A stretch of 62,377 nt of DNA from Chloroflexota bacterium (GTDB lineage: Bacteria; Chloroflexota; UBA11872). The notes under the pieces were generated by a model. That model made no database searches. It was given only the letters and a program-made list of their open reading frames with translations, and was not told the origin of the DNA. Each line of letters starts with the position of its first letter. Within the stretch, counting starts at the first letter, position 1. Position numbers and translations under genes: made by a program. Shown here piece after piece: positions 1 through 62,377 of this stretch. Where the stretch lies: NCBI GenBank assembly GCA_028874175.1, contig JAPPLN010000037.1, forward strand, positions 1 to 62,377, written 5' to 3'.

Positions 1-11
1 CGGAGGTCGTG

Positions 12-434
12 ATGGCTGGTTTGACCCTCACGGTCGTTTCCCCTGAGCGCGAAGTGCTGCGCGAAGAGGGCGTGACGTTGGTGCTGGCGCCGTCGGTGGA
101 AGGGCAGCTAGGCATCCTGCCGCGCCACGCGCCGCTCATTACCCAGTTGGAGCCCGGCACGCTGGAGCTTCGGCGCGGCGCCGAGACCCAGCACTTCTCG
201 ATAACCGGTGGTTTCCTGGAAGTCATGGACAACACGGTCACCGTGCTGGCGGACGCGTCGGAGAACGCCTCGGAGATCAGCCGGGAGCGCGCGGAAGCCG
301 CTCGTGAGGCCGCCGTGCGCGATCTGGAAGAGGCTCGACAGACACACGACGACGTGATGACCACACAGGCCCGGCTGGCGTTACTGCGTGCGCTGGCACG
401 CCTACGAACCGTCGAGCGGGCCCGCCGAGGCTGA
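12..434 (+). CDS. atpC: F1Fo ATP synthase epsilon subunit
   Basis: This is the epsilon subunit of the F1 sector, which couples rotation to catalysis and can inhibit ATP hydrolysis. The 140-residue product has the family layout: an N-terminal beta-sandwich (about 1-85, including VEGQLGILPRHAPLIT and the GGFLEV strand) and a C-terminal helical hairpin rich in Glu, Arg and Ala (about 86-138). The ATG at 12 is preferred over the GTG at 9 because GGAGG at 2-6 is then 5 nt upstream. The rest of the atp operon would lie to the left, outside the window. murA follows at once, an order also known from Bacillus-type genomes. Confidence 0.95.
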   Translation: MAGLTLTVVSPEREVLREEGVTLVLAPSVEGQLGILPRHAPLITQLEPGTLELRRGAETQHFSITGGFLEVMDNTVTVLADASENASEISRERAEAAREAAVRDLEEARQTHDDVMTTQARLALLRALARLRTVERARRG

Positions 435-441
435 GTCCACC

Positions 442-1776
442 GTGGATCCCGACGCCGGACGGGGCGCCCACGACGAGCAGCCAGTACGCGCGACCATCGC
501 AGGCGGCCATCCCCTGCGCGGCAGCTATTTGACGCCCGGGGCCAAGAACGTCGTGCTGCCAATGATGGCGGCCTGTCTGCTGACCGATGAGACCTGCGTG
601 ATCCAGAACGTCCCGATCATTTCCGATGTTCTGGTCATGTCGGATCTGTTGCGACAGCTTGGTGCCGAAGTCGTGCTCGATGCCGACGAGCACACCGTAA
701 CGATCACCGCCGCCGGCGTGCGATCCAGTTCGCCCAATCCCGATCTGGTGCAGCGCATGCGGGCCTCGTTTCAGGTCACCGGTCCGTTGCTCGCCCGCTT
801 CGGCCGTTTCGATTGCGCGGCCCCGGGCGGCTGTCAGCTGGGGGCCCGGCCGGTGAGCGTGGATATCACCGGCTTTCAGGGCATGGGGGCGACCATAGCG
901 CTGGCTGAAGGCGTGTTTCACGCCGAGGCCGACGCTCTCTACGGCCGGCGCATCTACCTGGACTACCCCAGCCACACCGGTACGCAGAACCTGCTGATGG
1001 CCGCGACCCTTGCCAACGGCTACACGACGATCGTGCATGCCTCGCGGGAACCCGAGGTCGTGGCGCTGGTGCAGTTCCTGCGCGGCATGGGCGCCGAGAT
1101 TCACGGCGAAGGCACCAGCCTGATCGGCGTGCAGGGTCGCAGCCACCTCTACGGCACGGTGGCGCGCGCCATTCCCGACCGGATGGTGGGAGGAACCATG
1201 GCCGTCGCCGCCGCCCTGACCAGCGGCGACGTTGAGCTCCTCAACGTGCGTCCAGATCACCTGGAGCCGGTTACGGTGCAACTTCGGGAGATGGGCGTCG
1301 ACGTTGTCGAAACCAATCGCTCCGTACGCGTCGTCGCTCCGGACACGCTTGGCGCAACCGACGTGCAGGTAATGCCGTTTCCCGGATTCCCCACCGACGT
1401 CCAGGCGCCGATGGGGGTGCTGATGACGCAGGCATACGGCGTCAGCACGATCGTCGAGCGGGTCTTCGACAGCAGCATGGGCTACATGGATAGCCTGGCG
1501 GCCATGGGCGCCGATGTCAGCGTGCAGGGCACGCGCGCGGTGGTTCGCGGACCTCGCCAATTGCGTGGCCGCCGCATCGATCTGGAACACAGCATCCGCG
1601 GTATGACGGCCCTGACGCTGGCCGGTCTGGTGGCCGAGGGCGAGACCGTGCTCGATGGGTTCGAGTTCGTGCGGCGCGGCTATGAGGACCTGGCCGGCGA
1701 TCTGCGCGGGCTCGGCGCCGTCATTACCACCGAGCCACAGGCCGCTCCGGCGCGGCGCGCGGCTGCGGCGGTCTAA
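442..1776 (+). CDS. murA: UDP-N-acetylglucosamine 1-carboxyvinyltransferase MurA
   Basis: MurA transfers enolpyruvate from PEP to UDP-GlcNAc, the first committed step of peptidoglycan synthesis. The family signatures are visible: GAKNVVLP near the N terminus (the Lys-Asn pair that binds substrate), RMRASFQVTGPLLARFG, and GGCQLGARP carrying the catalytic, fosfomycin-reactive Cys (residue 131 from the GTG start). Length (444 aa) fits. The frame is open back to an ATG at 388 inside atpC. I prefer GTG 442, 7 nt after the atpC stop, because the upstream residues match nothing in the family. mreB begins on the base after the stop codon, so the two are almost surely co-expressed. Confidence 0.95.
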   Translation: MDPDAGRGAHDEQPVRATIAGGHPLRGSYLTPGAKNVVLPMMAACLLTDETCVIQNVPIISDVLVMSDLLRQLGAEVVLDADEHTVTITAAGVRSSSPNPDLVQRMRASFQVTGPLLARFGRFDCAAPGGCQLGARPVSVDITGFQGMGATIALAEGVFHAEADALYGRRIYLDYPSHTGTQNLLMAATLANGYTTIVHASREPEVVALVQFLRGMGAEIHGEGTSLIGVQGRSHLYGTVARAIPDRMVGGTMAVAAALTSGDVELLNVRPDHLEPVTVQLREMGVDVVETNRSVRVVAPDTLGATDVQVMPFPGFPTDVQAPMGVLMTQAYGVSTIVERVFDSSMGYMDSLAAMGADVSVQGTRAVVRGPRQLRGRRIDLEHSIRGMTALTLAGLVAEGETVLDGFEFVRRGYEDLAGDLRGLGAVITTEPQAAPARRAAAAV

Positions 1777-2799
1777 GTGCCCTTCGGCTTCAACGCGCCG
1801 CGGTTGGGCATCGACCTCGGAACCGTCAACGTCGTCGTCAACCGGATTGGCCAGGGCATCACGATCAACGAGCCGTCGGTGGTTGCCGTCAGCATGGATC
1901 GAAGAATCCAGGCCATTGGACACGCCGCCCACGCCATGGTCGGCCGCACCCCCGGCAGCCTGCGGATCATTCGCCCCATGCAGGACGGCGTGATCGCCGA
2001 CTACCTGGTGACCGAGGCGATGCTGCGCTATTTCATCGAACGATCGTGCGGGCGATTTCGGCTTGTCCGCCCCGAGATCATGGTAGCCGTGCCGTCCGGG
2101 GTCACAACGGTTGAGCGGCGGGCGGTGCTGGATGCCGGTCTCGCGGCTGGCGCCCGCCGGGTCCATCTCATTCCGGAGTCGCTGGCGGCGGCCATCGGCG
2201 CTCAAGTACCGGTCTCCGAGCCATCCGGGAGCATGATCGTCAACGTCGGCGGCGGGACCACGGAGATCTCCGTGATTTCGCTCAACGACGTTGTTGCCGA
2301 CTGCTCGACGTCCTCGCGCGTGGGCGGTAACCGGATTGACGACGCCATTGCCGCCTACATCAGGCGCAAGTACAACCTGATGGTCGGCGATCACACGGCC
2401 GAACAGATCAAGATTGGCATCGGTAGCGCCATCGTGCTCAGCCCGGCCGAGACCATGGAAGTTCGCGGTCGCGACCAGGTGCAGGGCCTGCCGCGCACCG
2501 TGACCGTGACCTCGGACGAGGTTACGGAGGCCATCACCGAGCCGCTGAGCCAGATCGTTCGCGGCGTGCGCATGGTGCTGGAGAGCACCCCGCCCGAACT
2601 GTCGGCGGATATCATCGACAAGGGCATCGTCATGAGTGGCGGAACCTCGCTTCTTCGTAACCTCGATCAGTTGCTCTCGCAGGAGATCGGCATTGCCGTG
2701 CATGTGGCCGATCAGCCGCTGATGTGCGTGGCGCTCGGCTGCGGCATCGCCATCGAGCACACCGATGTCCTGCAGAAAGCCCTGACGTCGAGCCCGTAA
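1777..2799 (+). CDS. mreB: Rod-shape-determining actin-like protein MreB/Mbl
   Basis: This is a bacterial actin that organises lateral cell-wall synthesis. The 340-residue protein has the actin-fold nucleotide motifs: LGIDLGTVNVVV (phosphate 1, near residue 10), VNVGGGTTEISVIS (phosphate 2, near 150-165) and MSGGTSLLRNLDQLL (adenosine motif, near 287-300). The GTG start directly abuts the murA TAA, implying translational coupling. A B. subtilis analogue is the murA-to-mbl neighbourhood downstream of atp. mreC and mreD do not follow, so the paralogue could be Mbl-like. It indicates a rod-shaped or at least MreB-using cell with a murein pathway. Confidence 0.93.
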   Translation: MPFGFNAPRLGIDLGTVNVVVNRIGQGITINEPSVVAVSMDRRIQAIGHAAHAMVGRTPGSLRIIRPMQDGVIADYLVTEAMLRYFIERSCGRFRLVRPEIMVAVPSGVTTVERRAVLDAGLAAGARRVHLIPESLAAAIGAQVPVSEPSGSMIVNVGGGTTEISVISLNDVVADCSTSSRVGGNRIDDAIAAYIRRKYNLMVGDHTAEQIKIGIGSAIVLSPAETMEVRGRDQVQGLPRTVTVTSDEVTEAITEPLSQIVRGVRMVLESTPPELSADIIDKGIVMSGGTSLLRNLDQLLSQEIGIAVHVADQPLMCVALGCGIAIEHTDVLQKALTSSP

Positions 2800-2822
2800 C
2801 CCAAGGTCCCCTGGTGGTCCCC

Positions 2823-3794
2823 ATGGACAAAGTGCTGCAAACCTTTCCGATTCCCGAAGCCGTGGAGCAGAAGCTTCGCGCGCACTGCGACGTTCGACAG
2901 GCGTTCTTCGTCGAAGGCGACGAGCTTGTCGAGGCGGCGCGCGGCTGCCGGGGCGTTGTGGCGGGAACGGAGCTGTGGCCTCGGGAGGCGCTTGCGGCCG
3001 TTCGCGCCGATCTGCGCGCCATCTCGCGGGTCGGAACCGGCGTGGACAGCGTGGATATCGCCGCAGCCACCGAGTTCGGCATTGCCGTGCTCAATGCGCC
3101 TGGTGAGAACGCCCAGACGATTGCCGAGTTGAGCGTGGGCCTTATGTGGTCCCTGGCCCGCCGCATGGTCCTGGCCGATCAGGCCGTCCGCACCACCGGC
3201 TTCAAGATGCGCACCGAACTCGACGGGATCGAGCTGACCGGCAAGACCGTCGGGATCATCGGCTTCGGCGAGATTGGGCGTCGCGTTGCCGCTATCTGCC
3301 GGCATGGCTTTCGCATGCGCGTGCTCATCACGACGGCCCATCCCGACCCCGCGCGGCTGACGTCGGCCGGAATTGAGGCCCAGTTCGTTGATCTGGACGA
3401 GTTGCTGGCCGAGTCGGACTTCGTCGCGCTGCACGCGGCGGTGACACCTGAGACCGAGCGCATGATCGGCGCCGCGCAACTCCGGGCCATGAAGGCCGGC
3501 GCCTACCTGGTCAACACCGCGCGCGGGCAGCTGGTGGACGAGGACGCGCTGGTCGCCGCGCTCAAGTCGGGGGAAATCGGCGGCTACGGGGCCGATGTGT
3601 ACGAGGTCGAGCCTCCGCCGCCCGATCACCCGTTTTTTGCACTGCCGAACACCGTCCTTGGCCCCCACTTCGGCAGCGGGACGTTCGAGGCGATGACTCG
3701 CATGGGCGGACGGGCCGTCGACAATCTCATCGAGTTTCTGGCCGGCGGCCGGCCGGTGCGGACCGTAAACCCCCAGGTCTATTCCAGCGAGTGA
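2823..3794 (+). CDS. D-isomer-specific 2-hydroxyacid dehydrogenase
   Basis: This is an NAD-dependent dehydrogenase of the phosphoglycerate/glyoxylate reductase superfamily, 323 aa. It has the Rossmann motif GIIGFGEIGRRVA, the substrate-region Arg in NTARGQLVDEDAL, the Glu in YEVEPPPPDHP and the catalytic His in LGPHFGSGT. There is no ACT domain, so it is shorter than typical SerA, and the substrate cannot be named. ATG 2823 was chosen because the family's N-terminal fold starts there; the longer frame overlaps mreB. It sits 23 nt after mreB and is followed by a strong hairpin at 3801-3830, so it probably ends the atp-mur-mre transcription unit. Confidence 0.85.
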   Translation: MDKVLQTFPIPEAVEQKLRAHCDVRQAFFVEGDELVEAARGCRGVVAGTELWPREALAAVRADLRAISRVGTGVDSVDIAAATEFGIAVLNAPGENAQTIAELSVGLMWSLARRMVLADQAVRTTGFKMRTELDGIELTGKTVGIIGFGEIGRRVAAICRHGFRMRVLITTAHPDPARLTSAGIEAQFVDLDELLAESDFVALHAAVTPETERMIGAAQLRAMKAGAYLVNTARGQLVDEDALVAALKSGEIGGYGADVYEVEPPPPDHPFFALPNTVLGPHFGSGTFEAMTRMGGRAVDNLIEFLAGGRPVRTVNPQVYSSE

Positions 3795-3800
3795 AAGAGC

Positions 3801-3830
3801 AAGACCCGCGCCGAACCCGGCGCGGGTCTT
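3801..3830 (+). terminator. Hairpin terminator after the dehydrogenase gene
   Basis: A perfect 13-bp stem (AAGACCCGCGCCG at 3801-3813 with its complement at 3818-3830) encloses the tetraloop AACC. It begins 6 nt after the dehydrogenase stop. The outer A-A/T-T pairs give some U character, but there is no long T-run after the stem. Confidence 0.7.
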
Positions 3831-4162
3831 GCAGCGATTCGATGGAGAGATCGCTCGGCCGTCACGTTTCGGCTACTCAAGCCCAGCAGGCTGACGCCTG
3901 GCATTCGTCAAGCTGGAGCGGGGCCGGTTGAGAGTGTCGCGAATCCGCGCGGCCTGCTGCCCCGTCGGCCAGTTAGGCCGCGGGGCGCGACCTGTCGACT
4001 TGCCAGCGCCCAATGAGCACGCGAATGTTCCGTCGGCGTGCTCCGTTCAGCCAACGCCGACGGTGACCAAGCGCTACGTCGCGCATGGGAAAACCTCCCG
4101 TCGCCGAACTCCAAGCAACATCGCTTAGAGCTAATAAACCATATACGATTTTCCGGTTGGCG
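3831..4162. other. Intergenic region with one weak small-ORF candidate
   Basis: These 332 bp separate the right-facing mur/mre unit from the left-facing gntR gene. On the minus strand a 37-codon frame (listed separately, 3973-4086) has a good Shine-Dalgarno sequence. A short AT-rich stretch lies at about 4125-4155. Nothing else was recognised. Confidence 0.5.
3973..4086 (-). CDS. Possible Arg-rich 37-aa small protein
   Basis: The minus strand has an ATG at 4086 preceded by GGGAGG (complement at 4094-4099) at 7 nt spacing. The 37-codon frame ends in TAA and is unusually rich in Arg, starting MRDVALGHRRRWLNG. An AT-rich stretch that could hold a -10 box lies upstream near 4125-4150. I recognise no family. 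The case rests only on the ribosome binding site and the lack of another gene here; it could be chance in GC-rich DNA. Confidence 0.2.
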   Translation of the reverse strand: MRDVALGHRRRWLNGARRRNIRVLIGRWQVDRSRPAA

Positions 4163-4897
4163 TCAATGCTCGGGGGGCGTCTCGGCCTGCGACTCCAGCG
4201 CCGCGCTGCGGGCAACGCCGGCACGGCGTAGGTGGTCGCGAGTCAGGGCCTCCACGCTGTCCGCGTCGCCTCGGTTCACCGCCGCAACGATCGCGCGATG
4301 CTCCTGCTGTGCTGCTTCGCTGCGGGTGCGCACTGGATAAGCCGTGCGCACCCGCGCTTTCGTCGCCCATAGCTCTTCCACCAGCATCAACAGATGCGCC
4401 GACGGACAGCGTGCATACAGCGCGCGGTGCAACTCCTGGTCCAGATACGCCAGCCTCTCGTCGTCGTTCGTTGAGACGGCCGCGTCCAGTTCCTCGAGCG
4501 TTGTCTGTAGGTACTGGCGGTCGTCGTCGGTCATGTGTGGGGTGGCCAGCGCGGCGGCCGCGCCCTCGACGATGGCGCTGGCCAGGTACACGTCCTGCAC
4601 TTCCAGCGGATCCAGACCGGCCACCGTCGCGCCCACATGCGGTTGGTTGTCGATCAGCCCTTCGGCCTCAAGCTGGAACAGCGCCTCGCGCACCGGCACG
4701 TCGCTGACGCCGAGCTCCGAACCGATGTGACTGATGACCAGGCGGTCGCCGGCCCGCAGGCGACCGGCTTGAATGGCGTCGCGCAGTGCGCCATACACCA
4801 GTTCGCGCTTGGTGTGGTAGACCGCCGTGGGCCGCAGACTTCCGGGCGCTGGCCGCGTCCGCCGGGAGCGTGGTCTGGCGTCCGGCTCCGGCGTCAT
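4163..4897 (-). CDS. GntR family transcriptional regulator, FCD (FadR) subfamily
   Basis: This is a 244-residue regulator with an N-terminal winged helix-turn-helix (about 30-95; ELVYGALRDAIQAGRLRAGDRL then LGVSDVPVREALFQLEAEGLI) and a C-terminal all-helical FCD ligand domain (about 105-225). The FCD metal/ligand residues are visible as YLDQELHRALY and, later, EHRAIVAAV and DHLRRA. Such proteins sense carboxylates or sugar acids. It starts 10 nt downstream of folE in the same direction and is likely co-transcribed with rpiB-folE. Its ligand is unknown. Confidence 0.9.
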   Translation of the reverse strand: MTPEPDARPRSRRTRPAPGSLRPTAVYHTKRELVYGALRDAIQAGRLRAGDRLVISHIGSELGVSDVPVREALFQLEAEGLIDNQPHVGATVAGLDPLEVQDVYLASAIVEGAAAALATPHMTDDDRQYLQTTLEELDAAVSTNDDERLAYLDQELHRALYARCPSAHLLMLVEELWATKARVRTAYPVRTRSEAAQQEHRAIVAAVNRGDADSVEALTRDHLRRAGVARSAALESQAETPPEH

Positions 4898-4907
4898 GGC
4901 GGCGGCG

Positions 4908-5558
4908 CTACTGGCGCTGAACCGCGTCGAAGAACTCGGCGCGGGTGGCGGGGTTGTCGCGGAACGCGCCGCGCGTGATCGATGTGACCATCCGGCTTCC
5001 CGGCTTCTTGACGCCGCGCATGGTCATGCAGGTGTGTTCCGCTTCGATCGTCACCGCCACGCCCACCGGCTCCAGCACCTGCTCGATGCGGTCGGCGATC
5101 TGGCAGGTCAGGCGCTCCTGGACTTGGGGTCGTCGCGCCAGGTGTTCGACCACGCGCGCCAGTTTGCTGAGTCCGACGATGCGTTCGTCTGGGATGTAGC
5201 CCACCGCCGCGCGCCCAAAGAACGGCAGCAGGTGGTGCTCGCAAATCGAGTAGAAGGGGATGTCCCGCACCACGATCATTTCGTCGTGGGCGTGCTCGAA
5301 CGTGGTCGCCAGGTAATCGTCGGGCTCGCCGACCAGACCGGCGAAGAGCTCCTCGTACATGCGTGCCACGCGCCCCGGCGTCTTGACCAGGCCGTCGCGG
5401 TCGGGGTCCTCGCCGATCGCGATCAGGATCTCCCGAATTGCCGCCGCGATCCGCTCATGGTCGACTCGCAGCGTGCCGTTCGGCGAGACGCGGGACGCGT
5501 CGGTGGTGTGCGGGACGGACACGGTCGGCGTTCCGTCGTGCAGGGGCGCTGAACTCAT
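4908..5558 (-). CDS. folE: GTP cyclohydrolase I
   Basis: FolE converts GTP to 7,8-dihydroneopterin triphosphate, the first step of folate/tetrahydropterin synthesis. The 216-aa protein carries the zinc ligands Cys106 and His109 in [10 protein letters not shown] and Cys177 in [12 protein letters not shown], spaced as in the E. coli enzyme. [24 protein letters not shown] is the family signature. An N-terminal extension of about 30 residues is poorly conserved. It lies between rpiB (34 nt upstream) and gntR (10 nt downstream). folB, a later step of the same pathway, is 3 kb away on the same strand. Confidence 0.95.
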
Positions 5559-5592
5559 GCGTGAAACTCGTTTCCCAGGAAGAGTGGCTTCG

Positions 5593-6057
5593 TCAGGCCG
5601 GCGTGGGTGTGGGTTCCACCCGGTCGACGCAAGCTTTGTCGTCGGGATCCTCGCCCAGCGGCGTATCGAACCAGGCCGTCAGGATCTCGTCGGCCAGTGC
5701 CGGGGTGGTCAGTCGCAGGCTCAGCGCCAGCACGTTCGCCCGGTTCCAGAGCCGGGCGCCTCGCGCGGTTTCCGCGTCCGAGCATAGGGCCGCGCGGATG
5801 CCGGCAACCTTGTTCGCCGCGATGCTGACGCCCGTACCCGTCCAGCACAGCACGATGCCTTCGTCAACGGCGCCGTCCGCCACGGCTTGACCGACACTCC
5901 GTCCGGCTTCCGGCCACTGCTGGTCCAGGCCGGCCAGCGGGCCGAACGGCGCCAGCGCATGCCCGCGTTCCTTGAGGTTCGCGAGGATGTGGTCGGTCAA
6001 CTCCGTTCGTTCGTCGCTTGCGATGGCAATCCGCATGGTTGGCGTGACCGTAGGCAT
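5593..6057 (-). CDS. rpiB: RpiB/LacA/LacB family sugar-phosphate isomerase
   Basis: The family interconverts ribose-5-phosphate and ribulose-5-phosphate (RpiB) or acts on related sugar phosphates. The 154-residue product starts with MRIAIASDE after a short leader (alternative ATG at 6036) and has [26 protein letters not shown]. The Cys in LCWTGTG (residue 71) aligns with the RpiB catalytic Cys. The CWTGTG variant marks a subgroup distinct from enterobacterial RpiB (CGTG), so other substrates are possible. It heads the leftward rpiB-folE-gntR set. Confidence 0.85.
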
Positions 6058-6349
6058 TCCAGACGAGTATACGAACGGTTATCTGGACGATCGTAAGCGT
6101 CCCTGCGCGAACGTTCGCATTACCGCAAACTCGGATATCCACGGGAGCCGCCACGTCGACACCGGCGCAAGGCTCACCATCGTCGGCCACCTGGTCGAGT
6201 ACGCTTGTGACCGTTGCCAACGAGTTCGAGCGACAACGTACCCTGGTCGCCGGTCGGCCCGCGCGAATCGTCGCGTAGGTTTCCGAGTTGCGCCGGTGCC
6301 TTTTCGGACTGGTTCAGTCACTGCCGGTGATTGGTGACAGGATGTAGGC

Positions 6350-7111
6350 ATGGCCACAGCCGACGGTTCAACCGCTCCGCAAGACCTGCCCGGTCGCCTC
6401 TTTATCGTCGAAGGCATTGACGGATCGGGGAAGAGCACGCAACTTGACCTGCTCCACAAGTGGCTGGTGAGCCAGGGTTACCTGGTGATCTTCACCGAGT
6501 GGAACTCGTCGCGGATCGTCCGTCGCACCACGAGGCGCGGAAAGCGCCGCCGCATCCTGACCCCCCTCACCTTCAGCCTCATCCATGCGGCCGACTTCTC
6601 CAGCCGCGTGCACGAGCAGATCATTCCGGCGCTACAAGCGGGCGCCATCGTCCTTGCCGATCGCTACGTCTATACCGCCTATGCCCGCGACGCGGCCCGT
6701 GGCGTCAGCGCGGGGTGGCTGCGACGGCTCTATTCGTTTGCGCCCGACCCCACGCTGGCTTTCTACTTTGATGTCCCACTCAACGAGGCGATCCGTCGGA
6801 TCGAGCTCGGCCGCGATGAACTTAGCTACTACGAAGCCGGCTTGGATCTGGGTCTGAGTGGGGATCCCGCCGAATCGTTCCGACAGTTCCAGGGCATCAT
6901 TCGCGACCAATACGGGAAGCTGGTTGACGAGTTCGGTCTGGAACGCATCGACGCCACCGACACCCTCGTGAATCAGCAGGAACGCATGCGGGCGCTTGTA
7001 CAACCGCATCTGGATGGCGCGATGCGAGCCGAAGTTTCGGGACTGCAGGAAGCTCTGGCGGCGACCGGTCTCAGTGGACGGTACCTGGCCGACATGTGGC
7101 GGGCGCTATGA
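6350..7111 (+). CDS. Thymidylate kinase-like protein, first of a tandem pair
   Basis: This 253-residue P-loop kinase is of the dTMP kinase type (dTMP + ATP to dTDP). Walker A is GIDGSGKST (22-30) and the DRY motif that positions the nucleotide monophosphate is LADRYVYTAY (104-106). A basic segment RRTTRRGKRRR (about 58-68) replaces the usual REPG-type loop after strand 2, which is atypical. The C-terminal extension exceeds the usual 210 residues. The stop codon overlaps the ATG of a second homologue (ATGA), so the two are translationally coupled. It could phosphorylate dTMP or another nucleotide. Confidence 0.8.
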   Translation: MATADGSTAPQDLPGRLFIVEGIDGSGKSTQLDLLHKWLVSQGYLVIFTEWNSSRIVRRTTRRGKRRRILTPLTFSLIHAADFSSRVHEQIIPALQAGAIVLADRYVYTAYARDAARGVSAGWLRRLYSFAPDPTLAFYFDVPLNEAIRRIELGRDELSYYEAGLDLGLSGDPAESFRQFQGIIRDQYGKLVDEFGLERIDATDTLVNQQERMRALVQPHLDGAMRAEVSGLQEALAATGLSGRYLADMWRAL

Positions 7112-7824
7112 GTCTTCCGGTCAATCGCCCGTTACGTTTCTACGGCGAGTCGCCGCCGGGGATCGATCTCAGCCCGCTGCCCGGCCGCCTCATCGTGGTA
7201 GAGGGCCAGGATGGTTCGGGTCGCTCCACCCAGATCCGCCTGATGAAGGAGTGGCTCGAAGATCACGGGTTTGGCGTCGTCGATACCGGGCTGACGCGTT
7301 CTGAACTGGCCGGCCCTGGGATTCGGCGTGCTAAGTCGGGGCACGATCTGGACCCCATCACCCTGAATCTGTTCTACGCCACCGACTTCTATGACCGCGT
7401 TGAACGGCTGATCATCCCGTCACTCCGCGCCGGCATGGTGGTCCTGGCCGACCGCTACATCTTTTCCATGATCGCCCGTGCCGCCACCCGCGGCATCGAT
7501 CCCGCCTGGACCGCCGACATCTACGACTTCGCGCCGGTTCCCGACGCGGTCGTCTACCTGGATGTGGACATTGAGCATCTGCTACCGAGAATTTTAATCA
7601 ACGGCGGGTTCGACTTCTGGGAATCGGGGCTGGACGTTATGCGGGGTCAGGACGTCTTCGAGAGTTTCCTGAGCTACCAGGCACGCATCAGCGCGCACTT
7701 TCATGAACTTGCCAGGCAGCACAAATTTTCGGTTATCGATGCACGTGGACCGATCAAGAATACCTTTGAAACCATCCTTAAGGAACTTCAGCGCGTGGTG
7801 GACGACATGCGCTCAACGCCGTAG
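7108..7824 (+). CDS. Thymidylate kinase-like protein with Arg in Walker A, second of a tandem pair
   Basis: This 238-residue paralogue of the preceding gene starts at the ATG that overlaps its stop. The P-loop reads GQDGSGRST (33-41): the invariant Lys of Walker A is Arg39, encoded by CGC at about 7222. The DRY motif is kept (LADRYIFSMIAR, 115-117). In P-loop kinases the Lys contacts ATP phosphates, so activity may be weak, altered or lost, and the protein may form a heterodimer with the first copy. That is inference; dTMP kinases are homodimers. Confidence 0.75.
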   Translation: MSLPVNRPLRFYGESPPGIDLSPLPGRLIVVEGQDGSGRSTQIRLMKEWLEDHGFGVVDTGLTRSELAGPGIRRAKSGHDLDPITLNLFYATDFYDRVERLIIPSLRAGMVVLADRYIFSMIARAATRGIDPAWTADIYDFAPVPDAVVYLDVDIEHLLPRILINGGFDFWESGLDVMRGQDVFESFLSYQARISAHFHELARQHKFSVIDARGPIKNTFETILKELQRVVDDMRSTP

Positions 7825-7939
7825 CCACTGCCCTAGAGGCGTTCCTTAAATCTACAGATTCCTAAACACTTAGCGTAGTTAACTCATGGCATATAAACCC
7901 GGCTATTGAGCTAGATGTACATTGAGGCGTGAGCTGAGA

Positions 7940-8530
7940 CTACCTCAGCAAGCGGTCGATGAGTTCCTCGTCCAACTCCATTCGTTCGTCCGCGGTTTTG
8001 AATAGCTCGAACGAGTACGTTGGATAACCGTGGTTGCCTTGGGGCGGACCATGAACGAGCCAGACGATGATGCCTTCGTTCTTTAGCACCCGAACCGCCG
8101 GAACGAAGTCGCCGTCGCCGGCAACCAGCGCGATGTGCTGCACCTGGTTCTTGCCCGCCAGCAGCGCCATGTCCAGGCCCAGCAACAGGTCTACCTGCTT
8201 CTGCTCGAATATCGGTACGCCCGACTCATCCACGCCGGACATCCGAAGGTGTCCCAGGCGCACCTCGAAGCGCGGCAGATAGCGCAGCGCGTCCTCGAAG
8301 CGTCGCGAGTTTGAGTACCGGTCCATCTCTTCGGGCGTCGCCGGGTCACTGCGATACGGACGGCAGTGGTAGTAGTACGCCCGCAGCAATTCGACCTTGT
8401 CCGCGCTTGCTTCCTCAACGTGGTCCTGGATTTCGTCAACCAGTTTCTTGACGTCGAGCCGAACGTCGAATTCGTGCTTCTGCAGGGCTTCGAGATAGCC
8501 GCCGTCGATAAAGACTGCCAGATTCCCCAT
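7940..8530 (-). CDS. NYN domain (LabA/PIN-like) protein
   Basis: This 196-aa protein has the NYN/PIN-like nuclease fold. Acidic residues of the predicted metal site are seen in AVFIDGGYLE at the N terminus, QVDLLLGLDMALLAG in the middle and VAGDGDFVPAVRVLKNEG towards the C terminus. NYN proteins are predicted or proven RNases. An AAAGGA ribosome site precedes the ATG by about 6 nt. It is monocistronic here, between the tmk-like pair (convergent) and folB (same strand, 220 bp upstream). An inverted repeat AGTAAGA-AA-TCTTACT lies in its upstream region near 8691-8706. Confidence 0.85.
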   Translation of the reverse strand: MGNLAVFIDGGYLEALQKHEFDVRLDVKKLVDEIQDHVEEASADKVELLRAYYYHCRPYRSDPATPEEMDRYSNSRRFEDALRYLPRFEVRLGHLRMSGVDESGVPIFEQKQVDLLLGLDMALLAGKNQVQHIALVAGDGDFVPAVRVLKNEGIIVWLVHGPPQGNHGYPTYSFELFKTADERMELDEELIDRLLR

Positions 8531-8750
8531 ATCACATCCTTTCGCCTATGAAACAATCGTGGCGCGACCGTGCCGGTCATTGAACACAAACTATGCCGTG
8601 CGCCGATGGCGCGGACGCGCTATTCCAATTCCGCTTAGCCGCCCTATTCGAACATACTGAATCTGATCGCTGTTTCCGTCAAGCAGGAATAGTAAGAAAT
8701 CTTACTTAACCTACAGCGGAGTCAGTCGTTCACCGCGAGCCTTCAGCCTC

Positions 8751-9128
8751 TTATCGTGTGCGGTCGATGGTGACTGCCGCTTCCCGGAGAACCGACCCCG
8801 CGATCGCCACGCCCGGCTTTGCCACGCGAACACGTACCCTCTGGACTTGCGAAAACCGCTTCAATACTGCCTGTGCGATTCCCTCGGCGAGTGTTTCGAG
8901 CAGTTTCACCGGCTCGCCTTCCACGATCTCGGCCACAAGTGCGTACACCTCGCTGTAGTTCACCGTCGAGTCCAGCGCATCGGTTGCGGCCGCGTTACGC
9001 AGATCGGCGTCAAGGTCCAAGTCCACGATGAAGCGCTGACCCAACGTGCGCTCTTCCGGCCGCGCGCCGTGATAGCCATACAGCGTGATCCCTGCCAGGC
9101 TGATGGTGTCAGGTGGCATTGCTGGCAT
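8751..9128 (-). CDS. folB: Dihydroneopterin aldolase
   Basis: FolB cleaves dihydroneopterin to 6-hydroxymethyl-dihydropterin in folate synthesis. The product of about 125 aa shows ITLYGYHGARPEERTLGQRFIVDLDL, the active-site Tyr in STVNYSEVY, Glu in LLETLAEGIA and Lys in VRVAKPGVAIAG. Start choices are ATG 9128 or ATG 9119. Both lie inside the end of the upstream methyltransferase gene, whose stop is at 9109-9111, so the genes overlap and are coupled. It supports a folate role for folE nearby. Confidence 0.9.
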   Translation of the reverse strand: MPAMPPDTISLAGITLYGYHGARPEERTLGQRFIVDLDLDADLRNAAATDALDSTVNYSEVYALVAEIVEGEPVKLLETLAEGIAQAVLKRFSQVQRVRVRVAKPGVAIAGSVLREAAVTIDRTR

Positions 9129-9969
9129 CAGCCTCTCGCCGCGAGCGCACCGCGTGATACAGCACGAGCGCGCCGGCGACCGACACATTCAACGAACCCA
9201 CGCCACCGTACATCGGGATTCGCAGGGCCGCGTCGCAGGCCTTGCGGACGCCAGGACGGACGCCGCGGGCTTCGCCGCCCACCACCAGGCAGGTCGGGCG
9301 GCTGAAGTCCGCGGCGGTGAAGTCGGTATCGCCGTCCTGCTCCAGCGCGTAAACCCAGGCGCCCGCCTCGCGCAACTGATCGAGGGCTCGTGCGATGTTG
9401 GCAACCTGGACCAGCGGCGTACGCAAGCTGGCCCCGGCTGATGCACGGGCCAGTCCCCCGGTGAGCGCGGCCGAGCGACGCGCGGGCACGATGGCGCCCG
9501 CCCCATCCACGGCCTCCAAGGTCCGCAATAGCGCGCCAAGATTGCCCACGTCCTGAACCTGATCCGCGGCCAGGATCAGCGGTGGCCCGCCAGCACTGTC
9601 GCCTTCAAGCAGATCCTCGATCGACGCTGGCGGCGGGGAACGCACGGCCGCGACCACGCTCTGATGCTGACCGCCGAAACTCAGTTGGTCGAGTTCCGAC
9701 ACGTCGGTAAACGTGACCGGAACGGCCGCCGTCGCGGCGAGCGAACGAACGTCGGCCATCGCCTCGGCCTGCTCCCGTGCGATAAAGACGCGCTCGACGC
9801 TGGTGCCGCGCCGCAGGGCTTCCGTGACGGCGTGCCGTCCCCAGACGCTGGCTTCGGCGGGTAGTTGCGGTCGGCCTACCCGCGACGCCAGACCGTGCCG
9901 TCGGGCGTGTCTTCGAGCACCACGTCGAGGGCGCCCAGATCGTCGCGAATTGTGTCGGCGAGCTCCCAT
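9109..9969 (-). CDS. rlmB: TrmH/SpoU family RNA 2'-O-methyltransferase (RlmB-like)
   Basis: This SPOUT-fold methyltransferase is probably specific for 23S rRNA G2251. Motif 1 is DQVQDVGNLGALLRT, motif 2 VVGGEARGVRP and motif 3 IPMYGGVGSLNVSVAGALVLYHAVR. An L30e-like substrate domain precedes them (WGRHAVTEALRRGTSVERVFI). The ATG at 9969 makes a very Arg/His-rich 30-residue leader and a 94-bp overlap with cysS. No other ATG, GTG or TTG lies between it and the conserved domain, so I keep it. cysS-rlmB order matches Bacillus-type genomes. Confidence 0.88.
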   Translation of the reverse strand: MGARRHNSRRSGRPRRGARRHARRHGLASRVGRPQLPAEASVWGRHAVTEALRRGTSVERVFIAREQAEAMADVRSLAATAAVPVTFTDVSELDQLSFGGQHQSVVAAVRSPPPASIEDLLEGDSAGGPPLILAADQVQDVGNLGALLRTLEAVDGAGAIVPARRSAALTGGLARASAGASLRTPLVQVANIARALDQLREAGAWVYALEQDGDTDFTAADFSRPTCLVVGGEARGVRPGVRKACDAALRIPMYGGVGSLNVSVAGALVLYHAVRSRREADASNAT

Positions 9970-11270
9970 TGCCTGGCCTCTCGCAATTGCTGGCGCAAGT
10001 GCACCAGCAGGTCGATGAACGGCGTCGCATCGTCGGACGCCGCGTCCGGTTCATGCAGTTCGATACCCAGCACGCCCAGCAGGCTGGTAAGCACGCCCTG
10101 CGCTTGTTCGACAGCGTCCGATGAAGACGTCGGCGCCAGGCGGTTGATAGCGCGCCCGAACTCGAACAGTGCGCCGATGGCGCGGGGCGCGTTGAAGTCG
10201 TCGTCCATAGCCGCTTCGAACGCCTGCCGGGCAGTGGCGGCTTCGGAGTCCAATTCCGCGCCGGATGTTTCACGTGAAACATCGGCGCCGCCCTGGGCTC
10301 GGGTGACGGCCAGCAGCCGCTGGTAGCCTGCTCGCGTCTGCTCGATGGCCTCCAGCGAGAACTGCAACGGCGAGCGGTAGTGCACGCCCAGCAGGTAGAG
10401 CCGCAGCACGTCCGGCGGCACATCGGCCAGCACGTCCGCCGTGGTGGTGAAGTTCCCGACCGAGTGCGCCATCTTCTCGCCGTCGGTCAGTACCAGTCCG
10501 GTGTGCGCCCAGTACGAGACGAACGGCGGACGCTCGGTGGCGGCCTCGGCCTGGGCCAGTTCGTTCTCGTGGTGCGGAAAGATCAAGTCCGCGCCTCCGC
10601 CGTGGATGTCGATCTGCTCGCCCAGCGTGTGTCGGATCATCGTCGAGCACTCGATGTGCCAGCCGGGGCGGCCGCGTCCCCAGGGGCTCTCCCAGGCCAC
10701 CGCGCTCTCGCTGTCCAGCTTCCACAGGGCCCAGTCCCGCGGGTCGCGCTTCTCTTCGTCCACCTCGATTCGAGCGCCCGCCGTGCCGTCCTCCTCGGTC
10801 CGGCCGCTTAGCGCGCCGTAGGCCTCGAACGTGCCCGCGTCGAAGTACACGCCGGTCGATGTCGGATAGGCGTGCCCAGCGTCGATGAGTTCCTGCACGT
10901 GGCCGATAATCCCGGGAATGCTGTCGGTCACGCGCGGATATTCGTCGGCGCGCCGAATCTGTAGCCGGTCCATCACCTCGAAATACGCCTCCGTGTACTC
11001 GCGCGCCCATTCCAGCGGGTCGCGGTCGGCCGCCCGCGCCCGGTCGATGATCTTGTCGTCGATGTCGGTGAAATTCTGGACGTACCGCACGTCGTACCCG
11101 CGGTACTCCAGGTAGCGCCGGATCACGTCCATGTGCACGAACATGAACGCGTGCCCCACGTGCGGCCGATCCTTCGGCGTCATGCCGCACACGTACATCG
11201 TGACCGGATTGCCCAGCGGCTTGAACGGCTCTTTCTTCCCGGTGAGGGTATTGGTAATCGCGAGCGTCAA
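9876..11270 (-). CDS. cysS: Cysteinyl-tRNA synthetase
   Basis: This class I synthetase charges tRNA-Cys. The 464-residue protein has the HIGH-like motif PHVGHA (36-41) and zinc-site residues Cys28, Cys208, His233 and Glu237 (WHIECS; FPHHENE). The KMSKS loop reads KMAHSVGN (266-273), with His where the second Lys usually sits. DALR-type and C-terminal anticodon-binding helices follow. The codons for DVSRETS (about residues 329-335) form a perfect parS palindrome (see 10266-10281). It follows ispF by 48 nt and overlaps the rlmB-like gene. Confidence 0.94.
   Translation of the reverse strand: MTLAITNTLTGKKEPFKPLGNPVTMYVCGMTPKDRPHVGHAFMFVHMDVIRRYLEYRGYDVRYVQNFTDIDDKIIDRARAADRDPLEWAREYTEAYFEVMDRLQIRRADEYPRVTDSIPGIIGHVQELIDAGHAYPTSTGVYFDAGTFEAYGALSGRTEEDGTAGARIEVDEEKRDPRDWALWKLDSESAVAWESPWGRGRPGWHIECSTMIRHTLGEQIDIHGGGADLIFPHHENELAQAEAATERPPFVSYWAHTGLVLTDGEKMAHSVGNFTTTADVLADVPPDVLRLYLLGVHYRSPLQFSLEAIEQTRAGYQRLLAVTRAQGGADVSRETSGAELDSEAATARQAFEAAMDDDFNAPRAIGALFEFGRAINRLAPTSSSDAVEQAQGVLTSLLGVLGIELHEPDAASDDATPFIDLLVHLRQQLREARQWELADTIRDDLGALDVVLEDTPDGTVWRRG
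10266..10281. promoter_or_regulatory. parS centromere site (ParB/Spo0J binding)
   Basis: The 16-mer TGTTTCACGTGAAACA is a perfect palindrome identical to the canonical bacterial chromosomal parS sequence. ParB binds it, loads as a CTP-dependent clamp, and recruits ParA and SMC for origin segregation. It lies within cysS, where its codons read V-S-R-E-T. Intragenic parS sites are normal in other bacteria. Most parS sites lie near oriC, so the window may be origin-proximal. Confidence 0.88.
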
Positions 11271-11318
11271 ACGACGAAACCCAGGCTGGCGTGCGATGAG
11301 GGCATTCTACGCAGGGTC

Positions 11319-11810
11319 CTAAGCGGCGCCGCGTGCTACCAGCACGACTGCGTGACAAGCCACCGCATCTCCGGCGCCCACGGCATCGACGCCTTCGTTG
11401 GTCTTGGCCTTGAGGCTGATGCGCTCGGCATCGGTTCCCAGCGCCGCCGCCAATCGCTCCCGCATTGCGTCGGCGAACGGCGAAACCTTCGGCCGTTCCA
11501 GCACGATGGTGAGGTCGGCATTCACCAACTCCCACCCACGGTCCCGCAGGTCCGAGATGGTCTCGGCCACGAATCGCGAACTATCGGCGTCGCGGTTGGC
11601 CGGATCGGTGTTGGGATAGCGTCGGCCGATGTCGCCGCCGCCCGTCGCTCCCAGCAGGGCGTCCACCAACGCGTGCATCGCCACGTCCGCGTCCGAGTGA
11701 CCGACGGCGCCACCGTCCGGCGCGATGTCCACGCCGGCGACCCGCAGCGGCCGATCGGCCCCCAGCCGGTGCAGGTCATAGCCGGTACCGACCCGGTATT
11801 CCGGGTGCAT
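11319..11810 (-). CDS. ispF: 2-C-methyl-D-erythritol 2,4-cyclodiphosphate synthase
   Basis: IspF forms MEcPP in the non-mevalonate isoprenoid pathway. The 163-aa protein starts MHPEYRVGTGYDLHRL, with the metal-binding Asp and His in GYDLH. It continues with GHSDADVAMHALVDALLGA (third metal His) and DIGRRYPNTDP, and ends with SLKAKTNEGVDAVG. The ATG at 11810 fits the family N terminus exactly; the longer frame runs into the preceding reductase gene. ispD, the step two enzymes earlier, is in the same leftward series. The two are separate genes, not an ispDF fusion. Confidence 0.94.
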   Translation of the reverse strand: MHPEYRVGTGYDLHRLGADRPLRVAGVDIAPDGGAVGHSDADVAMHALVDALLGATGGGDIGRRYPNTDPANRDADSSRFVAETISDLRDRGWELVNADLTIVLERPKVSPFADAMRERLAAALGTDAERISLKAKTNEGVDAVGAGDAVACHAVVLVARGAA

Positions 11811-11848
11811 CGGCCTTGCCGGGCTGAGGCCCGGCGCGTCCTGCTCGC

Positions 11849-12772
11849 CTACCAGTAGTCCTCGGTGATGACCTGGGACTCGCGGCCTTCTGTCTCGAAA
11901 CCCTGCTCGGCCAGCACGGGTTTGGCGTCCGCGATCATTTCCGGGTTGCCACACAAGTAGAGTGCCGCGCTCTCGGGCGTCAGGCGTTCCTGCAGGGCGG
12001 CCAGCGGCTCGTCGGGCAGCCAGGGTTCCACGCGACCGCTCATTTCCTTGCCGCAGATCAGGCGCACGGTGTCGTTGGCTCGCCCGCGGCCCATGCCCTC
12101 GGCGAAGTTGGGGTCGCTGTCCGGGCGGCTGACGGTCGGGATATAGACCAGCCCGAAACCGGGATCCGCCGCCATCTGCTCCAACTCATCCTTGTAGCCC
12201 AGCTGATCGGCGTAGGAAACGCCGTGCACGATGGTCAGCCGCCGCTCTACTTGGCCGGTTTCCTGGTACGCGTGCCAGGCCGTGCGCGCCATGGAAACGA
12301 ACGGCGCCAGGCCCGTTCCGGTGGCCACGCACACCGCGTCGGGCTGGCTGGTGCGGGAGAGCGTGAAGCGGCCGGCCGGCCGCGGCATGTAGAGAATCTC
12401 GTCGCCCGGCTTGTGGCGCCACAGCGTGCCCGTGAACACCCCGGGAATGTTGGATCCGTCCTCCCGTGCGTCCCTCACCAGGATCACGTAAAACTCCAGG
12501 TGGTCCAGGTCCAGCGGCGTCGAGCCGATGGAAAGCTGACGCGGCCGCGGGTCGTCGGCGGGCTGGTCCCAGAACGCCAGCATCGTGTACTGCCCGGCCT
12601 CGAACTTGGAGAAGTCGCTGCCGTCCGGCCGCCGGATGGTGAAGATCGCAATGTCTTCGTCGTCCAGCAGCTCCCAGTTGTCCAGCACGGCCCGCTCCAT
12701 CCGTTCGCGAATGTCACGGCGCTTGCGCGTAGTGCGGCGTGGCGTGGTCGGGGCGGCTCGGGCTTCAGACAC
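11849..12772 (-). CDS. Ferredoxin-NADP reductase-type flavoprotein
   Basis: This 307-residue FAD/NAD(P) oxidoreductase has an FAD-binding segment RQLSIGSTP (about 80-88) and then PAGRFTL. The nucleotide-binding domain has CVATGTGLAPFVSM and LYLCGNPEMIADA, and the C terminus ends EDYW with a terminal aromatic as in plant-type FNR and Fpr. Such enzymes pass electrons between NADPH and ferredoxin or flavodoxin. IspG and IspH need low-potential electrons, and this gene lies just upstream of ispF, so a role in feeding the MEP pathway is plausible but inferred. Confidence 0.85.
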   Translation of the reverse strand: MSEARAAPTTPRRTTRKRRDIRERMERAVLDNWELLDDEDIAIFTIRRPDGSDFSKFEAGQYTMLAFWDQPADDPRPRQLSIGSTPLDLDHLEFYVILVRDAREDGSNIPGVFTGTLWRHKPGDEILYMPRPAGRFTLSRTSQPDAVCVATGTGLAPFVSMARTAWHAYQETGQVERRLTIVHGVSYADQLGYKDELEQMAADPGFGLVYIPTVSRPDSDPNFAEGMGRGRANDTVRLICGKEMSGRVEPWLPDEPLAALQERLTPESAALYLCGNPEMIADAKPVLAEQGFETEGRESQVITEDYW

Positions 12773-12902
12773 GCGGAAACTCCAGTGCGGGCAGGTGAAT
12801 TGATGGCCGCGTCAGCTAGCAACGTGCGGCGTCTGGACCGCCAATGATACGCGCTCGGCGTCGTTGCCACGGACCACCTGGAATGCCCGCTGGTGCTGCT
12901 GG

Positions 12903-13892
12903 CTACACGCCGCCGTTCGCCAAGGCCAGAGCCGTCAGCGACCAGTCGCAGAGGTTGCCGAGGCGCAGCGGCAGCGGGGCCCCGCCTTCCATGCCCGGCC
13001 AGACGGTCAGGTCCACGCTGCCGTCCTCCTGCTGGAGCTCGAGCAAGCGTTGGCCCACGGACTCGGCGTAGTCGGTGAGCGCTGAGTCAGGCCGATTGAC
13101 GTTGAGTTGCAGGGCCGCCCAGCCGGTCTTGGAGGCGAACGGCGACGTCCACGGCTCGCCGTGGTGCGACAGGATGACGTCTGCATAGGCGCGGGCCAGG
13201 TCGAAGTGCCGGTCGTCGTCGGTCTGGCGGCCCAGCCAGGTCAGACCCGCGATGGCCGTGGCGAACATGGCCGGTCGGCAGGGGCCGTTCAGATCGAAGT
13301 AGTTCCGGCCGGTTTCCGCGTCCGAGTCGGTGATTACCGATCCATCGGCGTACAGGCCGAAATGGAAGCGGCAGTCCGACTCGGGCTGAAGGTCCATAAG
13401 GCGATCCATGAATCTGGCCGCGTGTTCGGCTGCCTCAAGCTCGCCTGCCGCGGCGCAGCCGGCGGCGGCCGACGAGCTGTTGAGTACGCCCTGCTCGCGG
13501 CCCTGGTGGGTCTCGTTCCAAAATCCGCCCAGATTTGGGTCTTGCTCCTGGATGGCTCGTCGGGCGATTCGACGAGCCAGGTCAAAGCGTCCCAGCGCCG
13601 CGCTACCCCAGGCCAGCCACCCGGCCTGGTACAGAAAGGCGCTGGCGGGGCCGTTGAACTGGTTGTCCTGAAACGATCCGTCGTCCGCCAACAGGTTGCG
13701 CTCGATGTGATCCAGCACCTTCAACGCCAGCTGCCGCCGGTCGCCGTAGGCGAACACGTACGGCAGCTTGAAATGCAACCCGGGGTCGTTGGGATCGATG
13801 CGGCTGCGGCCTTTGCCATCAGTATGGGCGGCCAGGAAGTCCAGCGCGCGGTCGGCGGCCTGTCGATACTCGTTCGCTGTGTCAGTCGTCAT
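12903..13892 (-). CDS. Predicted alpha/alpha-toroid protein of unknown function
   Basis: This 329-residue soluble protein has repeated helical pairs with Trp/Gly-rich turns (AGWLAWGSAALGRFDLARR, DPNLGGFWNETHQG, AIAGLTWLGRQ, KTGWAALQLNVNRPDSALTDYAE). They resemble alpha/alpha-barrel folds seen in prenyltransferase/terpene-cyclase-type and glycosidase proteins, but I see no catalytic motif that fixes a reaction. There is no signal peptide or membrane segment. It sits between ispD and the FNR gene in the isoprenoid-containing operon. Start ATG 13892 or 13901. Function is not assignable from sequence alone. Confidence 0.7.
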   Translation of the reverse strand: MTTDTANEYRQAADRALDFLAAHTDGKGRSRIDPNDPGLHFKLPYVFAYGDRRQLALKVLDHIERNLLADDGSFQDNQFNGPASAFLYQAGWLAWGSAALGRFDLARRIARRAIQEQDPNLGGFWNETHQGREQGVLNSSSAAAGCAAAGELEAAEHAARFMDRLMDLQPESDCRFHFGLYADGSVITDSDAETGRNYFDLNGPCRPAMFATAIAGLTWLGRQTDDDRHFDLARAYADVILSHHGEPWTSPFASKTGWAALQLNVNRPDSALTDYAESVGQRLLELQQEDGSVDLTVWPGMEGGAPLPLRLGNLCDWSLTALALANGGV

Positions 13893-13948
13893 CACTCGCA
13901 CCCCCGCCGGTCTGTCGTCTCAGCCTACGCCCAAATCCGCTATCCGAC

Positions 13949-14650
13949 CTACCGTGCGGCGCCCGCCCGTCGCTGGCGCAGGATGCGCGCCGCCGCATCG
14001 AGATCGTCCGGCGTCGTGATCTTCAGGTTTTCGCGGCTGCCTTCGAACACCCGCACCGGCAGACCCTCGGCTTCCAGCACCGAGACGTCGTCGGTATAGA
14101 GGTCAAGCATCGCGGTCTGCCGTTCGTGCGCGCCCAGCAGGTCCGCAAAGCGGGCGAACTGCGGCGTCTGGGCATGCCAGACCGTCGAACGCAATGGCGT
14201 GCGGATAACCAGGCGGTCGCGATCGACGATCTTCAGCGTGTCCGTGGCGGGAACGGCCGCCACGGCCGCGCCGTAGACTCGCGCCATTCGCAGGCCGTCC
14301 TCGATCAGCATGGTCGTCACCAACGGTCGGGCGCCGTCGTGCACGGCCACGTAATCGGGTGGCTTGCTGTTCAGGGCGCGCAATCCGTGCAGGACTGAGG
14401 CTGCCCGGGAAGAACCGCCGCCCACGAACGCTTGCACCTTGGCCAATCCCGCCTGCGTCACGGCCGAGCGAATGCTCGCGTCGTTGTGTTCGGAAGTCGT
14501 AACCACCACGGCACGGATGCCCTGGCAGGCCTCGAACGCCCGCAGGCTCCACACAATGACTGGGTCGCCTTCCAGGTCCGCCAGCAGCTTGTCCGCGCCT
14601 CCCATTCGCGCGCTGGAGCCCGCGCCCAGCACCACCGCGTCGGCGCTCAC
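13949..14650 (-). CDS. ispD: 2-C-methyl-D-erythritol 4-phosphate cytidylyltransferase
   Basis: IspD makes CDP-ME from MEP and CTP. The 233-aa product has a nucleotide-binding loop VLGAGSSARMGGADKLLADL (usually GxGxRMGxxxPKQ; here K is kept), VAVHDGARPLVT, the TDTLKIV segment, HAQTPQF and TDDVSVLEAEG. The GTG at 14650 overlaps the radA stop (GTGA), so translation is coupled; a longer frame inside radA lacks family similarity. Together with ispF it marks the MEP route to isoprenoids. Confidence 0.92.
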   Translation of the reverse strand: MSADAVVLGAGSSARMGGADKLLADLEGDPVIVWSLRAFEACQGIRAVVVTTSEHNDASIRSAVTQAGLAKVQAFVGGGSSRAASVLHGLRALNSKPPDYVAVHDGARPLVTTMLIEDGLRMARVYGAAVAAVPATDTLKIVDRDRLVIRTPLRSTVWHAQTPQFARFADLLGAHERQTAMLDLYTDDVSVLEAEGLPVRVFEGSRENLKITTPDDLDAAARILRQRRAGAAR

Positions 14651-15987
14651 GCCAGCGCCGCGTCCAGGGCCTGGCGCAGGTTGGCCACGGGCACGGCCGT
14701 GGTCTGGCTGCCGTTGGTCGGCGCGCCAGCCGGGACTACGCAATGGGTGAAGCCCAGGCGCGCGGCTTCATCCACACGCTGTGCGGCCGACGGCACGGCG
14801 CGGAGTTCGCCGGCCAGGCCGACTTCGCCGACCGCGGCCGCTCCCAGGCGCAGCGGTTGGCCGCTGTGGCTGGAGGCGACCGCCAGCGCCACCGCCAGAT
14901 CCGTCGCCGGCTCGCGCAGCCGCAGCCCACCGACCACGTTCACGTAGACATCGTGGGCCGAAAGCCCAACGTCGGCCCGGCGCGAAAGCACCGCCAGCAG
15001 CATGTTCAGGCGATTCAGGTCCAGCCCGTTCGCCAGCCGCCGCGGCAGGCTGTAGGTGGTTGGTGCAACCAGGGCCTGGATCTCGACCAATAGCGGTCGC
15101 GTGCCCTCCATCGCCACGGCCACCGCCGATCCGGGCGCCGTCGCATCCCGGCCAGACAGCAGCATGGCCGAAGGATTCGTCACTTCACGCAGCCCGGCCC
15201 CATCCATCTCGAAAACGGCCACCTCGAAGGTTGGCCCAAAGCGGTTCTTCACCGATCGCAGCAGCCGGTGCGCGTGGTGATCGTCGCCCTCCAGGTACAG
15301 CACCGCGTCCACGATGTGTTCCAGCAGCCGCGGCCCGGCCACCATGCCTTCCTTGGTCACGTGACCGACGATCAGCACCGGCGTGTGCGTGGCCTTGGCG
15401 TATTGCAGCAGCCGCAGCGTCGACTCTCGAACCTGCGTCACGCTGCCTGGGGCCGAGGCCAGCCCGTCGGCGCGTACCGTCTGGATCGAGTCCACCACCA
15501 TCACGCCGGCACCCAGGCGTTCGGCCTCCGCCAGCGCGCCGTCCATGGCGGTTTCGGCGTAAACAAAGAGCCCGTCTCCGCCAATACCCATGCGCTCGGC
15601 GCGCATTCGAATCTGCGCGGCCGATTCCTCCGCGGCCACGTACAAGCAGGGACGCCTGGACGACGCCAGTTCGGCCGCCAGCCGCAGCACCAACGTGGAC
15701 TTGCCTACCCCCGGATCCCCGGCCAGCAGCACCAGCGATCCTCGAACAAGCCCCCCGCCCAGCACCCGGTCCATTTCGCCCATGCCCGAGGGCATTCGGT
15801 CGTCGGCCGACGTGTCAATCTGATCCAGGGCCACCGCCTGCGGCGTCGAGCGCGAACCGGCCGGTCCCTCCGTCACCCGCCGCTCCGCCAGCGAGTTCCA
15901 GGCCCCGCAGACGCTGCACTGCCCCATCCACTGCCGATGCTCCGCCCCGCACTCGGCACAGGCGAACAAACGACGAGGTTTGGCCAC
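14647..15987 (-). CDS. radA: DNA repair protein RadA (Sms)
   Basis: RadA is a RecA-like helicase that promotes branch migration in recombination. The 446-residue protein has an N-terminal C4 zinc finger (Cys10, Cys13, Cys24, Cys27), Walker A GDPGVGKST (90-98), the RadA-specific KNRFG motif (VKNRFGPTF) and a C-terminal Lon-protease-like domain (from about 290; LRLGAAAVGEVGLAGELRAVP). It begins the leftward series radA-ispD and onward. clpC, its usual Gram-positive neighbour, is only 1.2 kb away, separated by two right-facing small genes. Confidence 0.95.
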   Translation of the reverse strand: MAKPRRLFACAECGAEHRQWMGQCSVCGAWNSLAERRVTEGPAGSRSTPQAVALDQIDTSADDRMPSGMGEMDRVLGGGLVRGSLVLLAGDPGVGKSTLVLRLAAELASSRRPCLYVAAEESAAQIRMRAERMGIGGDGLFVYAETAMDGALAEAERLGAGVMVVDSIQTVRADGLASAPGSVTQVRESTLRLLQYAKATHTPVLIVGHVTKEGMVAGPRLLEHIVDAVLYLEGDDHHAHRLLRSVKNRFGPTFEVAVFEMDGAGLREVTNPSAMLLSGRDATAPGSAVAVAMEGTRPLLVEIQALVAPTTYSLPRRLANGLDLNRLNMLLAVLSRRADVGLSAHDVYVNVVGGLRLREPATDLAVALAVASSHSGQPLRLGAAAVGEVGLAGELRAVPSAAQRVDEAARLGFTHCVVPAGAPTNGSQTTAVPVANLRQALDAALA

Positions 15988-16209
15988 GAGGCATCAGCCC
16001 TGGATCAGGCGCCCCGAATGGTAGCGCCGGGCGAAGCGTGGCCCGGAATCGACATCCATTGCCGCTGTTGCTTCGCGGGCTTTTCGGTTGGCCGCGCGCG
16101 TCGTTGGCCTGTCGTGGGCGGTGCGATGAGAGTAATCTCGCCTGGCGAGACGGGAATGGCTCGGCGGTCGGGCGGGTCGCGAGCGTCTAAGTGTCTCGGA
16201 GGTCGTCAA

Positions 16210-16569
16210 ATGCGAAATCCCAGGGTCGTCGCACTATTGCTTGCACTCACCCTTGCTCTCGTGATCGCAGGTTGCGGTGAGGACTCCGGCGATTCCGCGA
16301 CCGCTGCTACGTCCCCGGCAACGCCAGCCGCGGGCGATGCCGCCACCGCCGGTAAGCTCTCCGCCAACAACGCAACCGTGGAGGAGTTGGAGGCGGCGTT
16401 TGCGGCGGCCGGGATCAGCAATCCCGGGGCGTGGGCCCACGACGTGGAGCATCATCGCCCGTTCCCGGCCGACGACCCGGACTTTGCGAAGCTTCGGCGG
16501 GGACTCGCGGATCACAACGCCGCGCCCGAAATCGTGGAAACGATTGTCGGGCTACTCAAGCTGCCGTGA
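16210..16569 (+). CDS. Small lipoprotein with helical C-terminal domain
   Basis: This 119-aa protein has a lipoprotein signal (LLLALTLALVIAGC, lipid Cys22) and an Ala/Thr/Ser spacer (about 23-48). A helical domain follows (KLSANNATVEELEAAFAAAGI through the C terminus). The N-A-T-V-E-E-L start recalls helix-hairpin-helix ComEA-type segments, but the Gly-rich hairpins are missing. GGAGG at 16198-16202 fixes the ATG start. A membrane protein gene follows 47 nt downstream, suggesting a two-gene unit. Function is unknown. Confidence 0.75.
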   Translation: MRNPRVVALLLALTLALVIAGCGEDSGDSATAATSPATPAAGDAATAGKLSANNATVEELEAAFAAAGISNPGAWAHDVEHHRPFPADDPDFAKLRRGLADHNAAPEIVETIVGLLKLP

Positions 16570-16616
16570 TTCGGTCCTTTGCCGGTGAGGGCGCAGCCGG
16601 GACACTGCGGTGTGCC

Positions 16617-17066
16617 ATGGCGCTCCTCGTCGTCATCAGCATCCTCAGCGTCGCCGTTGCGCTTGCCTATGAACGACACTGGGAAGAGTTCTGGCAGGTG
16701 GTGCCGTGGGTAACCCTGGTTTTGAGTGGTCTGGCCCTTGTCGCGCTCGTGCTTCGCACGTCGCGGACGACGATCCGGATCGCCCGGATTATCGCCGTGG
16801 TCGTTCTGGTCGCTGCTTTGCTCGGCATTTGGCGGCACTTTGACCATAACTACGGCACGGCCGTCATGGATCAGGACTACGCAGATCGCTGGGCAGAAAT
16901 GCCGGTCGTGGAGCGCGTGTGGACGGTAGCCAACGGTTCCGTCGGCCATGTGCCGGTGCCCGCCGCCGGGGCCCTGGTTCCCGTAGGCATGACACTCTGG
17001 ATGACCACGCTGGGCCTGGGCGAACAATCCAGGCGGAAGGCAGAGGCCCGCCGCCGGAAACCCTAG
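16617..17066 (+). CDS. Four-TM membrane protein of unknown function
   Basis: The 149-aa protein has about four hydrophobic segments: LLVVISILSVAVALAY at the N terminus, VVPWVTLVLSGLALVALVL, IARIIAVVVLVAALLGIW and, near the C terminus, AGALVPVGMTLWMTTLGL. An external loop with HFDHNYGTAVMD lies between segments 3 and 4, and the C-terminal tail is basic. It follows the small lipoprotein gene closely on the same strand. No family was recognised. The ATG at 16617 begins the first membrane helix; the longer open frame overlaps the lipoprotein gene. Confidence 0.7.
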   Translation: MALLVVISILSVAVALAYERHWEEFWQVVPWVTLVLSGLALVALVLRTSRTTIRIARIIAVVVLVAALLGIWRHFDHNYGTAVMDQDYADRWAEMPVVERVWTVANGSVGHVPVPAAGALVPVGMTLWMTTLGLGEQSRRKAEARRRKP

Positions 17067-17071
17067 AGACC

Positions 17072-17096
17072 GCGCAGCACGCGGCGGCGCGCTGCT
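17072..17096. terminator. Hairpin between convergent genes
   Basis: GCAGCACGC (17074-17082) pairs with GCGCGCTGC (17087-17095) around a 4-nt loop, with one A-C mismatch. It lies between the convergent 4-TM gene and clpC. No T-run on either side, so this is a weak call. Confidence 0.3.
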
Positions 17097-17137
17097 CAGC
17101 CCTTAGTCAGGCCTCTGTGATCAGGAAAGCCGAGGAT

Positions 17138-19606
17138 TCAGGCTTCGACCGGTGACCGCGACGTGATGGCCACATCGTCGCCATCCTTGTCCACGATCAC
17201 CTGCGCGCCCGGCTCGAAGGCGCCGCGCAGTAATTCTTCGGCCAGCGGGTCCTCGATCAGGTTTTGGATCACGCGACGCAGGGGGCGGGCGCCGAAGTCG
17301 GGGTCGTAGCCCTGTTCGGCCAGCAGGCCCTTGGCGTCCGCCGTGACTTCCAGTTCCAACTCGTGCTCGCTCAGTTGCAAGCGCACGCGCGCCAGTTCCA
17401 GGTCCACGATGTCGGCCACGTCGGCGCGCGTTAGCGCGTGGAACACCACGCTGGCGTCGACCCGGTTCAGGAATTCCGGTCGGAACACCTTCTTCAACTC
17501 GTTGAGCACCTTGGAGCGCATGTTGCGGTAATAGGTGTCCTCGGTCGACGAGTCGTCACTGTGGAACCCCAGCGTGGCGTTGCGCTTGATGTGCTGCGCG
17601 CCCACGTTGGAGGTCATGATCACGATGGTGTTGCGGAAGTCCACCGCGCGACCCTTGGCGTCGGTCAGGCGGCCGTCGTCCATCAGTTGCAGCAGGATGT
17701 TGAAGACCTCGGGGTGGGCCTTCTCGATCTCGTCCAGCAGGATCACCGCGTATGAGCGGCGGCGGACGGCCTCCGTCAGCTGGCCGCCTTCCTCGTAGCC
17801 CACGTAGCCCGGCGGCGCGCCCACCAGCCGCGACACCGCGTGCCGCTCCATGTACTCCGACATATCGATACGGATCAGCGAGTCCTCGCTGCCAAACATG
17901 AAGTCGGCCAGCGCCCGCGCCAGCAGCGTCTTGCCCACGCCGGTGGGTCCCAGGAACATGAAGGCGCCGATGGGGCGCTGGGGGTCCTTCAACCCGGCCC
18001 GCGCGCGACGCACGGCACGCGAGATGGACTCGATGGCTTCCTTCTGGCTGACCACGCGGCGCGCCAGTTCGTCTTCCATGTGCAGCAGCCGCTCGGACTC
18101 CTCTTCGCGGATACGGGTGACCGGAATGCCGGTCCACATGGACACGACCTGCCCGACCTCTTCCTCGGTCACGCGCGGCGACTGGCCCTCGTTGGACTTG
18201 GTCCATTCCTCGCGCAGCGCATTGGCCTTGCCACGCAGTTGCTCTTCTTCCTGTCGCAACTGGTTGGCGGCCTCAAAGTCCTCCGCGTCGATGGCCTTGG
18301 ACTTCTCCGCCGCCACCTGGTCCGCGCGTGACTCGAGCTCGCGCAACCCCTTGGGCGGCATGCCGTAGCGGATCTTTACGCGGGCCGCCGCTTCATCCAT
18401 CACGTCGATGGCCTTGTCCGGCAGGAACCGGTCGGTGACGTAGCGGCCGGCCAGTTCCGCGGCCGCGGTCAGGGCGTCGTCCGTGATCTCGACGTTGTGG
18501 TGGTCGGCGTAGCGGCTGCGTACGCCGCGCAGGATGTCCACGGTCTCCTCGATTGATGGTTCCTGCACCATCACCGGCTGGAACCGCCGCTCCAGGGCGG
18601 CATCGCGCTCGATGTACTTGCGGTATTCGTCCAGGGTCGTCGCGCCAATCACCTGCAACTCGCCGCGCGCCAGCGACGGCTTGAGGATATTGGCGGCGTC
18701 CACGGCGCCCTCAGCGGCGCCGGCGCCCACCACCGTGTGCAGCTCGTCGATGAAGAGCACCGAGTCGCTGGAACCCTTGATCTCGTCGATCACCTTCTTC
18801 AGGCGTTCCTCGAACTCGCCGCGGTACTTGGTGCCGGCCACCAGCGTGCCCATGTCCAGGGTCAGCACGCGCCGGTCGCGCAGCGAGTCCGGCACTTCAC
18901 CCTCGATGATGCGCTGGGCCAGGCCCTCCACGATGGCCGTCTTGCCCACGCCCGGTTCGCCGATCAGCGCCGGGTTGTTCTTGGTTCGGCGGCTCAGGAT
19001 CTGGATCACCCGCTCGACCTCGTCGTGCCGCCCAATCACAGGGTCCAACTTGTCGGCGCGCGCGGCGGCCGTGAGATCGATGCCCATCTGATCGACGACC
19101 GGCGTCTTGGACGATCGCTTGGAAGGGGCCGTCGTGGCCGCTTCGGGCTGGCGCTCGCTTTGGCTCTGGCTGACCACCTGCACGACCTGGGATCGCACCT
19201 TCTCGAGGTTGACGCCCAGGCTCTCCAGCACGCCGGCCGCGATGCCTTCGCCTTCGCGCACCAGGCCCAGCAATAGGTGCTCGGTGCCGATGTAGTTGTG
19301 GCCCAGCCGCCGTGCCTCTTCGATCGACAGCTCGATGACGCGCTTGGCCCGCGGCGTCAAGGTGATGTCGCCCACGACCATGCGCTCGCCTCGGCCGATG
19401 ATGAACTCGACCGCGCTACGGACCTTGTTGAGCTCCACGCCCAGGTTCTTGAGGACCTGGGCCGCGATGCCCTCGCCCTCGCGCACCAACCCGAGCAGCA
19501 GGTGTTCCGTCCCGATGTAGTTGTGGTTAAAGCGCGTCGCCTCGTCTTGCGCGTAGACCAGAACTTTCTTGGCGCGCTCCGTGAACTTATCGAGCCTGTC
19601 GTTCAC
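17138..19606 (-). CDS. clpC: ATP-dependent Clp protease ATP-binding subunit ClpC
   Basis: This is an AAA+ unfoldase that feeds substrates to ClpP, 822 aa. It has two N-terminal Clp repeats (each with [21 protein letters not shown]), Walker A of AAA-1 [13 protein letters not shown], a UVR-like middle region ([19 protein letters not shown]), Walker A of AAA-2 [15 protein letters not shown], and sensor and ClpP-loop regions. The GTG start has GGAGG 5 nt upstream. It follows the S1-domain gene by 29 nt. ctsR and mcsAB, usual partners in Firmicutes, are absent, so regulation differs. Confidence 0.96.
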
Positions 19607-19635
19607 GGCAACCTCCGGTGGCGGCGACCCAGAGC

Positions 19636-21021
19636 CTACGAACCGCTCTTGGTCTCGTCGCTCGCCTCTATTGTGGCATCCACGTCGTCGGATTCCGTAG
19701 CGATTGCCGCATCCGCGTCGTCGGAAACGTCAGCGACAACTGCATCCGCGTCGCCTGAGTCCTCAGCGACGACTGCATCCGCGTCGCCGGAATCGTCAGC
19801 GACAACTGCGTCCGGGCTCTCCGCCACCGCGGCCAGTTCGCCTTCGACCTCAAGCTCGTCGTAGTCCTCGTCCGGCGGCGGGTAGATCTCAACCGGGGTT
19901 AAGCGGATGCGGCGCCGCTGCGCGTCGATGCTCAGGATGCGGAATTGCCCGATATCGCCTTCGTTCACCATGTGCAGCGCGGCGTTGCCCAGATCCGACG
20001 AGTGCGCCAGGCCCTCCACCCCATCCGCCAGCCGCACGAACGCCCCGAAGGGCGCCAGCTTGGTGACGGTGCCCGGGACGACTTCATGCTCCTGGAAGCG
20101 CGAAGTCAGATCGGCCCACGGGTCGGTGGTGGCGCGCCGCATGCTCAGCGCGATCTTCTTGTCCACGCGGTCCAGGGCCAGCACGTACACGTCGACTTCC
20201 TCGCCCGGCCGCAGGATTTCCTCGGGACTCTCCACGCGGCTCCACGACAACTCGGAGATGTGGGCCAGCCCGTCGGCTCCGCCCAGATCAATGAACGCGC
20301 CGAAGCTGCAGATGTTGCTGACCATGCCCTTGCGGATCTGCCCGACCTGCAACTCGTCCAGCAGCACCTCGCGCCGCTGGGCGCGCATCTCGCGCTCGGC
20401 CACACGCTCCGACAGGATCAGGCGGTTACGCCGCCGGTCGAGTTCGATGATCTTGACGTAGATCTGCCTTTCGACCAGTTCCGACAGCTTCGCGTTCAGT
20501 TCTTCCTCGGTCTCATCCGCCGGCCCGCGCCGCAGGCTGGTGAGTTGTGACAGGGGCACGAAGCCGCGCGGCCCCACGTCCACCAGCACCCCGCCCTTGT
20601 TGTATTCCTGGACGGTGGACTCGATGATCGTGCCGTTCTCGAAGAGTTCTTCGGTAGCGCGCCAGACCTTCTCCTGCGCCGCCCGGCGAACCGAGAGCAC
20701 CGCCGGTCCATCGCCTTCCGGTCGAACCACGTATACGAAGGCAATGTCGCCAACGCTGAATTCCGGCTTCGGCTCTTCCGACCGTGAGTCCCACAGCTCA
20801 CGCTGCGGAACCACACCCTCGGACTTCAACCCGATGTCAATCAACAGCTCGTCGGGGTCGACCCCAACGACCAGGCCTTCAATCACGTCGCCTCGCGAGA
20901 TTCCCTGCATCGCGCCGCCGGGCTCGTTCAGCAGGTCTTCCATCGACTCCAGTTCTTCGATCGGCTCGGGTTCGGCAACCGAGACATCGGCTGGCGCCGC
21001 GGCATCGTGAGTCGCACTCAA
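19636..21021 (-). CDS. rpsA: S1 RNA-binding domain protein (ribosomal protein S1-like)
   Basis: This 461-aa protein has four S1 OB-fold repeats (about 42-112, 127-205, 222-292, 312-385). The third, GMVSNICSFGAFIDLGGADGLAHISELSW, is the most canonical. Four-domain S1 homologues are known from Gram-positives and Chloroflexota, against six in E. coli. The last 65 residues are an acidic tail made partly of 11-residue repeats (SGDADAVVAED type). Start is TTG 21021 with AGG about 10 nt upstream. It lies upstream of clpC and probably binds mRNA to aid translation initiation. Confidence 0.88.
   Translation of the reverse strand: MSATHDAAAPADVSVAEPEPIEELESMEDLLNEPGGAMQGISRGDVIEGLVVGVDPDELLIDIGLKSEGVVPQRELWDSRSEEPKPEFSVGDIAFVYVVRPEGDGPAVLSVRRAAQEKVWRATEELFENGTIIESTVQEYNKGGVLVDVGPRGFVPLSQLTSLRRGPADETEEELNAKLSELVERQIYVKIIELDRRRNRLILSERVAEREMRAQRREVLLDELQVGQIRKGMVSNICSFGAFIDLGGADGLAHISELSWSRVESPEEILRPGEEVDVYVLALDRVDKKIALSMRRATTDPWADLTSRFQEHEVVPGTVTKLAPFGAFVRLADGVEGLAHSSDLGNAALHMVNEGDIGQFRILSIDAQRRRIRLTPVEIYPPPDEDYDELEVEGELAAVAESPDAVVADDSGDADAVVAEDSGDADAVVADVSDDADAAIATESDDVDATIEASDETKSGS
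19709..19807. repeat. Three 33-bp tandem repeats in the S1-protein tail
   Basis: Units at 19709-19741, 19742-19774 and 19775-19807 each start GCATCCGCGTCG and differ at only a few positions. They encode the acidic 11-residue repeats of the S1-domain protein, read on the minus strand. The 33-bp length keeps frame, so the copy number can change without breaking the gene. Confidence 0.8.
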
Positions 21022-21127
21022 GCGAAGGGACCTTTCAAATCTGGGGGAGTGGCGCCGCCTTCTTGTAACGGCGGCCTCGTCGAGTATATCAACGGCACAG
21101 GAAACACCGGCACCTTCGTCGAGACTC

Positions 21128-21895
21128 CTACGGCATCACAAAGCCGCCGTCGTAGCTGATGTTCTGGCCGGTCATGTAGTCCGACGCATCCGACAGCAGA
21201 TACGCCACGAATCCGGCCACGTCCTCGGGCGTCTCCACGCGACCCAGCGGAATCCGGGAAATCGCCTCGGCGATTACTTCGCCCGGCTGCTTGCCCAGCA
21301 GCTTGGCCCGCTCGCGGTCGATGTACTCCCACATCGGCGTGTCCACGACCCCTGGACTCACAGCGTTGACCCGAACGTTGAGCGGGCCAAGCTCCATCGC
21401 CGTCACCCGGGTCAGCCCGTGCAGGGCCGTCTTGCTGACGTTGTAGACGTTCGTTGCGAACGAGGGCATGCGCGACGACGCCGAGGCAATGATCACGATG
21501 CTCCCGCGCTTCCGCGCCGCCATCCGCTCGGCCACCGGATGCACGAAGTGGAACGTGCCGTCCAGGTTGACCGACATCACCTGGCGCCAGATCTCCGGCG
21601 TCAGGTCCAGGAAGTTCTGCACCCGCATGATGCCGGCGTTGGCGACCGCGCCGGTCAGCCCGCCAAGCTCGTCATCGACTTCGTAGACCCACGCGCGAAC
21701 CGCCGCGTGGTCAGTCACGTCCAGCTGGGCTGACAACGCCGTGCCGCCGCCGCTTCGAATTTCCTCGGCCACGGCCGCCGCCGAGTCGCCGTCCACGTCG
21801 GAAACTGCCACGGCCCAGCCGTCGGCCGCCATCCGCAGCGCCGTGGCCCGGCCGATACCTCGGCCCGCGCCCGTAATCGCGACAGCCCCGGCCAT
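21128..21895 (-). CDS. Short-chain dehydrogenase/reductase (SDR)
   Basis: This 255-residue classical SDR has the cofactor motif TGAGRGIG (about 8-15), Asp after strand 2 (SDVDGDS, suggesting NAD rather than NADP), NAGI, catalytic Ser in ASASSRMPS, and the YxxxK pair in YNVSKTALHG. The C terminus is SYDGGFVMP, as in 3-oxoacyl-ACP reductase-like and sugar dehydrogenases. It lies 11 nt after a Gfo/Idh-family gene, so the pair probably oxidises the same or sequential polyol or sugar substrates. The exact substrate is unknown. Confidence 0.9.
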   Translation of the reverse strand: MAGAVAITGAGRGIGRATALRMAADGWAVAVSDVDGDSAAAVAEEIRSGGGTALSAQLDVTDHAAVRAWVYEVDDELGGLTGAVANAGIMRVQNFLDLTPEIWRQVMSVNLDGTFHFVHPVAERMAARKRGSIVIIASASSRMPSFATNVYNVSKTALHGLTRVTAMELGPLNVRVNAVSPGVVDTPMWEYIDRERAKLLGKQPGEVIAEAISRIPLGRVETPEDVAGFVAYLLSDASDYMTGQNISYDGGFVMP

Positions 21896-21906
21896 TGGCT
21901 TGCCTG

Positions 21907-22962
21907 CTACCCGTCCAGCGCCGGCGGCACGCCCACCGAGGCGCCAGTGGTCAGGGCGCGCACGCCCGCGTCGATGATGGCCACCACCTCCCGATTGAAC
22001 CGGAAGCTCCCGCGGCCATCGATCGGCAGCCCCTCCCGCACGCAGTGCGCGAAGTAGGCCACTCCGCTGCGCCGCTCCGGTGCCGGGGCCGGCGTCTCGA
22101 TTACCTCGCCCTCGCGCCGCGTGTCGCCGTCGTAGATGCACAGCTCAACGCCGTCTGCCGCTGGCGTCAGCACCAGCACTCCCGTCTCGCCGCTGACCTC
22201 GACGTGCAGCATCGTTCCCTGCGGTCCCGGATACCCAACCTGCACATGCGAGGTTTGAATCGTGCCCAGGCCGCGAGGGAATTCCAGCACGGCGGCCGCG
22301 CTCTCGTCCGCCCGCGCGTTTCGCTCCGTCACCGAGGCGCCCCGCGCCGCCAGGCGTCGCGGCCGGCCCATCCACAGCAGGCAGGGCGCCGCGCCATAGC
22401 CCGCGTAGTCGATCCACGACCCGCCCCCCTGCGCCGCGTCGAACAGCCACCGAAACCAGTCGGGCTGCTCGGCCTTGCGGGTCGCTATCGGATTGCCACC
22501 GCGGAATACGTACTGCCGCGGCGTGCCGATGGCCCCATCGGCCACCAGCTGTGCGCCCGTCTCGAACGCCGTCTGCCCCAGCGTCGGCCAGTTGATCAGC
22601 GCCGGAATCCCGGCGGTCTCGGCCGCTTGCACCATGCGGTCGGCGTCCGCCAATGCGCTCGCCATCGGCTTTTCAATGAGCACCGGCAGCCCGCGCGCCG
22701 CACAGGCGTCAACGATGTCCGCGTGCTGGGTGTTGGGCAGGGTGGACGTCACCACGTCCAGGTCCTCCGCGTCGAACATCGCGTCCCAGCTCTCGTAGAT
22801 CGCCGGAATGCCCCACGCGTCGCTGGCCAGCGCCCGCGCGCTCGGGAAGCTGTCCGCCGCCGCCACCACCTCAGCGTCCTCGAGCTCACCCCACTGCCGG
22901 ACCAGCGTAGGCGTATGGCTGTGACGAATCCCGGCGATTCCGACGCGCAACTGCTTGGGCAT
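21907..22962 (-). CDS. Gfo/Idh/MocA family oxidoreductase
   Basis: This 351-aa NAD(P)-dependent dehydrogenase has an N-terminal Rossmann fold (RVGIAGIRHSHTPTL; the usual GxGxxG is GIAGIRHS, a degenerate form), the family EKP motif in LPVLIEKPMA with its Lys, and a C-terminal substrate domain containing GGGSWIDYAGYG. Members act on inositol, scyllo-inosamine or other sugars. It sits between a DUF309 gene (6 nt upstream) and an SDR (11 nt downstream), forming a three-gene leftward unit. Confidence 0.88.
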   Translation of the reverse strand: MPKQLRVGIAGIRHSHTPTLVRQWGELEDAEVVAAADSFPSARALASDAWGIPAIYESWDAMFDAEDLDVVTSTLPNTQHADIVDACAARGLPVLIEKPMASALADADRMVQAAETAGIPALINWPTLGQTAFETGAQLVADGAIGTPRQYVFRGGNPIATRKAEQPDWFRWLFDAAQGGGSWIDYAGYGAAPCLLWMGRPRRLAARGASVTERNARADESAAAVLEFPRGLGTIQTSHVQVGYPGPQGTMLHVEVSGETGVLVLTPAADGVELCIYDGDTRREGEVIETPAPAPERRSGVAYFAHCVREGLPIDGRGSFRFNREVVAIIDAGVRALTTGASVGVPPALDG

Positions 22963-22968
22963 GGGCGG

Positions 22969-23460
22969 CTAGCCCTTCGGATTGGCAGACGCAGCCGAAG
23001 TCTGCGACCCGCTCTGCCCGGATGCAACCTGTACGGACTCGTCCAGGCGTACCTTTGGAATCAGCCCCGTGTCGAACTCGGCGATGCGCTCCCGCCCCAG
23101 CCGTTCCAGCTCGTTACGACAGCGCAACGCCGCCGCCCTCAGACTCCGAACGTCCACGCCCCGGCAAGCCGGCTCAAACGGCGCCAGCCGGTCCATCCCG
23201 TAGGTCAGCAGGTTGCGCGCGCCTCGAAAGTTCTGCCGCTCCAGGTGATAGAGCCCCACGCCGATCTGCAGGATGCCCCGGTACAGATCCCGCACCGGGC
23301 CCGGCTCCGCCAGCCAGGCCTCCTCCAGCGCCTCGTGCTGCTCGAAAAAGGCCCGCGCGTTGAACAGCCGAATGCCTTCCAGCACCGTCGCCGGCAGCGG
23401 ACCAACGCAGGTCTCGGCGCCGCTGAGCGAACCTTCGCCAACCGCGCTGCCTTCCGCCAC
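22969..23460 (-). CDS. DUF309 family protein
   Basis: The 163-aa product has the DUF309 signature: FNARAFFEQHEALEEAWLAE, then YRGILQIGVGLYHLERQNFRGARNLL. The conserved His and Glu of FExHE and the later His in GLYHLER suggest a helical, possibly metal-binding, protein; no activity is known. The C-terminal 35 residues are low-complexity (Ser, Gln, Ala). GTG start with GGGGAG 5 nt upstream. It is first in the unit with the Gfo/Idh and SDR genes. Confidence 0.85.
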   Translation of the reverse strand: MAEGSAVGEGSLSGAETCVGPLPATVLEGIRLFNARAFFEQHEALEEAWLAEPGPVRDLYRGILQIGVGLYHLERQNFRGARNLLTYGMDRLAPFEPACRGVDVRSLRAAALRCRNELERLGRERIAEFDTGLIPKVRLDESVQVASGQSGSQTSAASANPKG

Positions 23461-23547
23461 GGCTGCTCCCCTGGCCTGCCCATCGAGCGGTCGCCCGAGC
23501 CTACGACTGGAAGCGGCCCCGGCGGGGCTATAATTCGGTGGTGAATC

Positions 23548-23637
23548 GGAGGGGTGTCCGAGTGGCTTAAGGAGGTGGTCTTGAAAACCACTAGGCGGGC
23601 AACCGCCTCGTGGGTTCGAATCCCACCCCCTCCGCCA
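23548..23637 (+). tRNA. tRNA-Ser (anticodon UGA), CCA encoded
   Basis: Acceptor GGAGGGG (23548-23554) pairs with CCCCTCC before the G discriminator at 23634, followed by encoded CCA. The anticodon arm is GTGGT-CTTGAAA-ACCAC (anticodon TGA). A long class II variable arm (GGCGGGCAACCGCC) and the T arm GTGGGTTCGAATCCCAC are intact. Confidence 0.95.
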
Positions 23638-23664
23638 GGTCCTTGCTCCGCGTCACCAACGCCT

Positions 23665-23760
23665 GGAGGAGTCGCATAGTTGGTCTAGTGCGGCCGCCTG
23701 CTAAGCGGTTACCGGGAGTATCCCTTTCGGTCGTGGGTTCGAATCCCACCTCCTCCGCCA
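23665..23760 (+). tRNA. tRNA-Ser (anticodon GCU), CCA encoded
   Basis: Acceptor GGAGGAG (23665-23671) pairs with CTCCTCC (23750-23756), with discriminator G at 23757 and CCA at 23758-23760. The anticodon loop is CTGCTAA (GCT) on a stem of GCCGC/GCGGT. A long variable arm and T arm GTGGGTTCGAATCCCAC follow. The last 30 bp recur 949 bp downstream (24680-24709), a possible attachment-site pair. Confidence 0.94.
23731..23760 (+). repeat. Possible attachment core: 3' end of tRNA-Ser(GCU)
   Basis: The T arm, acceptor and CCA of tRNA-Ser(GCU) are repeated at 24680-24709 with one mismatch (G to A at 24685). Direct repeats of a tRNA 3' end are typical of integrase-mediated insertion. No integrase gene is seen between the copies. 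Confidence 0.45.
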
Positions 23761-24020
23761 ATCTCGGCGGATAAACCTCGCCCCAGCCCCGAGCAAGCGA
23801 ACGCTGTACGGTCTTGCAGTGCCTCTTTTGTTGCCTCTCGGAACGCTGGAGCTGCTGCCGTGCCTGGCACACGAGGCCTCGTCGCCCACTCCGCGCGCCA
23901 GTGTGGAGTCTCTGGCAGTCAGGCATGAGAAGGATTGGTGTGTTTGGTCTGGCGCAGTTGACGGTTAGCCAGCCTCGAATACACTGAATACAAGTACGCG
24001 AATCGCGAGGAGCTGCCGCC

Positions 24021-24248
24021 TTGCCAACCTCAGTCCGGCTGTCGCCTGAGTCCGAGCAGCGCCTGAACTTCCTCGCGTCCCAAACCGGGCGCTCCAAGGC
24101 CTTCTACCTGCGCGAACTCATCGAGTCTGGGCTGGACGATCTGGAGGACTACTACCTGGCCGCCGATGTGCTCGAGCGCGTCCGCAGGGGCCGGGAACGC
24201 CTGCATTCCGCCGACGACGTGAGAGCCGACCTTGGCCTGGGCGGTTGA
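24021..24248 (+). CDS. RelB/RHH-type antitoxin
   Basis: This 75-aa protein has a ribbon-helix-helix N terminus (PTSVRLSPESEQRLNFLASQTGRSKAFYLRELIESGLDD). The C-terminal part is acidic/basic mixed and would wrap the toxin. The start is TTG 24021, with GAGGAG 8 nt upstream. The last codons overlap the next gene by 17 bp, the usual antitoxin-toxin arrangement. It should bind and neutralise the RelE-like partner and repress the operon. It lies within the segment bounded by tRNA-Ser 3' end repeats. Confidence 0.85.
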   Translation: MPTSVRLSPESEQRLNFLASQTGRSKAFYLRELIESGLDDLEDYYLAADVLERVRRGRERLHSADDVRADLGLGG

Positions 24249-24498
24249 ATACACCGACACGGCCCGAAGTCAGCTCCGCAAGCTCGACCGCCGGATGGCC
24301 CGGCGGATTCTCGATTACATGGACACCGTCGCCGCATCCTCGGCGGACCCGCGCGAGCGTGGTCGGGCACTTTCCGGTCCCATGGGCGGTCTATGGCGCT
24401 ACCGCGTTGGCCGCTGCCGCGTCATCTGCGACATTCAGGACAACGTGCTTCGAGTCCTGGTCCTTAGGGTTGGTGGCCGGGACCAGGTGTATCGCTGA
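24232..24498 (+). CDS. RelE/ParE-type toxin
   Basis: This 88-residue protein has the RelE fold: EYTDTARSQLRKLDRRMARRILDYM, then GRALSGPMGGLWRYRVGRCRVICDIQDNVLRVLVLRVGGRDQVYR. GLWRYRVGRCRVICDI carries the basic residues used by RelE for mRNA cleavage. Start is TTG 24232 inside the antitoxin gene. RelE toxins cut mRNA in the ribosome, ParE toxins poison gyrase; the RYRVG...R pattern favours RelE. Together with the upstream gene it makes a complete pair. Confidence 0.87.
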   Translation: MAWAVEYTDTARSQLRKLDRRMARRILDYMDTVAASSADPRERGRALSGPMGGLWRYRVGRCRVICDIQDNVLRVLVLRVGGRDQVYR

Positions 24499-24584
24499 GC
24501 ATCGCTGCTTTTGCGCTGCGGATCTTCGGCAAGGCCGGCATCCCGCCTCGAAGGTGGTCGAACGCCTGAACCTGAGATTGACGC

Positions 24585-24676
24585 GATCGGACCGCTACGC
24601 CTTGTAGCAGGCTGCTCTCTGTCCCGCCCCCTACTCCTCCAATGGCGGGTGCGGATTGCCCCGACAAGAGTCGTCC
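24585..24676 (-). pseudogene. Relic of the 3' end of an oppF-like ATPase gene
   Basis: These 92 bp align without gaps to 26912-27003, the 3' end and first untranslated bases of the intact oppF-like gene. Read on the minus strand they give [13 protein letters not shown], then an in-frame TAG (24631-24633), then GAGQRAACYKA and the original stop (24595-24597). In the intact gene the stopped codon is Lys. No upstream part of the gene remains here, so this is a non-functional fragment. Confidence 0.8.
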
Positions 24677-24679
24677 TCC

Positions 24680-24709
24680 TCGTGAGTTCGAATCCCACCT
24701 CCTCCGCCA
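24680..24709 (+). repeat. Partial tRNA-Ser 3' end copy
   Basis: It matches 23731-23760 at 29 of 30 positions (T arm, acceptor 3' strand, CCA). No 5' half of a tRNA precedes it; the oppF relic does. One T-stem pair is broken by the G-to-A change. Consistent with an att-site or recombination scar. Confidence 0.65.
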
Positions 24710-24937
24710 CCAGTCTCGCTTCAGCTTGATTTTTGGCGATTCCACCCCCGGCGGGAGCGTAGCCTCGGCACGTGAGTCGCTGCCCGCACGCGCTGCCGCT
24801 TGATCCGCTCGCAATTGACAACAGGCCGCCCCGCTTCAGTACTGACGACAGAGCTCCTCTCTGGACGAAGACGCCTAGCCATGGGTCAGCTGGAGTGTCG
24901 GCCCGTTCGAATCGACTCTGAACGAAGGCCAAAGAAC

Positions 24938-25774
24938 TTATTTCATGAGCTTGGCAAGGTCGGCACGAGCCGCAATTTCGCTGATCCGGGCCTTGACGAT
25001 CTTGTCTAGCTGTCCGTTATCTGAGTAGTTCGCCGGTGCCACGCAGTGCACTCGCCCGTCCTTGAGGTAGTTGGTCGCCTTTCTCTTTGCATATCTGGTA
25101 CGGGGCTTGTAGACGGCAATAGACAAGCCACCCTGATCCTTTACAAGCCTGAAGCAAGGCACATCAGTTGTACCGTCGCCTATGAATATCATGTTTTCAA
25201 ATGGAACTGGACGATCGTCTTTTTCCACCACCTTATTAATTGCCTCATTGTCGCCTAAATCGTGCGTACCTTTGTTAATTCGAAAGAGATATTGTGTCTT
25301 CGTCGTGTAATTAATGGCTAAGGCTGGCCACGAAGCAACACCGTTTTCGTCAAAGATGTATTTTGAAGCGTAGATTTTCTCGAATTTGTCAGCAATCGAT
25401 GATCCGGCTATGATCTCTTCATTGCCAGACGAGACCAAGTAGTGTTCTATTTGAATGCCCTTGCTTTGGCCGTAGTCAGTGATTCGGTCAAACCACTCAT
25501 CAACGCCCTCGAACAGCTTGACTGTTTGACCATGCTCTGCAAAGTCGGTCTTTCGAACGGCTACGCCGGCTGTACTTGCATTCCGCAGCATTAGGAGCAT
25601 GTATGTCAGTATTTCGTCTGCTTGATGTTGCTGAGCCAAGCACTTTGCTTCTTTCCAGAACTTTGCGGGCGTCATTCCGATAACAGGCAAGAAATTGTGT
25701 TCCTGCATGTTTCCAGGAGCAAGAGTACCGTCGAAGTCGTAGATGATCGCGATTTTTGTTGGGACAGCAGGCAT
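24938..25774 (-). CDS. HAD-superfamily phosphatase in an AT-rich insert
   Basis: This 278-aa hydrolase has motif I IIYDFDGTLAPGN (two Asp, nucleophile and acid/base), motif II LVSSGNEE, and motif IV FIGDGTTDVPCF. The cap region (about 20-120) is helical, and motif III Lys is likely in the KFEKIYAS segment. Related proteins act like phosphoserine phosphatase; the substrate is unknown. Its base composition is clearly AT-richer than neighbours and codons often end in A/T, which suggests recent transfer. A sigma-70-like promoter is seen at 25924-25952. Confidence 0.85.
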   Translation of the reverse strand: MPAVPTKIAIIYDFDGTLAPGNMQEHNFLPVIGMTPAKFWKEAKCLAQQHQADEILTYMLLMLRNASTAGVAVRKTDFAEHGQTVKLFEGVDEWFDRITDYGQSKGIQIEHYLVSSGNEEIIAGSSIADKFEKIYASKYIFDENGVASWPALAINYTTKTQYLFRINKGTHDLGDNEAINKVVEKDDRPVPFENMIFIGDGTTDVPCFRLVKDQGGLSIAVYKPRTRYAKRKATNYLKDGRVHCVAPANYSDNGQLDKIVKARISEIAARADLAKLMK

Positions 25775-26103
25775 GCGCTGTGCTCAATTCCAGTTGCAGC
25801 CGATCGGCGGCATATCAAGTGGTTTGAAGATTCAGAAGATTTCGATGCGTGTGGTCGCCAGTTTCCTAGCCACGCTAGTGAATGTGCAATCACACACCAC
25901 TGTGAAGAGTATATCACGATTTGATATATTGACGTAGGTGTGTAGTGGTCAAATTTTCGAGCCTTGGTGACAGAGCTTTCCGATACTGCTGACTGTGCCG
26001 ACGCAGCCTGCTCAATTGTCCACTATGCCGGAAATCAGTTACCAGCAGATTCCACCCGGCGAGTCTCGGGTTTGAATTACCTGCGTGCGGATTCGCTGTG
26101 TTT
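25775..26103. other. AT-rich intergenic region upstream of the HAD gene
   Basis: These 329 bp hold no convincing gene. They contain a promoter-like sequence facing the HAD gene (25924-25952) and continue the low-GC character up to about 25960. Confidence 0.5.
25924..25952 (-). promoter_or_regulatory. Sigma-70-like promoter for the HAD gene
   Basis: On the minus strand TTGACC (complement at 25947-25952) is followed by a 17-nt spacer and ATATAT (25924-25929). A second extended -10, TGATATACT, lies about 14 nt further on. The leader to the HAD start would be about 140 nt. Confidence 0.4.
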
Positions 26104-26391
26104 CTACGTCGTAATCCGCAGTTGCTTACCCTCTGCGCGGATAATGCGGATGACCGTGGAAAACGACGGGTTGCCCTGTTCGGACAGCGCTTTGTAAAGC
26201 CCCTCGCGCGTCATGCCGATTTCACGAGCCAACTGGCTCATGTTCTGCGCACGCGCGATGTCGTTGAGCGCGGCGCGAATCAGGCTGCCATCACCCGGAT
26301 CCTCGTCCGCACAAGCTTCCAAGTACAGCCGCAAATCCTCCTTGCTTTGCAAGTGATCCGCTGCGTCCCAGTGTGTAAACGTTTCAGCCAT
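26104..26391 (-). CDS. HTH antitoxin-like protein (addiction module antidote, HigA-type), orphan
   Basis: This 95-aa protein matches the addiction-module antidote type: ETFTHWDAADHLQSKEDLRLYLEACADEDPGDGSLIRAALNDIARAQNMSQLAREIGMTREGLYKALSE, with the helix-turn-helix in MSQLAREIGMTREGLYKAL. The cognate toxin usually precedes it directly. Only 82 bp separate this start from the protease gene's end and no toxin reading frame is present, so it is an orphan antitoxin. It could still silence related toxins or act as a regulator. Confidence 0.8.
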   Translation of the reverse strand: MAETFTHWDAADHLQSKEDLRLYLEACADEDPGDGSLIRAALNDIARAQNMSQLAREIGMTREGLYKALSEQGNPSFSTVIRIIRAEGKQLRITT

Positions 26392-26473
26392 AAATCGGTT
26401 CCATTCCAGCGCGAGGCTCGGGCGCCGAACGCCTGCCTATGGCGCGGGATTCTGCTCGCCAGGCAATCGCCCG

Positions 26474-26830
26474 CTAGAGCATCAGCCCTTCTACCGGCAC
26501 CAGTCGCTTGGCCACCGGGTCAACGCCCATGAACACTCCCTCGAGTGCCAGTGCGCCGAGCAGCGGCAGGGTCCCCTCTTCATTGAACAGGACCAGCGTG
26601 ACGACCTCACGCCCTTCGATCCGCACCCACGTCTGGCCAACGTCCATCAGTCGAACTTCGCCCTGCCCGAACTGAAAGCTCTGCTGGGTCATTGGTGCCA
26701 CGCCCAAGTCGCGCAGCACGGACGCCGGGACCGACGTTATGGATGCGCCCGTGTCGACGAGCGCGTCCAGCGTCGTCCAGCGCTCGCGTTCCTGGTCGCC
26801 GATGCCGATGGGGATGCTGAATGTTCCCAT
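26474..26830 (-). CDS. Retropepsin-like aspartic protease domain protein
   Basis: The 118-aa product has the retropepsin active-site triad DTGAS (about residue 27) preceded by a hydrophobic strand, and the second hydrophobic-hydrophobic-Gly motif PLLGALALEGV (about 90-100). Family members are homodimeric aspartyl proteases or structural relics; many bacterial copies lie beside toxin-antitoxin genes. No signal peptide. An inverted repeat (26885-26905) lies upstream, between this gene and the opp operon end. Confidence 0.8.
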   Translation of the reverse strand: MGTFSIPIGIGDQERERWTTLDALVDTGASITSVPASVLRDLGVAPMTQQSFQFGQGEVRLMDVGQTWVRIEGREVVTLVLFNEEGTLPLLGALALEGVFMGVDPVAKRLVPVEGLML

Positions 26831-26884
26831 GGGTCGATGGTGTCAGACCGTGGACAGCGGAGCAACCCGCCGTCGCCGACTCCT

Positions 26885-26905
26885 AGGTGCCACCACGTGG
26901 CACCT
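26885..26905 (-). terminator. Hairpin just after the opp operon
   Basis: AGGTGCCAC (26885-26893) pairs perfectly with GTGGCACCT (26897-26905) around 3 nt. It starts 16 nt beyond the oppF-like stop on the minus strand. No T-run, so termination is uncertain; it could also be an operator for the protease gene. Confidence 0.4.
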
Positions 26906-26921
26906 CCCAGTGATCGGACCT

Positions 26922-27932
26922 CTACGCCTTGTAACAAGCCACCCGCTGCCCCGCCCCCTTTTCCTCCAGCGGCGGATGCGGGTTGTCCCGGCAGAAGTCG
27001 TCCGCAATCGGACACCGGCTGTAGAAGCGGCAGCGGGGTGGGGGGTCGAGGGGGCGGGCTACGCCGCCGGTGATTTGGACGGGGGCGCGGGTGGCGGTGG
27101 GGTCGGGGATCGGCACGGCTGAGAGCAGGGCCTGGGTGTAGGGGTGCTGGGGGTCTTGGAGCACGGCTTCGGTGTCGCCCATTTCGACGATCTTGCCCAG
27201 GTACATCACCGCGATCCGTGAGCACATGTAGCGGGCCACCGCCAGGTCGTGGGTGATGTACAGGTAGCTGATCCCCAGCCGCTCGGCCAGGCTCTCCATC
27301 AGGTTCATCACGCCGGTGCGGATCGAGACGTCCAGCATCGAGGTCGGCTCGTCGGCCACCACGAAGATCGGCTCGATCACCAGCGCCCGCGCGATCGCCA
27401 CCCGCTGACGCTGTCCGCCCGACAGCTCGTGCGGGTACCTGAACAGGTAGGTGGCGGGCGGCGTCAGGCCCACCATCTCCAGCATGCGCGATACCCGCTC
27501 CATCCGTTCCAGCGGCGGGCAGGCGTTTTGGACCTTCAGCGGCTCGGCCACGGTGTCGAAGATCGTGCGCCGCGGGTTCAGTGACTCGTACGGGTCCTGG
27601 AAGATCATCTGCGCCTTGCGCCGAAAGGCCTTCAGTTCCTCGCCGCGCAGCGTCGTGATGTCAGTCGATGCGCCCTGGCCGTCGTCGAACAGCACGTGTC
27701 CGCCCGTCGGCTGCGCCAGGCGCACCAGCAGCCGTCCCGTCGTCGTCTTCCCGCAGCCCGACTCGCCCACCAGCCCAAAGCTCTCGCCGCGCGCCAGCTC
27801 GAACGAGATTCCGTCCACCGCGTGGACAAAGCTGTCGCTGCGCCGGAACCAGTGCGACCCCGCGGGGAAGTGCTTCTCCAGCCCCTCCACCCTGATCAGC
27901 GGCTTCGTCCCCACTGCGGTCGCGCCTGCCAT
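26922..27932 (-). CDS. oppF: Peptide/nickel-type ABC transporter ATPase (OppF/DppF)
   Basis: This 336-aa ABC ATPase is the second nucleotide-binding subunit of a dipeptide/oligopeptide importer. Walker A is [12 protein letters not shown], signature [15 protein letters not shown], Walker [14 protein letters not shown]. The C-terminal oligopeptide extension has [19 protein letters not shown], a Cys cluster typical for Opp/Dpp ATPases. ATG 27932 lies 5 nt past the oppD stop. A decayed copy of its 3' end occurs at 24585-24676. Confidence 0.92.
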
Positions 27933-27937
27933 CTCGC

Positions 27938-28918
27938 CTACGCCTCCAGCGGGTGCCAGCAGGCGGCCCAGTGCGCGCCCGAGCCCTCGACCTTCGGCGG
28001 CTCGTCCGTCTCGCATACGTCGGTCGCATACGGACAGCGCGGATGGAACCGGCAACCCGACGGCGGGTTCAGCAAATTGGGCGGCTCCCCGCCCAGCATC
28101 GCCAGCTCGTGCTTGGGGCCGGTCACGCTTGGGAAGGCCGACATCAGCGTCTGCGTGTATGGGTGCATGGGGTTCCGGAAGATGTCCACCGTCTCGCCCC
28201 ACTCCACGATCCGCCCCGCGTACATCACGCCCACCGTGTGGCTCACTTCGGCGATCACCGCCATGTCGTGCGAGATGTAGATCAGGCTCATATTCAGCTT
28301 CTGCTGCACGTCCCGCAGTTCCTTCAGGATGCGGTCCTGCACGATCACGTCCAGCGCCGTCGTCGGCTCGTCCGCAATCAGTAAATCCGGCTCGCAGGCC
28401 AGCGCCATCGCAATGCCCGCCCGCTGCTTCATGCCCCCGCTGTACTCGTGCGGGTAGCGGCCGATGAAGCTCGGGTCCAGGCTCACCAGGTCGTAAAGCT
28501 CCCGGACCCGCGCCATCGACACGTCAGGATCCGTCTCGATGTGAGTCTCAAGCGCTTCGATGATCTGGTCCCCAACCGTATAGACCGGATTGAACGAGTT
28601 CATCGCCGCCTGGAACACCATCGCAATCCGGTTCCAGCGATACGTGCGCATCTGGTCTTCCGAGAGCGGCGCCAGGTCCGTCCCGTCCAGCAGGATCCGG
28701 CCGCCGACGATCCGCCCGTTCTCCGGCAGCAACTTCAGTAGCGTCATCGCAATCGACGACTTCCCGCAGCCCGACTCCCCCACCAGGCCCACGGACTCGC
28801 CGCGCCCAACCGCAAACGAAACGCCGTCAACCGCCTGCACGTCGCCCGACCGCGTCCCGTAGTACATCGTCAGGTCTTCGACGGTGAGGACGGGCGCTGA
28901 CGAAGAGCGGTTCGGCAT
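27938..28918 (-). CDS. oppD: Peptide/nickel-type ABC transporter ATPase (OppD/DppD)
   Basis: This 326-residue partner of OppF has Walker [13 protein letters not shown], a Q-loop [18 protein letters not shown], signature [15 protein letters not shown], Walker [13 protein letters not shown] and the C-terminal [14 protein letters not shown] cluster. It starts 4 nt after the molybdoenzyme gene and ends 5 nt before oppF, so the three are surely on one transcript. Confidence 0.92.
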
Positions 28919-28922
28919 GGTC

Positions 28923-30302
28923 CTAAATCGCGTGCCTCGGCGGCGTCACCGTGACCGGATGCGGCAGCGGCTGGTTGAACAGATACCCCTTCTCGTTGAA
29001 GGGAATCTCATCCGGCTGCGTATTTCCCGCCGCGTCCGTGGCCCGCGTCATGACGATGTAGTTGCCGGGCACTGGGTCCCAGTCGAAAGTGAACCACGCC
29101 CACTCATACCGCTCATACCTCGACAAGGTTGCATCGCGCCACGTCCGGCCTGAATCGGTGCTCCACTCAACTCTCATAATCGGACCATCCGGCGAATGCG
29201 CGACGCCCCTGATAATCAGCGGCGGTTCGGACACGCAAACGGAGCTGCCAACAAAGCCTCGAGAGTCCGGCGAATACGCAGTGCAATGAAGACGCTGCGA
29301 CACGGCCTCGAGTTTCGCCGGCCAGGGCAGCGCCAAGGCGCTCTTGATCACCTGCTTGGTCGTCACCTTCCCCGCTGCCTCGCCCTCCGACGGATAGGCG
29401 TCGCCTATCAGCACGTACGAGGTCGTGTTGTTGCGCGTCCAGATTGGATACCTCGACACCACGATCCGCCCCAGCCACTTCACGTTCGTGCTGCCCACCC
29501 ATCCCGGCACCAGCGCGCGCAGCGGAAAGCCGTGATCACGGGGCAGCCGCTCGTTGTTCATCCGGTAGGCCAGCAACGTATCCGGGTGTAGCGCCTTCTC
29601 GGCTGGCAGAACCCGCCGAAAGCCCTCCTCCGGCGACTCCGTGTCCAGTCCGATCAGCAGCACGTTCGCCGCGTCGTCGCTGATCCCCGCCAGTTGCAGC
29701 ACGTCGCGCAGCGACACCCCGGTCCATGCCGCGCACCCCACGCCGCCTGTCTTCCACTGCGTGCCCTTGGCCTTCTGTCCTTTCACCAGGTCGAACATGG
29801 CCCGCTGGTTCCCGGCGCATTCCAGGTACGAGACGATCCTGCGTCTCGGCAGCTTCAGGATGTCGTTATACGACAGTTGGATTGGATTCGTAACGGCGTC
29901 GCCCTCAATCGAAAGCTGCCAACTCTCCACGTCCACATCCAGGCTCACGGAGTTGTTGCGCACGAAGAATTCGCGCACGGGCGTGATCACCCCCCGCATA
30001 TTCTCCAGCCGAGCTTCCAGGCTCTTGCCGTCGTCGTGCACGATGAACGGCGTTGTGTCCTTGAACCATGCCGGCGAGGGTGCAGGCGTCGCGGCACTTC
30101 GCGCGTCCACCGCTGCCGCGCCCGAATCCGCCTCACCCCGCTCCCCGCACGCGGCCAGCACCGCCGCCGCCCCGCCGGCCGTCAGTGCCTGCAGAAAACG
30201 TCGCCGGTCCATGCCCTGGCGTTGCGCGAACCGCCAGAGCCCCGAAACCTCTGGCGTCGCGACTCCCGGCGCACCCACCGCGCTCACATGAGAGTCCGTC
30301 AT
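28923..30302 (-). CDS. Tat-exported sulfite oxidase-like molybdopterin oxidoreductase
   Basis: The 459-residue protein has a twin-arginine signal (DRRRFLQALTAGGAAAVLAAC, Arg33-35, possible lipid Cys52), so it acts outside the membrane. The molybdopterin domain (about 85-330) carries SYLECAGNQRAMF with the Mo-ligating Cys162, as in sulfite oxidases and MsrP. The C-terminal Mo-co dimerisation domain (about 345-455) favours the sulfite-oxidase branch over MsrP, which lacks it. The true substrate is unproven. It is wedged between oppC and oppD with gaps of 8 and 4 nt. The long open frame reaching upstream overlaps oppC and is rejected. Confidence 0.88.
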   Translation of the reverse strand: MTDSHVSAVGAPGVATPEVSGLWRFAQRQGMDRRRFLQALTAGGAAAVLAACGERGEADSGAAAVDARSAATPAPSPAWFKDTTPFIVHDDGKSLEARLENMRGVITPVREFFVRNNSVSLDVDVESWQLSIEGDAVTNPIQLSYNDILKLPRRRIVSYLECAGNQRAMFDLVKGQKAKGTQWKTGGVGCAAWTGVSLRDVLQLAGISDDAANVLLIGLDTESPEEGFRRVLPAEKALHPDTLLAYRMNNERLPRDHGFPLRALVPGWVGSTNVKWLGRIVVSRYPIWTRNNTTSYVLIGDAYPSEGEAAGKVTTKQVIKSALALPWPAKLEAVSQRLHCTAYSPDSRGFVGSSVCVSEPPLIIRGVAHSPDGPIMRVEWSTDSGRTWRDATLSRYERYEWAWFTFDWDPVPGNYIVMTRATDAAGNTQPDEIPFNEKGYLFNQPLPHPVTVTPPRHAI

Positions 30303-30310
30303 GGGTCTCG

Positions 30311-31261
30311 TCAGGTGCGCCGAAGCCGTGGATTCACGACCTCGTCCAGGGACCGGCCCAGCAGGTAGAACGACGAACACAGCAACGTGATCGACAGGCT
30401 GGCCGGGAAGATCAGCCACCAGTACTCGCCCACTTGCAGCAGGTAGCCGGCCGACTCCGTGGTGTGGATCATCAGCCCCCAGCTCATTCGCACGTCCAGG
30501 AGGCCCAGGAAGCTGAGCACCGCCTCCGAGAAGATGGCGCTGGTCACGGTGAACATCATGTACAGGAACGAGAGCGGCAGCAGGTTCGGCACCACGTGAA
30601 CCAGGATGATGTGCAGCGTGCCGCCCCCCGAGGTCCGAGCCGCCTCGATGTAGGGCTTGACCACAACCGATAACGCTTGCGACTTCAGCACCACCCCAGT
30701 CCCGCCGAAGCCCGACAGGATCCCGATCAGCAGCGCCAGTTCCAGGTGTCCAACCTCGATTAGGGCGCTCAGCACGATCAGGATGCTGATCCCCGGCATC
30801 ATGATCATGATGTCGGCCAGCCGCATCAGCAGCATGTCGATCAGCCCGCCAAAGTAGGCGGCCGTTGCCCCGACCATCGTGCCGATGCACACCGTCACCA
30901 CCGCCGCCAGCAGCCCCAGCAGAAACTCCGAACGCGCGCTGAACATCAGCTGGCTCAATATGTCCCGACCCAGCGGGTCGGTGCCCAGCGGATGGGCCAG
31001 GCTCGGCGGCGCCGGCTGCTGCGTCTCGTCGAAGGCAAAGCCGATCACCGGGTCGTAGATCCGTTCGTCCCAGACCGTGTTCATCAGGATCGGATGCGCC
31101 AGGGCCAGCAGCATGTAGAAGCAGATGATCACAAGCCCCAGGATCCCGATCCGCGTCCTCAGGAACAGTGACCAGTTCTGCTTCAGGCTGCGCCCCGCCA
31201 GCCCCAGGCGCACCCGCCAGAGCGACGGCGCGTTCCGGACGGGTCCGGTGTCGACAATCAT
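30311..31261 (-). CDS. oppC: Peptide ABC transporter permease (OppC/DppC)
   Basis: This 316-aa inner-membrane permease has an N-terminal extension and TM helix (LGLVIICFYMLLALAHP), the ADPLGTDPLGRDILSQ-type motif (here HPLGTDPLGRD) and the EAA loop (EAARTSGGGTLHIILVHVVPNLLP). Its ATG overlaps the oppB stop as TGATG. Its stop lies 8 nt before the molybdoenzyme start. Confidence 0.92.
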   Translation of the reverse strand: MIVDTGPVRNAPSLWRVRLGLAGRSLKQNWSLFLRTRIGILGLVIICFYMLLALAHPILMNTVWDERIYDPVIGFAFDETQQPAPPSLAHPLGTDPLGRDILSQLMFSARSEFLLGLLAAVVTVCIGTMVGATAAYFGGLIDMLLMRLADIMIMMPGISILIVLSALIEVGHLELALLIGILSGFGGTGVVLKSQALSVVVKPYIEAARTSGGGTLHIILVHVVPNLLPLSFLYMMFTVTSAIFSEAVLSFLGLLDVRMSWGLMIHTTESAGYLLQVGEYWWLIFPASLSITLLCSSFYLLGRSLDEVVNPRLRRT

Positions 31262-32409
31262 CAGTATCGGACCCTTGGATCCAGGTAGGCGTAGAGGATG
31301 TCGGCCGCCAGGTGGGCCAGCAGCACGAACAGCCCCACGAACACGAACGTGCCCACCGCCAGCGGCAGGTCCTCGCTCACCGTCGCCGCCACCAGCGTCT
31401 GTCCCATCCCTGGCCAGGAGAAGATCGACTCGATGATCACCCCGCCGTCAATGGCGAACGCCAGGCTGAAGACAAAGCTGGTCACCACCGGCAGCAGCGC
31501 GTTTCGCGCCACGTGCCGGTCGCGTACCGCCTTCTCGGGCAGACCCTTGGCGCGCGCCGCCAGCACGTAGTCCTCGCGAATCACCTCCAGCATGCTGTTG
31601 CGCGTCAGCAGCATCGTCCCGGCAAAGCTGATCAGCGTCAGCGTGGCGATCGGCAGCACCATGTGTTTCACGATGTCCCAGGCCAGGTAGCCCACGCCCG
31701 ACGAGAGCCACACGCCCGCCACGATCAGCACGGACACGGCAATGATTCCGGCCTGCAACGCCCGCGCCATGCCGAGCCGCTTCTTGCTGGTCACGAGGAA
31801 TACGGTGAATGTGATCACCGACAGGACCACCGCCGTCGCCAGCATCAGGTTGAAGACGGTGTTCGCGTCCGACGGTGCGTCCTGCCAAACCACCGGGTCC
31901 AGGAACTTCCCGATCGGAAACCAGCCGGCCTTGAAGGCGAATAGCCAGATCATCATCAGCCCGAACCAGGGCGTGAACACCGTGTACAGCGTCACCCCGC
32001 CCAGCGTCGACGTGTACTCCACCCAACCGCCCCGTCGCCAGGCGATGATCTTGCCCAGCCCGAAGCCGAGATAGAACGACACCACGGTTGCCGTCAGGAA
32101 CAGCACCAGCGTCCGTGGCAGCCGCTCCTTGATGACGTCAGCCACTGTCCTCGGATAGAGGCTGAAGGACACGCCCAGATCTCCCGTCAGCGTGTTCTTG
32201 AGATGGACCAGGTACTGCTTCCAGAGCGGCTCGTTGACCCCGAACAGCTCCTGCATCTGCGCCCGCGTCTCCGGTGGCAGGTTCGGGTCCAGGGAGTACA
32301 GGCGGCTGATGTCGCCAGGCTGGGCGTTCACCAGGAAGAACACGATCGTCAGGAATACGAACAAGGTCAGCACGATCTGCAGGACGCGCTTGACGATGTA
32401 TGCAGCCAT
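31261..32409 (-). CDS. oppB: Peptide ABC transporter permease (OppB/DppB)
   Basis: This 382-residue permease starts MAAYIVKRVLQIVLTLFVFLTIVFFLV. It contains the substrate-path DLGVSFSLYPRTVADVIKERLPRTLVLF and the EAA loop VLAARAKGLPEKAVRDRHVARNALLPV. It is longer than E. coli OppB (306 aa): an extra hydrophobic region (about 170-240; VFNLMLATAVVLSVITFTVFLV and AGIIAVSVLIVAGVWL) is inserted in the middle. It follows the binding-protein gene by 82 nt. Confidence 0.92.
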   Translation of the reverse strand: MAAYIVKRVLQIVLTLFVFLTIVFFLVNAQPGDISRLYSLDPNLPPETRAQMQELFGVNEPLWKQYLVHLKNTLTGDLGVSFSLYPRTVADVIKERLPRTLVLFLTATVVSFYLGFGLGKIIAWRRGGWVEYTSTLGGVTLYTVFTPWFGLMMIWLFAFKAGWFPIGKFLDPVVWQDAPSDANTVFNLMLATAVVLSVITFTVFLVTSKKRLGMARALQAGIIAVSVLIVAGVWLSSGVGYLAWDIVKHMVLPIATLTLISFAGTMLLTRNSMLEVIREDYVLAARAKGLPEKAVRDRHVARNALLPVVTSFVFSLAFAIDGGVIIESIFSWPGMGQTLVAATVSEDLPLAVGTFVFVGLFVLLAHLAADILYAYLDPRVRY

Positions 32410-32491
32410 ACCTCTTGCCGGCGAACTCCTATGGCGTCCTCATCGCCGGGCCGTCGTGGGCACGAACCCGGCGATGAAGCACGACCTGGTC

Positions 32492-34603
32492 TTACTTGAT
32501 CAGCACCACGTGTTGCAGACCTTGCGCCTGCGCCATTCCTCCAAGCACCGAGGTGTACGGGTACTCGACCTTGACAGGCCGGAACACGTCGATCTTCGGC
32601 GTTGTGAACAGGGTCACGTACGGCAGGTCGTCCGCCAGCAGTGCCTGCATCTGGTAGGCCTTGTCTCGCGCGCCCTCGATCGTCGTCTCGGACAGCAATC
32701 CAGCGGCCAGTTCGTCGAACTTGGGGTTCGCATAGCCACCCCAGTTCACGCCGCCGTCCTCCAGTTCAGGTGAGTGCCGGCTGTGAAAGATGTTCTCCAG
32801 GTAGTTGGGAAAGATCGTGAAGCCCCAACCCAGGATCCACATGTCTAGGTCCTTGTCCACCGTCTCGCTGAACAGCTTCTCCACGATCAGGTTGAACCCG
32901 AGCAGCCGCGCCTTGGTGGGGATGCCCAGGTCGTTCAGCCAGCGTTCGATCCAGATGGCGAAGGTCGAACGCAACGGGTCGTAACCGGCGCTCGGTGCGA
33001 TCAGCTCCAGCTCGGGAACTTCGGTGCCGTCCGGCATACGCAGGCCCTCGCCGCCGTTGACCACGAACGCGCCGTCTTCGCTGACCTCCGGTTCCTTCTC
33101 GTAGGTGAAGCCGGCGCCCTTCAGGAGCTCGACGGCCGCGGCGATCCGTTCGCCACGTCCCAGGCCCTGCCCGATCTTGGCCGTCGCGTCGTTGTACCAG
33201 AACGCGTTCCCCTCCGGAACCATGGCGTACATCGGGATCGCCGTGTCCTGCAGGATGGTCCGGGTCACGAACTCCTTGTCGATGACCGTGGCCACCGCCT
33301 GCCGGAACGCCTTGTTGTTCATCGGCGGCTTGCGCGTGTTGAAGCCCAGGTAGAACACCCCGTTGTCCAGGTTCTCCACGACCTGCAGATCCGCCGTCTG
33401 GCGTACCCGGTCCAGGAAGCCCTTCTCAAGCCCCAGCGGGTTGAACAGGAAGTCGATGTCGCCCTTGGTCAGGGCCAGGATTGCGGAGTCCTGGTTCCCG
33501 TAAATGCTGAAGATCTCGGACTCGAAGTGCGGCCCAATCTCGAGCTCCAGCACCTTGTCGCCGGTCGGCTCCCCGTAGTAGGTCTCGGTGTAACCCAGCC
33601 GCTCGTTGGTCGCCTCGTAGGCGCCATTGGCGTACTCGGTGATCTGCGTGCCCTGGCTGAAGTAGCCCGGGACCGTCGCGTTCTCGAAGAACGCGCCCGG
33701 TTCCCATTGGCCGTACTCCAGGCCGTTGGCCGTCGGCTCGCCGTCAGGCACATGCGCGAACAGGGCTTCGATCTGCTGCGGAACCTCGCCGGCTTTCCGC
33801 GCCTCCTCAACCACCGGCGCCCAGTAGTGCTCCGGCAGGATTGGCATGAAGGCCAGCCCGAACTGCCAGATGCTCAGTCCCGGCGTCTGCGCGTTCCCTT
33901 CGTCGTCCGTCGACGTGAAGTAGATCTTCAGCCGGTGGTCGTCCAGCGCTTCCGCTCGATCCACGAACGCCGGGTGCACCAGCGACGCCCAGTTGGAACC
34001 GAGGCTGAGTTCCCGGACCGTGCTCACGGTGAACACGAAGTCGTCGGCCGTCAGCGGCTCACCGTCGCTCCACTCCACGCCTTGCTTGATCGAGACTTCG
34101 GTCGTCCAGAATTCGGTTCCGTCAACCGTCTCCTTGGCCAGCGGCGTCGGCAGCCCATCGGCCACCGCCGGTACCCAGTCAAACCGCTGCGGGGAGTAGC
34201 CGTACAACGACGTGTGATAACCGCCGATCACGTACCCGGTCCACACCGACCCCGCAGGCCCGCCCAGGTAGTTCCAGGTGTTCCGCGAGATTGGGTCTTC
34301 AAACAGCCCCATCTTGTAGATGGATGGCCCCGCGGGAGCGGCGGGCGTCGCGGCAGCTGTCGGTTGCGGCGCCGGCGCTGGTGGCTGGGGCGCCCTGACC
34401 TCCACTGGCACCTCTTTCGTCACCGTCACCACCCGCTCGACCTCGACGACCTTCTCGACTTCGACGATTTTCTCGACCTCAACCGGTACGGTCACAATTC
34501 GTTCGGTCGGTGCGGGCGCCTCGGCCCCGCAGTCCATCGCCGCCATCGCCAGCGCAAAGCCGGCAACCAGAAGAACAGCACGCGTACTTAGGGATCTGAC
34601 CAC
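32492..34603 (-). CDS. oppA: Peptide/nickel-type ABC transporter substrate-binding lipoprotein
   Basis: This 703-residue SBP family 5 protein captures the substrate for the OppBCDF importer. An N-terminal signal (VLLVAGFALAMAAMDC) ends in a Cys that may be lipidated, though Asp before Cys is atypical. It is followed by a repetitive linker (VEVEKIVEVEKVVEVERVV) and a Pro/Ala stretch, a design frequent in Chloroflexota binding proteins. The binding fold runs from about 95 to the end (EWSDGEPLTADDFVFT is the family signature). GTG 34603 has GGAG 8 nt upstream; GTG 34609 is possible. Ligand unknown. Confidence 0.9.
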   Translation of the reverse strand: MVRSLSTRAVLLVAGFALAMAAMDCGAEAPAPTERIVTVPVEVEKIVEVEKVVEVERVVTVTKEVPVEVRAPQPPAPAPQPTAAATPAAPAGPSIYKMGLFEDPISRNTWNYLGGPAGSVWTGYVIGGYHTSLYGYSPQRFDWVPAVADGLPTPLAKETVDGTEFWTTEVSIKQGVEWSDGEPLTADDFVFTVSTVRELSLGSNWASLVHPAFVDRAEALDDHRLKIYFTSTDDEGNAQTPGLSIWQFGLAFMPILPEHYWAPVVEEARKAGEVPQQIEALFAHVPDGEPTANGLEYGQWEPGAFFENATVPGYFSQGTQITEYANGAYEATNERLGYTETYYGEPTGDKVLELEIGPHFESEIFSIYGNQDSAILALTKGDIDFLFNPLGLEKGFLDRVRQTADLQVVENLDNGVFYLGFNTRKPPMNNKAFRQAVATVIDKEFVTRTILQDTAIPMYAMVPEGNAFWYNDATAKIGQGLGRGERIAAAVELLKGAGFTYEKEPEVSEDGAFVVNGGEGLRMPDGTEVPELELIAPSAGYDPLRSTFAIWIERWLNDLGIPTKARLLGFNLIVEKLFSETVDKDLDMWILGWGFTIFPNYLENIFHSRHSPELEDGGVNWGGYANPKFDELAAGLLSETTIEGARDKAYQMQALLADDLPYVTLFTTPKIDVFRPVKVEYPYTSVLGGMAQAQGLQHVVLIK

Positions 34604-34915
34604 GATCACAGCTCCGCCCGCGGACTCGCAATCACTCTTCAATCTACACGCTACCTGCGCTCGCCTGAGGTGAGTTCGGTTACAGGGCTGGCGCGCTCGA
34701 CCTTGAGTTCGGCGCGGGCGGCTGCTCTCTATAACGAACTCAGCGCCTTCGACCTGCTCACGTAGCGCGTGATCGCTATCGACACCGGCACCCGTGGCTC
34801 CGTGGTCTCCACTTGGGCGTTCCTCGGGTAGTGGGGGATCGTTGCAGGACGCCAGCATCAGAAGACAGACTCGCGCTTGAAGGCGCACGACCATCCCGCG
34901 GGGAGGTTGCTCGGC
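34604..34915. other. Divergent promoter region
   Basis: About 310 bp lie between the leftward opp operon and the rightward FGE-like gene. It must hold the opp promoter. I could not pick a clear -35/-10 pair or operator. Confidence 0.4.
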
Positions 34916-35647
34916 GTGGAGTTTCTACCGGTTCCGGGCACGACCGTGCTGCTTGGCGTCTGGCCGGTGCGGATTAGAGATTGGGTCGCCTCGGGCCGCC
35001 ACTACGACGGGCCGCGTTCCTTCCGGCATGAGAGCCCGGACCACCCGGTGGGCAACATCAGCTGGTACGACGCCCAGGCGTTGTGCGCCTGGCTCAGCGA
35101 ACGCGAGGGCCGAACCTACCGCCTTCCGACCGACCACGAGTGGAGCTGCGCGGTCGGGATCGGACATCTGGAGAATCCAGCGGCCGAACCCGCGCGCAAG
35201 GACTGCCGGCTAACCGGCGTCTACCCGTGGGGCCAGTCGTGGCCGCCACCATGCGGCGCGGGCAACTATCAAGGTGAGGAGTGGCACGGTCACGCGGCCG
35301 CGTTGCGTGCGCTCCGACATGAGTACCTGCACTACTATCCCGACCGCACGGCGGCCGAAATCGAGCAGATCGACGACCCAGTGCCGTGCATCGCGGGCTT
35401 CAACGACGGCTATCTGTTCACCTCGCCGGTTGGGACATTCACGCCGAACGCGCATGGGTTCTACGACCTGGGCGGCAACGTCAACGAGTGGTGCCAGGAT
35501 CGGTTCTCCTCATCCGGCCGACGCATTCTGCGTGGCGGGTCGTTTGGCAAGCTGCGCCCCGATCAGCTGCTGTCGTCGCGTCGCTACCACGGCGACCCAA
35601 CCCGCCGCCTGGCCAGCCACGGCTTCCGCATCGCGGTCGACATGTGA
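34916..35647 (+). CDS. Formylglycine-generating enzyme-like (SUMF1 domain) protein without active-site cysteines
   Basis: The 243-residue product is a single SUMF1/FGE-sulfatase domain: [38 protein letters not shown], then [26 protein letters not shown] and a C-terminal HGFRIAVD. True FGEs have a Cys pair in the segment after RGGS. Here that segment ([18 protein letters not shown]) has none, so sulfatase activation is unlikely; it may be an FGE-fold protein with another role (EgtB-, PvdO- or phage-receptor-like). GTG 34916 with GGGAGG 9 nt upstream is preferred over TTG 34877. It is divergent from the opp operon. Confidence 0.75.
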
Positions 35648-35712
35648 CTAACACGCTGCTCGCGGGGCGGAGTCGCCTGCCGGGCAGCCGTACGGCAGCT
35701 CGCCTGCGCTGT

Positions 35713-36618
35713 TCAGGCCCTGCCTTCGGCCCAGGCCCGGATCAAGTGGTGTGCAATCGCAAAGGAAGCCGGTATCCGAAGCTCGGCGTCCTCACCCGCC
35801 AGCGCTCGCTTCACCGACTCTCGCTCGAACCACTGCACGGACAGCATCTCCACGTCGTCCGGCCGCAGATCCGTCGTCAGCGCATCCGCGTGACACCCGA
35901 TCATCAGCGACGACGGAAACGGCCACGGCTGCGACGAGTGATACCGCACCGCCCCCACCCGGATTCCCGCTTCCTCCAGCACCTCACGTCGCACGGCCTC
36001 CTCGATGGTCTCGCCCTGGTCCATGAACCCCGCCAGCGCCGAGAACATCCGCATCTGCGACAGCCGTCCGTGCGACTGCCCCAGCAGGCACCGATCCCCG
36101 TCCGTCACCACCACGATGATGACCGGATCCGTGCGCGGAAAGTGATCCGCCCCGCAACTCCCGCAGGTCCGCTGCTGACCGCCCCGCAGCGCCTCCGTCG
36201 GCTCGCCGCACACGCTGCAAAAGCCGTGCCGCGCATGCCAGTCCACCTGCGCCCGCGCCTGCGCCGCAATCCCGGCGTCCGCCGCCGCGAGCAGCATTCC
36301 CGCCGTCCGCACGTCCACGTAGCGCCGCTCGCCGCCCTCCGTCAGATATTCATCGCCTTTGGACACGTCTACTGCAAAGTGCGTCACGTGGTCCCGCAAC
36401 CCCAGCAGAAACCGCGGCCCGTCCAGTCCGGCCGCCGCATCGCCGCTCACCCACGCCAGCCGCGCCGGATCCTCCCCTTCCAGCAGCACGTCCAGTGCGC
36501 GCAGGGGCAGGAACCGGCTGCCCGGATCCTGCTCTCGCGCTTCCAGCCACTGCGCGTCGCGCCGCTCGTATTCGGCCCGGTTCAGCGGGTTTCCTGCAAA
36601 CGTGTGTGGACGATTCAC
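35713..36618 (-). CDS. nudC: NAD(+) diphosphatase NudC
   Basis: NudC hydrolyses NADH/NAD to NMN and AMP and can remove NAD caps from RNA. The 301-aa protein has a zinc ribbon (FCSVCGEPTE...CGSCG, about 134-155), the Nudix box GFMDQGETIEEAVRREVLEEAGI, and the NudC hallmark SQPWPFPSSLMIGC after it. N-terminal NUDIX-like domain spans about 1-125. It lies convergent with the FGE-like gene, and its start faces the L-rhamnose mutarotase gene across a 50-bp divergent spacer. Confidence 0.93.
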   Translation of the reverse strand: MNRPHTFAGNPLNRAEYERRDAQWLEAREQDPGSRFLPLRALDVLLEGEDPARLAWVSGDAAAGLDGPRFLLGLRDHVTHFAVDVSKGDEYLTEGGERRYVDVRTAGMLLAAADAGIAAQARAQVDWHARHGFCSVCGEPTEALRGGQQRTCGSCGADHFPRTDPVIIVVVTDGDRCLLGQSHGRLSQMRMFSALAGFMDQGETIEEAVRREVLEEAGIRVGAVRYHSSQPWPFPSSLMIGCHADALTTDLRPDDVEMLSVQWFERESVKRALAGEDAELRIPASFAIAHHLIRAWAEGRA

Positions 36619-36668
36619 GGCGATCCGCGCATCCTTCCAAGCGTCGTATCTGTCTCCCGGAGCGCATC

Positions 36669-36983
36669 ATGCAACGTATCGCCTTCGCTCTGCCCATCAA
36701 GCCCGACCGCGTCGACGACTACCGCCGCACTCACGCCGCCGTCTGGCCGGAGTTGCTGGAAGAAAATGTCAAAGCCGGCATCCGCAACTTCACCATCGTC
36801 CTCTTCATGAACCACGCTATCGGCCTCCTGGAGTGCGAGGACTGGGAAGCCGCCTCCGCCTACCTCGACAAGTCCGACGTCCAGGCCCGCTGGCAGGCCG
36901 AGCACGCCGACATCCTCGACGTCGACACCGCATCCGGCCTCGTCCCGCTCCAGATGCTGGAGGAACTCTTCCACCAGGACTGA
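36669..36983 (+). CDS. rhaM: L-rhamnose mutarotase (RhaM/RhaU family)
   Basis: This 104-residue alpha/beta (dimeric ferredoxin-like) protein interconverts alpha and beta anomers of L-rhamnose. It has IKPDRVDDYRRTHAAVWPELLEE, with the catalytic His in YRRTHAAVWPEL, and the conserved ECEDWEAASAYL region. GGAG about 8 nt upstream supports ATG 36669. No other rhamnose genes are adjacent, so it could act on another sugar (fucose, for example). Confidence 0.85.
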   Translation: MQRIAFALPIKPDRVDDYRRTHAAVWPELLEENVKAGIRNFTIVLFMNHAIGLLECEDWEAASAYLDKSDVQARWQAEHADILDVDTASGLVPLQMLEELFHQD

Positions 36984-37336
36984 CAGCCAGCCGCCGCCTG
37001 CAGGGGGATATCCCCTCTCCCCACGGAGACCTTTGCACAGCTCCCCTGGTCCTCGAATCTGCGGCCGCTTTCAGTCCCTTTCCTGGGGGCGAGCAGCTGT
37101 GTTGGGTGTCAATCTATTCAAGGGGTCGCCGGTCTTCGCCCTCTCCTGGGGGAGAGGCAGATTCCGGCGTCTTCGCCGGAAATCGGTGAGGGGTCTTCCG
37201 GGCAACCAGCCTTGGTTTACGCAGGGGCCTCCGACCGGTCACGACACTTCGCGCCTCCTCACCCTTGAATCCCCACGCCTCCGCCCCCACCATGTAGCTC
37301 GACACGGCCACAGTCGCCACACCGCAAGGACCCCTC
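36984..37336. other. Intergenic region with one repeat element
   Basis: The 353 bp between rhaM and ilvD hold a palindrome GGGGATATCCCC at 37004-37015 and one TIR-bounded repeat element (37025-37232). No gene recognised. The ilvD promoter should lie in the last 100 bp. Confidence 0.6.
37025..37232. repeat. TIR-bounded intergenic element, copy A
   Basis: This 208-bp element starts GGAGACCTTTGCA and ends with the imperfect complement GCAGGGGCCTCC. Inside are CCCTCTCC/GGGAGAGG and a second hairpin TTCCGGCG-TCTT-CGCCGGAA (37162-37181), then GGTGAGGGGTCTTCCGGGCA. It aligns along its length with copy B at 43033-43237. The hairpin stem differs between copies by paired changes. Confidence 0.8.
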
Positions 37337-39013
37337 ATGTCCGATCCACGCAAGCGCAACAGCGCCGCCATGACCGACGGCCCGGCCCGCGCGCCGGCCC
37401 GCTCCCAGCTCAAGTCCATCGGCTTTTCCGATGAAGACCTGGCCCGGCCCATCGTCGGCGTGGCGCACCAGTGGATCGAAACCATGCCCTGCAACTTCAA
37501 CCACCGGCGCATGGCCCAGCGCGTCAAGGAGGGCATCCGCGCCGCCGGCGGGACCCCCATGGAGGTCAACACCATCTCCGTCAGCGACGGCGTCTCCATG
37601 GGCACCGAGGGCATGCGCGCCTCCCTCATCAGCCGCGAGGTCATCACCGACTCCATCGAAGTCGCCGCCATCGGCCACTCCTTTGACGCCCTGGTCGTCA
37701 TCGTCGGCTGCGACAAGACCATCCCCGCCGGCGCCATGGCCCTGGCACGCCTCAATATCCCGGGCTTGGCCCTCTACAGCGGCAGCATCGCGCCCGGCAA
37801 GTTCCGCGGCCAGGACATCACCATCCAGGAAGTCTTCGAAGGCGTCGGCGCCCACGCCGCCGGCAAGCTCAGCGCCGACGAACTGATGGAAATCGAGAAC
37901 GCCGCCTGCCCCGGCGCCGGCGCCTGCGGCGGACAGTTCACCGCCAACACCATGGCCACCGCCCTCGACTTCCTCGGCATCAGCCCGCCCGGCGCCAACG
38001 TCGTGCCCGCCATGGACGGCGGCAAGGCCGACACCGCCTTCGAAGCCGGCCGCCTGGTCATGGACCTGCTCGACCGCGACGTCCGCCCCCGCGACATCAT
38101 CACCCGCGAATCCGTCGAGAACGCCATCTCCGCCGTGGCCGCCACCGGCGGCTCCACCAACGCCGTCCTCCATATCATGGCCATCGCCCACGAGGCCCGC
38201 GTGGACCTGGAACTCGAGGACTTCGACCGCATCGCCGCCCGCGTGCCCATCCTGGCCGACCTCAAGCCCTGGGGGAACTACGTCGCCACCGATGTGTTCC
38301 AGGCCGGCGGTCTCTCCCTCGTCGCCCGCGAACTCCACAAGCTCGGCCTCCTCCACGGCGACGAGCGCTACGTGGACGGCCGCTCCATCGCCGAAGTGGC
38401 CCAGGCCGCCCAGGAAACACCAGGCCAGCAGGTCATCTACCCCGCCGACAACCCCCTCAAGCCCACCGGCGGCATCCTCATCCTGCGCGGCAACCTGGCG
38501 CCCGACGGCTGCGTCATCAAGGTCTCAGGCCAGGAGCGCGACACCTTCACCGGCCCCGCCCGCGTCTTCGACGGCGAGGAAGCCTGCTTCCAGGCCGTCA
38601 TCGACCAGGACATCGAACCCGGCTCCTTCATCGTCATCCGCAACGAAGGCCCCGCCGGCGGCCCCGGCATGCGCGAAATGCTGGCCGTCACCGGCGCCAT
38701 CCAGGGCGCCGGCCTTGGCGACTCGGTCGCCCTGATGACCGACGGCCGCTTCTCCGGCGCCTCCCACGGCTTCATGATCGGCCACGTCGCCCCCGAAGCC
38801 TTCCGCCGCGGCCCCATCGCCGCTGTCCGGGACGGAGACCCAATCACCTTCGACGTAGCCAACCGCACCCTCAACGTGCACCTCACCGACGAGCAAATCG
38901 AGGAACGCCTCGCCGGCTGGCAGCCGCCACCCCCGCGCTACCCCACCGGCGCCATGGCCAAATACGCCGCCCTCGTCTCCTCCGCCAGCCAGGGCGCCGT
39001 CACCACCAACTAA
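37337..39013 (+). CDS. ilvD: Dihydroxy-acid dehydratase
   Basis: IlvD dehydrates 2,3-dihydroxy acids to 2-keto acids, the third common step of branched-chain amino acid synthesis. The 558-residue protein has Fe-S ligand cysteines in TMPCNFNHR, VGCDKTIPAG and GAGACGGQFTANTMA, and the C-terminal GRFSGASHGFMIGHVAPEA, with the Ser that acts as base in the family. It is monocistronic. The reading frame is extremely C-rich at third positions. A hairpin follows at 39039-39059. Confidence 0.95.
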   Translation: MSDPRKRNSAAMTDGPARAPARSQLKSIGFSDEDLARPIVGVAHQWIETMPCNFNHRRMAQRVKEGIRAAGGTPMEVNTISVSDGVSMGTEGMRASLISREVITDSIEVAAIGHSFDALVVIVGCDKTIPAGAMALARLNIPGLALYSGSIAPGKFRGQDITIQEVFEGVGAHAAGKLSADELMEIENAACPGAGACGGQFTANTMATALDFLGISPPGANVVPAMDGGKADTAFEAGRLVMDLLDRDVRPRDIITRESVENAISAVAATGGSTNAVLHIMAIAHEARVDLELEDFDRIAARVPILADLKPWGNYVATDVFQAGGLSLVARELHKLGLLHGDERYVDGRSIAEVAQAAQETPGQQVIYPADNPLKPTGGILILRGNLAPDGCVIKVSGQERDTFTGPARVFDGEEACFQAVIDQDIEPGSFIVIRNEGPAGGPGMREMLAVTGAIQGAGLGDSVALMTDGRFSGASHGFMIGHVAPEAFRRGPIAAVRDGDPITFDVANRTLNVHLTDEQIEERLAGWQPPPPRYPTGAMAKYAALVSSASQGAVTTN

Positions 39014-39038
39014 CCGGCGTGTCCGGCCTCCCGCGTAG

Positions 39039-39059
39039 GGGCAACCCTTGTGGTTGCCC
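39039..39059 (+). terminator. Hairpin terminator after ilvD
   Basis: GGGCAACC (39039-39046), loop CTTGT, GGTTGCCC (39052-39059), then TCTTCGCTTTG, moderately T-rich. 23 nt beyond the ilvD stop. The sequence GTAGGGGCAACCCTTGTGG looks like a dispersed palindromic repeat type, so it may have double identity. Confidence 0.6.
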
Positions 39060-39139
39060 TCTTCGCTTTGAGCCCCGAGCAATACACCACCCGCTAGGCT
39101 CGAAACTGACGCTCTGTCACGCGGGGACTGCTTCGCAGC

Positions 39140-39721
39140 ATGGCTAGGCCTGTATTGATTCTCATTTCCGGAGCGCCGGCTACCGGAAAGACAGTGCTGG
39201 CGCGCCGCCTGGCCGAAGCTCTGCCGGTCCCCGTCATCGAACGTGACGCCATCAAGGAAACCCTCTTCGACACCCTCGGCATCGGCGACCGCGCGTGGTC
39301 CAAGAAGCTCGGCGCGGCTTCATTCGCGCTGTTCTACCTCACCGTCGAGACGATTCTCAGCGCCGGCCGGTCGGTCATCGCCGAGGCGGCGTTTCATCGA
39401 CCCTACTCGGCCCGGTGGCTCTCCCGCGTACGAGAACGGTTCGACCTTGAAGTCCTCGAACTCCACTGTCACGCCGACTCCGCCACGGCGTTGTGCAGGT
39501 ATCTCAATCGAACAGGCACAGCCGACAGGCACGCGGGCCACGACGCCGGGATGAGCATCGAGGCCCAGGCCCGCGAATGGCGCCAGCAGTACCCTGTCTA
39601 CGGTCCGCTCACCGACGGCGCTGAACTCTTTCGAATCGACACAACCGACTTTGCTGCGATGGAGCATCAAGCAATCGTCGCGCGTGTTCGCGCCGCCCTA
39701 AACCTGAGCGCCGGGTGCTAA
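39140..39721 (+). CDS. P-loop kinase-like ATPase
   Basis: This 193-aa protein has Walker A ISGAPATGKTVLARRLA (Gly-rich loop at about 11-17) and a short lid. It resembles the gluconate/shikimate-kinase-like and Zeta-toxin-like AAA_33 group that phosphorylates small molecules or antibiotics. Further features are VIERDAIKETLFD (substrate-side Asp) and a Lys/Arg-bearing lid near RYLNRTGTADRHAGHD. The substrate is not deducible. It lies alone downstream of ilvD and upstream of a GNAT gene. Confidence 0.8.
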   Translation: MARPVLILISGAPATGKTVLARRLAEALPVPVIERDAIKETLFDTLGIGDRAWSKKLGAASFALFYLTVETILSAGRSVIAEAAFHRPYSARWLSRVRERFDLEVLELHCHADSATALCRYLNRTGTADRHAGHDAGMSIEAQAREWRQQYPVYGPLTDGAELFRIDTTDFAAMEHQAIVARVRAALNLSAGC

Positions 39722-39754
39722 GCGTCTCGAGGTCCTCAAAGGTTGGCTAGTGAC

Positions 39755-40258
39755 ATGGCCGACTTCACGATCCAGCCCTGCCGGCCGGGCGATTCCCACT
39801 ATCAGGCGACCCACGACTTGGCTGCAGCGTTGCGTCAGACTTCGTGGCTCACGGCGGACCATGCGTGGCATCTGGAGTCGCATCTTCTGATTGCGGTCGT
39901 ATCTAACCGTCCGGTGGGGTTTTTGCGCGTCGTTGTTCAGCAGATCGGGCCCGAATGCGACCGTCCCAGCATTACCAAATATGGCGAGCCTCTGCGCGAG
40001 GCCAAGGTGCTGGCCTTTGGTGTCGCCGAAGATCAACGACGCCGCGGTGTCGGAACCGCGCTGCAAAAGGAAATGATTCGGCTGGCCACGACCCTCGGCT
40101 GCTATCAGGTGCGGTCGCGGAGCGGCGGTAAAAATGTGGCCAACCACGCGCTCAAGCTCTCGCTCGGCTTTGGGGTACATCCCACAACAGCAGAGGATGC
40201 TGGGGTCTTCTTCGTACTGCCCCTGGCGAAAGATCCCGACGCAAACGCCAGCAGCTAG
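39755..40258 (+). CDS. GNAT family N-acetyltransferase
   Basis: This 167-residue protein has an acetyl-CoA-binding motif A in AFGVAEDQRRRGVGTALQKEMIRLA (R/Q-x-x-G-x-G as RRRGVG) preceded by a beta strand, and a late motif B in HALKLSLGFGVH. Substrate unknown. ATG 39755 is preferred; a TTG at 39743 is in frame. Confidence 0.8.
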   Translation: MADFTIQPCRPGDSHYQATHDLAAALRQTSWLTADHAWHLESHLLIAVVSNRPVGFLRVVVQQIGPECDRPSITKYGEPLREAKVLAFGVAEDQRRRGVGTALQKEMIRLATTLGCYQVRSRSGGKNVANHALKLSLGFGVHPTTAEDAGVFFVLPLAKDPDANASS

Positions 40259-40361
40259 CTATACCCGCGTGTCTCAGATGCTGCGAGGATCCAAACTCTC
40301 GCCGGATCCAAAGCACTCCAGCCCCGGCTGAAACTCGATCCCCAGCAAAAGCCGCTTGCGG

Positions 40362-41012
40362 CTACATCAGGGGGTGCATCGTTAGGGCCAGGGACGTCTC
40401 AATGTCCCAGACCGCCTGCGAAACCTCCCGGCCAATCAGGTCCAGCTTGCGCACCTGCTCGATCCGGCCGGTCACGTGCTCCAGCTCCCGCCGCGACAGC
40501 AGCTCGCGGAAGATTCCGCACGCCTCTGCCAGGCACACGATCACGATGTCCCGTGGGTCCGGAATCTCATCGCTGAACAGCACTTCCATGATCCGCAGCT
40601 TCACTTCCCGGTCGGCCTTGCCGTCCACCGCCGGGTAACGCCGCGCTTGGAACACCCACAAAAGCTTCTCGTCGCGCACGTGCAGGATGCCGTGGTCCAC
40701 CAGCCGCTCCAGGACCCGCTCGCGGATCGGGCCCGCGCGCTGGGCGATATCTTGAATCCAGAAGCGCGTGTCCCGTTCCCCGTCCGCCTGCGCAATCCTC
40801 TCCAGCGTCGGGTCCAGCAGGTCGTCGCCTACCGGCGTCGGGTCGATCACCGTCAGCCAGTTCGGGTCCGTGTCGATCCGGTTCTCCAGCGCCAGGTCCA
40901 TCAGCACCGCGCCAGCCAGCGCGCACTGCACCGACCACTCCGGCACCCGGACGAAATCGCCGCCCTCGTCGTCCAGCAACAGAAGCATGATCTCTTCAGG
41001 AAATCTCAGCAC
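40362..41012 (-). CDS. GOLPH3/VPS74 (GPP34) family protein
   Basis: The 216-residue product begins VLRFPEEIMLLLLDDEGGDFVRVPEWSVQCALAGAVLMDLALENRID, the typical GPP34 opening. Later it has WIQDIAQRAGPIRERVLERLVDHGIL and RRYPAVDGKADREVKLRIMEVLFSDEIPDPRDIVIVCLAEACG. Eukaryotic GOLPH3 binds PI4P on Golgi membranes; bacterial members are common in actinobacteria and of unknown role. GTG 41012 was chosen because AAGGAG lies about 8 nt upstream; the frame extends to 41147. Confidence 0.88.
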   Translation of the reverse strand: MLRFPEEIMLLLLDDEGGDFVRVPEWSVQCALAGAVLMDLALENRIDTDPNWLTVIDPTPVGDDLLDPTLERIAQADGERDTRFWIQDIAQRAGPIRERVLERLVDHGILHVRDEKLLWVFQARRYPAVDGKADREVKLRIMEVLFSDEIPDPRDIVIVCLAEACGIFRELLSRRELEHVTGRIEQVRKLDLIGREVSQAVWDIETSLALTMHPLM

Positions 41013-41182
41013 CGCCCACGCTCCTTTTCGTTTCCCATCTGATCTCCCGTCAGGATACCCGCGCCCGACTGCGACCGTATTCAATTGCTTCGAGAACTCT
41101 GCGCGCTGGGCAGCCGAACCAGCCACGTACAATCGGATACGCGGCAATTGGGCCGTTCTCCTGGGCGTGGAATCGGGCTGCC

Positions 41183-41512
41183 ATGACGGCTGACGACGCT
41201 GACCGCTCGCTGGTTGTAACCCTCCGATACTGGCGAGAAGACGACTTGTGGGTCGGCAAATGCGACGAACTTGGCGTGTCGACGTTCGATCCCTCGCTCG
41301 ACACGCTGGTTACCGAACTTCAGGAGATGGCCGAAGACCATATCCACCTGCTCCTGGAGACGGGAAGCCTGGATGACTTCCTGGAGCGCTTCGAGATTAG
41401 TCTGGAACCTGATGGCGTGCCATCGCGAACCCCCGAACTGTCAGTCAATTCAACATCAGACCTTGTTCAGCTTCACAAGCTTCGGATTGGCCAGCTAACG
41501 CCCAGCGCCTAG
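41183..41512 (+). CDS. hicB: HicB-like antitoxin
   Basis: This 109-residue protein has the partial-RNase-H HicB fold: LVVTLRYWREDDLWVGKCDELGVSTFDPSLDTLVTELQEMAEDHIHLLLE. No clear C-terminal DNA-binding domain is seen, though the tail could hold one. It precedes the hicA gene by 9 nt, the order used by many pairs. HicB binds and blocks HicA. Confidence 0.8.
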   Translation: MTADDADRSLVVTLRYWREDDLWVGKCDELGVSTFDPSLDTLVTELQEMAEDHIHLLLETGSLDDFLERFEISLEPDGVPSRTPELSVNSTSDLVQLHKLRIGQLTPSA

Positions 41513-41521
41513 GCCGTCGCG

Positions 41522-41773
41522 TTGAAGATCACCGCCAGGGAGCTAGTGCGTCTCTTGCTGCGCGACGGGTGGACCGACGAAGGACCATCCCGCCACGGAG
41601 TGAAGCTCTCCAAGCTGGATGGAGACCGACGGCGCGTAACCCAGATCCCGACCAAGAAGTTCCGCTCGAGATCGGCCATCCTCCCTCAAGGCACGCTCGG
41701 AGCAATCCTCAGCGATCGGCAGACGGGACTCGGCAAGAAGGGCCTGCAGCGACTGCTCGACCGGTTCGGCTGA
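41522..41773 (+). CDS. hicA: HicA-like mRNA interferase toxin
   Basis: The 83-aa product has the dsRBD-like HicA fold: TARELVRLLLRDGWTDEGPSRHGVKLSKL. The conserved His (SRHGVKLSK) is the expected catalytic residue, and the C terminus has the typical LPQGTLGAILSD. TTG start at 41522. It is probably the mRNA-cleaving toxin of this hicBA pair. Confidence 0.8.
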   Translation: MKITARELVRLLLRDGWTDEGPSRHGVKLSKLDGDRRRVTQIPTKKFRSRSAILPQGTLGAILSDRQTGLGKKGLQRLLDRFG

Positions 41774-41823
41774 GCGCCCCCTGACTCTCGCCTTCCACTA
41801 GCCGTCCGAACCAAGCCTCACCT

Positions 41824-42552
41824 TCACGCCCGCTCGTAGACCGATACGTGCCCCTCGCTCTTCGACGTAAACGCCGACCGGTCCCAATCACCCCATCGCT
41901 CCCGTAGCCGCAACCCCGCCAGCCGCGCCATCAGGTCGAGCTCCGAAGGCCACGCATACCGCAGCCGGGCCGGAAACACGCGGATGCCTTCTTCACTGAG
42001 CAGGACATGCCGGAAATCCACCAGTTGCTTCATCGGGTCGTGCGTCGACACATCCAGCCGCACCGTTTCCAGGTCCGGCAGCCGCGCCCGCACCTCCTGC
42101 CCCCGATCGAACCTCGTGACATCCGGAACAAACGCATCCACCAGGAATACCCCCGACTCGTCCAGGTGCGACGCCACGTTCTCGAAGCACCGAACCTGTT
42201 CCTCCTGCTCCGTCAGCATGAAAAAAGTGTTGTTGATGACGTAGACCAGCGAGAACGTCCCTTCTACCTCTACGCCCGCAAAGTCCCCGACGGTGACCGG
42301 CACCGACGCACCGCCCTCCTTGGCCCGTAGCTGCTCCACCATCGCCTCGGAGGCGTCGATCCCATGCACGTCCACCCCACGCGCCGCCAGTGGCAGCGCA
42401 AAGCTCCCGGTCCCAACTCCCAGCTCCAGTGTCCGACCGCCCGCGGTCAGTTCCTCAAGCACGTCCATTCGCAGGCCGACATCCACCGAGCCATAGAAGC
42501 TGTCGTACACGCCAGCCATCCGGTCCCCATACGTCGCAGCTGTGTAGTCCAC
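41824..42552 (-). CDS. Class I SAM-dependent methyltransferase
   Basis: This 242-residue Rossmann-fold methyltransferase has motif I ELGVGTGSFALPLA (about 43-56), acidic residue in HGIDASEAMVEQL, motif IV-like YVINNTFFMLTEQEEQVRCFENVASHLDESGVFLVD. Substrate is unknown. GTG 42552 start. A minus-strand intrinsic terminator lies only 42 nt upstream (42594-42617), which could be an attenuator or just the end of an upstream transcript. Confidence 0.85.
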   Translation of the reverse strand: MDYTAATYGDRMAGVYDSFYGSVDVGLRMDVLEELTAGGRTLELGVGTGSFALPLAARGVDVHGIDASEAMVEQLRAKEGGASVPVTVGDFAGVEVEGTFSLVYVINNTFFMLTEQEEQVRCFENVASHLDESGVFLVDAFVPDVTRFDRGQEVRARLPDLETVRLDVSTHDPMKQLVDFRHVLLSEEGIRVFPARLRYAWPSELDLMARLAGLRLRERWGDWDRSAFTSKSEGHVSVYERA

Positions 42553-42593
42553 CAGGATTCATCTCCATTTCTCGCAGCCAGGGCCAACGAAAA

Positions 42594-42617
42594 AGGCCTC
42601 CCGCTCCGGGGAGGCCT
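42594..42617 (-). terminator. Intrinsic terminator/attenuator candidate upstream of the methyltransferase
   Basis: On the minus strand AGGCCTCCC pairs with GGGAGGCCT (42594-42602 and 42609-42617) around 6 nt, followed directly by a T-rich tract (complement of AACGAAAAA). It points towards the methyltransferase start at 42552. No gene ends within 900 bp upstream on this strand, so it terminates a leader RNA or stray transcription. Confidence 0.65.
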
Positions 42618-42838
42618 CTGCTGACTTCGACCGTTCGTGCTAGGTCGCTAGCTTCTCCCCTCCGCGCCACGCCGCGGCGCGCCCGCCGGCGCCGGGCTTG
42701 TAGTCATGGTCGGGAAAAAACTGGCCACCGCTGTCGCCCCAATCAACTCGCCTACACGGTCATCCTACAGCCAAACCTCGGTTCCCAACCGACGCTCACC
42801 GCCTTCAGGCTCCCGCCGCTTTCCTACCCTCACCCGGT

Positions 42839-43025
42839 GGAAACCTTTGCGAAACCTCGCCTCGACCTCGAAAGCGGGGCAGCTCTTTCTCCCTCTCCCT
42901 CTGGAGACCTTTGCAAAATCCCTCTATGTCCTCGAAGGTGCGGCCCCTCTAAATCCCTCTCCTGGGGGAGAGGGCGAGGGTGAGGGGTCTTCCGAGCACC
43001 CACCCTCGGGTTACGCAAAGGTCTC
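42839..43025. repeat. TIR-bounded intergenic element, copies D (left arm only) and C
   Basis: A degenerate left arm GGAAACCTTTGC at 42839-42850 is followed by full copy C (42903-43025, 123 bp). C starts GGAGACCTTTGCA and ends GCAAAGGTCTC at 43015-43025. Copy C has the CCCTCTCC-TGGG-GGAGAGGG hairpin (42955-42974) but lacks the second hairpin of A and B. Confidence 0.75.
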
Positions 43026-43032
43026 TCTCCTG

Positions 43033-43237
43033 GGAGACCTTTGCATAACGCCCCGCGTCCGCCAAGGCGCGACCGCCCCTACTCCCGCCCCGGGGATAGC
43101 AACTGTGATCGGTCTCAATCCAATTCAGGGGACGCCGTTCTTCACCCTCTCCGAGGGGAGAGGCAGAATCGGCCGTCTTCGGCCGAATTCGGTGAGGGGT
43201 CTTCCGGGCACCCAACCCTGGGTTACGCAAGGGTCTC
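43033..43237. repeat. TIR-bounded intergenic element, copy B
   Basis: This 205-bp copy starts GGAGACCTTTGCATAACGCC and ends in GCAAGGGTCTC, the complement of the left end with one change. Its second hairpin is TCGGCCG-TCTT-CGGCCGA (43169-43186), which differs from copy A by compensatory base pairs. About one copy length (205 against 208 bp) is conserved. Confidence 0.8.
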
Positions 43238-43380
43238 TCTTCCTGGGGGAGAGGGTTGGGGTGAGGGGTCTTCCGGGCACCCACCCCCAGGGTTACGCAA
43301 AGGTCTCTCCTGGGGGAGAGGGTTGAAGCCTGCCCCGGACGCAATCCGCGGGTGAGAGGTCTTCCGAGCAACCAGGGTTC
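43238..43380. repeat. TIR-bounded element, right-arm fragments E and F
   Basis: Fragment E contains CTGGGGGAGAGGG, GGTGAGGGGTCTTCCGGGCA and ends GCAAAGGTCTC at 43297-43307. Fragment F (43308 to about 43380) repeats the same order in decayed form, ending AACCAGGGTTCAAAG. They are chained head to tail with copy B. Confidence 0.65.
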
Positions 43381-43412
43381 AAAGTGACCCACTGCCGGAG
43401 CTTTCCCCGACA

Positions 43413-43468
43413 CGGACCCACGCCCTGAGGGCGCAGCCCTCACGGGCCGCTCAGCGCGCCGGCGCCGC
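43413..43468 (+). repeat. 56-bp direct repeat, left copy
   Basis: Matches 45632-45687 without gaps at about 46 of 56 positions; the core CACGGGCCGCTCAGCGCGC (43441-43459) is identical. The two copies bracket the tape-measure-like gene and the small membrane gene. Confidence 0.7.
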
Positions 43469-43596
43469 CTCGGCGTGGCCGCAACGTCATCGGCTACCGT
43501 GCCGGGCCCTTCCATCGGGCGCCGCATTCAGCAACGTCGGGTCGCGAGACTTCGCCTACGGGAACGGCCGCAGCGAGGTCCTGCGTAGCCGGGCGA

Positions 43597-44880
43597 TCAA
43601 TTGAACCCCAGGTCCACCGTCCGGCGGCTGGTGCGGATCAGCTCCTGCCGGATGCGTTGCGCCAGGTCGCGTTCCGCCACCACGCTGCCTTCCACGGTCA
43701 CGTTCACGGTCACCTCACTGCCCAATCGCGGGTTCGGGATCACCTGCGAGCCGCGCGGCAAATTCACCAACTCCGGCCCCATCTCCCCCACCAGCGCCAT
43801 CCCGCCCGGCGCAAAGTGCGTGCCGCTGGCGTAGCTCGGAAGCTGATTCGCCAACTCTTGCTTGTGCGCCGTCCACCACGCTTCGGGACTGGCATAGAGC
43901 GAGATGTTGTGTCCCATTTCGCGTTGCGACAGGAAGAGATCCTCCAGGTCCGCTGGCGGCGGCATGTTGAGAATCCGCTGGCGCTCCGCCTCAATGGCCT
44001 CGCGTCTGGTCAGGCCCGGGTCGGCGTGAGCTACGCCGCCCGTCGGCGGCCCCCAGCCGCCGGCTCCGGCCGGCATCCGCGGCATGGCGGCCAGGAGCTG
44101 CAACGCCTCCACCGTCGACAGGCCCTGGGCCTCCAGCATCCCCAGATCGCCGGTCAACGCGAGCGCCTCTTGCCGGCCCACGCCCATCGACGCACTCATG
44201 TCGTCCATGCCCAGCGTCGCGAGATCGACCGTGCCGCCTAAAGCCCCGACCCCATCGTCCAGCTCATCAACGCTGTCCCAAAGCCTTCCCGTCGCCTGCG
44301 TCGCCTGGTCGGCCGACGGCGCCACTTCATCCAGCGTCCTGTGGAATTCGTTGAGCTCCATGTGCAGGCCCGGATCCCACGACTTGCTGAGCGAATAATC
44401 CGTGCCGGGGAGCAGGCTGCTGAGCGACTGATGTGCCCATGTGCCCAGGTCATTGAGCCGATCGCCGCTCCATCCCAATGCAGATCTAATGACCTCTACT
44501 TCTGCCAGGCCATGATCAGCTGCCTGCCGAACATTGGTAGGAATAAAGTCATTGATAGCTCCAAAAAATTTATCAGTATGCCTGCTAATCAAATCCACCT
44601 CTGTTGGTGTGGGCAAGCCGAGAGTGCGAAATATATCTAAATACTGATCGAAAGCCATATTTACATATGGATCAAATCCCTGATTAAAGAGCGATCCGAC
44701 ATCAGTATCAGGCTGAATAGGGCTGAAGCCTCCACCTTCTCCCATTACCAGGTGTATTCCTGCGATAGGATCGTTGTAGTGTCGGTGACTCGTATTAAGA
44801 TGCCTGAAGGTCTCAGGCCGCGATTCGTGGAGTTGACCATCACGTTCACTGGCTTCGCCTGCCGATTCACCTTGGCTCAT
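43597..44880 (-). CDS. Phage tail tape-measure-like protein, isolated
   Basis: The 427-aa product has a C-terminal motif typical of phage tape measure proteins: GTHFAPGGMALVGEMGPELVNLPRGSQVIPN (about 360-390), then a beta-strand with VTVNVTVEG and a basic helix. The N-terminal half is hydrophilic and helical without long hydrophobic segments. Real tape measure proteins are usually much longer and sit among tail genes; none are here. ATG 44880 has GGAGG 6 nt upstream, preferred to the start at 44955. The 5' part (44450-44800) is AT-richer than the rest. It may be a domesticated or chimeric phage remnant; function unknown. Confidence 0.6.
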   Translation of the reverse strand: MSQGESAGEASERDGQLHESRPETFRHLNTSHRHYNDPIAGIHLVMGEGGGFSPIQPDTDVGSLFNQGFDPYVNMAFDQYLDIFRTLGLPTPTEVDLISRHTDKFFGAINDFIPTNVRQAADHGLAEVEVIRSALGWSGDRLNDLGTWAHQSLSSLLPGTDYSLSKSWDPGLHMELNEFHRTLDEVAPSADQATQATGRLWDSVDELDDGVGALGGTVDLATLGMDDMSASMGVGRQEALALTGDLGMLEAQGLSTVEALQLLAAMPRMPAGAGGWGPPTGGVAHADPGLTRREAIEAERQRILNMPPPADLEDLFLSQREMGHNISLYASPEAWWTAHKQELANQLPSYASGTHFAPGGMALVGEMGPELVNLPRGSQVIPNPRLGSEVTVNVTVEGSVVAERDLAQRIRQELIRTSRRTVDLGFN

Positions 44881-45273
44881 CGAGTCCCTCCTCCAACGAC
44901 ATCCGCGCGCGACGATTCGCGGCGCGGATGCCGGTCTCGTTGGTCCGGCACTCAATGAGGGGCGCTCTGGTCACCACTCAGGCGACCCTCGATTGTACTC
45001 AGGACGAGCACCGTGTCAAGCGCAAAGACCTGAAGGATGCGACTCAGGTGGTCTGGCGGCTAGCGGTGCCCCGACTGTCTCGGTTGAATCACCCGCCGAC
45101 CGAATGGAGCGCTGGACGACACGCCCCCACGCCGACCGGCCGGCCACGCCCCGGTATCGCTTCCACGTCCGCTAGAGCGGCGCGCCACCGATCCCGACAG
45201 CGGCAATCCCGCCCGAATTAGCGGTCAAGATGCCGGCTTTGAGGCTTCGGCACGAGCATCGAAACCGAGGGCG
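44881..45273. other. Intergenic region upstream of the tape-measure-like gene
   Basis: These 393 bp contain an imperfect GC-rich inverted repeat near 44905-44927 (CCGCGCGCGA with TCGCGGCGCGG) and no recognised gene. Confidence 0.4.
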
Positions 45274-45492
45274 CTAGTCGTCTCGCTGCTGGCTCAGCAG
45301 AATCATGCGGAGTTCGCGCACATCCTCGCGAACCTGATCGATGCTGGCCTGCAGCCGTTCGTCGGACTTCCGAAGCTCGCTGATAGCCTCTTCGACTCCG
45401 CCCGAGCGGAAGATCGCACCACCCGCGGCAACCAGCGCCGCGACTGCGGCGGCCACGGTAACAATCGACTCGGTCATCGTCTCGTCCTGCAT
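45274..45492 (-). CDS. Small membrane-anchored coiled-coil protein
   Basis: This 72-aa protein (67 aa if ATG 45477 is used) has one TM helix (SIVTVAAAVAALVAAGGAIF) followed by a charged coiled coil (EEAISELRKSDERLQASIDQVREDVRELRMILL). Size and layout recall phage holin-accessory proteins (XhlA-like, reversed order), but no specific family is recognised. It is upstream of the tape-measure-like gene on the same strand, inside the same direct-repeat bracket. Confidence 0.6.
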   Translation of the reverse strand: MQDETMTESIVTVAAAVAALVAAGGAIFRSGGVEEAISELRKSDERLQASIDQVREDVRELRMILLSQQRDD

Positions 45493-46057
45493 GTCGCTCG
45501 CCGTTACAACTGACGAGCGGGTGCGCCCAGTTACTCGCGCCCTAAGGCCGTCCGCCCACCACCGCAAGCGTTTAACTCCGAACGTAACACTGTCATCGCG
45601 CGGCACTCTCCGGCTCGATCCTCCATGGACTCGGACCCAAGCCCCCAGCGCACGGTGCCCACGGGCCGCTCAGCGCGCTGGCGCCGCTACCCCAGCCATC
45701 CCTGCCAGCGGTGGCTGCGATGCCGGCAACGCCTGCACTGATGGCATTGCTTGCATTGATTCCACTGCTCACACCGCCAGCACCCCCATCCCCACCACCC
45801 ACTCCCCCGACCCACAACCGACCCGTTGCGCCGCCCCCGCTGTGGCTTGGCACGGTCGGCTGGTGACTCGCAAATCGATCCTTCGGAGCTGCCCGCGACT
45901 CCAACCACGACACCACCTGACTGACAACTCGCGGCCTGAGCTAACGGTTGGCCCACGCACGTGTGGCGTGGCCAGCCGTGTCCCTGTTCCTCCCTTTCGT
46001 GCTACCGTCTAACCCACACGGGCGGCCAAATCTCACTTCACCCCAAAGGAGCCGTCC
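45493..46057. other. Intergenic region with C-rich tract and right direct repeat
   Basis: About 565 bp with no credible gene. It holds the right copy of the 56-bp direct repeat (45632-45687) and a C-rich low-complexity tract (about 45774-45845). Confidence 0.5.
45632..45687 (+). repeat. 56-bp direct repeat, right copy
   Basis: Same orientation as 43413-43468; core 45660-45678 identical. Together they flank 2.2 kb. Confidence 0.7.
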
Positions 46058-46471
46058 GTGACCCCCGAACTCATCGCCATCCTCGCCCTCGGCGTACCCC
46101 TGATAGGCCTGCTACTCACCTTCCGGCGCGACGCCCGCGCCGACAACCAGGCCCTCCGCGCCGACAACCAGGCTCTCCGCGTTGAACTCCGTGCGGAAAT
46201 CCAGAACCTGCGCGCGGAATCCCGCGCCGAAAACCACGCCCTCCGCGCCGAAGTCCTCGCTCAAATCCAGGACCTACGCAAAGAGGTCCAGGCAGGCGAC
46301 CAGCGCCTGCGCGAGGACGTTCATGCCGAAATGTCGAGCCTGCGCACGGACGTGTCGAATCTGAGCACGGACGTCCAGGCCCTCACCGAGCGCACCGCCC
46401 GCCTCGAAGGCGCCATCCAGGGCCTCGCCGCCACCCACCACGACCACACCCGCCGCGACGACGCCGCCTGA
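46058..46471 (+). CDS. Membrane-anchored heptad-repeat coiled-coil protein
   Basis: The 137-aa protein has an N-terminal TM helix (LIAILALGVPLIGLLLTF) and then a long amphipathic coil with near-perfect repeats (ADNQALRADNQALR, AEIQNLRAESRAENHALRAEV, SSLRTDVSNLSTDVQAL). Such small anchored coils are common near toxin or surface genes in Chloroflexota and cyanobacteria, function unknown. Start GTG 46058. The repeat (RADNQAL) resembles a recently duplicated segment at DNA level. Its layout resembles the 45274 gene (TM plus coil), but orientation is opposite. Confidence 0.75.
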   Translation: MTPELIAILALGVPLIGLLLTFRRDARADNQALRADNQALRVELRAEIQNLRAESRAENHALRAEVLAQIQDLRKEVQAGDQRLREDVHAEMSSLRTDVSNLSTDVQALTERTARLEGAIQGLAATHHDHTRRDDAA

Positions 46472-46983
46472 CCGCCGGCTGTCAGTTTCGTCGGCGACAC
46501 AATCCCGCCTTCAGATCTCCGCTGGCTTGATCGAGCTCCCGGAGCCTTATACGCCAACGCTCGCACCGCACGAACCGCTCACCGCTAGCCGCCGGTCACT
46601 AACCTCCGGTACGGCCCTTTTCCCGTCCCCGCCTTGCCCCTCGTTCACATCCAGTGTACAATGCTCCCGTTCTCTTCGCAACCTCCGTGGGAATGTCTCT
46701 GACCGCTGCAATCCGCTTCATCGTGCGCTGGCTCAGTCTGATGTTTCTGCGGAAACGATCGGCCACCTGCGGGCGTCAATCCGTCCCGATGCCGACCGAT
46801 GGTCCTGGGCCACAAACATCCCGTCGTAGAGCCCGCACTCGGCCAGGCCCGCGCATCCCCGGCCCTCAGCCCGTCCTCCACGCCCAGCGGCTGTCCCCCA
46901 CAGCGACCCCGCCCGCCGGCCGTACCGTGGCTGCGCCATCCATTCCCCGCCACCCCATCCGTCCGTCGAGCCACCCCGCCGAA
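46472..46983. other. Intergenic region upstream of modA
   Basis: 512 bp without a supported gene. The frame leading into modA stays open back to an ATG at 46654, but its translation is Pro/Arg-rich and unlike any ModA N terminus. A promoter for modABC is expected here; none was singled out. Confidence 0.4.
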
Positions 46984-47829
46984 TTGCGGCCCGAAAAGAC
47001 CCCGCGCCGCCTCAAGAGTTTTTTCCAAAAAACTCTTGAGGCGCGCGAGACCGCCCGTTCCGCCGTCCTCGCATTCCTCCTCCTCGCCGCCCTCCTCACC
47101 GCCTGCGACCCTGCCCCAAGCCACGAACTCCACGTCTTCGCCGCCGCCTCCCTCCGCCAGGCCCTCACCGAATCTGCCGATGCCTTTGAGTCCCACAACC
47201 CCAACATCCGTATCGTCGCCAACTTTGCCGGCTCCCAGGTCCTCCGTCTCCAAATCGAATCCGGCGCCCGCGCCGACCTCTTCATCTCTGCCAACCCCGA
47301 TCACCTCGACGCCCTCCACCACGCCGGCCTACTCGCGCCGCCCCCCACCGTCGTCGCCACCAACCATCTCGTCCTCGCCGTCCCCGCCGCCAACCCAGCC
47401 GGCATCGCCGGCCTTCAGGACCTCACCCAACCCAACCGACGCGTCGTCATGGCCACCGAGTCCGTACCCGCCGGCGCCTACGCCCGCCGGATGCTCGCCC
47501 TCCACGCCGCCGCCGCCGGCCAACCCGGATTCGCCGCCGCCGTCCTCCACAACGCGATTTCCTTCGAGACCAACGTCCGCCAGGTCGCCGCCAAGCTCGA
47601 ACTCGCCGAAGCCGACGCCGGCTTCGTCTACCGCACCGACGTCCTCGCCTCCAACGGCCGCCTCCAATCCATCGAAACCCCGCCCCACGTCCAGGTCACC
47701 GCCCGCTACCCCGCCGCTGTCCTCCGCGCCGCCCCGAATCCCGACCTGGCCCAACGATTCCTAACTTTCCTCCGCACGCCCCAGGCCCAGGCCATCCTCA
47801 CCCGCCACGGCTTCGGTGCTCCCGCATGA
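46984..47829 (+). CDS. modA: Molybdate ABC transporter substrate-binding lipoprotein
   Basis: ModA binds molybdate or tungstate outside the membrane for import. The mature part (from Cys41 of a TTG 46984 start) reads HELHVFAAASLRQALTESADAFESHNPNIRIVANFAGSQVLRLQIESGARADLFISANPDHLD, a standard ModA opening. It ends with TFLRTPQAQAILTRHGFG. The signal is AVLAFLLLAALLTAC (lipobox LTAC). No ATG, GTG or TTG occurs between the palindrome (47008-47043) and the signal, so translation probably starts at TTG 46984, through the palindrome, or upstream. Start is uncertain; function is not. Confidence 0.87.
   Translation: MRPEKTPRRLKSFFQKTLEARETARSAVLAFLLLAALLTACDPAPSHELHVFAAASLRQALTESADAFESHNPNIRIVANFAGSQVLRLQIESGARADLFISANPDHLDALHHAGLLAPPPTVVATNHLVLAVPAANPAGIAGLQDLTQPNRRVVMATESVPAGAYARRMLALHAAAAGQPGFAAAVLHNAISFETNVRQVAAKLELAEADAGFVYRTDVLASNGRLQSIETPPHVQVTARYPAAVLRAAPNPDLAQRFLTFLRTPQAQAILTRHGFGAPA
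47008..47043. repeat. Perfect 17-bp inverted repeat near the modA start
   Basis: CGCCTCAAGAGTTTTTT (47008-47024), 2-nt spacer CC, then its exact complement (47027-47043). It lies just before the signal-peptide codons of modA. Its AT core stands out from the GC-rich surroundings. It could be an operator, an RNA hairpin or a small mobile repeat. Confidence 0.8.
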
Positions 47830-47875
47830 CCCGCCGGTGCGATGATTCGCCTCGCCGCTCTGAGAGGACCCTGAC

Positions 47876-48691
47876 CTGACCCCGCCGCCCCGCGCCGCCC
47901 CGCTCTCCTGGAGCCAACTCCTCGTCTGGCTCCTCGCGGCCCTCACCCTGGCCCTCGTGCTGGCCCCGGTCGGAGTGCTCATCGCCCGCGGCGTCACCCG
48001 GGCCGATATCGGCGCAGCCCTCACCAGCCCATTCGTCCGCGGCGCCGTCCAGCTATCCCTCGTCACCTCTGCCATCGCCGTGCTGGCCATCGTCGCCCTC
48101 GGCACCCCCACCTCCTACCTGCTGGCCCGTCGCCGCTTCCCCGGACGCGCCCTCGTCGACGCCGTCATCGACCTGCCCATCGTCCTGCCCCCCGTCGTCG
48201 GCGGCCTGGCCCTTCTTTTGCTGTTAGGACGCCAGGGCCCCGTCGGCGGCCCGCTGGCCGGCGCCGGAATCGACGTCGCCTTCACCACCGCCGCCGTCGT
48301 CCTGGCCCAGATGTTCGTGGCCGCCCCCTTCTACATCCGCGCCGCCCGCGCCGGATTCGAGAGCGTCGACCAGCGCCTCGAAGCCGTCTCCTCCACCCTC
48401 GGCGCCCGCCCCTGGCGCACCTTCCGCCGCATCACCGTCCCGCTCGCCCTGCCCTCGCTGGCCGGAGGCGCCGTCATGGCCTGGGCCCGCGCCCTCGGCG
48501 AGTTCGGCGCCACCATCATGTTTGCCGGCAACGTTGCCGGCCGAACTCAGACCATGCCCCTCGCCATCCTCGAAGCCATGGAAGCCGACGCCAACGCCGC
48601 CATCGCCATCGCCGTCGTCCTGGCCGCCATTGCCCTCGCCGTTCTGATCGCCTTCCGAGGCCTCGCCCGCGCCGGAAGCCGCGCCCTGTGA
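47876..48691 (+). CDS. modB: Molybdate ABC transporter permease
   Basis: ModB is the membrane subunit. It has TM helices including QLSLVTSAIAVLAIVALGTPTSYLLARR, LVDAVIDLPIVLPPVVGGLALLLLLG and the EAA loop EAVSSTLGARPWRTFRRITVPLALPSLAGGAVMAWARALGEFGATIMFAGN. The first conventional start is GTG 47957. The frame upstream of it encodes a further TM (LLVWLLAALTLALVLAP), and GAGAGG at 47862-47867 is 8 nt before CTG 47876. I therefore suspect a CTG start, which is unusual. modC overlaps its stop (GTGA). Confidence 0.88.
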   Translation: MTPPPRAAPLSWSQLLVWLLAALTLALVLAPVGVLIARGVTRADIGAALTSPFVRGAVQLSLVTSAIAVLAIVALGTPTSYLLARRRFPGRALVDAVIDLPIVLPPVVGGLALLLLLGRQGPVGGPLAGAGIDVAFTTAAVVLAQMFVAAPFYIRAARAGFESVDQRLEAVSSTLGARPWRTFRRITVPLALPSLAGGAVMAWARALGEFGATIMFAGNVAGRTQTMPLAILEAMEADANAAIAIAVVLAAIALAVLIAFRGLARAGSRAL

Positions 48692-49770
48692 TCCGGATCG
48701 ACGTCACCCTCACGCTCGGCGACTTCCGGCTTGCCCCCTCGCTCCAGGTCGGCCCCGGCATCACCGTCCTCTTCGGCCAATCCGGCGCCGGCAAGACCCT
48801 CACCCTCGAAGCCGTAGCCGGGCTCCTCACCCCCGACCGCGGCCGCATCGCCATCCACGATCGCCCCGTCTTCGACGCCACAACCGGCCTCAACGTCCCT
48901 CCCTACGACCGCCGCCTCGGCTACGTCGTCCAGAGCTACGCCCTCTTCCCGCACCTCACCGTGGCCCAGAACGTCGCCTACGGCGTCTTCGATCTTCCCC
49001 GCACTGAACGCGAGCAACGCGTCGACAGCCTGCTCTCGACCCTTGGCATCCAGGACCTGGCCGACAGGCGTCCCTCCCGGATCTCCGGCGGCCAGGCCCA
49101 GCGCACCGCCCTCGCCCGAGCCCTCGTCCGCCGCCCCCAGGCCCTCCTGCTCGATGAACCGTTCGCCGCCCTCGACGAAGGTGTCGCCCTAACCCTCCGC
49201 CGCGAGCTCCGCCGTCTCGTCCGCGACCTGGATCTGCCGGTCCTCATGGTCACCCACGACCTCACCGAGGCCAGCCACATTGGCGACCGCATCGCCGTCA
49301 TGGACGCCGGCCAGGTCCTCCAGGTCGGCGCCCGTCCCGACGTGCTTCAGCGCCCCCGCACCGCCCGCGTCGCCCGCCTCCTCGGCATCGCCAACGTCCT
49401 CCAGGGCAAAGTCTCTTGCTCGGAAAACGGCGTCGAGGTAAACACGCCCATCGGACAGCTACAGACAGGCCAAACCGGCATCTCCGAAGGCCCGGTCCGG
49501 ATCGCCATCCGCGCCGACCAGATCATCCTCACCCGCCCCGACCGCCCCGCCGACGACCGTCCCAACACCCTGGACATCCAGATCACCGACGAAGCCGACT
49601 TCGGCCACTCCCGCACCCTCTACGCTCGCCTGGCCAACGCGACTGAAGCCTCAGCCCCAACCCTCGAAATCCAAATCGCCCCCCACCCCTACCAGGTCAT
49701 GGGCGTCGCCACCCGCCGCCACTGGCGCGTCCACATCCCCCCCGAAGCCGTCCACGTCATGCCGACCTGA
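48688..49770 (+). CDS. modC: Molybdate ABC transporter ATP-binding protein
   Basis: This 360-residue ATPase has Walker A FGQSGAGKTLTLEA, signature ISGGQAQRTALARAL, Walker B ALLLDEPFAALDEG and H-loop VTHDLTEA. A C-terminal mop/TOBE domain (about 235-355) likely binds oxyanion. Start GTG overlaps the modB stop (GTGA), so translation is coupled. It completes modABC. Confidence 0.92.
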   Translation: MIRIDVTLTLGDFRLAPSLQVGPGITVLFGQSGAGKTLTLEAVAGLLTPDRGRIAIHDRPVFDATTGLNVPPYDRRLGYVVQSYALFPHLTVAQNVAYGVFDLPRTEREQRVDSLLSTLGIQDLADRRPSRISGGQAQRTALARALVRRPQALLLDEPFAALDEGVALTLRRELRRLVRDLDLPVLMVTHDLTEASHIGDRIAVMDAGQVLQVGARPDVLQRPRTARVARLLGIANVLQGKVSCSENGVEVNTPIGQLQTGQTGISEGPVRIAIRADQIILTRPDRPADDRPNTLDIQITDEADFGHSRTLYARLANATEASAPTLEIQIAPHPYQVMGVATRRHWRVHIPPEAVHVMPT

Positions 49771-49803
49771 CATGCTTGCACCAGACGCGCCCAACTCATT
49801 TCC

Positions 49804-50625
49804 GTGACTTACACCGCCGAACTCGCCTTTGCAGTCGATATCGTCCGCCGCGCCGCCGAACCGGCCCTGGCGCTCTTTGAGCGTCCCGATCTCCCGGTCT
49901 TCGACAAGCCTGACGGCACCATCGTCACCCAGGCTGACTTAGACGTGAACGACGTCATCGTCGAAGCCATCGCCGCCGCCTACCCAGACGACGCCATCCT
50001 TTCCGAGGAAGGCCCCGACGACCCGGATCGCCTGAGCAAGTCGCGCTGCTGGATCGTTGATCCCATCGACGGCACCTCCCATTTCGAGCGCGGCGACCGC
50101 GACTGGTCGATCATGCTCGCGCTCGCGGTGAATGGTCAGGCCGTCGCCGGCGCAGTCAACCGTCCCGCCATGCGCGAACTTCGGTTGGGCGCTGTGGGAG
50201 TCAACCCGACGATGGAGCACGACGGGCGAACGACCCAGCTGAAGGCAACGCCGCTGGCTGGCTCATCGCTTTACATCATGCACAGTCCAACCGCCGCGGC
50301 CATCGCCGAAGTGCCCGGAGGTGCCGGCGCGAACTTCAAGGTCTTCTACCACGGCCTCATGAGCATGACGACCATGCTTTCCGCCGGGATGCACGCCTAC
50401 GTGACGCCCCGCACAACCGGCTACGAGTGGGACCTGGCGCCGCACGCCGCAATACTTGGAGCGGCCGGTGGCCTGGTAACCGACTTCCAGAGCCGCCCAC
50501 ACACCTTCAACTCGCCAGACCCGTTGATCCGTGGTGGCGTCATTGCAGCCGTGTCGCCCGAAGCGCATGCCCGCGTACTGTCGCTGGTGCGCGAGGCCCG
50601 GCTCAAACCTTTTCAGGGCAGCTAA
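49804..50625 (+). CDS. Inositol monophosphatase family protein
   Basis: This 273-aa lithium-sensitive-type phosphatase has Glu-Glu in ILSEEGPDDPD, metal motif WIVDPIDGTSHFERGDRDWSIMLAL (DPxDGT) and the second motif GYEWDLAPHAAILGAAGGLVTD. Substrates may be inositol phosphate, histidinol phosphate or PAP. The central region is shorter than in SuhB. Start GTG 49804. It follows modC by 33 nt and may be part of its transcript; a PAP-phosphatase role would fit sulfur metabolism, but that is speculation. Confidence 0.87.
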   Translation: MTYTAELAFAVDIVRRAAEPALALFERPDLPVFDKPDGTIVTQADLDVNDVIVEAIAAAYPDDAILSEEGPDDPDRLSKSRCWIVDPIDGTSHFERGDRDWSIMLALAVNGQAVAGAVNRPAMRELRLGAVGVNPTMEHDGRTTQLKATPLAGSSLYIMHSPTAAAIAEVPGGAGANFKVFYHGLMSMTTMLSAGMHAYVTPRTTGYEWDLAPHAAILGAAGGLVTDFQSRPHTFNSPDPLIRGGVIAAVSPEAHARVLSLVREARLKPFQGS

Positions 50626-50674
50626 CGTTGCTGCGTCGCTACACTCGCCGCAATCAACGTCCCGGAGCCGCGTC

Positions 50675-52144
50675 ATGCGCATAGCCACCGGCAACATCGG
50701 GCACGAGTCCAGCACCTTTACGCCCATCGAGACGCCCTACGAGGCCTTTTCCGAAGCCTCCCGCGGCTTCCACCGCGGCCCCGAGCTCATCGAGGCCATG
50801 CGCGATACCAACACCGGCTGCGGCGGCTTCATAGATGCGGCGTCAACCCACGGCTACGACTTGGTCCCCTTGCTCTGGACCTTTGCCGAACCCTCCGGTC
50901 CGGTCCACGCTGACGCCTGGACCCGCCTCAAGTCCGAGTTCCTCGAACGCCTCGAGGCCGCCATGCCCGTCGACGGCGCCTTGCTGGACCTCCACGGCGC
51001 CATGGTCATCGAGGGCATCGACGACGGTGAGGGCGATCTCCTGCGCGGCGTCCGCGCCATCCTCGGACCCGACCGTCCGGTCATCGTCACGCTCGACCTG
51101 CACGCCAACATCAGCGACACCATGGCCGAGCTTTCCGACGTCATCATTCCCTGCGACACCTACCCCCACGTCGACTTCCGCGAACGCGGCCGCGAAGCCG
51201 CCGACCTGATCGTCCGCACGCTTCGCGGCGAGATTCGCCCCACCATGGCCGTCGAGCTTTTGCCCCTGCTCTGGGCCGGCGGCAACGTCACAGGCTTCGA
51301 GCCATTCGATGGCATCGTCGCCCGCGCCCACCAGCTCGAAGCCCAGCCCGGCATCCTCACCGCCTCTGTCAACCCCGGCTTCGCCTGGGCCGACATCCCA
51401 GAAGCCGGCACCTCCGTCGTCGTCGTGACCGACGGTGACCCGGCACGCGCAAGGCGCGAGGCCAGGACTTACGCCGACCGGGTCTTCAGCCAGCGCCAGC
51501 AGTTCCTCGTCGACCTGGTCCGGTTCGACGACGCCTTGGCCGAAACCCGTTCTGCCGGACCCGGCCCGATCGTGATCGCCGACGGCCAGGACAACCCCGG
51601 CGGCGGCGCTCCCGGCGACTCAACCGGCATGCTGCGCGCCTTCATCCAGCAGGACTTGCAGGACGCGCTCGTCCTCACCATCTGCGACCCTGAAACCGTC
51701 CAACTCGCCCAGGCCGCCGGACACGATGCCGAGGTCGACGTTGCCATTGGCGGCAAGTCGCACCCCGACCAGGGCCCACCCGTACACACTCGCGCCACCG
51801 TCGAACGGCTGCTCAACCTTGAGTTCGTCATTCGCGGACCGATGATGACGGGACTGACCCAGAAGTTTGGACCTACCGCCCTCCTCCGCATCGGCGGCAT
51901 ACGCGTCGCCGTCACCACCAACCGCCTGCAAATCTTCAGCCTTGAGTGCCCCCGCACGCTAGGTCTCGAGCCAAAAGCCTTGCGCTGGATCGGCGTCAAA
52001 TCCTCAAACCACTTCCGCGCCGCCTACGGCCCCATCGCCACCCAGGTCCACCGCGTCGCCTTCCCGGCCGTCCAATCCCACGACCCCCGCGACCTCACCT
52101 ACCACCGCCTCCGCCGCCCCATCTACCCCCTCGACCCGATCTAG
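50675..52144 (+). CDS. M81 family metallopeptidase (MlrC-like)
   Basis: The 489-residue product belongs to the MlrC/M81 family (microcystin-degradation protein C): GNIGHESSTFTPIETPYEAF at the N terminus, then GALLDLHGAMVIEGIDDGEGDLL, VTLDLHANISDTMAE and PHVDFRERGREAADL. The His/Asp residues there are metal ligands. The C-terminal MlrC domain includes ADGQDNPGGGAPGDSTGMLRAF. GGAG about 9 nt upstream fixes ATG 50675. Its stop overlaps the stop of the convergent ankyrin gene. Many homologues have no link to microcystin; substrate is likely a small peptide or amide. Confidence 0.9.
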   Translation: MRIATGNIGHESSTFTPIETPYEAFSEASRGFHRGPELIEAMRDTNTGCGGFIDAASTHGYDLVPLLWTFAEPSGPVHADAWTRLKSEFLERLEAAMPVDGALLDLHGAMVIEGIDDGEGDLLRGVRAILGPDRPVIVTLDLHANISDTMAELSDVIIPCDTYPHVDFRERGREAADLIVRTLRGEIRPTMAVELLPLLWAGGNVTGFEPFDGIVARAHQLEAQPGILTASVNPGFAWADIPEAGTSVVVVTDGDPARARREARTYADRVFSQRQQFLVDLVRFDDALAETRSAGPGPIVIADGQDNPGGGAPGDSTGMLRAFIQQDLQDALVLTICDPETVQLAQAAGHDAEVDVAIGGKSHPDQGPPVHTRATVERLLNLEFVIRGPMMTGLTQKFGPTALLRIGGIRVAVTTNRLQIFSLECPRTLGLEPKALRWIGVKSSNHFRAAYGPIATQVHRVAFPAVQSHDPRDLTYHRLRRPIYPLDPI

Positions 52145-53799
52145 CTCGCACCACCTGATCGAAGCAGCGACTCTATTTCGGCGTGCCCCCGCCGCCGCGC
52201 CCACTCCAGCGGCGTAGCCCAGGGCTCTCCAGCCAGGCTCGCATCGGCCCCTCGCGCCAGCAATAACTCAACCATGTCCGCCAGCCCGTTCCGAGCCGCC
52301 CAGCCCAGTGGTGTCGAACGATACTCCTCGTCCACTGCATTGATGTCCGCGCCAAACTCCAGGAACAGATCCAGCAGCTCATGCCGGTTCGCGTCCGGTC
52401 GGCCGCGCCCACCGCGGCTGCAGATGTCATGCAGCGGCGTCACCCGCTGCCAGTTGGGCAGATTCGGGTTCATGCCGTGCACCAGCAGCACGCGCGTCAT
52501 ATCGGGCGTGTTCCACAAGTAGGTCCGGCAGCCGGTCACGACATCGGGTACGCGCGCACCTCGGTCCAGCAGCGGCTGCAGCAGGTCGCGCCGCTTGAAT
52601 GAGACGGCCATCGTGAAGATCCCGCCGCATCCGTGCGTACTCACGGCTACCGGGTTCTCGTCCGCCATCGCCAGCACCGCCGCGTCATTGCCGTCTAACA
52701 GCTGCAAGCTCGCGTCCAAGCACCCGCCGCGCGACTCAAACATGCGTCGCAATTCCGGTTCCTTCGCCATCCACGCTGCCGTACCCGAGGACTCAATGAC
52801 GGCGTTGGGGTCCGCACCCGCCTCCAGCAGCATCCGGGAGATTCCGCTATCCCCGCGTTGTGCCGCGTGCCAAAGGGCCGTCCCCTGCGGAGCGTCGCGC
52901 CCCTCGCGCAGGTTCGGATCGACCCCGTGCGCAAGCAGTGTGCGGACCACGCCCATGTGCCCTCGCCGCGCCGCCTCCCCCATCGGCCGCCCGGCCTCAT
53001 CGCCAAGCGCGCGCACGGCATCGGGGTCCGAGTCCAGGATTCGCCCCACCTCGTCTTCGTCGCCCATCGCCGCCGCCACTTCGATCGTCAATGCGGCCCC
53101 ACCGGCCAGCAACTTCCGAACCATGTCGAAGTCATTGCGCTTCAGTGCCAGGTCGATCGGCCGCTGGCCCGCCGGGCGGTACCAGGCGTCTGGCCGGTTC
53201 CCTCCGCCGCCGGCCTGAATGGCATCAGGCGGCGCGCCGAGCTCGAGGAGCAGCATTGCGCATTCACTCTGCCCGGCTTCGACAGCCCGATGCAGCGGGG
53301 AGAAACCCTCGTCATCCCCGCGGTCCAATAGCGATCGGTTGCCGCTAATCAGGGCTCGCAACCGATCCGGGTCCCCTGCCGTGGCGGCCGTGTGCACGTC
53401 GTGTGGCTCGCTTCCGAGACCCACCGCCGCCCGCGCGTCCTCGATAATTCGGGCGACGCCCTCGTGTCCGCGGTCGCGTGCGACCGTGGCCAGCGGCTCG
53501 TGGGCGTAACGGCGGTAGCTCGGGTCTGCGCCCAGTTCCAGCAGTGCCCGCACAACGTCTGCGTGCCCCTCGCGCACCGCGAAGTGCAGCGGCTGCGTAT
53601 ACCAGTACTCCGCACGCACCAGGTTCGGCTCGCGTCCGGCCAAGTCCTGCACGCGGTTGACGTCGCCCTCTAGCGCGGCGCGGAGCATCGACCAGATATC
53701 GCCCGGCTCACAGCCCCACGATCCCGGGTTGTCGCGCCAGAGCGAATCGGTCGATGGCGGCGCGATGAGCCTCACAGCCCGCTCCCCCGAACCACTCAT
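52141..53799 (-). CDS. Ankyrin-repeat protein
   Basis: The 552-aa protein is built of about twelve ankyrin repeats over nearly its whole length (examples: TQPLHFAVREGHADVVRALLELGADPS, FSPLHRAVEAGQSECAMLLLELGAPPD, GTALWHAAQRGDSGISRMLLEAGADPN, STPLGWAARNGLADMVELLLARGADAS). No signal peptide, TM helix or enzymatic domain is seen, so it is probably cytosolic and protein-binding. Host-associated bacteria often carry such genes. Its stop overlaps that of the convergent mlrC-like gene. Confidence 0.9.
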   Translation of the reverse strand: MSGSGERAVRLIAPPSTDSLWRDNPGSWGCEPGDIWSMLRAALEGDVNRVQDLAGREPNLVRAEYWYTQPLHFAVREGHADVVRALLELGADPSYRRYAHEPLATVARDRGHEGVARIIEDARAAVGLGSEPHDVHTAATAGDPDRLRALISGNRSLLDRGDDEGFSPLHRAVEAGQSECAMLLLELGAPPDAIQAGGGGNRPDAWYRPAGQRPIDLALKRNDFDMVRKLLAGGAALTIEVAAAMGDEDEVGRILDSDPDAVRALGDEAGRPMGEAARRGHMGVVRTLLAHGVDPNLREGRDAPQGTALWHAAQRGDSGISRMLLEAGADPNAVIESSGTAAWMAKEPELRRMFESRGGCLDASLQLLDGNDAAVLAMADENPVAVSTHGCGGIFTMAVSFKRRDLLQPLLDRGARVPDVVTGCRTYLWNTPDMTRVLLVHGMNPNLPNWQRVTPLHDICSRGGRGRPDANRHELLDLFLEFGADINAVDEEYRSTPLGWAARNGLADMVELLLARGADASLAGEPWATPLEWARRRGHAEIESLLRSGGAS

Positions 53800-53826
53800 G
53801 TCGAATCCTGGTTCACAGTAGCCGAC

Positions 53827-54594
53827 CTAGAACGGCAGGAACGCGCGTCCCCCGCCGTCCACCGTAATCGCACTCCCGGTCACATAGCGGCACTCGTCAC
53901 TGGCCAAATACACGGCCGCTGCCGCCACGTCTTCGGGCATGCCATAGGCGCCCTGCGGTAACACACGTTCCCGCTTCGCCCGGATTTCGGGGTCGCGAGC
54001 CCGAACCTCCGAGCGCTCGACTCGAATTGGTCCCGGTGCGATCAGGTTCACCGCAATGCCGTACCGCGCCAGGTCCACCGCCATCGCCCGCGTCAGCAGC
54101 CATAGCCCGCCCTTGCTGGCCGCATAGGGCGAGGCATTGGCCTCGGACGCAAACGAATCCACCGACCCCGTGTTGACGATCCGGCCCTCGATGCCCGCGT
54201 CCACCATGTGGCGGGCCACCGCCTGCGCCACCACAAACGCTCCGGTCAGATTCGTATCGATGTAGCTTTGCCAGTCCGCCAGCGCCACCTCCAGGAACGG
54301 ACCCACCTGACCTGTTCGCGCAGCGTTATTCATCAGGATGTCCAGTGACCCAACCCGCTCTAGCGCTTCGTCCACAATCGCCGCCGCGCTCGCCGGCGTA
54401 CCCACGTCGCCTCGGAACCAGGAGACCGTCCCGCCGTCCCCCTCGATTCCGTCAGCGGTGGCTTCCAGCAGGCCCACGTCTCGCTGGGTCAGGATCACGT
54501 GCGCCCCTTCGGCGGCAAACCGACGAGCGATTCCGGCGCCAATGCCGCGACCGCCGCCCGTAATCAGCGCGCGCTTGCCTTCAAGTCGTCCCAT
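53827..54594 (-). CDS. Short-chain dehydrogenase/reductase (SDR)
   Basis: This 255-aa SDR has TGGGRGIGAGIA, NNAAR (NNAG-like with Ala), Ser in VNTGSVDSFASEA, YAASK catalytic pair, and ends GGGRAFLPF. Arg-Asp after strand 2 (LTQRDV) makes NADP plausible. Substrate unknown. It is 27 nt upstream of the ankyrin gene on the same strand; divergent from the sugar-dehydrogenase-like lipoprotein. Confidence 0.88.
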   Translation of the reverse strand: MGRLEGKRALITGGGRGIGAGIARRFAAEGAHVILTQRDVGLLEATADGIEGDGGTVSWFRGDVGTPASAAAIVDEALERVGSLDILMNNAARTGQVGPFLEVALADWQSYIDTNLTGAFVVAQAVARHMVDAGIEGRIVNTGSVDSFASEANASPYAASKGGLWLLTRAMAVDLARYGIAVNLIAPGPIRVERSEVRARDPEIRAKRERVLPQGAYGMPEDVAAAAVYLASDECRYVTGSAITVDGGGRAFLPF

Positions 54595-54718
54595 CGGCCG
54601 CTCCCCGCCAATACTTCACGCCCGCCGAGTGTGCGCTGCGCTGTTCGCTCGTTCAATCCTGCCGACCCGGCAACGCATCTCACGGTACAGATGTGTCCTG
54701 TGCCGTAAGGTTGACCCT

Positions 54719-56272
54719 ATGCGACGAACGCTCGCCGCCCTCGCGGTAATTCTCCTGGCCGCTGCCTGCGAGCCGGCGTCGTCACCCGCGATTGAGCGGC
54801 AACCGGCGCCCTCAACGCCGCCTCCCGCCGTCGTGTCGTTGCCCGGCCAGGCTGCGGCGCCCGCAGCCGCTGATGATCAGGCACCAACGACCCAGGCTGC
54901 CGAGTCGACATCCAGTGCGCCGGTACCAGCAACGCCCCCCGCGCCCGTTCAGACCAGCCCTCAGGCAACGGCCGTGCCGACGCTCGTTGTACCAGCCCCA
55001 ACGCCCACGGCTACGGTTGAACCGACACCAACGGCCGGTGTCGAGGTCGCGTCAGCGCCAACTGCCGCGGAGTCACCGGTCCCGCCTTCGACGCCCGAGC
55101 CGACGCCAGACCCTACGCCGGCGCCAACCCCAGTCCCCACGCCCGACGTTGTGGCGATTCCCCGGTCAGCCCTTCCCAGCGACCTGCGTATTGACGCCCA
55201 GGTTGTAGCCACGGGGTTCGACCGCCCCATCTTCGTCGGCCACGCGGGCGACGCCAGCGGTCGGCTGTTCGTCGTCGAGAAGCGCGGACGGATCCTGGTC
55301 GTACAGAACGGCCAGGTCCGCAACGATCCCTTCCTCGACATCACTGACCGCGTGCGGTCCGAGGCCTATGAGCAGGGCCTCTTCAGCGTCGCCTTCCACC
55401 CCGGCTATCCCACGAACGGCCGCATCTTCGTGGACTACACCGACCACAACGGCGACACCGTCGTCTCCGAATTCGCCGCCGACCCCGGGCAGGCCCGGGC
55501 CGATCCCCAGTCCGAACGCGTCCTCCTGCAAATCGAGCAGCCCTACCAGAACCACAACGGCGGCATGATTGCCTTCGGCCCGCAGGACGGCTACCTCTAT
55601 ATCTCGGCGGGCGACGGCGGTTCCGGCGGCGATCCCCTGGGACATGGTCAGAACGCCGGCACATTGCTCGGCTCGCTACTGAGAATCGACATCAATACCG
55701 ACACCGGCTACGCGGTTCCGGTCGAAAACCCGTTCATCAACCAGCCCGACAAGCGTTCCGAAATCTTTGCCTACGGCCTACGCAACGTCTGGCGCTTCTC
55801 CTTCGACCGGGTCACCGGCGACCTGTGGCTTGCCGACGTTGGTCAGAACGACCTTGAAGAGGTCCACCTGGCCCTGGCGCCGCTACGCGGCGGCCTCAAC
55901 TTTGGCTGGAACATCATGGAAGGCAGCGCCTGCTACCCGCCAGTCGTGACGGGCTGTGCAACCGAGGGCTTGCAGATTCCAATCGCGGAGTACGGACGCG
56001 ACTTCGGCTGCTCAATTACCGGCGGTTACGTCTACCGTGGCCAGGCCTTCCCAGCGCTCTCCGGCGCCTACATCTTCGGCGACTACTGCAGCGGCCGCGT
56101 CTGGACGCTCCACCTCGACGATCAGGGCGCCTGGCAGATGGTCCAGCGAGCCGACTTCGACTTCCTGATCCCTACGTTTGGCGAAGGCGGTGACGGCGAG
56201 CTGTACGTCACCGACGACAACGGCGGCCGCTTGCTGCGCCTGGTCGCTGTCAACGAACCGCCATCGGGCTAG
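54719..56272 (+). CDS. Glucose/sorbosone dehydrogenase-like lipoprotein
   Basis: The 517-residue product has a lipoprotein signal (LAALAVILLAAAC), a long Pro/Thr/Ala linker (about 20-150) and a six-bladed beta-propeller of the GSDH/soluble aldose dehydrogenase type (about 155-510). Typical segments are GFDRPIFVGHAGDASGRLFVVEKRGRI, NHNGGMIAFGPQDGYLYISAGDGG and RSEIFAYGLRNVWRFSFD. These enzymes use PQQ and oxidise sugars; whether this one binds PQQ is not shown, although the HNGG and GLRNxWR segments near its site are kept. Cell-surface location is expected. AAGG lies about 10 nt before ATG 54719. Confidence 0.87.
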   Translation: MRRTLAALAVILLAAACEPASSPAIERQPAPSTPPPAVVSLPGQAAAPAAADDQAPTTQAAESTSSAPVPATPPAPVQTSPQATAVPTLVVPAPTPTATVEPTPTAGVEVASAPTAAESPVPPSTPEPTPDPTPAPTPVPTPDVVAIPRSALPSDLRIDAQVVATGFDRPIFVGHAGDASGRLFVVEKRGRILVVQNGQVRNDPFLDITDRVRSEAYEQGLFSVAFHPGYPTNGRIFVDYTDHNGDTVVSEFAADPGQARADPQSERVLLQIEQPYQNHNGGMIAFGPQDGYLYISAGDGGSGGDPLGHGQNAGTLLGSLLRIDINTDTGYAVPVENPFINQPDKRSEIFAYGLRNVWRFSFDRVTGDLWLADVGQNDLEEVHLALAPLRGGLNFGWNIMEGSACYPPVVTGCATEGLQIPIAEYGRDFGCSITGGYVYRGQAFPALSGAYIFGDYCSGRVWTLHLDDQGAWQMVQRADFDFLIPTFGEGGDGELYVTDDNGGRLLRLVAVNEPPSG

Positions 56273-56333
56273 GCCATCCACCACCGGCCAGGGCGTCGCG
56301 GTACTGCGGGGTAGGCCTCGTTTTGGCTACGCG

Positions 56334-57146
56334 CTAGACGTCGAACACCTCGTCCGACACCGTCCCCGGAATCCGCTTCCCGCGGACGTGCGTGTAGCCC
56401 CGCACCGTCGGTGCGCCCGGAATTTCCTTGTCGTTAATCGAGTTCGACCGCATGTAGTGCGTGGCGAAGCCGCGCCGCCGTGTGTCCGTCTCGTTCGGCC
56501 CGCTGGCGTGGTACGTCAGGCTGTGGTGAAAACTCACACTGCCGGGCCGCAGTGGCACCGGCACGGTCGGGTAATCACCCCCGAACTGCCCTTCGATCGT
56601 CGGCCGCGACGTCGGCGAAATAATCGCCCAGCGGTGACTCCCCGGAACCATCCACAGGCAGCCGTTCTCGATCGTCACGTTGTCGATCGCCGTCCAGGCC
56701 GAAATCAGGTCCATCGGGAAGATGTTCTTGAACGACGCCGAGTCCTGGTGCCACTCCTTGGCCGACCCGTGCCGCGGCGGCTTCATGAAGAGCTGATCGC
56801 CGTAGAGCGTGATGTCGTCCGTGTCCATCAGGTCCGCGATCACGTCCACGATCTTGGGGTTGCGTGCGTGCGCCCGCAGCACCTCGTCCTCCGGAACGAT
56901 GTGCGCCAGTTTGCGCGTCGCCATCACGCGGTCGTCGACCTTGTCCTCGGCCTCGCGGAACGGCTGCTCCAGTTGGACGATGCCCTCGACGACGTGATCC
57001 GCCCGGCCGGACGCAATCAGGTCCGCCCGCTCGGCCAGGGCCGCGATCTCGTCGGCGTCCAGCAGGTCGTCGACGACCGTGAACCCGTCGCGCATGAACT
57101 GATCAACTTGTGCTTGCGTAAGCGTGCGAAGCGTGCTGACGGCCAT
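56334..57146 (-). CDS. Phytanoyl-CoA dioxygenase family protein
   Basis: This 270-aa Fe(II)/2-oxoglutarate oxygenase has the HxD motif in EWHQDSASFKNI and the distal His plus Arg in LTYHASGPNETDTRRRGFATHYM. PhyH-family enzymes hydroxylate acyl chains or small metabolites; many marine bacteria carry multiple copies of unknown substrate. Single gene, convergent with the sugar-dehydrogenase-like gene and divergent from a GNAT gene. Confidence 0.92.
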   Translation of the reverse strand: MAVSTLRTLTQAQVDQFMRDGFTVVDDLLDADEIAALAERADLIASGRADHVVEGIVQLEQPFREAEDKVDDRVMATRKLAHIVPEDEVLRAHARNPKIVDVIADLMDTDDITLYGDQLFMKPPRHGSAKEWHQDSASFKNIFPMDLISAWTAIDNVTIENGCLWMVPGSHRWAIISPTSRPTIEGQFGGDYPTVPVPLRPGSVSFHHSLTYHASGPNETDTRRRGFATHYMRSNSINDKEIPGAPTVRGYTHVRGKRIPGTVSDEVFDV

Positions 57147-57369
57147 GTCAAGCCTCCAAGCCAGCGGAAGGAACGTACGGTTCAGTACCGAAAGAATATA
57201 CGACCAGGCGGTTCGCGCGCCTGAATCTTCGGCGAAATCAGTTGGATCGCGACGGGCCCGACGCAGTTGTTCACCTCATCGGCGTGGCCGGCCGCTCGGC
57301 GTCCTGGGATCTGGTTTGCACAACTTCAGGAACGTGCACCCTTTCGCCTGGGCTACAGTCGCAGCATTG

Positions 57370-57948
57370 ATGCATCACGCAATAGCCGCTCACGCGAAAC
57401 CTCCCGCGACCTGGGCGATTCGCGCGGCAGCCCCTGACGACGCCGAGGCCATCGAGACGCTGCGCGTGAGCGTCTGGAAGCAGGTCTACCGCGGCCTGCT
57501 GCCGGACGACTATCTCGACTGGCTCACCGTCAACCCGGAACACGTCGGACGGTTTCGAGAAGCTCTGCAGAGCACCGCGTCTTGGCGGTTCATGGTCGCC
57601 GAGGCCAACGGCCAGCTCATCGGCTACGGCGGCGTCGGCCCTGTCAACGACCACGACTTCCCACCCGCAAGCCCCGGCGCGGGCGAACTCCGCACCCTCA
57701 ACGTGGCGCTCCCCTGGCAGCGCCGCGGTGTTGGCCGCGCGTTGCTTGCCCACCTGACCGACGCCTTGCGGGACTTGGGCTGCGACTCGGCAATCCTCTG
57801 GACCTTCCGCGACAACCCCGCCGCCCGCGCCTTCTACGAAACCAACGGCTGGACGTTTGACCGCTTTGGCGATTTTGATCTCCACGGTCCTCGACCAATG
57901 TCAACGCCGGCCGTTCGTTACGTCCGTAATCTGAATGCAACGCCATGA
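57370..57948 (+). CDS. GNAT family N-acetyltransferase, first of three related copies
   Basis: This 192-residue acetyltransferase has IRAAAPDDAEAIETLRVSVWKQVYRGLLPDDYLD and motif A LNVALPWQRRGVGRALLAHLTDALRDLG, then FYETNGWTFD. It shares layout and wording (AAPDDAEAIE, W-K-x-x-YRG) with the genes at 59030 and 59569, so they are paralogues. Its stop overlaps the next gene's start (ATGA). Substrate unknown; antibiotic or peptide N-acetylation is typical of the group. Confidence 0.87.
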   Translation: MHHAIAAHAKPPATWAIRAAAPDDAEAIETLRVSVWKQVYRGLLPDDYLDWLTVNPEHVGRFREALQSTASWRFMVAEANGQLIGYGGVGPVNDHDFPPASPGAGELRTLNVALPWQRRGVGRALLAHLTDALRDLGCDSAILWTFRDNPAARAFYETNGWTFDRFGDFDLHGPRPMSTPAVRYVRNLNATP

Positions 57949-59006
57949 TCCACCTGCCGAATCACACCTCTCGCGCATTCACTCGACGCGCCTGGGCCGT
58001 AGTCGCGCTCGTGTTAATGCAGACCCTGGCCGCATGCGGACCGCCGGCACACCAAGACCCACTGTCGGCGGCCTGTACGTCCGACGGACGGCAGCTTCGT
58101 TTGGGCTTCTACGCCTTCTTCGAGCCCGTCAGCTATAGCGCCGATCCCGACCCGGGCGCTCCGGGATTCGGGCAGCATCGTGGCTACGAAGCCGATCTGC
58201 TGACCGCCCTGGAATCCTTGGATGGCGCCGGGCTGTCCTTCATCCGCTACCCCATTCAGCCCTGGGACGACATCTGGCTGACACCTGCCGGTGACGGCAT
58301 AGACATGGTCGGCGGCGGTATCACCATCCTGGACTCGCGGACCCGCGACGCGACCGGTGCTCAGGTCGTCCGTTTCACGTCCGGACACATCACCTTTCGC
58401 CAGTCGCTCCTGGTGCGCGCCGGCCAGTCCGACCGATTTTCAAGCTACGACCGCCTGACCAGCCGGCACCGAGTCGGTGCCCTGGCCGGTACCACGGGAG
58501 AAGCGCGCCTCTTGGAACTGACGGGCCTGGTCGACTCGGCCGGGGTCTTGGCCGCCGGGACTCGGGTGCACACACGGTCGGGGATGGTGGTCGCGGACGG
58601 CAGCGCGGCCTACGTCATCACGGCGGCCAACGTTTCACCAGCTTTGGAGGGCCGCCAGCGCCTGGAGCCGCCGGCGCCGCACATGCCGCAGGTCGTCTAC
58701 CTGGGCGAAGAAAGCGGGGAAATGGAATTGCTGCAGGCGCTGCGCGACGGCCGTATTGACGCCCTGGCGCGTGGCGAGATTGGCAATCGTGACGCCGTGC
58801 ATGCGTCGGGCGACGCATTCGAAATCGCGGCGCTCGACACTGAGGTGGAGTACGGCGGTTTCGCGCTCGCCGAAGATGCAGGCGGACTGGCGGCCTGTAT
58901 CGATGCCAAGATCAATTGGCTGACCGACAACCGGCGCATCGGCTATGCCGAGTGGCGCAACGACCCCAGCGTCTTTCTGCGTCGCGCCGAAACCTGGCGC
59001 CCATAG
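57945..59006 (+). CDS. Family 3-type solute-binding lipoprotein
   Basis: The 353-aa lipoprotein (signal AVVALVLMQTLAAC, lipid Cys31) is a type II binding fold of the amino-acid-binding kind: LRLGFYAFFEPVSYS near the N terminus, GYEADLLTALESLDGAGL, and DMVGGGITILDSRTRDATGAQVVRFTSGHITFRQSLLV. No permease or ATPase gene is adjacent, so it is an orphan receptor or has a non-transport role. It starts at the ATG overlapping the GNAT stop and runs into the second GNAT gene after 23 nt. Confidence 0.82.
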   Translation: MIHLPNHTSRAFTRRAWAVVALVLMQTLAACGPPAHQDPLSAACTSDGRQLRLGFYAFFEPVSYSADPDPGAPGFGQHRGYEADLLTALESLDGAGLSFIRYPIQPWDDIWLTPAGDGIDMVGGGITILDSRTRDATGAQVVRFTSGHITFRQSLLVRAGQSDRFSSYDRLTSRHRVGALAGTTGEARLLELTGLVDSAGVLAAGTRVHTRSGMVVADGSAAYVITAANVSPALEGRQRLEPPAPHMPQVVYLGEESGEMELLQALRDGRIDALARGEIGNRDAVHASGDAFEIAALDTEVEYGGFALAEDAGGLAACIDAKINWLTDNRRIGYAEWRNDPSVFLRRAETWRP

Positions 59007-59029
59007 GCCGCTGAGGGACGCCAAGAGCC

Positions 59030-59572
59030 GTGAGTACCAGCCCCACCGAGTCCTGGGCCGTGCGGCCCGCCGCCCCCGACGATGCCGAGGCCATCGAGAG
59101 CGTCCGCATCGCCACCTGGAAAGCCTGCTACCGCGGGATCGTTCCAGACGCCCATCTCAACGCACTCAGCGTCCAATCGTCCAGAGTGATCCGGCTTCGA
59201 ACGGGCATTGAACGCGCCGAGGTGGGCGGGAGCCTCGTAGCCGTCGCCGGCTCCCGGATCATCGGCATGGGCTTCGCCGGACCGCCCGAAGACGATCAGT
59301 TACCTGAGGGAACGGGCGAGGTTTTTGCTGTCTACGTGCTCTCCGAATGGCAGGGCCGTGGCGTCGGCCGGGCACTGCTTGAGCGCCTGACCTCCGGCCT
59401 TCGCGCCCTCGGCTACCGCAGCGCCGTCCTCTGGACCCTCCGCGACCGCCTTCCGACCCGCCGCTTCTACGAAGCCAATGGCTGGGAGTTGGACGGCGCG
59501 GAAGACAGCCTCGACCTGCAGGGACCTGTGCACCTGGTTCGCTACGCACGCAACCTGAGCGAATCAGCGTGA
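59030..59572 (+). CDS. GNAT family N-acetyltransferase, second of three related copies
   Basis: This 180-residue protein has VRPAAPDDAEAIESVRIATWKACYRGIVPDAHLNAL and motif A VYVLSEWQGRGVGRALLERLTSGLRALGY, then FYEANGWELDGAEDSLDLQGPVHLVRYARNL. Close paralogue of the next gene: the C termini are nearly superimposable. GTG start at 59030. The stop overlaps the next GTG. Confidence 0.87.
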   Translation: MSTSPTESWAVRPAAPDDAEAIESVRIATWKACYRGIVPDAHLNALSVQSSRVIRLRTGIERAEVGGSLVAVAGSRIIGMGFAGPPEDDQLPEGTGEVFAVYVLSEWQGRGVGRALLERLTSGLRALGYRSAVLWTLRDRLPTRRFYEANGWELDGAEDSLDLQGPVHLVRYARNLSESA

Positions 59573-60105
59573 ACCGCCCGCGGCCCTGGACGGTCCGTCC
59601 CGCCACCCTCGACGACGTCGAGGCCTTCGAGGCCGTCCGCATTGCCACCTGGAAAGCCTGCTTCCGCGGCATCGTCTCGGACCAGTTCCTCGACGGTCTC
59701 ACGCTCCCGACTCACCGCATCCAGCGCTGCCGCAACACCATCCGGGACGTCGAACGCTCGTCGGTGATGGTGGCCTGCGCCGGCGACGACATCGTCGGAA
59801 TGGGCTTAGCCGAGCCGGCGCGTGATGAGGACTTGGCGGCCGACGTGGGTGAGATCCGCGCGCTCTATGTCCATCCTGACTGGCAAGGTCGCGGCGTGGG
59901 ACGGGCGCTGCTCGCCTCCCTGACAGCGGCACTCGGCGCCTGTGGCTATCGCGCCGCCGTCCTCTGGGCTATGCGTGATCTGCCGCCGACCCGCCGGTTC
60001 TACGAGGCCAACGGCTGGGCCCTTGACGGCGCCGAAGACACCCACGACTGGCACGGGCCGGTCCCCCTCGTGCGCTACGCCCGCGACCTGACCGCCTCCG
60101 CGTGA
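59569..60105 (+). CDS. GNAT family N-acetyltransferase, third of three related copies
   Basis: The 178-aa protein has VRPATLDDVEAFEAVRIATWKACFRGIVSDQFLDGL and motif A LYVHPDWQGRGVGRALLASLTAALGACGY, then FYEANGWALDGAEDTHDWHGPVPLVRYARDL. It starts at GTG 59569 inside the preceding stop (GTGA) and overlaps tag in the same way. Confidence 0.87.
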   Translation: MNRPRPWTVRPATLDDVEAFEAVRIATWKACFRGIVSDQFLDGLTLPTHRIQRCRNTIRDVERSSVMVACAGDDIVGMGLAEPARDEDLAADVGEIRALYVHPDWQGRGVGRALLASLTAALGACGYRAAVLWAMRDLPPTRRFYEANGWALDGAEDTHDWHGPVPLVRYARDLTASA

Positions 60106-60665
60106 ACCGTTCCCGCTGTCCCTGGGCCGGCGACGACCCGCTGATGCAGGCCTACCACGACCACGAGTGGGGCGTCCCCCTCCACGACGACCGCGCCCTC
60201 TTCGAACTCCTGACGCTCGAGGGCGCTCAGGCCGGCCTTTCCTGGCGCACCGTCCTGCACCGCCGCCAGGGCTATCGCGAGGTGTTCGACGGCTTCGACC
60301 TCGAGCGCGTCGCCGCCTACACCTCCGCCGACATCGAAGCCCGCCGCGCCGACCCCCGCATCATCCGCAACCGCGCCAAGATCCAGTCCACCGTCGGCAA
60401 CGCTCAGGCGGCCCTGCGCGCCATCGACAAATTCGGCTCGCTCGACACGCTCATCTGGTCCTTCGTCGACGGCCGCCCGCTACGCAACGCCTTCCGAACC
60501 ATGGATGACATCCCCGCCGAAACCGACACGTCCCGCGCCCTGAGCCGCGACCTCAAACGCCGCGGCTTCAAGTTCGTCGGCCCCACCATCTGCTACGCCT
60601 TCATGCAGGCCGCCGGCCTCGTCAACGACCACCTTGTCACCTGCTTCCGTTACCGCGAGGTCTGA
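60102..60665 (+). CDS. tag: DNA-3-methyladenine glycosylase I
   Basis: Tag removes 3-methyladenine from alkylated DNA. The 187-residue protein has the zinc-site residues in RCPWAG (Cys), YHDHEWGVPLHDD (His) and VNDHLVTC (His and Cys), and the helix-hairpin-helix region FEGFDLERVAAYT-like plus IIRNRAKIQSTVGNAQA. GTG 60102 overlaps the GNAT stop. Coupled with acetyltransferases it may belong to a detoxification or DNA-damage set. Confidence 0.94.
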   Translation: MNRSRCPWAGDDPLMQAYHDHEWGVPLHDDRALFELLTLEGAQAGLSWRTVLHRRQGYREVFDGFDLERVAAYTSADIEARRADPRIIRNRAKIQSTVGNAQAALRAIDKFGSLDTLIWSFVDGRPLRNAFRTMDDIPAETDTSRALSRDLKRRGFKFVGPTICYAFMQAAGLVNDHLVTCFRYREV

Positions 60666-60750
60666 CCAGGCCCCTGTCGAATCACCAGTTGTACGCTCTA
60701 CTTGGAAGAGCCTTCGAAGCCGCCGTGTCGACGGCGGAGGAACCTCGGCC

Positions 60751-61137
60751 ATGACCACCGAACCACTTTTCAAAGCCGCCCGCCCATATCAGGACGATGT
60801 TCTGGCGCTGCCCGTGGAGGATCTGGATCAAGCCTCCCAGTGGTACGCCAACGCCCTGGGCCTGACCGAGGTGGAACGTCGCAACGACCCAGTCCCAACC
60901 GTCATCATGCAGCGCGACGGCATCCGGATCGGCTTCGCCATCAACGGCGGCGACGCCAGCAACGACGGCGTCGCCATCCTCGTCACCGACATCGACCGCG
61001 CCCGCCGCGAACTCGAAGCCAGCGGCCTCTCGCCCGGCGAATCGCGCATCGACGACCACGGCGGCCAAAAGATGAGCGTCTTCTTCCTCGTCGCCCCCGA
61101 CGGCCTCTGCTTCTACTTCCACCAACCCATCGACTAG
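60751..61137 (+). CDS. VOC superfamily (glyoxalase/bleomycin-resistance fold) protein
   Basis: The 128-aa protein has one VOC module: VLALPVEDLDQASQWYANALGLTEVERRNDPVP, GIRIGFAINGGD, and VAPDGLCFYFHQPID, with likely metal ligands in the last Tyr-Phe-His strand. Substrate unknown. GGAGG about 11 nt upstream of ATG 60751. It follows tag by 85 nt. Confidence 0.83.
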   Translation: MTTEPLFKAARPYQDDVLALPVEDLDQASQWYANALGLTEVERRNDPVPTVIMQRDGIRIGFAINGGDASNDGVAILVTDIDRARRELEASGLSPGESRIDDHGGQKMSVFFLVAPDGLCFYFHQPID

Positions 61138-61192
61138 ACCGATTCAGTCCCGGCTACCGCGCAGATAGTCGGTACGTGAGTCGGCGGGTCAG

Positions 61193-62377
61193 CTACGGCT
61201 CGCAGGCCATCGATCGCAGGTTTGCCACAAACGACTCCTCGTCCATCGCCACCGACCCCGCCGGTATCGGCTGATCCGCCGCCACCGCTTCCCGCACCCT
61301 CGCTCCGTACGAAAGCCCCAGCGGCAACACTCCCTCGGCCGCTAGCACTTCAGCCCGATCGATCAGCCCGTACACCAGCCGCCCGCCCGAACCGTCCAGC
61401 CTGTCCCCCGGCCGCAGGTCGTGCTTCGCATACGCCAGCACCTCTGAAGTCGGCGTTTCGTGTGGAAGTCCGGAGGACGCTCCCAGCAGCGCCGCCTGCG
61501 CAATGCTCAGCGGCGTCTCGATTCCGCACAGGTGGTATTCCCGAAACAGCGCCATCCGCCGGCCATCACTTGAGACTCGCGTCCCGTGAATCCGCATGTC
61601 CTCCCGAATGTGCCCGTCTGCCGAAGTAACGACCGCCCACACCCCGTCCGCGATGTTCTCTGGCAGCTCCGACTCTCCGTCCGCTCCCACCCCATTTGCC
61701 AGATCTACGACACCGGAACTTTCCAACAGCCCGCCGTCTCCGCTCGGCGCAAACAAGTCGGGCAAGCCGCCTAGCCCTACCGACGGCTCGTGCATCCCCC
61801 GGCGATCCGGCGGCAGCCCCGTCATGTTCGACACCGCGCACATCTCGATCTGCGCCTTCGACCCGTCGCGGAACGAGTTGTACATCTGCGCGTTCAGCCG
61901 CAGTCGCGCCGACGCCTCCGCGTCGTATCCCAACCGCGCCAGCGCCCGCTCCGGGTCCCCATGCCGGTCCGCCGGGTACCGTCGCGTACCGCGCCCAACC
62001 GCCACGATTTCCAGGCCCAGCGCCTTGGCCCAGTCGAACAGTTCCATGATCGCCACCGGCTGATCGCCCGCCGCCAGCGAGTACACCACCTCCTGCCGCC
62101 GCGCCTCGCGTGCCAGCGCCCACCCGCAACTCACGTCGGCCTCCACCGTCACCATCACCACGTGACGCCCCTGCCGCAGGGCGTGCAATGCGTTGCGCGC
62201 CGCCACCTCCGGAATCCCGGTTGCTTCCACCAACACGTCAATAGGCGCCGACTCCAGCACCTCCGCGTCCGGCGCCAGCACGGACGCCCCGGCCTCAAGC
62301 GCTCCTCGCGCCTCGCCCGCGTCCTCGCACCGCCGCCACTGCCCCTCCGCCCAGCCGGCCGCCGTTAGAGCCGCCAC
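61193..62377 (-). CDS. Homoserine dehydrogenase-like protein with SAF domain (partial, 5' end outside)
   Basis: About 394 residues are visible; the gene enters from beyond the right edge. The N-terminal half is a Rossmann dehydrogenase lacking its first strand here (DVLVEATGIPEVAARNALHALRQGRHVVMVT; KALGLEIVAVGRGTRRYP). The C-terminal part (about 300-394) is an SAF-like domain (KHDLRPGDRLDGSGGRLVYGLIDRAEVLAAEGVLPLGLSYGARV). It fits the COG4091-type predicted dehydrogenase group, whose substrates are mostly unknown. Convergent with the VOC gene. Confidence 0.82.
   Translation of the reverse strand: MAALTAAGWAEGQWRRCEDAGEARGALEAGASVLAPDAEVLESAPIDVLVEATGIPEVAARNALHALRQGRHVVMVTVEADVSCGWALAREARRQEVVYSLAAGDQPVAIMELFDWAKALGLEIVAVGRGTRRYPADRHGDPERALARLGYDAEASARLRLNAQMYNSFRDGSKAQIEMCAVSNMTGLPPDRRGMHEPSVGLGGLPDLFAPSGDGGLLESSGVVDLANGVGADGESELPENIADGVWAVVTSADGHIREDMRIHGTRVSSDGRRMALFREYHLCGIETPLSIAQAALLGASSGLPHETPTSEVLAYAKHDLRPGDRLDGSGGRLVYGLIDRAEVLAAEGVLPLGLSYGARVREAVAADQPIPAGSVAMDEESFVANLRSMACEP

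Follow-up and report, generated by a model that had tools for sequence, protein, structure and literature searches.

Among 41 genomes of this Chloroflexota class, most of them fragmented MAGs, 19 belong to the family of the genome described here, 13 of these to its genus, and 22 lie outside the family. Outside it, ispD and ispF are typically an adjacent gene pair (33–294 bp apart in 20 of the 22 genomes, the order in the remaining two being unresolved), whereas in the family a ferredoxin/flavodoxin-NADP(+) reductase gene (FNR), and then variable genes, come between them. Bacterial FPR-type ferredoxin-NADP reductases share flavin- and NADP-binding motifs and a C-terminal tryptophan with the FNR of the window (the whole 62,377-nt stretch analysed), which differs from the FPR-type matches in the PDB by a longer stretch ahead of CGNPEM. 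An excerpt of PMC8837944 names NADPH/flavodoxin-reductase or ferredoxin-reductase chains as the donors that IspH uses in vivo in E. coli and P. falciparum.

The gene between ispD and FNR finds its closest described counterpart in AprG, a transaldolase of apramycin biosynthesis (PDB 9LFI, 9C95 and, with GlcNAc, 9LFQ; named in the available text of PMC11033246). The two proteins are homologous over their full length and share a fold, and the lysine of the AprG K-x-G segment aligns with a lysine of the window protein; identity in the fold alignment is nevertheless 20–22%, the H, D, E, N, W, T and Y found in AprG and its paralogues are replaced, and AprG belongs to apramycin biosynthesis whereas the operon in the window has no recognised antibiotic genes. 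The region that holds this gene resembles the defence-island integration hotspots of E. coli, as an excerpt of PMC10121019 describes them, in its conserved core flanks, its empty and occupied forms and its defence-type content. Compared with the hotspots in that excerpt, however, the slot here is small (0.06–5.7 kb), lies between two housekeeping units, has no recognised mobile-element genes and contains mostly candidate defence genes.

Gene order and a putative internal promoter

ORF, Pfam and NCBIfam searches confirmed the order radA, ispD, AprG homologue, FNR, ispF, cysS, rlmB, folB, all on the minus strand with short gaps or overlaps, so that the one-direction gene run proposed from the letters alone is real. 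The run opens with radA (sms; 14647..15987; NCBIfam TIGR00416, 549 bits, cut-off 403), followed by ispD (13949..14650; Pfam IspD, E = 2.1e-52; TIGR00453, 193 bits, cut-off 181), which forms the left border of the variable slot; the longest ispD ORF extends from 14743 to 13949, and a GTG at 14650 overlaps the radA stop. The AprG homologue (12903..13892) encodes 329 amino acids from the ATG at 13892, 56 bp from ispD, or 332 from a GTG at 13901, and is separated by 130 bp from FNR (11849..12772; NAD_binding_1, E = 3.9e-13). After a further 38 bp comes ispF (11319..11810; Pfam YgbB, E = 4.2e-55, the sole match in the genome), with a longest ORF of 11954–11319 and a likely start at the ATG at 11810, and after 48 bp cysS (9876..11270; TIGR00435, above cut-off). 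The cysS ORF overlaps that of an rlmB-like SpoU methyltransferase (9109..9969; TIGR00186, 176 bits, cut-off 160), which in turn overlaps folB (8751..9188; TIGR00525, above cut-off). The span of 9109–15987 given in the sequence-only reading thus holds the gene order but leaves most of folB outside.

That reading took the run to be a single operon, and although the gene order stands, a conserved −10-like element in the 130-bp gap makes two transcription units the probable arrangement. The element, CGTATCATTG (12842..12851, minus strand), is a probable promoter of FNR–ispF and is conserved among relatives. It was found by genome comparison: CGTATCAT precedes FNR in 12 of the 13 genus genomes and CGTATGAT in the thirteenth, and all six sister-genus genomes carry GCTATCCTG. 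Across 105 anchored columns from 12 genus genomes, CGTATCAT is the sole invariant run of at least three positions, and no −35 is conserved in these columns. A scan for consensus promoters and terminators found neither, and compared with shuffled sequence the window shows no enrichment of the motif. Ungapped likeness over 66 genome pairs is 0.51 for the 40 bp from the element onwards against 0.46 for the 30 bp before it, a difference so small that in this genus the element alone marks a sharp border. The conservation of CGTATCAT suggests a separate FNR–ispF promoter.

The reductase and its linkage to ispF

The FNR protein carries RQLSIGS, GTGLAP, CGNPEM and a C-terminal Trp, as flavin- and NADP-binding motifs, and is homologous to solved ferredoxin-NADP reductases in the PDB (best E = 1.9e-14). 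The genome has one FNR match. FNR lies 35–56 bp from ispF in all 19 family genomes, and this linkage throughout the family rules out an insertion private to the window genome. In the sister family, FNR and ispD/ispF are on separate contigs in all five genomes, and in three further families none of 17 genomes gave an FNR match, with ispD and ispF found in 16 of them. IspG and IspH are encoded on contigs other than that of ispD and ispF.

The suggestion that this reductase powers IspG/IspH draws support from its place beside ispF across the family and from the reductase chains that the excerpt of PMC8837944 gives as IspH donors; its separate contig in the sister family and the lack of a match in the three further families count against it. 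FNR is probably a general NADPH-to-ferredoxin/flavodoxin reductase, which may serve IspG/IspH among other partners, a role that is plausible but unproven.

The variable slot between ispD and FNR

The spacing between ispD and FNR varies widely in the 19 family genomes: it is 62, 62, 62 and 199 bp in four and 1.2–5.7 kb in seven, with the two genes on different contigs in another seven and rearranged in one. A HEC-07-like candidate defence gene is present in 10 of the 19 genomes, in all 10 either within the slot or beside the AprG homologue (PADLOC E = 1.6e-18, 1.6e-14 and 1.5e-20 for the three full-length proteins scanned). Other contents of the slot in relatives are GmrSD, corresponding to HEC-06 (E = 1.2e-36), a DNA methyltransferase (E = 5e-69) and Uma2, corresponding to PDC-S03 (E = 2e-15). 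In the window genome, the slot contains the AprG homologue alone, which has no match in PADLOC, Pfam or NCBIfam. Conserved core flanks with both empty and occupied forms, and defence-family genes in relatives, are thus found here as at a defence hotspot; a reading of the slot ORFs brought neither an integrase nor an att site to notice.

Orthologues of the AprG homologue occur in 11 of the 13 genus genomes and, among the 41 class genomes, in this one genus only. Of the 11 genomes with the AprG homologue, 8 have the HEC-07-like gene next to it and 3 lack HEC-07, whereas 2 genomes have HEC-07 relatives but no AprG homologue; in the loci read the two genes are convergent. The median dN/dS of the AprG homologue is low (0.133 over 55 pairs). 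A clade of G012, G009, G015 and G017 has 100/100 support in the tree of this gene and is rejected by the combined FNR, ispF, cysS and rlmB data (p-AU 8.5e-30); a clade of G000, G009, G015, G016 and G017, tested first, is rejected by both trees and is therefore uninformative. Spearman correlations of dN with seven operon genes are −0.03 to 0.24 without G018, as against −0.02 to 0.75 in control pairs, and because this control range is broad we rely on the tree test. A tblastn search for plasmid relatives of the AprG homologue gave none.

A divergent homologue of AprG

Homology of the slot protein to AprG is evident from phmmer (E = 6e-10) and, over the full length, from a profile (E = 4.7e-64). 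Its structural model (pLDDT 81.8, pTM 0.85; residues 80–82 and 190–205 below 50) agrees with the all-alpha, toroid-like architecture proposed for it. Against known structures, AprG chains occupy Foldseek ranks 1–14 (best E = 3.7e-12), led by the AprG–GlcNAc complex, and the terpene cyclase MstE follows at rank 17 (E = 5.5e-6); the best AprG chain is about a million-fold better in E than the best terpene cyclase among the matches listed. DxDD is the motif of type II terpene cyclases, and it is absent from all 19 aligned rows (10 of 10 orthologues and 9 of 9 paralogues).

A prenyltransferase or terpene-cyclase reading of the protein is rejected on the AprG profile and fold matches and the missing DxDD. 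The idea that it acts on isoprenoids also runs against the confinement of its orthologues to one genus, its position in a candidate defence slot and the conflict of its tree with that of the operon. With the insertion found in one genus, though not in one genome alone, and the fold match being carbohydrate-active, this part of the sequence-only reading comes close to being overturned, and as a whole that interpretation is partly supported. Judged by the model, the protein has a toroid fold of the sugar-enzyme type and not of a prenyl-active type.

Homology and fold are those of the AprG family; the set of residues common to AprG and nine paralogues is not retained. The genome of the window itself encodes a paralogue on contig 29. 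At these positions, chosen as common rather than as catalytic and read in 10 aligned orthologues, the family's invariant lysine is kept as K255, and replacements are H to A98, D to G135 (W in one), E to R310, N to A/S90, T to P308, W to V/I293 and Y to F41. Because K255 is kept but several residues of AprG and its paralogues are lost, its most likely role is to bind a carbohydrate or convert one through altered chemistry, and not the transaldolation of AprG.

Competing explanations

The comparative evidence probably reflects a core block with its own promoter behind a permissive upstream slot that holds the AprG homologue and candidate defence genes. FNR, ispF, cysS, rlmB and folB would make up the block, most likely transcribed from the −10-like CGTATCAT about 70 bp ahead of FNR, and between ispD and that promoter genes could be gained, lost and exchanged with neither unit broken. 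The cargo would comprise candidate anti-phage genes (HEC-07-like, GmrSD/HEC-06, DNA methyltransferase and Uma2) and, in this genus, the AprG homologue. The latter is retained in the genus more regularly than typical cargo, and it is possibly cotranscribed with ispD across the 56-bp gap; both points count against a slot.

We consider it unlikely that the protein, located here by chance, acts on amino sugars as a functional aldolase or transaldolase of the AprG type. The profile match, the AprG–GlcNAc complex as best fold match and the kept lysine would all fit such an enzyme, as would the surroundings of its paralogue in G000 and G013, which by eye are transporter-permease-like and alcohol-dehydrogenase-like genes, but the seven replaced residue types speak against it. 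A functional MEP operon, with FNR as the electron source for IspG/IspH and the toroid protein as an isoprenoid-modifying enzyme, is quite improbable: the family-wide FNR–ispF linkage, the one FNR match in the genome, the reductase chains on which IspH draws according to the excerpt of PMC8837944 and the presence of MstE among the weaker fold matches favour it, yet the AprG match is far stronger, DxDD is lacking, the orthologues are confined to one genus, IspG and IspH lie on other contigs and FNR is apart from ispD/ispF in the sister family. Little probability attaches to the view that a new, genus-specific AprG-family branch, without residues common to the other members yet under purifying selection, and exchanged between lineages within a candidate defence slot beside an essential operon, has moved from sugar C–C bond chemistry to a defence-linked or sensing role. 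Recruitment as a defence or counter-defence component, such as a carbohydrate- or nucleotide-sugar-linked sensor, appears very improbable; the frequent HEC-07-like neighbour and allelic exchange between lineages are consistent with it, but PADLOC gave no match, the two genes are convergent in the loci read and each occurs without the other.

If the preferred reading of a core block behind a permissive slot holds, an apparent insertion into a pathway can be a variable slot, with candidate defence cargo lying behind one housekeeping unit and ahead of the next promoter, which cautions against guilt by association for genes between ispD and ispF. In uncultured Chloroflexota, the slot would also be a site to seek new defence genes. 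AprG, a newly solved transaldolase, is now tied to an unannotated Chloroflexota family, and this naturally altered subfamily offers material for testing which residues the chemistry requires.

Beyond folB lies a gene for an NYN-domain protein (7940..8530, minus strand; Pfam NYN, E = 4.2e-14); of the 11 other genus genomes with a fetched stretch, 10 have it in this position downstream of folB, the exception being G007.

Conservation of the FNR–ispF linkage

All eight genes named in the sequence-only reading were found in place and in one direction: radA, ispD, a gene for a predicted 329-residue protein (12903–13892, minus strand), FNR (an FPR-type ferredoxin/flavodoxin-NADP(+) reductase), ispF, cysS, rlmB-like and folB. 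The genome holds one match each to the IspF, IspG and IspH families and one to FNR, with IspG and IspH on contigs other than that of the window; for the IspD family, the window supplies the only strong match, and we took three far weaker ones for other nucleotidyltransferases. Two thymidylate-kinase-family genes overlap in tandem on the plus strand (6350–7111 and 7096–7824; Pfam Thymidylate_kin, E = 1.4e-20 and 5.6e-23), and two pterin-synthesis genes lie close together, GTP cyclohydrolase I (4908–5558, minus strand; E = 1e-76) being about 3 kb from folB (8751–9188, minus strand).

We compared 41 genomes of the class, comprising 13 of the window's genus g1 (window included), six of g2 from the same family f1, five from f2, the sister family, and 17 from three further families, with gene distances measured between match ends. 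Both ispF and ispD occur in 40 of 41 genomes, G032 lacking both. Outside f1, the two genes are adjacent (33–294 bp) in 20 of 22 genomes, the exceptions being G032, with neither gene, and G027, where they are split across contigs. Within f1, FNR lies 35–56 bp from ispF in 19 of 19 genomes; cysS and rlmB follow ispF in all 14 other fetched stretches holding ispF, and folB in 12, the contigs of the remaining two stopping shortly past rlmB. Across the order, all 24 genomes gave an FNR match, against none of the 17 remaining class genomes (E ≤ 0.001); counting looser relatives, FNR occurs in 99 of 301 genomes of a phylum sample. In f2, FNR and ispD/ispF are on separate contigs in five of five genomes; three of the four FNR loci fetched there (L075–L077) carry RraA-like and biotin-ligase-like neighbours, with a disulfide-oxidoreductase-like gene on FNR's other side in L076 and L077 (names assigned by eye). 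The conserved part of the arrangement is the FNR–ispF linkage, and from these distributions we infer that FNR came to separate ispD from ispF at the base of f1. That FNR serves IspG/IspH is a reasonable idea for a candidate role. The FNR frame of one MAG (G008:C262:12448-13365) contains one in-frame TGA.

A variable slot between ispD and FNR

The ispD–FNR spacer, hereafter the slot, measures 62 bp in G003, G004 and G005, 199 bp in G007 and 1.2–5.7 kb in seven f1 genomes (G000, G001, G002, G006, G010, G015 and G016); the two genes are split between contigs in seven others (G008, G009, G011, G012, G013, G014 and G017), and in the rearranged G018 the FNR block and ispD are oppositely oriented. 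Orthologues of the 329-residue protein (68–92% identity) occur in 11 of 13 g1 genomes, window included, and in none of the 28 class genomes outside g1. G007 has an intact ispD–FNR junction and lacks the gene; the G011 contig breaks off some 160 bp before the FNR gene, and the rest of that genome yielded no orthologue.

Other occupants include Uma2 (one copy was scanned and matched Pfam at E = 2e-33, and more were recognized by eye in L060, L061 and L062), GmrSD (E = 1.3e-33) in G018 and, in G001, an N6/N4 DNA methyltransferase (E = 5.2e-42) together with a pentapeptide-repeat protein. A TPR protein is encoded upstream of FNR in G009. PADLOC matched Uma2 to PDC-S03 (E = 2e-15), GmrSD to HEC-06 (E = 1.2e-36), the methyltransferase to MTase_II (E = 5e-69) and an opposite-strand gene of 620–660 codons to HEC-07 (E = 1.6e-18, 1.6e-14 and 1.5e-20 for the three full-length proteins scanned); it gave no match for the pentapeptide protein or the shorter HEC-07 relative of G006. 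The HEC-07-like gene is present in single copy in 10 of 19 f1 genomes, each time within the slot or adjoining the 329-residue protein's gene, with matches in G002 and G006 spanning only about half of the gene; distant relatives (28–33% identity) occur in five genomes of family f5. Some Hma-embedded candidates, including HEC-06, are described as antiviral in PMC12988326; the passage concerned makes no such statement for HEC-07. In G018 (L066), FNR is separated from the 329-residue protein's gene by a same-strand tandem of HEC-07-like and GmrSD/HEC-06-like genes. The far side of the G009 slot (L067, 8725–11711) joins a YyaL-like gene and ispH, not FNR (by eye), either a rearrangement or an assembly chimera; a YyaL–ispH pair also occurs in G000 on contig 51 (L115; IspH by match).

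A homologue of the transaldolase AprG

No Pfam, NCBIfam or PADLOC family fitted the 329-residue protein. A phmmer search of the PDB retrieved AprG, described in PMC11033246 as the aldolase that forms the octose core of apramycin, at E = 6e-10; with a 19-row profile the AprG match reached 4.7e-64, far ahead of GH76 mannanases and squalene-hopene cyclase (1e-5 to 1e-4). With an AlphaFold2 model built from 11 rows (pLDDT 81.8, pTM 0.85), the best 50 Foldseek matches had AprG chains at ranks 1–14 (E = 3.7e-12 to 1.6e-10), GlcNAc and GalNAc complexes included; among ranks 15–50 (E ≥ 2.6e-6) were glycosidases, terpene cyclases, sugar isomerases and an uncharacterised Listeria protein.

Across ten orthologues and nine paralogues (other AprG-family members), which make up the 19 rows, and AprG at aligned positions, seven residues common to AprG and the paralogues are replaced in the orthologues: histidine by A98, glutamate by R310, tryptophan by V/I293, tyrosine by F41, asparagine (eight of nine paralogues, and AprG) by A/S90, aspartate (E in one paralogue) by G135 (W in one orthologue) and threonine (S in one paralogue) by P308. 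K255 and W258 are invariant in all 19 rows; AprG has a lysine matching K255 but no tryptophan matching W258. These replacements suggest a chemistry altered from that of AprG.

Counting orthologues, AprG-family members are present in 24 of 41 class genomes (a non-orthologous member in 23) and, in the phylum sample, in 31 of 301 genomes, a few of these through weak matches only; matches in distant Chloroflexota families include G297:C114, G296:C18 and G120:C4, with two in G297. In G000 and G013, paralogues neighbour transporter-permease-like and alcohol-dehydrogenase-like genes (by eye), surroundings that fit carbohydrate metabolism. A GTDB scan with the orthologue alignment, using one genome per species and short peptide patterns that distant members would escape, returned 11 loci, ten of them in MAGs titled Chloroflexi or Chloroflexota. 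The eleventh (L082), a copy with 87% identity, lies in a 'Candidatus Binatia' MAG on a contig of 4,395 bp; it probably reflects mis-binning, the alternative being transfer.

The sequence-only reading had suggested that the protein encoded between ispD and ispF could act on isoprenoids. The insertion is real and kept at genus level; an extra step of isoprenoid synthesis is disfavoured by the AprG homology and the variable slot. The insertion is better read as filling a variable candidate-defence slot that separates two housekeeping transcription units.

A putative FNR promoter at the right border

When the sequences upstream of FNR in 12 g1 genomes are anchored at TATCAT, the 8-bp CGTATCAT is the one invariant run in 105 columns. 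TATCAT starts 75–78 bp upstream of the FNR start adopted here (in G007, 103 bp), and the G017 counterpart of the element is CGTATGAT. The stretch common to all six g2 genomes starts around GGCTATCCTG; where the slot is empty, this stretch immediately follows ispD. The element is probably the −10 of FNR's own promoter. A sharp border in g1 is doubtful, because ungapped similarity rises just slightly, from 0.46 for the 30 bp before the element to 0.51 for 40 bp from it on (66 pairs). The aligned upstream regions show no conserved −35, scanning with a sigma-70 consensus detected no promoter, and the window contains no excess of the motif (three matches at ≤1 mismatch versus 4.5 expected). These points slightly temper our confidence in the overall explanation, a separate FNR–ispF promoter beside a variable slot holding an AprG homologue, which we regard as reasonably probable.

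Exchange and selection

In a tree of the 329-residue protein's gene from 11 genomes, G012, G009, G015 and G017 form a clade (support 100/100). This clade, chosen for testing after inspection of per-gene identities, is rejected by FNR+ispF+cysS+rlmB (p-AU 8.5e-30; G017 covers 38% of backbone columns), whose tree groups G012 with G014 and G010 (100/100); G007 and G011, both without the gene, are excluded from the trees. The gene and FNR share one contig in G012 and G015, and binning error is therefore an unlikely cause of the conflict there. Median dN/dS for the gene is 0.133 over 55 pairs (purpose-written Nei–Gojobori script), and it is therefore under purifying selection.

Follow-up and report, generated by a model that had tools for sequence, protein, structure and literature searches.

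Nested intergenic elements of a Chloroflexota genome as probable MITEs of an IS5-family insertion sequence that enters palindrome loops

Introduction

Intergenic repeats are common in high-GC bacteria, and to our knowledge their cause is not established. The IS5-family MITEs of bacteria form one described class of such small elements, being non-coding, bounded by the terminal inverted repeats of a full-length insertion sequence and flanked by target duplications. IS5 itself duplicates 4 bp of its target. Transposons that target palindromic repeats are known as well: REP-targeting insertion sequences insert at sites with palindromic structure, and transposases of several families, among them IS5, IS4, IS3, IS110 and IS256, are described as inserting into repeated palindromes (Tobes and Pareja 2006, PMC1525189). 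REPINs, and the GTAG and CGTC REPs described in PMC3733652, are palindromic intergenic repeats present in many copies. The Rfam family whalefall-1 (RF01762), which PMC2864571 lists as certainly RNA and as known only from whale-fall samples, comprises a CUCUCC-loop-GGAGAG hairpin, a second hairpin that is variable but paired, and a GUGAGG tail.

Here, we analyze a 62,377-nucleotide stretch of a Chloroflexota bacterium (the window; contig JAPPLN010000037.1 of assembly GCA_028874175.1), in which an original prediction, made from the letters alone, had described two terminal-repeat-bounded elements, copies A and B, and a chain of partial copies. These elements are very probably MITEs of an IS5-family insertion sequence that insert into palindrome loops and nest in one another. 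They resemble the known IS5-family MITEs in the three features listed above and differ from them in a duplication of 5-6 bp, in palindrome-loop targeting and in composites that apparently arise by nesting. Unlike in REP-targeting insertion sequences, the element's own MITEs carry the target palindrome, so that targets multiply along with the element and become nested; this self-nesting is what sets the system apart.

Results

Copy A (37025-37232) and copy B (43033-43237) share 77% identity over their full length and agree in ends, length (208 and 205 bp) and internal order, as originally predicted. The shared ends, GGAGACCTTTGC...GCAAAGGTCTC, were recovered in both copies, with the right end of A decayed to GCAGGGGCCTC. 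The terminal repeat proper begins with GAGACC, because other copies show A or T preceding this motif; a GGAGACC repeat combined with a 4-bp duplication was rejected on the same observation. Carrying terminal inverted repeats and no transposase gene at a length of ~205 bp, A and B have the makeup of MITEs. Treated as single-stranded DNA, their double hairpins fold better than 200 of 200 dinucleotide shuffles (z = -4.10 for A and -3.81 for B). Copy A shows no clear target duplication in its flanks (left ...CCCACG, right CGACCG...), and its presence varies between species: among 11 related loci holding the orthologous site, seven lack the element, three carry related elements elsewhere in position, and one contains a long different sequence.

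Table 1. Coordinates of elements and motifs in the window; gathering denotes the Rfam cut-off
Feature	Position	Strand	Remark
Copy A, probable MITE of ~206 bp	37026..37231	+	Flanked by rhaM-like gene and ilvD/edd-type dehydratase gene
Copy A hairpin 1, CCTCTCC-TGGG-GGAGAGG	37140..37157	+	Putative landing-pad palindrome
Copy A hairpin 2, TTCCGGCG-TCTT-CGCCGGAA	37162..37181	+	Exact
Copy A, whalefall-1 match	37137..37195	+	Below threshold (28.5 bits, gathering 37)
Left half of outer probable MITE	42840..42903	+	Ends at palindrome arm CCCTCTCC
Probable MITE of 122 bp	42904..43025	+	Both terminal repeats, hairpin 1 only; adjoins palindrome arm of outer copy
Target duplication TCCTGG, left copy	43028..43033	+	Of 274-bp composite
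Copy B, probable MITE of 204 bp	43034..43237	+	Hairpins 1 and 2
Copy B hairpin 1, CCTCTCC-GAGG-GGAGAGG	43146..43163	+	
Copy B hairpin 2, TCGGCCG-TCTT-CGGCCGA	43169..43186	+	Exact
Right half of probable MITE	43238..43307	+	Palindrome arm to right terminal repeat
Target duplication TCCTGG, right copy	43308..43313	+	
Right half of another probable MITE	43308..43380	+	End decayed, to ~43380

Using B as the query, a search of its own genome returned 60 matches (E ≤ 0.001), and terminal-repeat sites with up to two mismatches numbered 129 versus 15 for a reversed-pattern control; the abundance of B-like copies and terminal repeats is far above chance. Pairing of the ends yielded 114 end pairings, an over-inclusive set containing false pairings from nested ends, with recurring lengths of ~122, 142, 204-205 and 267-268 bp. 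One hairpin is present in the 122-bp class and two are present in the 142- and 204-bp classes. At several loci (L011, L015, L017, L042 and others), the spacer between hairpins 1 and 2 holds extra inserts of ~24 bp, all at one place. These consist of either CCTGTCCTGAGCTTGCCGAAGGA or a hairpin of CCCCGGACTCGATCCGGGG and give the spacer the look of a cassette site.

Full-length elements with a transposase between the same ends, which the original prediction had proposed to look for, are present at five loci of relatives within the genus, family and class, where both terminal repeats lie 1190-1217 bp apart around a long transposase frame. Relatives of the transposase fragment occur in 33 of 61 genomes (E ≤ 0.001), and the five loci are among them. 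The two transposases of relatives that were scanned match Pfam DDE_Tnp_1 and DUF772 and score 287.3 and 272.5 bits with NCBIfam NF033581 (IS5 transposase; cut-off 140). Assignment to the IS1182 family was rejected, with NF033551 reaching 193.7 and 182.5 bits, below its cut-off of 270.

In the window's own genome, the same ends surround a DUF772-domain transposase that has decayed (L040:1104-2232), and no intact representative of this transposase type was found there, the copies being decayed or cut by contig ends. Twelve contigs break in the transposon (C7, C19, C27, C34, C52, C59, C82, C93, C107, C108, C113 and C118); eight stop in one of two identical stretches, the remaining four in the other. 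Each stretch opens with the terminal repeat and continues for 37-54 bp up to the contig end. A congener (L076) has a 1193-bp transposon whose two ends agree with these stretches at 50 of 54 and 53 of 54 bases. Such breaks are assembler behavior at a multi-copy transposon, whose copy number is under-reported.

Target duplications, a further check named in the original prediction, were found. Exact flanking repeats of 5 bp border 12 of the over-inclusive 114 end pairings (shuffled partners, mean 1.4, maximum 6), and exact repeats of 6 bp border 11 of the 114 (mean 0.55, maximum 4). Once duplicates were removed, 22 elements flanked by exact repeats of 5-6 bp remained, differing from the 4 bp of IS5 proper; not all 22 are independent, as the flanks of L010 and L134 are the same in two species. 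For 10 of the elements, the arms beyond the duplication are complementary at seven or more of eight positions, and there the duplication thus forms a palindrome loop. Arm positions 3-8 are paired in 18, 17, 14, 15, 15 and 12 of the 22, compared with 10.5, 8.1, 7.8, 10.1, 11.2 and 7.5 in the shuffled control, while positions 1 and 2 show no difference from it (18 and 15 observed versus 16.5 and 14.1 of 22). Two of the 22 are whole transposons inserted in different palindromes, CTCTCC-CTCAAG-GGAGAG and TTCCCG-CCTTCG-CGGGAA, and for some duplications (e.g., L014, L018 and L045) the surrounding palindrome is weak or absent.

The sequence CCTCTCC, with one mismatch allowed, occurs no more than 16 nt outside 42 of 83 element ends in the own genome; for random positions, the frequency is 3.4% when they are drawn from these loci and 1.8% when they are drawn from the window. 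The MITE has this very palindrome, CCTCTCC-loop-GGAGAGG, as its hairpin 1; it thus brings along a landing pad, and its copies nest. At three sister-genus loci (L077, L078 and L082), IS5 copies adjoin TTCCCG arms, a palindrome other than CCTCTCC. Sites with TTCCCG arms suggest that being a palindrome counts for more than any one sequence.

The head-to-tail chain of partial copies originally described at 42839-43380 is real, and its parts could be located (Table 1). The ends at 43034 and 43307 share an exact 6-bp TCCTGG, which identifies B and the adjoining right half as a 274-bp composite (43034-43307); the 122-bp copy has no clear target duplication. Nesting is clearest at L164, where a 295-bp outer unit, flanked by the duplication GCATAG, encloses a 143-bp inner unit whose ends touch CAGAG repeats within CCCTCTCC-CAGAG-GGAGAGGG. 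Five of the 22 duplication-flanked elements measure 267-274 bp, a size that joint movement of a nested pair would predict. No clean empty site of the cluster was found among six related loci, because the right-hand neighbor gene differs in the relatives; four of these (G005, G006, G010 and G012) are without the element, one (G009) carries a single related element of ~100 bp, and one (G008) is diverged.

Hairpin 2 had been reported to differ between A and B with its pairing and TCTT loop kept, which holds exactly in both copies. The covariation set comprised 101 copies, 60 of them distinct, with a 27-nt spacer and a 4-nt loop. Across the 101 copies, pair 8-21 is G-C in 70, C-G in 27, A-T in one, T-A in one and broken in two; pair 4-26 is A-T in 81, G-C in 18 and broken in two; and pair 10-19 is C-G in 51, G-C in 22, T-G in one and G.G in 25, with two others. 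Over the 60 distinct rows, 516 of 540 cells are paired (shuffle mean 457, maximum 473). Four of the six strongest coupled column pairs are base pairs (8-21, 4-26, 5-25 and 10-19), the excess of compensatory changes that had been anticipated, and the other two are pairs of neighboring loop columns.

G-T pairs are absent at 4-26 and 8-21 and occur in one copy at 10-19 and two at 5-25 (of 101 in each case), a near absence that argues against stepwise change under RNA selection. The covariation noted in the original prediction is confirmed, and selection on RNA as its cause is not favored. A DNA hairpin, arm-templated repair or inter-copy recombination explains the covariation at least as well as RNA selection, and a process acting on DNA rather than RNA is the more likely keeper of the pairing.

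Quite possibly, hairpin 2 covaries by mutation bias instead of selection, through arm-templated repair (template switching) or recombination moving whole variants. The copies are repeats open to recombination, pair 8-21 flips from G-C to C-G with just two copies broken, and G-T intermediates are nearly missing. On a tree of 100 copies built with hairpin 2 left out, the pair and the single columns change equally often (24, 23 and 23); the tree is poorly resolved, with 3, 5 and 2 supported independent pairs. Two points count against mutation bias: the G.G mismatch persisting at 10-19 in a quarter of the set (25 of 101) indicates that correction is inefficient, and the tree rests on 133 columns and holds only three supported independent pairs.

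Palindromes of the hairpin 1 kind also accompany endonuclease genes with the domain DUF559, which has 12 matches in six of 13 genomes of the genus and none in the window's own genome. A CCTCTCC-GGAGAGG palindrome lies in the 3-kb locus of each of the nine short DUF559 genes (seven of nine under stricter hairpins within 500 bp); the three weak matches, located in long frames, lack one. Across the phylum, DUF559 matches were obtained from 45 of 151 genomes. A perfect 8-bp pyrimidine/purine hairpin lies no further than 500 bp away at 19 of the 28 loci retrieved, and at 14 of them on both sides. Hairpin density is 1.94 per kb at the 28 loci versus 0.05 per kb in controls, which were taken at a distance of 9-12 kb in 20 of the genomes and have hairpins in two of 60 1-kb windows. 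Since these controls are largely genic, an intergenic effect may contribute to the excess. The pyrimidine/purine kind accounts for 53 of 74 hairpins at DUF559 versus three of 20 in controls. At loci L221-L225, L227-L229, L231 and L233-L260, DUF559 genes lie amid pyrimidine/purine palindromes, often on both sides, and the palindromes sometimes form ~100-bp tandem arrays without IS5 ends.

We tentatively propose, as a possibility, that pyrimidine/purine CCCTCTCC-loop-GGAGAGGG palindromes, followed by an optional second, hypervariable hairpin and then by GGTGAGG, may be a single widespread class of mobile DNA whose partners are DUF559 (Vsr-like) endonucleases. Whalefall-1 would be a member of this class and not an RNA gene, and the IS5 elements and MITEs of the genus may form a second layer that lives off the palindromes and captured them. 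The DUF559 literature mentions a Vsr-like protein (in PMC12907096). No evidently related work on DUF559 with repeats and palindromes was found in the open-licence literature, which is no proof of novelty.

Matches to RF01762 in the window score 28.5, 25.5 and 25.0 bits, all below the cut-off of 37, and the best scores reach 31.4 bits in the own genome and 33.4 bits in the genus; with scores below the cut-off, the element is not filed as whalefall-1. Matches (E ≤ 0.001) occur in 22 of 61 relatives, none above the cut-off, and in none of 14 control genomes. The element has the two consecutive hairpins and the tail of whalefall-1, but the motif here lies within terminal inverted repeats, and two of the three best genus matches are within MITEs (L190, with the right end GCAAAGGTCTC and CACAGA on either side, and L169, with both ends). 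In a class-level genus (g8), the loci read have hairpin 1 and the tail only. Other Rfam families gave two matches in the window region, both far below their cut-offs.

A pattern scan of genome contigs for whalefall-1 gave five loci, four of which were searched with Rfam: L202 scored above the cut-off, L200 and L201 below it, and L199 had no match. L199 and the fifth locus, L198, resemble chance matches. At L202:3927-4501 (JAUICM010000007.1, a Rhodothermia MAG), two whalefall-1 copies of 50.2 and 60.1 bits, 518 bp apart and in the same orientation, flank a DUF559-domain gene (105 bits). This MAG has 17 whalefall-1 matches, seven of them above the cut-off, composed of two inverted pairs ~30 bp apart, two copies beside DUF559 and one alone; the second hairpins of the copies differ in sequence. 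In two Caulobacterales MAGs, similar two-hairpin units form inverted pairs at L200:502-640 and L201:6022-6073 (33.6 and 29.7 bits with whalefall-1, under its cut-off), the former also with a sub-threshold match to a microRNA family.

That the hairpins are a functional whalefall-1-like RNA, with the terminal repeats incidental and the covariation due to RNA selection, is improbable. The sub-threshold matches, the strong covariation at 8-21, 4-26, 5-25 and 10-19 and the cataloguing of whalefall-1 as certainly RNA in PMC2864571 speak for it, but the copies are mobile, nested and inside terminal repeats, G-T pairs are nearly absent, and above-cut-off whalefall-1 copies are themselves inverted pairs or gene-flanking. 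A sigma-70 consensus scan of 36800-43700 found no promoter-like site, which is weak evidence.

Movement as REP/REPIN elements by a RAYT (Y1) transposase is very improbable: the elements are likewise short, palindromic, intergenic and many-copy, but their terminal repeats are of DDE type with target duplications, neither a GTAG nor a CGTC tag marks the foot of the hairpins in A and B, and Y1_Tnp (PF01797) was found in none of 13 genus genomes versus five of 14 control genomes, with 8% of the own genome unassembled.

Discussion

For the IS5-family MITEs that we propose, a DDE transposase would recognize in trans the ends GAGACCTTTGC(R)(N)AA...TTnYGCAAAGGTCTC; the miniature copies would thereby be mobilized by the full-length element. 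Insertion duplicates 5-6 bp of target, preferably where these bases are looped out between palindrome arms, as in CCCTCTCC-N-GGAGAGGG, and such a palindrome may be preferred as a structure and not as a sequence. Hairpin 1 of the MITE being that palindrome, older copies would become landing pads for new ones. Nesting creates chains, and a nested pair could move on as a larger composite, producing the sizes of 122, 142, ~204, ~268 and ~295-329 bp.

For sequences within mobile repeats, strong covariation does not by itself have to indicate a functional RNA. If the link between DUF559 and palindromes is causal, it would provide an agent for the intergenic repeats of high-GC genomes. Miniature copies that carry the preferred target of their own transposase would offer a simple route by which repeat families grow, nest and form composites.
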